NCBI GenBank assembly: GCA_030037575.1
Contig: JASHRB010000425.1
Coordinates: forward strand, 1 to 11,468
DNA length: 11,468 nucleotides
Reading direction: 5' to 3'
Origin: Candidatus Sulfotelmatobacter sp.
GTDB lineage: Bacteria; Acidobacteriota; Terriglobia; Terriglobales; Acidobacteriaceae
Under the pieces are notes generated by a model, which saw nothing but the letters and a program-made list of their open reading frames with translations, ran no database searches and was not told the origin of the DNA. Positions 1 through 11,468 of the stretch are shown in pieces. The position numbers and the translations under genes are program-made. Position 1 is the stretch's first letter. Each line of letters begins with the position of its first letter.

Positions 1-2
1 CA

Positions 3-377
3 TGCGATGCCAGAAGTTTTCTCTTGCATCAACTCCGCTGGGCGCGAGGAGTGCGGGACGCACGCTCTGGCGGATACCTTGGGCTGGTCTTCACCTTTGC
101 CATTCTTTGGGGATTGATCACGCTCGTCGCGACGGCGAGTGCGCCCTGGGCTTGGGCCGCATTTGCCCTCGTGCTTCTGCTGCGGCTGGCGATAGCATGG
201 ATGGTCGGATTACGGATTCTGCGTGATCCCCAGGCGGCCAAATCTGCTTGGCTCATTCCGCTTCGCGATCTGATCGCGGCTGGAGTCTGGATAGCAAGTT
301 TTGCCGGCCACACGGTGAGCTGGCGAGGCGAGAAGTTTCGGTTGGACAAAGGCAAACTCACTCGGATACTGCCTTAG
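3..377 (+). CDS. hpnI: Hopanoid-associated GT2 glycosyltransferase HpnI, C-terminal part (cut by left edge)
   Basis: Only the last 124 residues are in the window; the frame is open to the left edge, so the TTG near base 24 is internal. HpnI is a membrane GT2/GT21 enzyme that adds N-acetylglucosamine to bacteriohopanetetrol during composite hopanoid synthesis, and it resembles ceramide glucosyltransferases. What is visible: the (Q/R)XXRW-type motif of GT2 membrane enzymes as QLRW at 30-41; a following RDARSGGYLG segment; two hydrophobic helices (about 84-150 and 151-205); and a C-terminal stretch WLIPLRDL...VWIASFAGHTVSWRGEKFRL at about 250-343. That Arg-Asp and W-R-G-x-x-F-R-L pattern is what I recall for HpnI tails. 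The gene ends in TAG. The donor and acceptor sites lie outside the window, so a ceramide glucosyltransferase-like GT21 enzyme with another lipid acceptor remains possible. Confidence 0.75.
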   Translation, partial: CDARSFLLHQLRWARGVRDARSGGYLGLVFTFAILWGLITLVATASAPWAWAAFALVLLLRLAIAWMVGLRILRDPQAAKSAWLIPLRDLIAAGVWIASFAGHTVSWRGEKFRLDKGKLTRILP

Positions 378-711
378 CATTTCGCTACTTGCGGACCCAG
401 CGGAAGGTTTTCATTGCAGAGTCGTTTGATTGGTGTGAGACAACCAATGATGAACCGGACGAATCCCAATTGCATGGCAGTTTCGTTTGGCGAGCAAGGC
501 CACTGGTTTGTTCTCCTGCAGGCGAAACGCATTCCCCTTAAGGCAGTTCTCGACCGCTAACAAACCGCAGCCGGAAACGTCTAAGCATTGACTACCAGGC
601 CGGCTGGATACGCCGATTTTGCCGCAGGGCGAGGGAACGTCTGTCCAGGTTCCTGCGTATAAAAATGAGAGTGGCGGCTGAAACTCATCCGGCGCGAGTG
701 GAGGGAAGCTA
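378..711. other. Intergenic region without a supported gene
   Basis: This stretch of about 334 bp separates the hpnI stop from the next start codon. Open frames crossing it on either strand have no recognisable domain and run into the flanking genes. A weak 6-bp hairpin (429-434 with 443-448, 8-nt loop) has no U-tract, so it is not a convincing terminator. Two near-identical decamers, GGAAACGTCT at 573-582 and GGGAACGTCT at 633-642, start exactly 60 bp apart. A TATAAA at 658-663 could be a -10 element for the gene at 712, but there is no matching -35 at the expected spacing. Confidence 0.5.
700..705 (+). promoter_or_regulatory. Shine-Dalgarno site of the gene at 712
   Basis: GGAGGG ends 6 nt before the ATG at 712. 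It is the clearest ribosome-binding site in the window and supports 712 over the in-frame ATG at 739. Confidence 0.7.
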
Positions 712-1227
712 ATGCAGTGTGAGCAGAGTGCTACGGCTATGAAAACGGTTGCCAGTGGCGGCAACGGTCATGTGGAGCAAGTCATGAGGCAGGCCCACGA
801 GGAGTTGCGCCAGCTTTTGCAGCAGCGTGCCGACGTCATGCGGCGCATTGGAACGATTAAGCAGACCATTGCCGGCCTGGCTAACCTTTTTGGCGATGAA
901 GTCCTGAGCGACGATTTGCTGGAGCTGGTGGATCGTAAGAGTTGCGGACGGCAGCCCGGTTTCACAAAAGCCTGCCGCATGGTTTTGATGGATGCCAAAC
1001 GCGCTCTTACCGCGCGTGAGGTGTGTGATTGCATCCGCCAAAAGGCCGCCTCAATGCTTGCCCGGCACAAAGACCCCATGGCGTCCGTCACCACCGTGCT
1101 CAATCGTCTGGTGGCCTATGGAGAGGCCACTCCGGTGCTTCTCGATAACGGCCGCCGCGCCTGGAAGTGGGTTGCCGATTGCGAGGCCGGAGTACAGGCG
1201 GAGTTGATGGCATCCGCTCCCCAGTAA
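712..1227 (+). CDS. Coiled-coil / winged-helix-like protein of unknown function
   Basis: This 171-residue soluble protein has no signal peptide or membrane helix. Residues about 20-58 are charged, heptad-like and Glu/Gln/Arg-rich (VEQVMRQAHEELRQLLQQR...), which predicts a helical coiled coil. Residues about 84-155 look like a winged helix-turn-helix: a helix FTKACRMVLMDA, then ALTAREVCDCI (typical of 'opening the way' helices), a putative recognition helix DPMASVTTVLNRLVAYGEA, and a wing-like strand pair ending NGRRAWKWV. This suggests a dimeric or oligomeric DNA-binding or protein-binding regulator, but no named family can be assigned from the sequence alone. It carries four cysteines (C3, C88, C105, C107, and a fifth at C157) without a clear metal-site spacing. 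It stands alone, with intergenic gaps on both sides, and the start is supported by GGAGGG at 700-705. The DNA-binding role is inference; that it is a real gene is fairly safe. Confidence 0.75.
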   Translation: MQCEQSATAMKTVASGGNGHVEQVMRQAHEELRQLLQQRADVMRRIGTIKQTIAGLANLFGDEVLSDDLLELVDRKSCGRQPGFTKACRMVLMDAKRALTAREVCDCIRQKAASMLARHKDPMASVTTVLNRLVAYGEATPVLLDNGRRAWKWVADCEAGVQAELMASAPQ

Positions 1228-1286
1228 GAAATGCGGCCATAGAAGCTGCTATTCGCAACCCTGCTCGTTCTAACCCGTCCGACGTT

Positions 1287-1326
1287 CGGTTGAGACGCCT
1301 TCGCCGGCGAAACTCTCAAAAAACCG
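1287..1326. repeat. Imperfect 40-bp dyad centred on TTCGCCGGCGAA
   Basis: A perfect 12-bp palindrome (TTCGCCGGCGAA, 1300-1311) is flanked by matching outer arms: TGAGA at 1291-1295 with TCTCA at 1314-1318, and CGGTT at 1287-1291 with AACCG at 1322-1326 after a run of A. On the minus strand this would be a T-tract before the hairpin rather than after it, so it does not look like an intrinsic terminator for the upstream gene. An operator or an mRNA structure between the winged-helix gene and the pseudokinase gene is possible. Confidence 0.5.
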
Positions 1327-1439
1327 TTCTCTTCCTCACTCCTGCACAATCGCCGAACCCTCGCAGTTTCAGTACTTTGGTAACTCGATCCTGCACCTCG
1401 GGAGAGATATGCTAACCGTGTCTGCACTCTACTTTTAAC

Positions 1440-1469
1440 CCACGCAACGCTCATTCGTAAGCTGCGTGG
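1440..1469 (+). repeat. Hairpin in the leader of the pseudokinase gene
   Basis: CCACGCA (1440-1446) pairs perfectly with TGCGTGG (1463-1469). Inside it GCT (1449-1451) pairs with AGC (1460-1462), leaving a 2-nt bulge and an 8-nt loop. The structure ends 29 nt before the ATG at 1499. No U-tract follows, so it is more likely a leader structure or operator than a terminator. A function is not shown. Confidence 0.4.
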
Positions 1470-1498
1470 TTCTTCGGTTGGGATGAGGCACTGGGATC

Positions 1499-3985
1499 AT
1501 GTCTACGAAAATCGGTCACTTCGAAATACAGAGTGAACTGGGAAAATCGGCGACGGGAGCGGTATATAAGGCGAACGATTCGCAATCGAACCAGACGGTC
1601 GCTCTGAAGGCAATTCGACTTTCCGCTTTCGGCGCTCGCGCCGACGAATTAGAGAAGTGCCTTGTCGCAGAAGCAGAAGCCACGAAGGTTCTCAGCCACT
1701 CGAACCTCGCTCCGGTTTTTGGCGCGGGAAAATTCGACGGCCAGTTTTGCGCCGCGATGGAGTATATCCAAGGCAACAGCATTGCCACCATGCTCTCACA
1801 CAAGGAGGGGTTTTCGATCTGGGACCTTCTCGATATTGGCCGGCAAGTCTGCAGTGGGCTCGATCATGCGCAATCCCACGATGTTGTTCACTACAGCCTG
1901 GAGCCGGCCAAAATCATGTGCGGCTGGGACGGAACGGTCCGCGTTCTGGGATACGGGGTTTCGAGCGTGGGCAAATTTACCGAACAAATGCCCGATGTCC
2001 CGCTGATTCTGCACTACATGTCGCCCGAGCAGATTCGCGGCGAGAATGTCGATGCGCGCTCGAATCTTTTTAGCCTGGGCGCGATTTTTTATGAAATGGT
2101 TACCGACAGCAAAGCCTTCAATGGCTCGGACGCCGGAGCATTGCGCCAGGCCATTCTCGAAGGGGCCCTGCCCCCTCCGTCGCTCGTGAATCAGAAGGTT
2201 CATCCCGGCCTGAGCGCCCTGATTATGAAGGCGCTCTCGAAAGATCCGGCCGACCGCTACCAAAACGGAAGGCAACTGCTCGACGATCTCGAGAAATGCA
2301 AAGAGTCCAAGCCACAGGTGAAGGCAGCCGCCAAAGGCACTGTCGTGTCCGATGCCGTGAAGGCTGCGAACCAGGCGAAATTTGTCGGAGCTGGCTCTCG
2401 CCAGCCTGCGCCAGCGGCGGCGCCCGCTCCGGCTCAACCGAAACCAGCCGCAAAACCGGCGACAGCAGGAATTCCGGGCAAGGCGGCCGCGGCAGCGGCC
2501 GGCGCGCAGGCTCCGTCTTCAATTCCGGCTCCGAGGCCGTCGGCTTCCAATCCATTTGCCGGCGGTCCGGCAACGCCTAACCGTCCAGCCCCGCCGGCGG
2601 CTTCGATGTCCTCCGCGGTCGAGGAAGCTGCGGAGGTCGAAGCGCCAAAGATTGCCGTCGATCCCATGATGGCCGAAGGCGCGCCCGCGCGCAGCGGGAC
2701 GAGTTTCTCGGACATGACAGAATTGCCTCCGTTGAAGGAGGTCACCGTGGCTCCGCCGCTGGCTCACCCGGCAGCGCAACAACCCGCTCCGCAAGCGCCT
2801 GGATTCACCAAGTTCGAACCGGAGACCGAAAGAGCAAACGTTCAGGCGAGCGAAGTTGCCCAGAAGGCGATCAAGGAGATCAAGAACGTCCCGCCGCAGT
2901 TGATGATTTATTCGATCGCAGCCGCGGCCGTCGTGATTCTGATCATTGCCGTCGCCCTGATGTGGCACATCAACAGTTTGAATACCGATAGCGATACTTC
3001 GCAGCCGACGACTGCGCAACTAGCGCAACCCGCCCCGGCCCAACCCGCGCCTGCCCCAGTGCAAGCTCCGGCTCAGAGCCAGCCCGTTGAAGCACAGCCG
3101 GTCCAGCAGCAACCAGCTCAGGCGCAGCCTGAACAGCCTGAGGCGGGTCCGGCACAACCGGAACCAGAACCCGTCGAACCGGCGGAGCCTGTCCGTTCGC
3201 GAGGCCACAAGAATGCCGCCCTTGCAAAAGGCAAGAACTCCAAGAAAAAAGGATTTGGAGCGACTGCGGTGGTTCCTCCAGGGCAGATGGCGCTGGACTC
3301 AACTCCGCAAGGAGCGCAAGTGCAGGTGGATGGAAAAACGGATCCATCTTGGGTGACTCCATTTGCTTTGTCGGGACTCACTCCCGGGCAGCATTCGATC
3401 ACCATAAGCAAACCTGGTTTTTCGTCGGAAACGCGTACGGTTGATATCACTTCCGGTGGAAGGTCCTTCGTGCAGAGTCGTCTCGCGCAGTTGATGGCCA
3501 CGCTGGCGGTGACGAGCACTCCTTCGGGAGCCAGCGTCTACGTTGACGGCAAGAACACAAGCCGCGTGACTCCGGCGCAGATCCCGGTGAATAAGGGCCA
3601 GCATGTTGTTCTGGTGCGCAAAAGCGGCTATATCGACGAAACGACCGCGGCCCAGTTTACCCTGGGGCAAACAGTCAGCTTCTCGCCAACGCTGCGCGAA
3701 CTGGGCAATGTGGACGATATTCGAACCGTCGGCAAAATGCACAAGTTGTTCGGCAATAAAGAAGTGTCCGGCATGGGCATCGTGAGCGTCAAGACCCAGC
3801 CCAAGGGTGCGCAAGTTGCGGTTAATCAGCACATGCTTGACAAGGATTCTCCCGTGGAATTCGCTCTCGATCCCGGCAACTACGAGGTCGATATCACGCT
3901 TAGCGGTTATGCTCCCATTCACAAGATCATCACTGTGGACAAAGGCGGCAAAGCGGTGATCGACGAAGTTATGCAGCGCGAGTGA
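1499..3985 (+). CDS. Membrane Ser/Thr pseudokinase with three periplasmic PEGA repeats
   Basis: The protein has 828 residues. Residues 8-265 are a Hanks-type kinase fold: partial Gly loop GKSATG (15-20), VALK lysine K37, helix-C Glu about E58, MSPEQ (174-178), and R253 near the domain end. The catalytic residues are missing: HRDLKPxN is H131-Y-S-L-E-P-A-K138, DFG is G151-Y-G153, and the usual D of the RSDxFSLG segment is N189. It should therefore not catalyse phosphotransfer, though K37 and E58 could still allow nucleotide binding. Residues 270-460 are an Ala/Pro linker, followed by one membrane helix (about 466-489), a Pro/Gln/Ala linker (500-565) and a basic patch (567-585). Three PEGA repeats follow (about 596-663, 664-733, 757-828), each with STP-GA-V-VDG-like and PG-H/Y-I-x-K/L-x-G-(F/Y) signatures. 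PEGA domains are usually extracytoplasmic, so the topology is N-in/C-out. A GAGG at 1485-1488 is a modest ribosome-binding site. A scaffold or sensor role is inference. Confidence 0.93.
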   Translation: MSTKIGHFEIQSELGKSATGAVYKANDSQSNQTVALKAIRLSAFGARADELEKCLVAEAEATKVLSHSNLAPVFGAGKFDGQFCAAMEYIQGNSIATMLSHKEGFSIWDLLDIGRQVCSGLDHAQSHDVVHYSLEPAKIMCGWDGTVRVLGYGVSSVGKFTEQMPDVPLILHYMSPEQIRGENVDARSNLFSLGAIFYEMVTDSKAFNGSDAGALRQAILEGALPPPSLVNQKVHPGLSALIMKALSKDPADRYQNGRQLLDDLEKCKESKPQVKAAAKGTVVSDAVKAANQAKFVGAGSRQPAPAAAPAPAQPKPAAKPATAGIPGKAAAAAAGAQAPSSIPAPRPSASNPFAGGPATPNRPAPPAASMSSAVEEAAEVEAPKIAVDPMMAEGAPARSGTSFSDMTELPPLKEVTVAPPLAHPAAQQPAPQAPGFTKFEPETERANVQASEVAQKAIKEIKNVPPQLMIYSIAAAAVVILIIAVALMWHINSLNTDSDTSQPTTAQLAQPAPAQPAPAPVQAPAQSQPVEAQPVQQQPAQAQPEQPEAGPAQPEPEPVEPAEPVRSRGHKNAALAKGKNSKKKGFGATAVVPPGQMALDSTPQGAQVQVDGKTDPSWVTPFALSGLTPGQHSITISKPGFSSETRTVDITSGGRSFVQSRLAQLMATLAVTSTPSGASVYVDGKNTSRVTPAQIPVNKGQHVVLVRKSGYIDETTAAQFTLGQTVSFSPTLRELGNVDDIRTVGKMHKLFGNKEVSGMGIVSVKTQPKGAQVAVNQHMLDKDSPVEFALDPGNYEVDITLSGYAPIHKIITVDKGGKAVIDEVMQRE

Positions 3986-4343
3986 TGGGGCTGCCTTGGT
4001 TGGCCGGAAAAAAGATTTCGCGGATCTCTTCCGTGAGCTCAGGGAGTATACCTCTGGAGATTTCTTCCGCCTGTCTCGGCGCTCTTCCCGAGTACTCTTG
4101 CCACCATTTTCTCCCCGCCCGCAGAAGCCCGCCTGGAAGACGAAAGCCGCGCCGGCAAGGTAAGACGCAGCATCGTTCGATTGTTCGACTCGAGGGATAA
4201 ACCGAGGCGGACATGTCGGGCGCGGTTGCATTCTCGAAGGCGAAAACAGCGAAAATGATGTGGCCGCATGGGCAGGTCCCTGACCAGCCATAAAGACGAG
4301 TGCGCGGGATGAGCGGGCTCCACTTCTGCCCGTGCGCTTGGCG
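3986..4343. other. Convergent intergenic region with no supported gene
   Basis: These 358 bp lie between the ends of two convergent genes. Open frames on both strands (for example minus-strand 4039-4323) are Arg/Ser/Pro-rich, have no ribosome-binding site and resemble no family. A 5-bp hairpin, CTCGG 4075-4079 with CCGAG 4088-4092, is the only stem I found, and it lacks a T-tract on either strand. I see no clear intrinsic terminator for either gene, so Rho-dependent or distributed termination is possible. Confidence 0.5.
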
Positions 4344-6128
4344 CTATTGCTGCGGCAGCTTGAAGTTGACTGTGATTTGCGTCTGGATATCGACAGGCTC
4401 ACCGTTGAGCAGATACGGTTTGTACTTCCACTGCTTCACCGCTTCGATGGCTGCCCGTGCCAGTTGCTTGTCTCCGCTGAGAACTTTGGCTTCGGAAATG
4501 TCCCCGTTCTTTGAGACGGTCGCCATGATCTCAACCGCGCCCTCAGTGTGCATGTCGATTGCCGCTCGCGGATAGACGGGCTGCACTTGCTTGATCAGAA
4601 GCCCTCGAGACAATCCCTGAGAAACGACGAGTTTCTCCAAGACCGGAGTCGGCGTGTTGCCCGGACCGATTAAATTGGGAAGGGTTCCGCCCGAGCCAGC
4701 GGTTGCCGTGATGCTCAAAGCCGGGGCATCGGCGCCCTCCACCGTTTTTGCCGCTGGTTTGGCATGGTCGTTGTTGATCTTCATGGCATCCGGCGCATCG
4801 CTGCTGGCGACCAGCGTGCTTTCTTGTTCAGGAGCAGCCGATGGTTTTTCCCCGGCTCCAGTGTCGGCCGCGAGCTTACGCGCAGCCGGCTTCGCAGCTT
4901 TCGTCGGCGCTGGAGTTTCTGCCGTTACCGCCTGTGGCTTTTGCGCTTCGGGAATTGCCGTTTCAGACGGCTGATTCTCCGACGAGGGTGAAGCGGTGAT
5001 GGGATTGGGCGTGGACGCGTCCGCCTGAATTCCAGCCGGAATCGTCGCAGGCGGCCTCCGGGTTTGCGCAGGAGCAGGTGCCGGGAACAATGATTTCAAC
5101 GGATTCCATTTCATCGTCCATGCCGCGTAGCCGCCGGCGGCCGCAATCAGCCCCAGGGCCACCGCTACGAGCAGCCCGTTCTTACTTCCCCTCTGGTTGC
5201 TGGCCGGCTTTGCGGCCCCGACCATGCCCCCGAAAGTCAGTGTAGGAGCCGAAGCCGACGATGAGCCGAGAGCCTTAGTCAGCTCCGGCTTAAACCGGTG
5301 AGCGGCGCCATCGGAAGATTTGCCGTCGACGGACGTCCCGGGTTTCGCTTCCCGTGCCGGCGCGGGAGCGGACGCGGCAAAACCAGAAGAAGCAGAGCGC
5401 TCAGAAGCCGCAGAAAGCGCAGAAGCCGCCGACGCTACAGGCACAGAAGAGCGGCTTGGAACTGCTGCGCTCCGCCGCTCGGTGGGGACCGCAGTCCCGG
5501 CTGCCGCTTGTTCGATCGAAATGGCTTCCGCCTCAGACTCCGCCGCGATTTGGACGGGTGCCGATGCCGTGATTGCCGGCTGTGCCGCCGGATTTTCTAC
5601 GGCAATCACGCGTGCCGCCACCCTTGGCGGGACAGCCGCAGACGCCGGCACTTTGGCGTCGCTTGGGCTTGCGGCCCGGGCAACCGGGTTCGTCCCTGTC
5701 GGTGCCGGCACTTTCGCAGGCGAAATCGGAGCAGCCATGCCTGCGGCTTTCGCTCCTTCGTTCTTGCGTAACAATCCGCGGGCCACGCGCAACGTGCCCT
5801 TCGCCTGTTCCACGTTGATCGGCTTGGTCAGAACCAGATTGGCGCCGATGCGGAATGCTTTGGCCACTCCAGCCTGTCCTTCGACCACGGCGACGGCCAG
5901 AGCCCCCTGGTTGTTCGGTGCACTCCGCGCGCTCTTGAACAGCAACGTGGCATTCTGCTCGTTATCGCAGTCAACCACAACCGCATCAAAACGCTCGCCC
6001 ATCAGCTTTTTCACGGCGCCGAACGGTTCGCTGCAGGGGACGACGCTAAAATCCAGTTCGCCGAGAACCTGCATGACCGTACGAGCTGTTTTTTCCTCAG
6101 GGCAGAATAGGAGAGCTTGGTAACTCAT
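4344..6128 (-). CDS. REC-like / transmembrane / TonB C-terminal domain fusion protein
   Basis: The protein has 594 residues from the chosen ATG at 6128. Residues about 4-122 resemble a response-regulator receiver: hydrophobic strands, D53 in VVVDCD at the phospho-acceptor position, and the conserved K102 in LTKPI. The N-terminal acidic pair that binds Mg2+ is absent (LLFCPEE instead of a VDD-type end), so phosphorylation is doubtful. Residues 123-315 form an Ala/Pro/Ser-rich linker, then one membrane helix (about 318-338), a second low-complexity linker, and a TonB C-terminal domain (about 508-592) with QPVYPRAA, a G-x-V-x-I/V-x-A-x-V-x-x-x-G core and AIEAVKQWKYKP. TonB-C domains usually contact outer-membrane receptors from the periplasm. 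Here the usual short cytoplasmic tail is replaced by a signalling-type domain. In-frame ATGs at 6140, 6164 and 6281 exist, but the receiver fold begins at 6128 and a possible promoter overlaps 6140. No exbBD genes are adjacent. Confidence 0.88.
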   Translation of the reverse strand: MSYQALLFCPEEKTARTVMQVLGELDFSVVPCSEPFGAVKKLMGERFDAVVVDCDNEQNATLLFKSARSAPNNQGALAVAVVEGQAGVAKAFRIGANLVLTKPINVEQAKGTLRVARGLLRKNEGAKAAGMAAPISPAKVPAPTGTNPVARAASPSDAKVPASAAVPPRVAARVIAVENPAAQPAITASAPVQIAAESEAEAISIEQAAAGTAVPTERRSAAVPSRSSVPVASAASALSAASERSASSGFAASAPAPAREAKPGTSVDGKSSDGAAHRFKPELTKALGSSSASAPTLTFGGMVGAAKPASNQRGSKNGLLVAVALGLIAAAGGYAAWTMKWNPLKSLFPAPAPAQTRRPPATIPAGIQADASTPNPITASPSSENQPSETAIPEAQKPQAVTAETPAPTKAAKPAARKLAADTGAGEKPSAAPEQESTLVASSDAPDAMKINNDHAKPAAKTVEGADAPALSITATAGSGGTLPNLIGPGNTPTPVLEKLVVSQGLSRGLLIKQVQPVYPRAAIDMHTEGAVEIMATVSKNGDISEAKVLSGDKQLARAAIEAVKQWKYKPYLLNGEPVDIQTQITVNFKLPQQ

Positions 6129-6138
6129 AGTTAAGGCC

Positions 6139-6167
6139 ATCCTAGGTACAGCCGTAAGGTGCATCAA
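6139..6167 (-). promoter_or_regulatory. Possible sigma70-type promoter of the REC-TonB gene
   Basis: On the minus strand TTGATG (6167-6162) and TAGGAT (6144-6139) are separated by exactly 17 bp; each matches the consensus at 4 of 6 positions. Transcription would start only a few bases before the ATG at 6128, giving a leaderless or nearly leaderless message. That would agree with the absence of a clear ribosome-binding site and would exclude the longer starts. It is a weak prediction. Confidence 0.3.
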
Positions 6168-6258
6168 GTTACGCTGGTAATTCGCCTGGGGCCGGAATGG
6201 CGTTGCTGGAACTGGTTTCGGGAGGATCGCCCATGCAGCCGGCGAATAGAATGCGATC

Positions 6259-6855
6259 ATGCGTATTCCGCTCTGGCTCAAAGTGTTCTGGACAATTTGG
6301 GTGATGGTGTGGGCCCCGATTTATTGGCGGCAATACGGCGCGCAGAATTTTCTCTTTTTTTGCGACATGGGCAATGTGTTCATCGCTGTGGGACTGTGGA
6401 CGGAAAGTGCTCTCATCTTTTCCTGGCAGGCTTGCGGGTTGCTGCTGTTTCAAACTCTGTTCACCCTGGACTTGGCCGGTGCCCTTGCGAGCGGTCGGCA
6501 TCCCATCGGCGGAACGCAATACATGTTCGATCCGCATATTCCGCTGACGATTCGATTGCTGAGTTTGTTTCATGTGCTGACCCCGCCGCTTTTGTTGTGG
6601 GCCGTTTGGCGATTGGGCTATGATGCGCGCGGGTGGAAGCTGCAAACTCTGATCACGTGGATGGTGATTCCGATAAATTATTTCTGGCGTCCACAGTTCG
6701 ATGTGAATTGGGCGCGAGGTCTGTTCTTTCGTGAGCAGCGCCTCATGCCGGGAATTGTTTATGTGTTGATTTATCTAATTGCGGTTCCGGCCGGGATTTA
6801 TTTTCCCACGCATTTGCTTCTTGCCCGGCTCGCTCGCCGATCGCCGTCAGGCTAA
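6259..6855 (+). CDS. Polytopic membrane protein of unknown function
   Basis: The protein has 198 residues and is very rich in Trp, Phe and Leu. About six membrane helices are visible, at residues about 5-22, 31-48, 50-75, 97-118, 126-143 and 162-184. Between helices lie likely conserved polar segments: FCDMGN (34-39), a GRHPIGGTQYMFDP loop (79-92) with H82 and D91, and H105. The start at 6259 has no good Shine-Dalgarno; GGAGGA at about 6220 is too far away. The gene is divergent from the REC-TonB gene (130-bp gap), and its stop TAA shares bases with the stop of the opposing mscS gene (CTAA, 6852-6855). I recognise no named family. The overall pattern resembles uncharacterised 'membrane-associated' proteins, but an enzymatic or transport role cannot be given from the sequence. 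Confidence 0.8.
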   Translation: MRIPLWLKVFWTIWVMVWAPIYWRQYGAQNFLFFCDMGNVFIAVGLWTESALIFSWQACGLLLFQTLFTLDLAGALASGRHPIGGTQYMFDPHIPLTIRLLSLFHVLTPPLLLWAVWRLGYDARGWKLQTLITWMVIPINYFWRPQFDVNWARGLFFREQRLMPGIVYVLIYLIAVPAGIYFPTHLLLARLARRSPSG

Positions 6856-8636
6856 GTCTGTTGACCGGAAATTTTGCAAGAAACGTCATGCGCTGGATTC
6901 GCTTGGCCCGCTGCGCTCTCGGTCTCATCTTTCGCCGTCCGCTCGTCCCGGCTCAGATACAGGGTTTGCGATGGCTTGGCCAGGCTGGCTCCGGAATCTT
7001 CCACCAATCGCATGATCTTCAGCAGCAGCTCTTCGCGGACTTCGGCGAATTTGTTGAAATCGCGCGTCAGAACGTAGCACACGAGTTCAACATTCATTGC
7101 GGACGATCCCAATTCGATCAACGACACGCGAACCGTCGACGCTTCAACCTGCGGATTGCTGGTTAAAAGGCGACGGATTTCCGAGAGCGCCGCCCGGAGA
7201 TCGGCGGACGAGGTGTCGAGGTGAAATCCGAAAGCGGTTTTGAAGAGAAGTTTGTCGCGACGGCTGAGGTTCTCAACATTAATGGTCGCGACCGTGCCGT
7301 TGGGAATCGCCAGCAGCGTGCGTTCTTCCGTGCGCACGCGGGTCGAGCGCAGGCCGATATCTTCCACGGTTCCGGTGCGATCTCCGAATTTGCAGACATC
7401 GCCGACGCGAATCACCTCGTCGCCCAAAACCGAAACTCCGCCGAACAAATTTGCGATGGTTTGCTGCGCCCCGAAGCCGATGGCGATGCCGCCAATCCCC
7501 AGGCCGGCCAGCGCGGTGCTCATGTTGAAACCCAGAATGCCGAGGATGGAAAACACGGCCATTACGAAAACGACTGCCTTGATGATGCGTTCGCCCAGCA
7601 AAATGAGCGAACCGGTACCGCTGTGGCCGTGGGCGAGAGCGCGATTGCGCACTCGGCGCAGGAACCAGCGGATCACCCGCCACAGAATCCAGTTCGCCCC
7701 GATGATGACTGCGACTTCAGTCACCTGAATGTAGTAGTGGCGCTGCAGCAGCGGCATGCCCACATAGCCGGCGAGAACGCGATGAATCAGCGTGGCCGCC
7801 AGCAGCCAGGCAGGCCCGGAGACCGACCTCCAATTCCCGGGCGGCTGCGCGTGACGGGCCGACCACCACCAGCGCAGCGGAAGTTGCAGGATCAACAGCA
7901 ATATCCAGCCCGCCGCGGTGGCCATCGGAATCAGCAGCGCCAGCGCCAACCACTGCCAGAGCGGCATTCCGGCAATCTGGTGCTTTACGATCCACGCCGG
8001 CAGTTTCGTTTCCACCTGGCGCGCTTCGACCTGATCGTAAAGCTCGGGAATCTTGGCCAGAGTGTCGGAGGAAACCAGCCAGATCTTTCCGGCGCCGGGA
8101 TCGGACACGCGAACCAGTGCGAACTCGACCTCCACGTCGCCGGCGGACATCATGCCCAACTTCTGCCGGTCGAGCGAAACATCTTCCTGCGGTGTGCCTT
8201 CCGGCTGCGCGCTCGGCTGGGGAGGGCTGGTGAAAGCGCGGTTCATCACGGAGTTCAACTTCATGGCCAGGTCGTCGCCTTCGGTTTGGCGGCGCGAAGC
8301 GCTCAACTGCAAGTATTGCGCGGCCAGGCTATAGTCGCCGGATTGCGCAGCTTGTAGAAAGCCGTAAAAAGTGCCCTTGGGCGTGGCGCGGCCAAGACGG
8401 TCGGTTGCCTTGGTGGAGCTGGCCGGAGCGGAGGGCGAGAGAATCTGGCTTAGTGCGCTCTGCGCTTGAGCGGCAGCGCAAAACGCGAGTAACGTGAGCA
8501 ACGGGAGACGGGCAATTTGGCGAAGCAGCCAGGCTTTGAGTCGAACGCGGTCGTCCAGGAGGTTCTTCGCTGCGCCCGAAAAAGGGCTGCGCTCGGAATG
8601 ATGCTTGTCAGCATTTTTGAAGAGGAAATTGAGCAT
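6852..8636 (-). CDS. mscS: MscS-family mechanosensitive ion channel with N-terminal periplasmic domain
   Basis: The protein has 594 residues, larger than the roughly 290-residue E. coli MscS. MscS channels form membrane heptamers that open under membrane tension to release solutes on osmotic downshock. A basic N-terminus is followed by a hydrophobic segment (about 42-56) ending CAAAQAQ, a likely cleavable signal peptide. Residues about 60-215 form a soluble, presumably periplasmic domain. Hydrophobic helices are at about 226-250, 272-292, 303-322 and 351-369. The pore helix (373-398) has the Gly/Ala pattern GLGIGGIAIGFGAQQTIANLFGG, followed by the MscS beta domain (GDVCKFGDRTGTVEDIGLRSTRVRT, IPNG at 444-447) and the cytoplasmic alpha/beta vestibule to about 560. 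Stop codons precede the frame near 8691, so the ATG at 8636 is the most upstream ATG; it has no obvious ribosome-binding site. The gene lies 89 bp downstream of lpd on the same strand. The family assignment is firm; the exact start is less so. Confidence 0.92.
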   Translation of the reverse strand: MLNFLFKNADKHHSERSPFSGAAKNLLDDRVRLKAWLLRQIARLPLLTLLAFCAAAQAQSALSQILSPSAPASSTKATDRLGRATPKGTFYGFLQAAQSGDYSLAAQYLQLSASRRQTEGDDLAMKLNSVMNRAFTSPPQPSAQPEGTPQEDVSLDRQKLGMMSAGDVEVEFALVRVSDPGAGKIWLVSSDTLAKIPELYDQVEARQVETKLPAWIVKHQIAGMPLWQWLALALLIPMATAAGWILLLILQLPLRWWWSARHAQPPGNWRSVSGPAWLLAATLIHRVLAGYVGMPLLQRHYYIQVTEVAVIIGANWILWRVIRWFLRRVRNRALAHGHSGTGSLILLGERIIKAVVFVMAVFSILGILGFNMSTALAGLGIGGIAIGFGAQQTIANLFGGVSVLGDEVIRVGDVCKFGDRTGTVEDIGLRSTRVRTEERTLLAIPNGTVATINVENLSRRDKLLFKTAFGFHLDTSSADLRAALSEIRRLLTSNPQVEASTVRVSLIELGSSAMNVELVCYVLTRDFNKFAEVREELLLKIMRLVEDSGASLAKPSQTLYLSRDERTAKDETESAAGQANPAHDVSCKISGQQT

Positions 8637-8692
8637 GAAGTTCTGCGCGTTTTCGGCGGGTGGCCGAGCACGAGTATCTCCGACGAAAATTC

Positions 8693-8698
8693 ATTGTA
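8693..8698 (-). promoter_or_regulatory. Possible -10 element ahead of mscS
   Basis: TACAAT on the minus strand matches the -10 consensus at 5 of 6 positions and lies about 57 bp before the mscS ATG, inside the short lpd-mscS gap. No recognisable -35 sits 16-18 bp upstream. It hints that mscS may have its own promoter in addition to read-through from lpd. Confidence 0.22.
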
Positions 8699-8725
8699 CC
8701 CAAAGCGGCAGAGGGCGGGATGAGA

Positions 8726-10156
8726 TTAGCCGCGCTTGGGACGGTAAATGTCTGTGCTGGTGCCGAAGAAAACTTCGGCGGCGTTCATCACCGTTTCCGA
8801 CAGCGTGGGATGCGGATGAATGGTGAGCGCGACATCTTTTGCGAGCGCACCCATTTCAATCGCGAGAACCCCCTCGGCGATCAGCTCTCCCGCGCCGCTG
8901 CCGACGATGCCGACGCCCAGAACGCGTTGGCTGTGCGGATCAAGGAGAAGCTTGGTCATGCCTTCGGGACGGTCGAGGGTGACGGCGCGGCCGGATGCAG
9001 CCCAGGGAAATTTAGCGACTTTGATTTCGCGATTTTCTTTTTCCGCTTGGGTTTCCGTCAGGCCGGCCCATGCCACCTCGGGATCGGTAAAGACAACGGC
9101 GGGAATGGCGTTGGGCTCGAAGGCCACTTTGCGCCCGGCGATCGCCTCGACGGCGGTGCGACCCTCATGCATGGCTTTGTGCGCGAGCATTGGCTCGCCG
9201 ACAACATCGCCGATGGCGTAGAGGCAAGGGTCGCCGGTTCGCAGTTGCTGGCTGACTTCGATGAATCCGCGCGGGGTCACCTTCACTTGGGTCACGCCGA
9301 GCCCGGCGATTTCGGAGTTGGGTTTGCGGCCGACGGAAACCAGGACGCGGTCGAACACCTTTTCGCGCCCCTCGTCCTGGATGGATGCGCCTGCGAAGGT
9401 GGCGCGAATCCCCGTCTTCTCTTCTTTCAGAGACGCGACGGTCGTGTTCAGAAGAATTGCTTCGAACATTTTTTCCAGGCGCTTGTGAAGAGGAAGAACA
9501 AGATCTCGGTCGGCGCCAGGAAGCAGGCCGGAGAGCATTTCCACGACGGTGACTCGGGTGCCGAGCGCGGCGTAGACGGAGCCGAGTTCAAGGCCGATAT
9601 ATCCGCCGCCCACAACGAGAAGGCTGCCGGGAATGTCTTCGAGGTTGAGAGCGCCGGTGGAATCCATGAGGCGCGGCGAATCCAGCTTGAGCGCCGGAGC
9701 GATTGCGGGGCGCGAGCCGGTCGCGATGATGATGCGGTCGAAGGTGAGAGTCGTTTGTGTGTTGTCAACTTTGATGACGCCCAGAGTGCCGGAGTTTTCA
9801 AAGGCGGCGCGTCCCTGAATGTAGGTGACGTGCCGCTGCTTGGAGAGGATGCCGAGGCCTCCGGTGAGCTTTTTGACGACGCCTTCTTTCCAGCTGCGGA
9901 GGCGGGCGAGGTCGACGTGCGGGCGGGCGAAATCGATGCCCCAGTTTTTCGCCTGTTCCGATTCTTCGATCAGCTTGGCGACGTGCAGGAGAGCTTTCGA
10001 CGGAATGCAGCCGCGATAGAGGCAGACGCCGCCCGGGTTGAGTTCGGGATCGATGAGCGTGACGTTCATGCCGAGATCGGCAGCGAGAAACGCGGCGGCG
10101 TATCCACCGGGGCCGGCGCCGATGACAGCGATTTTCAGGGATGTTGGATCACACAT
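8726..10156 (-). CDS. lpdA: Dihydrolipoyl dehydrogenase (E3 subunit)
   Basis: The protein has 476 residues from the ATG at 10156, normal for the family. It reoxidises dihydrolipoyl groups on E2 of 2-oxoacid dehydrogenase complexes, passing electrons through a redox disulfide and FAD to NAD+ in the cytoplasm. Visible parts, in order: FAD-binding GAGPGG (13-18); redox-active CLYRGC with C45 and C50, followed by IPSK; ATGSRP (145-150); NAD-binding GGGYIG (183-188); FAD-contacting AIGDV (314-318); and the C-terminal dimerisation domain with HPHPT...E, supplying the catalytic base H449 and E454. All catalytic residues are present. A TTG at 10174 would add six residues. Neither start has a clear Shine-Dalgarno, and the ATG is preferred because the Rossmann strand follows at once. 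The gene follows the E2 gene by 123 bp on the same strand, fitting an aceF-lpd operon. Confidence 0.96.
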   Translation of the reverse strand: MCDPTSLKIAVIGAGPGGYAAAFLAADLGMNVTLIDPELNPGGVCLYRGCIPSKALLHVAKLIEESEQAKNWGIDFARPHVDLARLRSWKEGVVKKLTGGLGILSKQRHVTYIQGRAAFENSGTLGVIKVDNTQTTLTFDRIIIATGSRPAIAPALKLDSPRLMDSTGALNLEDIPGSLLVVGGGYIGLELGSVYAALGTRVTVVEMLSGLLPGADRDLVLPLHKRLEKMFEAILLNTTVASLKEEKTGIRATFAGASIQDEGREKVFDRVLVSVGRKPNSEIAGLGVTQVKVTPRGFIEVSQQLRTGDPCLYAIGDVVGEPMLAHKAMHEGRTAVEAIAGRKVAFEPNAIPAVVFTDPEVAWAGLTETQAEKENREIKVAKFPWAASGRAVTLDRPEGMTKLLLDPHSQRVLGVGIVGSGAGELIAEGVLAIEMGALAKDVALTIHPHPTLSETVMNAAEVFFGTSTDIYRPKRG

Positions 10157-10192
10157 GGGTTGATGAGGTTTCAAGCGCGAATGTTTTTCAAT

Positions 10193-10268
10193 GCTAGAGA
10201 CGTCGCAAGCCAGCGCTCACGACGGCTTTAATTTGCTATTCCGAGACCCAACCAGCTGCGTCTCTAGC
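10193..10268. repeat. Perfect 10-bp inverted repeat in the E2-lpd intergenic region
   Basis: GCTAGAGACG at 10193-10202 is the exact reverse complement of CGTCTCTAGC at 10259-10268, with 56 nt between. Inside the loop a smaller stem (AAGCC 10207-10211 with GGCTT 10224-10228) is also possible. The pair falls entirely in the 123-bp gap between the two coding regions, just downstream of the E2 stop on the transcribed (minus) strand. It could fold in the mRNA to protect or separate the two cistrons. Confidence 0.5.
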
Positions 10269-10279
10269 GGAACGCCCAC

Positions 10280-11468
10280 TCAGCCCTGTACCGAGAGCAG
10301 AAACGGTTGCTCGAACGCTTCTGCAACCCAGCGCAGAAAGCGGGCCGCGTCGGCGCCGTCGATCAAACGATGGTCGTAGGAGAGCGAGAGCGGCAGAATT
10401 AGGCGCGGCTCGAATTTCCCTCCATCTTTGTCTTTGATCCATTCCGGCTCGATGCGCGAACGGGAAAGTCCAAGAATCGCCACCTCGGGGTGATTCACGA
10501 TGGGCGTAAATGCGGTGCCACCGATGCCGCCCAGATTCGTGACGGTAAACGTGCCGCCCTCCATATCGGCGAGCGCCAGTTTTTTCGCGCGTGCTTTTTG
10601 CGAGAGCTGCGCAAGTTCGACGGCAATCTCGACGATGTTTTTCTTGTCGACGTCACGGATTACCGGAACCAGCAGGCCGCGGTCGGTATCAGCCGCCACC
10701 CCGACATGGATGTATTGCTTGTAAATAATTTCTTCCTTCTCCATATCGATGGTGGCATTGAACTGTGGAAACACTTTTAGCGCGGCGGCGCAAACTTTTA
10801 GGGCGATGGCGGTGACCGTCATTTTGCCCCCGGCTTCCTCGGCTCTGGGGGCGAAGCGCGCACGCAGATGTTCGAGCTCGGTGATGTCGGCACGGTCATG
10901 CTGGGTGACGTGAGGAATTATGTTCCAGGATTCGGCGAGGTGCTCGGCGGTTTTGCGGCGCACGCCCCGGATGGAGACGCGCTCGATCCGGCCCCACTTG
11001 GAGAAATCCGGAAGTTTTGGCTCGGCAAAGTGGCCGGCACGGGCAGAAGTGGCAACGGCCGACGCCGCGGCCGCAAGCGCGGCTTTCGCGTGGGCCTTGA
11101 CATCGTCTTCGCTGATGCGGCCGCCGGGACCGGTGCCTTTGACTTCGTAAATGTCGACTCCAACTTCGCGCGCGAGACGCCGCGTGCTGGGAGCGGCGGG
11201 AACCGCCTCGCCATGCTCGGGACCCGCAACTTTGACCAGTTGCGGCGGCATGGAAAACTGCGCCGGACGCTGCCGCGGCGGATCGGGCGGGAGCGCCTGT
11301 TCTTCGGTTTTGCCTTCCGCGCGAATTGCAGCCTGGAACGCGAGACGAGCACCGTGCTGCCCGGAGACGTGCTCGACCGGCTGGCTCGGCGGACGAACCG
11401 GCTCGAGGGCGGCTCGCGCGGCGCCTTCCAGAGTGAAAATCGTCTGTCCGACCTTGATCTTCTCGCCT
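10280..11468 (-). CDS. aceF: Dihydrolipoyl acyltransferase E2, probably pyruvate dehydrogenase (cut by right edge)
   Basis: The last 395 residues are present; the frame is open to the right edge, so the ATG at 11251 is internal. The first visible residues (GEKIKVGQTIFTLEG, 11467-11423) are the end of a lipoyl domain; the lipoyl-lysine itself is outside. An Ala/Pro linker follows, then a peripheral-subunit-binding domain (11191-11084: PSTRRLAREVGVDIYEV, GTGPGGRISEDDV) that docks E1/E3, a second Ala-rich linker, and the catalytic acetyltransferase domain (about 10993-10283) ending in the DHRLIDG active-site motif (10375-10355). E2 transfers acyl groups from lipoyl to CoA and forms the core of the complex. 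WNIIPHVTQHDRADITELE and the INHPEVAILG-like segment resemble pyruvate-type AceF more than OGDH or BCKDH E2s. Substrate is therefore inferred as pyruvate, and the lpd gene just downstream fits this. Confidence 0.92.
   Translation of the reverse strand, partial: GEKIKVGQTIFTLEGAARAALEPVRPPSQPVEHVSGQHGARLAFQAAIRAEGKTEEQALPPDPPRQRPAQFSMPPQLVKVAGPEHGEAVPAAPSTRRLAREVGVDIYEVKGTGPGGRISEDDVKAHAKAALAAAASAVATSARAGHFAEPKLPDFSKWGRIERVSIRGVRRKTAEHLAESWNIIPHVTQHDRADITELEHLRARFAPRAEEAGGKMTVTAIALKVCAAALKVFPQFNATIDMEKEEIIYKQYIHVGVAADTDRGLLVPVIRDVDKKNIVEIAVELAQLSQKARAKKLALADMEGGTFTVTNLGGIGGTAFTPIVNHPEVAILGLSRSRIEPEWIKDKDGGKFEPRLILPLSLSYDHRLIDGADAARFLRWVAEAFEQPFLLSVQG

Follow-up and report, generated by a model that had tools for sequence, protein, structure and literature searches.

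A fixed PEGA-linked pseudokinase family related to active receptor-type kinases of Acidobacteriota

The window, the whole stretch of 11,468 nucleotides analysed here from a Candidatus Sulfotelmatobacter sp. (Acidobacteriota), raises the question of whether a protein that has the fold of a receptor kinase without its catalytic residues is a kinase in decay, or whether it has been kept for a role other than phosphotransfer. An earlier note, made from the DNA alone, had proposed a pseudokinase that lost all of its phosphotransfer residues under selection and that acts as a scaffold linked across the membrane to PEGA domains. Comparing homologous sequences, we find that purifying selection maintains a PEGA-linked kinase fold that has become fixed in a form devoid of catalytic residues, and from this we infer that the protein would signal by conformation and binding, in a scaffold or allosteric role.

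Domain layout and catalytic residues

The gene occupies positions 1499..3985 of the plus strand, on which all features of the protein described below also lie, and its open frame of 828 codons, as previously noted, was confirmed. Residues 8-255 (1520..2263) match Pfam Pkinase at 106.8 bits (cut-off 31.7) over the length of a bilobal Hanks-type, PknB-like domain, and a structure model of this domain is a confident kinase fold. An Ala/Pro-rich linker follows at about residues 271-450 (2309..2848; pLDDT <50), presumably in the cytoplasm, and then a predicted transmembrane helix at residues 466-496 (2894..2986), recognized by its hydrophobic sequence and as a helix in the model. The C-terminal part consists of three PEGA repeats at about residues 595-660, 667-733 and 759-828 (3281..3982), which place the protein among PEGA-domain proteins (125.4 bits in three stretches; Pfam cut-off 20.8). 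The proposed linkage of kinase and PEGA domains thus agrees with Pfam, which finds both, and with a full-length model that is weak overall (pLDDT 52.3) and contains the helix 466-496 and beta-rich repeats at 595-733.

The segment examined in the earlier note, 1889-1957, encodes residues 131-153, HYSLEPAKIMCGWDGTVRVLGYG. It aligns without gaps to HRDVKPANIM...KIMDFG of the sister kinases, with Asp replaced by Ser133, Lys by Glu135 and Asn by Lys138 in the rewritten catalytic loop HYSLEPAKIM (1889..1918), and with GYG (1949..1957, residues 151-153) where DFG is expected. The three residues by which an active Hanks kinase is recognized (HRD Asp, catalytic-loop Asn and DFG Asp) are here Ser133, Lys138 and Gly151. 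Asn189 (2063..2065) stands for the αF Asp, and the middle Gly of the glycine-rich loop (1541..1558, residues 15-20), Gly in 16/16 active sisters, is Ser17. A further change, absent from the earlier list, lies in the activation segment (1958..2029, residues 154-177, ending at MSPE, with a helix at 155-163 in the model), in which the GTP part of the active sisters' GTPxYMxPEQ is replaced in the pseudokinases.

These residues were followed in an alignment of the best 120 of 3565 homologs with E<=1e-3, all 120 of which were aligned. Ser133, Leu134, Glu135, Pro136, Met140 and Gly153 occur in 120/120, as do the beta3 Lys37 (1607..1609) and the alphaC Glu58 (1670..1672); Lys138, Asn189 and Ser17 occur in 119/120 each. 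Asp is found at position 133 in 0/120, and position 151 is Gly in 93, Ser in 27 and Asp in none. All residues named in the earlier note (K37, E58, S133, E135, K138, G151-Y152-G153, MSPEQ and N189, together with the lost Gly) were read correctly. The statement that every phosphotransfer residue has gone holds for S133, E135, K138, GYG and N189 and is overstated for the K37/E58 pair, whose invariance among these best 120 homologs means that not all ATP-site residues have disappeared. According to the accessible text of PMC12599244, a pseudokinase is defined by sequence as lacking at least one of beta3-Lys, HRD-Asp and DFG-Asp; the window protein lacks two of the three, with beta3-Lys present.

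Origin among active PEGA kinases

The closest active relatives are PEGA kinases from sister genera, such as those at L191, L198 and L202, which are phylogenetic sisters of the window protein, homologous over its whole length (38% for L191, residues 4-825), and which, unlike it, keep HRDxKPAN, DFG, GTPxYMxPEQ and RSD. In a tree of 105 kinase domains from which the catalytic columns had been removed, 57 pseudokinase rows form one clade (100/100), nested in a clade of 61 rows (99/99) that comprises all 61 rows without HRD Asp. This clade is in turn nested in one of 77 rows (100/96), the remaining 16 of which are active PEGA-type kinases. Part-dead copies stand at the base of the pseudokinase group, and the active PEGA kinases adjoin it. 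It should be noted that support is weak for several inner branches and that L210 is a long branch. The minimum numbers of changes on the tree are one each for the HRD Asp and the αF Asp, two each for the DFG Asp and for Asn/Lys, and four for Lys/Glu/other. On this count of fewest changes, the HRD Asp would have been lost once, beside active PEGA kinases.

Arranged by motif, the loci grade from active sisters through part-dead copies to the fixed family. Active sisters (e.g., L191, L197, L198 and L202) carry HRDxKP(A/S)N, DFG, and RSD or RTD. Part-dead copies show mixtures such as HRNFKPGN/DYG in L186, HPNLRPAN/DFG in L196, HPELRPGN/DFG in L204 and HGNLVPWN/DFG in L210. Within the clade, the HRD-Asp is absent in 57/57 rows and the DFG-Asp in 56/57, and L179 retains DFG together with SLEP. 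Glu135 and Lys138 are each present in 56/57 rows, L193 being the exception for both. Position 133 is Ser in 53/57 rows, and the remaining four have Gly, Ala, Thr or Arg there; Asp does not occur. Since Glu135 and Lys138 are nearly fixed while position 133 varies, the Glu-Lys pair appears to have been selected in its own right, beyond mere loss of the Asp.

At two of the five basal part-dead loci, L233 (3370-8496, minus strand) and L234 (3349-8722, minus strand), the part-dead gene stands in tandem with another kinase gene in which HRD and DFG are preserved, a possible pseudokinase-kinase pair. The adjacency of part-dead copies and active kinases hints at a possible descent of the dead family from the partner of an active kinase.

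Gene neighbours, candidate partners and proposed role

Neighbouring genes were counted by eye from tblastn matches at 52 pseudokinase and 15 active-sister loci, with families named by Pfam; L255, a duplicate of L038, was excluded, and loci were retained even where upstream sequence was short or missing. A gene for an FHA-GAF-class III cyclase lies downstream on the same strand in 8/15 active loci and in 0/52 pseudokinase loci. Conversely, a divergent permease of MacB_PCD/FtsX type lies within 6 kb upstream in 33/52 pseudokinase loci and 0/15 active ones, accompanied within the available stretch by an HlyD-type adaptor in 26 of the 33 and by an ABC ATPase in 19. A convergent gene for a TonB_C protein follows in 19/52 pseudokinase loci, the window included, and in one of the 15 active loci (L230, a weak match of 53 bits). 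Fisher values on the tblastn counts, with kinship between loci ignored, are 8e-6 and 1e-6. Counts by clustering were 29/48 (divergent permease), 18/44 (convergent TonB_C) and 0/44 (FHA-cyclase) for pseudokinase loci, and 0/14, 0/15 and 7/15, respectively, for active loci.

In the window itself, the convergent neighbour (4344..6281, minus strand) joins a receiver-like N-terminus to the Pfam TonB_C domain; a profile of 17 relatives reached solved receiver domains at E values of 0.017-0.096 only. The TonB_C-type neighbour is present in two copies at L061, L062, L240 and L247. Upstream lies a gene for a conserved protein of 171 aa without a Pfam match (712..1227, plus strand), whose cluster (family 7) occurs in 7/73 loci, the window included. 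The exporter does not adjoin the gene in 19/52 pseudokinase loci, among them the window, and the window and some near relatives (L031-L033, L042 and L257) have other genes next door instead. L253, a divergent member of the clade with the motif HKRLHPAN, already has the exporter, so the shift in neighbours tracks the clade and not only the final motif. At the basal part-dead loci L232, L233, L234, L236 and L237, tblastn found none of the cyclase, exporter and TonB_C neighbours.

The order of active PEGA-type kinase and then FHA-GAF-class III cyclase was observed at L218, L220, L221, L222, L223, L224, L227 and L229, and this pair likely constitutes a pathway from kinase to cyclic nucleotide. A gene for a cyclic-nucleotide-binding protein was seen some 2.4-4.4 kb downstream of the pseudokinase, on the same strand, at L061, L062, L247, L249 and L250 (more weakly at L036 and L243).

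A search for an active partner kinase covered 22 chosen genomes, 18 of them from the pseudokinase clade. At least five of the 22 (G439, G503, G458, G265 and G411) have matches to an active sister below 1e-100. Among the matches listed, another match below this value occurs in just one of the 18, G411, whose kinase, L214, does not fall within the active-PEGA clade on the tree. Matches to the kinase domain only, at 43-50% identity and outside the tree, were found in several other genomes (e.g., G420:C16 and G419:C67), and a near-active relative may be among them. Each of the 22 genomes holds 7 to 33 matches below 1e-45; hence no single partner can be named. Candidate partners are the exporter, for which the link is one of position only, the TonB_C protein, and any of the numerous further kinases that these genomes encode.

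With moderate confidence, we favour a scenario in which a receptor kinase of PknB type in this acidobacterial family (kinase, linker, transmembrane segment, PEGA) gave up its catalytic Asp in a single event and came to use its kinase domain as a fixed adaptor, perhaps with metal-free nucleotide binding. Lying outside the inner membrane, the PEGA domains would sense or bind a ligand in the envelope, and the cytoplasmic pseudokinase would relay this state through binding to a partner, which may be an active Hanks kinase or parts of the neighbouring export or TonB machinery. Less surely, the rewritten loop could bind nucleotide without metal, with Lys138, at the position of the Mg-binding Asn, taking the place of the cation, Glu135 balancing Lys138, and ATP acting, as in STRAD-alpha, as a ligand that governs conformation. 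STRAD-alpha binds ATP without a cation, which is replaced by a His at the Asn171 position and an Arg from GLR (PMC4718504, accessible text), and it thus resembles the window protein in having a cationic residue at that position and no Asp in DFG. The comparison with this eukaryotic LKB1 adaptor is one of analogy, not kinship, and where Lys138 lies does no more than suggest cation-independent binding. The eroded glycine-rich loop counts against ATP binding. In the accessible part of PMC12599244, pseudokinases degraded in all three motifs are described as nearly always without ATP binding, and the window protein differs from these in its intact beta3-Lys motif. A more specific version of this scenario, in which a selected Glu135/Lys138 metal-free sensor lets ATP and a periplasmic signal together gate the MacB-type exporter or TonB-like protein, and in which the FHA-cyclase phospho-pathway gave way to transport control as catalysis was lost, we regard as improbable.

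Possible, though we judge it unlikely, is that the kinase fold does not bind nucleotide any longer and serves purely for docking, as the structural anchor of a membrane complex. The alteration of glycine-rich loop, metal site and catalytic loop alike would be expected of such a protein, as would the position of a membrane protein beside export genes in 33/52 loci, and a precedent exists in EssB/YukC, a transmembrane pseudokinase with a structural role in type VII secretion (PMC12599244, as far as its text is accessible). In the same text the VAIK motif of EssB is given as LDMR, whereas the VALK of the window protein is intact and its Lys37 occurs in 120/120 of the best homologs; EssB/YukC has type VII secretion as its partner, and the neighbours seen at the pseudokinase loci are ABC exporter and TonB_C genes. 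The invariance of the beta3-Lys/alphaC-Glu pair in these homologs, for which there is no obvious need without a nucleotide site, speaks against pure docking.

Rather doubtful is an atypical active enzyme, in which the Glu135/Lys138 loop would carry out another or a metal-independent chemistry in the manner of CASK, SelO or SidJ. Such an enzyme would fit the almost absolute conservation of Glu135 and Lys138 and the retention of Lys37 and Glu58, and CASK functions without a DFG Asp (PMC4718504, accessible text). However, HRD-Asp, the metal-binding Asn and Asp, the αF Asp and, in the activation segment, GTP have all gone together in the window protein. The precedents themselves also count against this reading, as CASK has kept its HRD Asp, and both SelO and SidJ have kept metal-binding acidic residues.

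Selection, spread and meaning of the family

Altogether 94/274 positions of the kinase domain are at least 99% conserved in the best 120 homologs, S17, S133, E135, K138 and N189 included and position 151 excluded. A protein search found a match in 44/45 genomes of the genus and in 20/20 of those of good quality; some matches are fragmentary or shortened, and no internal stop occurs among the matches listed. A strict motif pattern was found in exactly one place in 36/45 genus genomes and in 2/396 genomes sampled across the phylum, both in the window's genus, and a looser one in 11/399 genomes of the class; these 11 all belong to the family of the window. Because motif patterns miss diverged carriers, these low counts beyond the genus do not prove absence. 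Indeed, a search of the family gave matches below 1e-42 in 44/80 genomes, active kinases counted in, with relatives in other genera.

Nei-Gojobori dN/dS was computed for 19 pairs with kinase dS <0.8 drawn from 21 full-length coding sequences, none of the pairs involving the window's own sequence. Median values were low in the kinase domain (0.081) and the transmembrane segment (0.074), 0.109 in the PEGA part (residues 594-828), and 0.234 (residues 275-465) and 0.219 in the two linkers, so the dead kinase domain is constrained at least as much as the sensor domains. In a wider set of pairs the medians were 0.276 for active sisters (48 pairs) and 0.107 for pseudokinases (98 pairs), values that cannot be used as a contrast given the high dS, and the three top active values displayed all involve L203.

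The earlier note had proposed to look for orthologs with the same substitutions, random ones speaking for decay, and to compute dN/dS of the kinase domain; the homolog alignment and the locus motifs show shared substitutions, and the 19 pairs a low dN/dS. These data support the view that selection, and not decay, has maintained the altered residues. A dying kinase gene becoming a pseudogene is accordingly a very improbable description of this family. Decay did occur in a side branch, as the basal part-dead copy L237 (6191-8302, minus strand; HRRLTPHG, LDFA) is interrupted by a stop codon, and G414, which is 85% complete, is the one genus genome without a match; against these stand the near-universal presence of matches without stops among those listed, the dN/dS range of 0.04-0.15 across the 19 close pairs and the identical substitutions across the best 120 homologs, and on these grounds we reject it. 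Still less credible is an ordinary kinase whose catalytic Asp was misplaced by misalignment, in favour of which nothing was found and which we also reject, because the match to the sisters is ungapped, the predicted fold is confident, and no displaced Asp was found near the loop, where D144, the only invariant Asp close by in the best 120 homologs, aligns with an xDG turn that L191 and L198, both active sisters, also have (L202 has Asn there). Hence, with catalytic residues lost in an ancestor and kept altered by selection, the domain is probably a switch or docking module and not an enzyme.

Among known systems, the PASTA-type kinases PknB, PrkC and Stk1 share the fold and are the top PDB matches of the window protein by sequence and structure. 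PknB is, like the window protein, a receptor with a single transmembrane segment. These kinases have PASTA outside where the window protein has PEGA, and the latter lacks the catalytic Asp, the Asn and the DFG Asp; it reaches 187.8 bits against NCBIfam PknB_PASTA_kin (NF033483; cut-off 450), and Pfam finds no PASTA. According to the accessible text of PMC12599244, functions have been established for few bacterial pseudokinases; it treats seven annotated families (ActPs1-3, GLW, CP1, DYD and DLHK) that are likewise bacterial Ser/Thr kinase folds minus catalytic motifs, several of them membrane-bound. In that text PEGA, Acidobacter and Terriglobi do not occur, and HxSLEPxK is not among the motifs tabulated for pathogen examples. 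DLHK is described there as keeping the HRD Asp, with a degraded ATP-binding motif and no transmembrane segment, whereas the window protein has Ser133, a retained Lys37 and a predicted transmembrane helix.

Bacterial pseudokinases are already known, and the present one is a new, well-defined family. A full-text literature search found no paper on a PEGA pseudokinase; as preprints and most subscription papers lie outside its coverage, the clade may have been catalogued earlier. Where the homologs have database names, these are serine/threonine protein kinase, PEGA domain-containing protein or hypothetical protein, and with several records bearing the first of these names, tallies of active kinases by name would be inflated. 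The active sisters, part-dead copies and fixed dead family form a natural series on which a single loss of the catalytic Asp has been mapped, with different gene neighbours on either side of it. This series, together with the mapped loss, makes the transition from kinase to adaptor testable in environmental bacteria.
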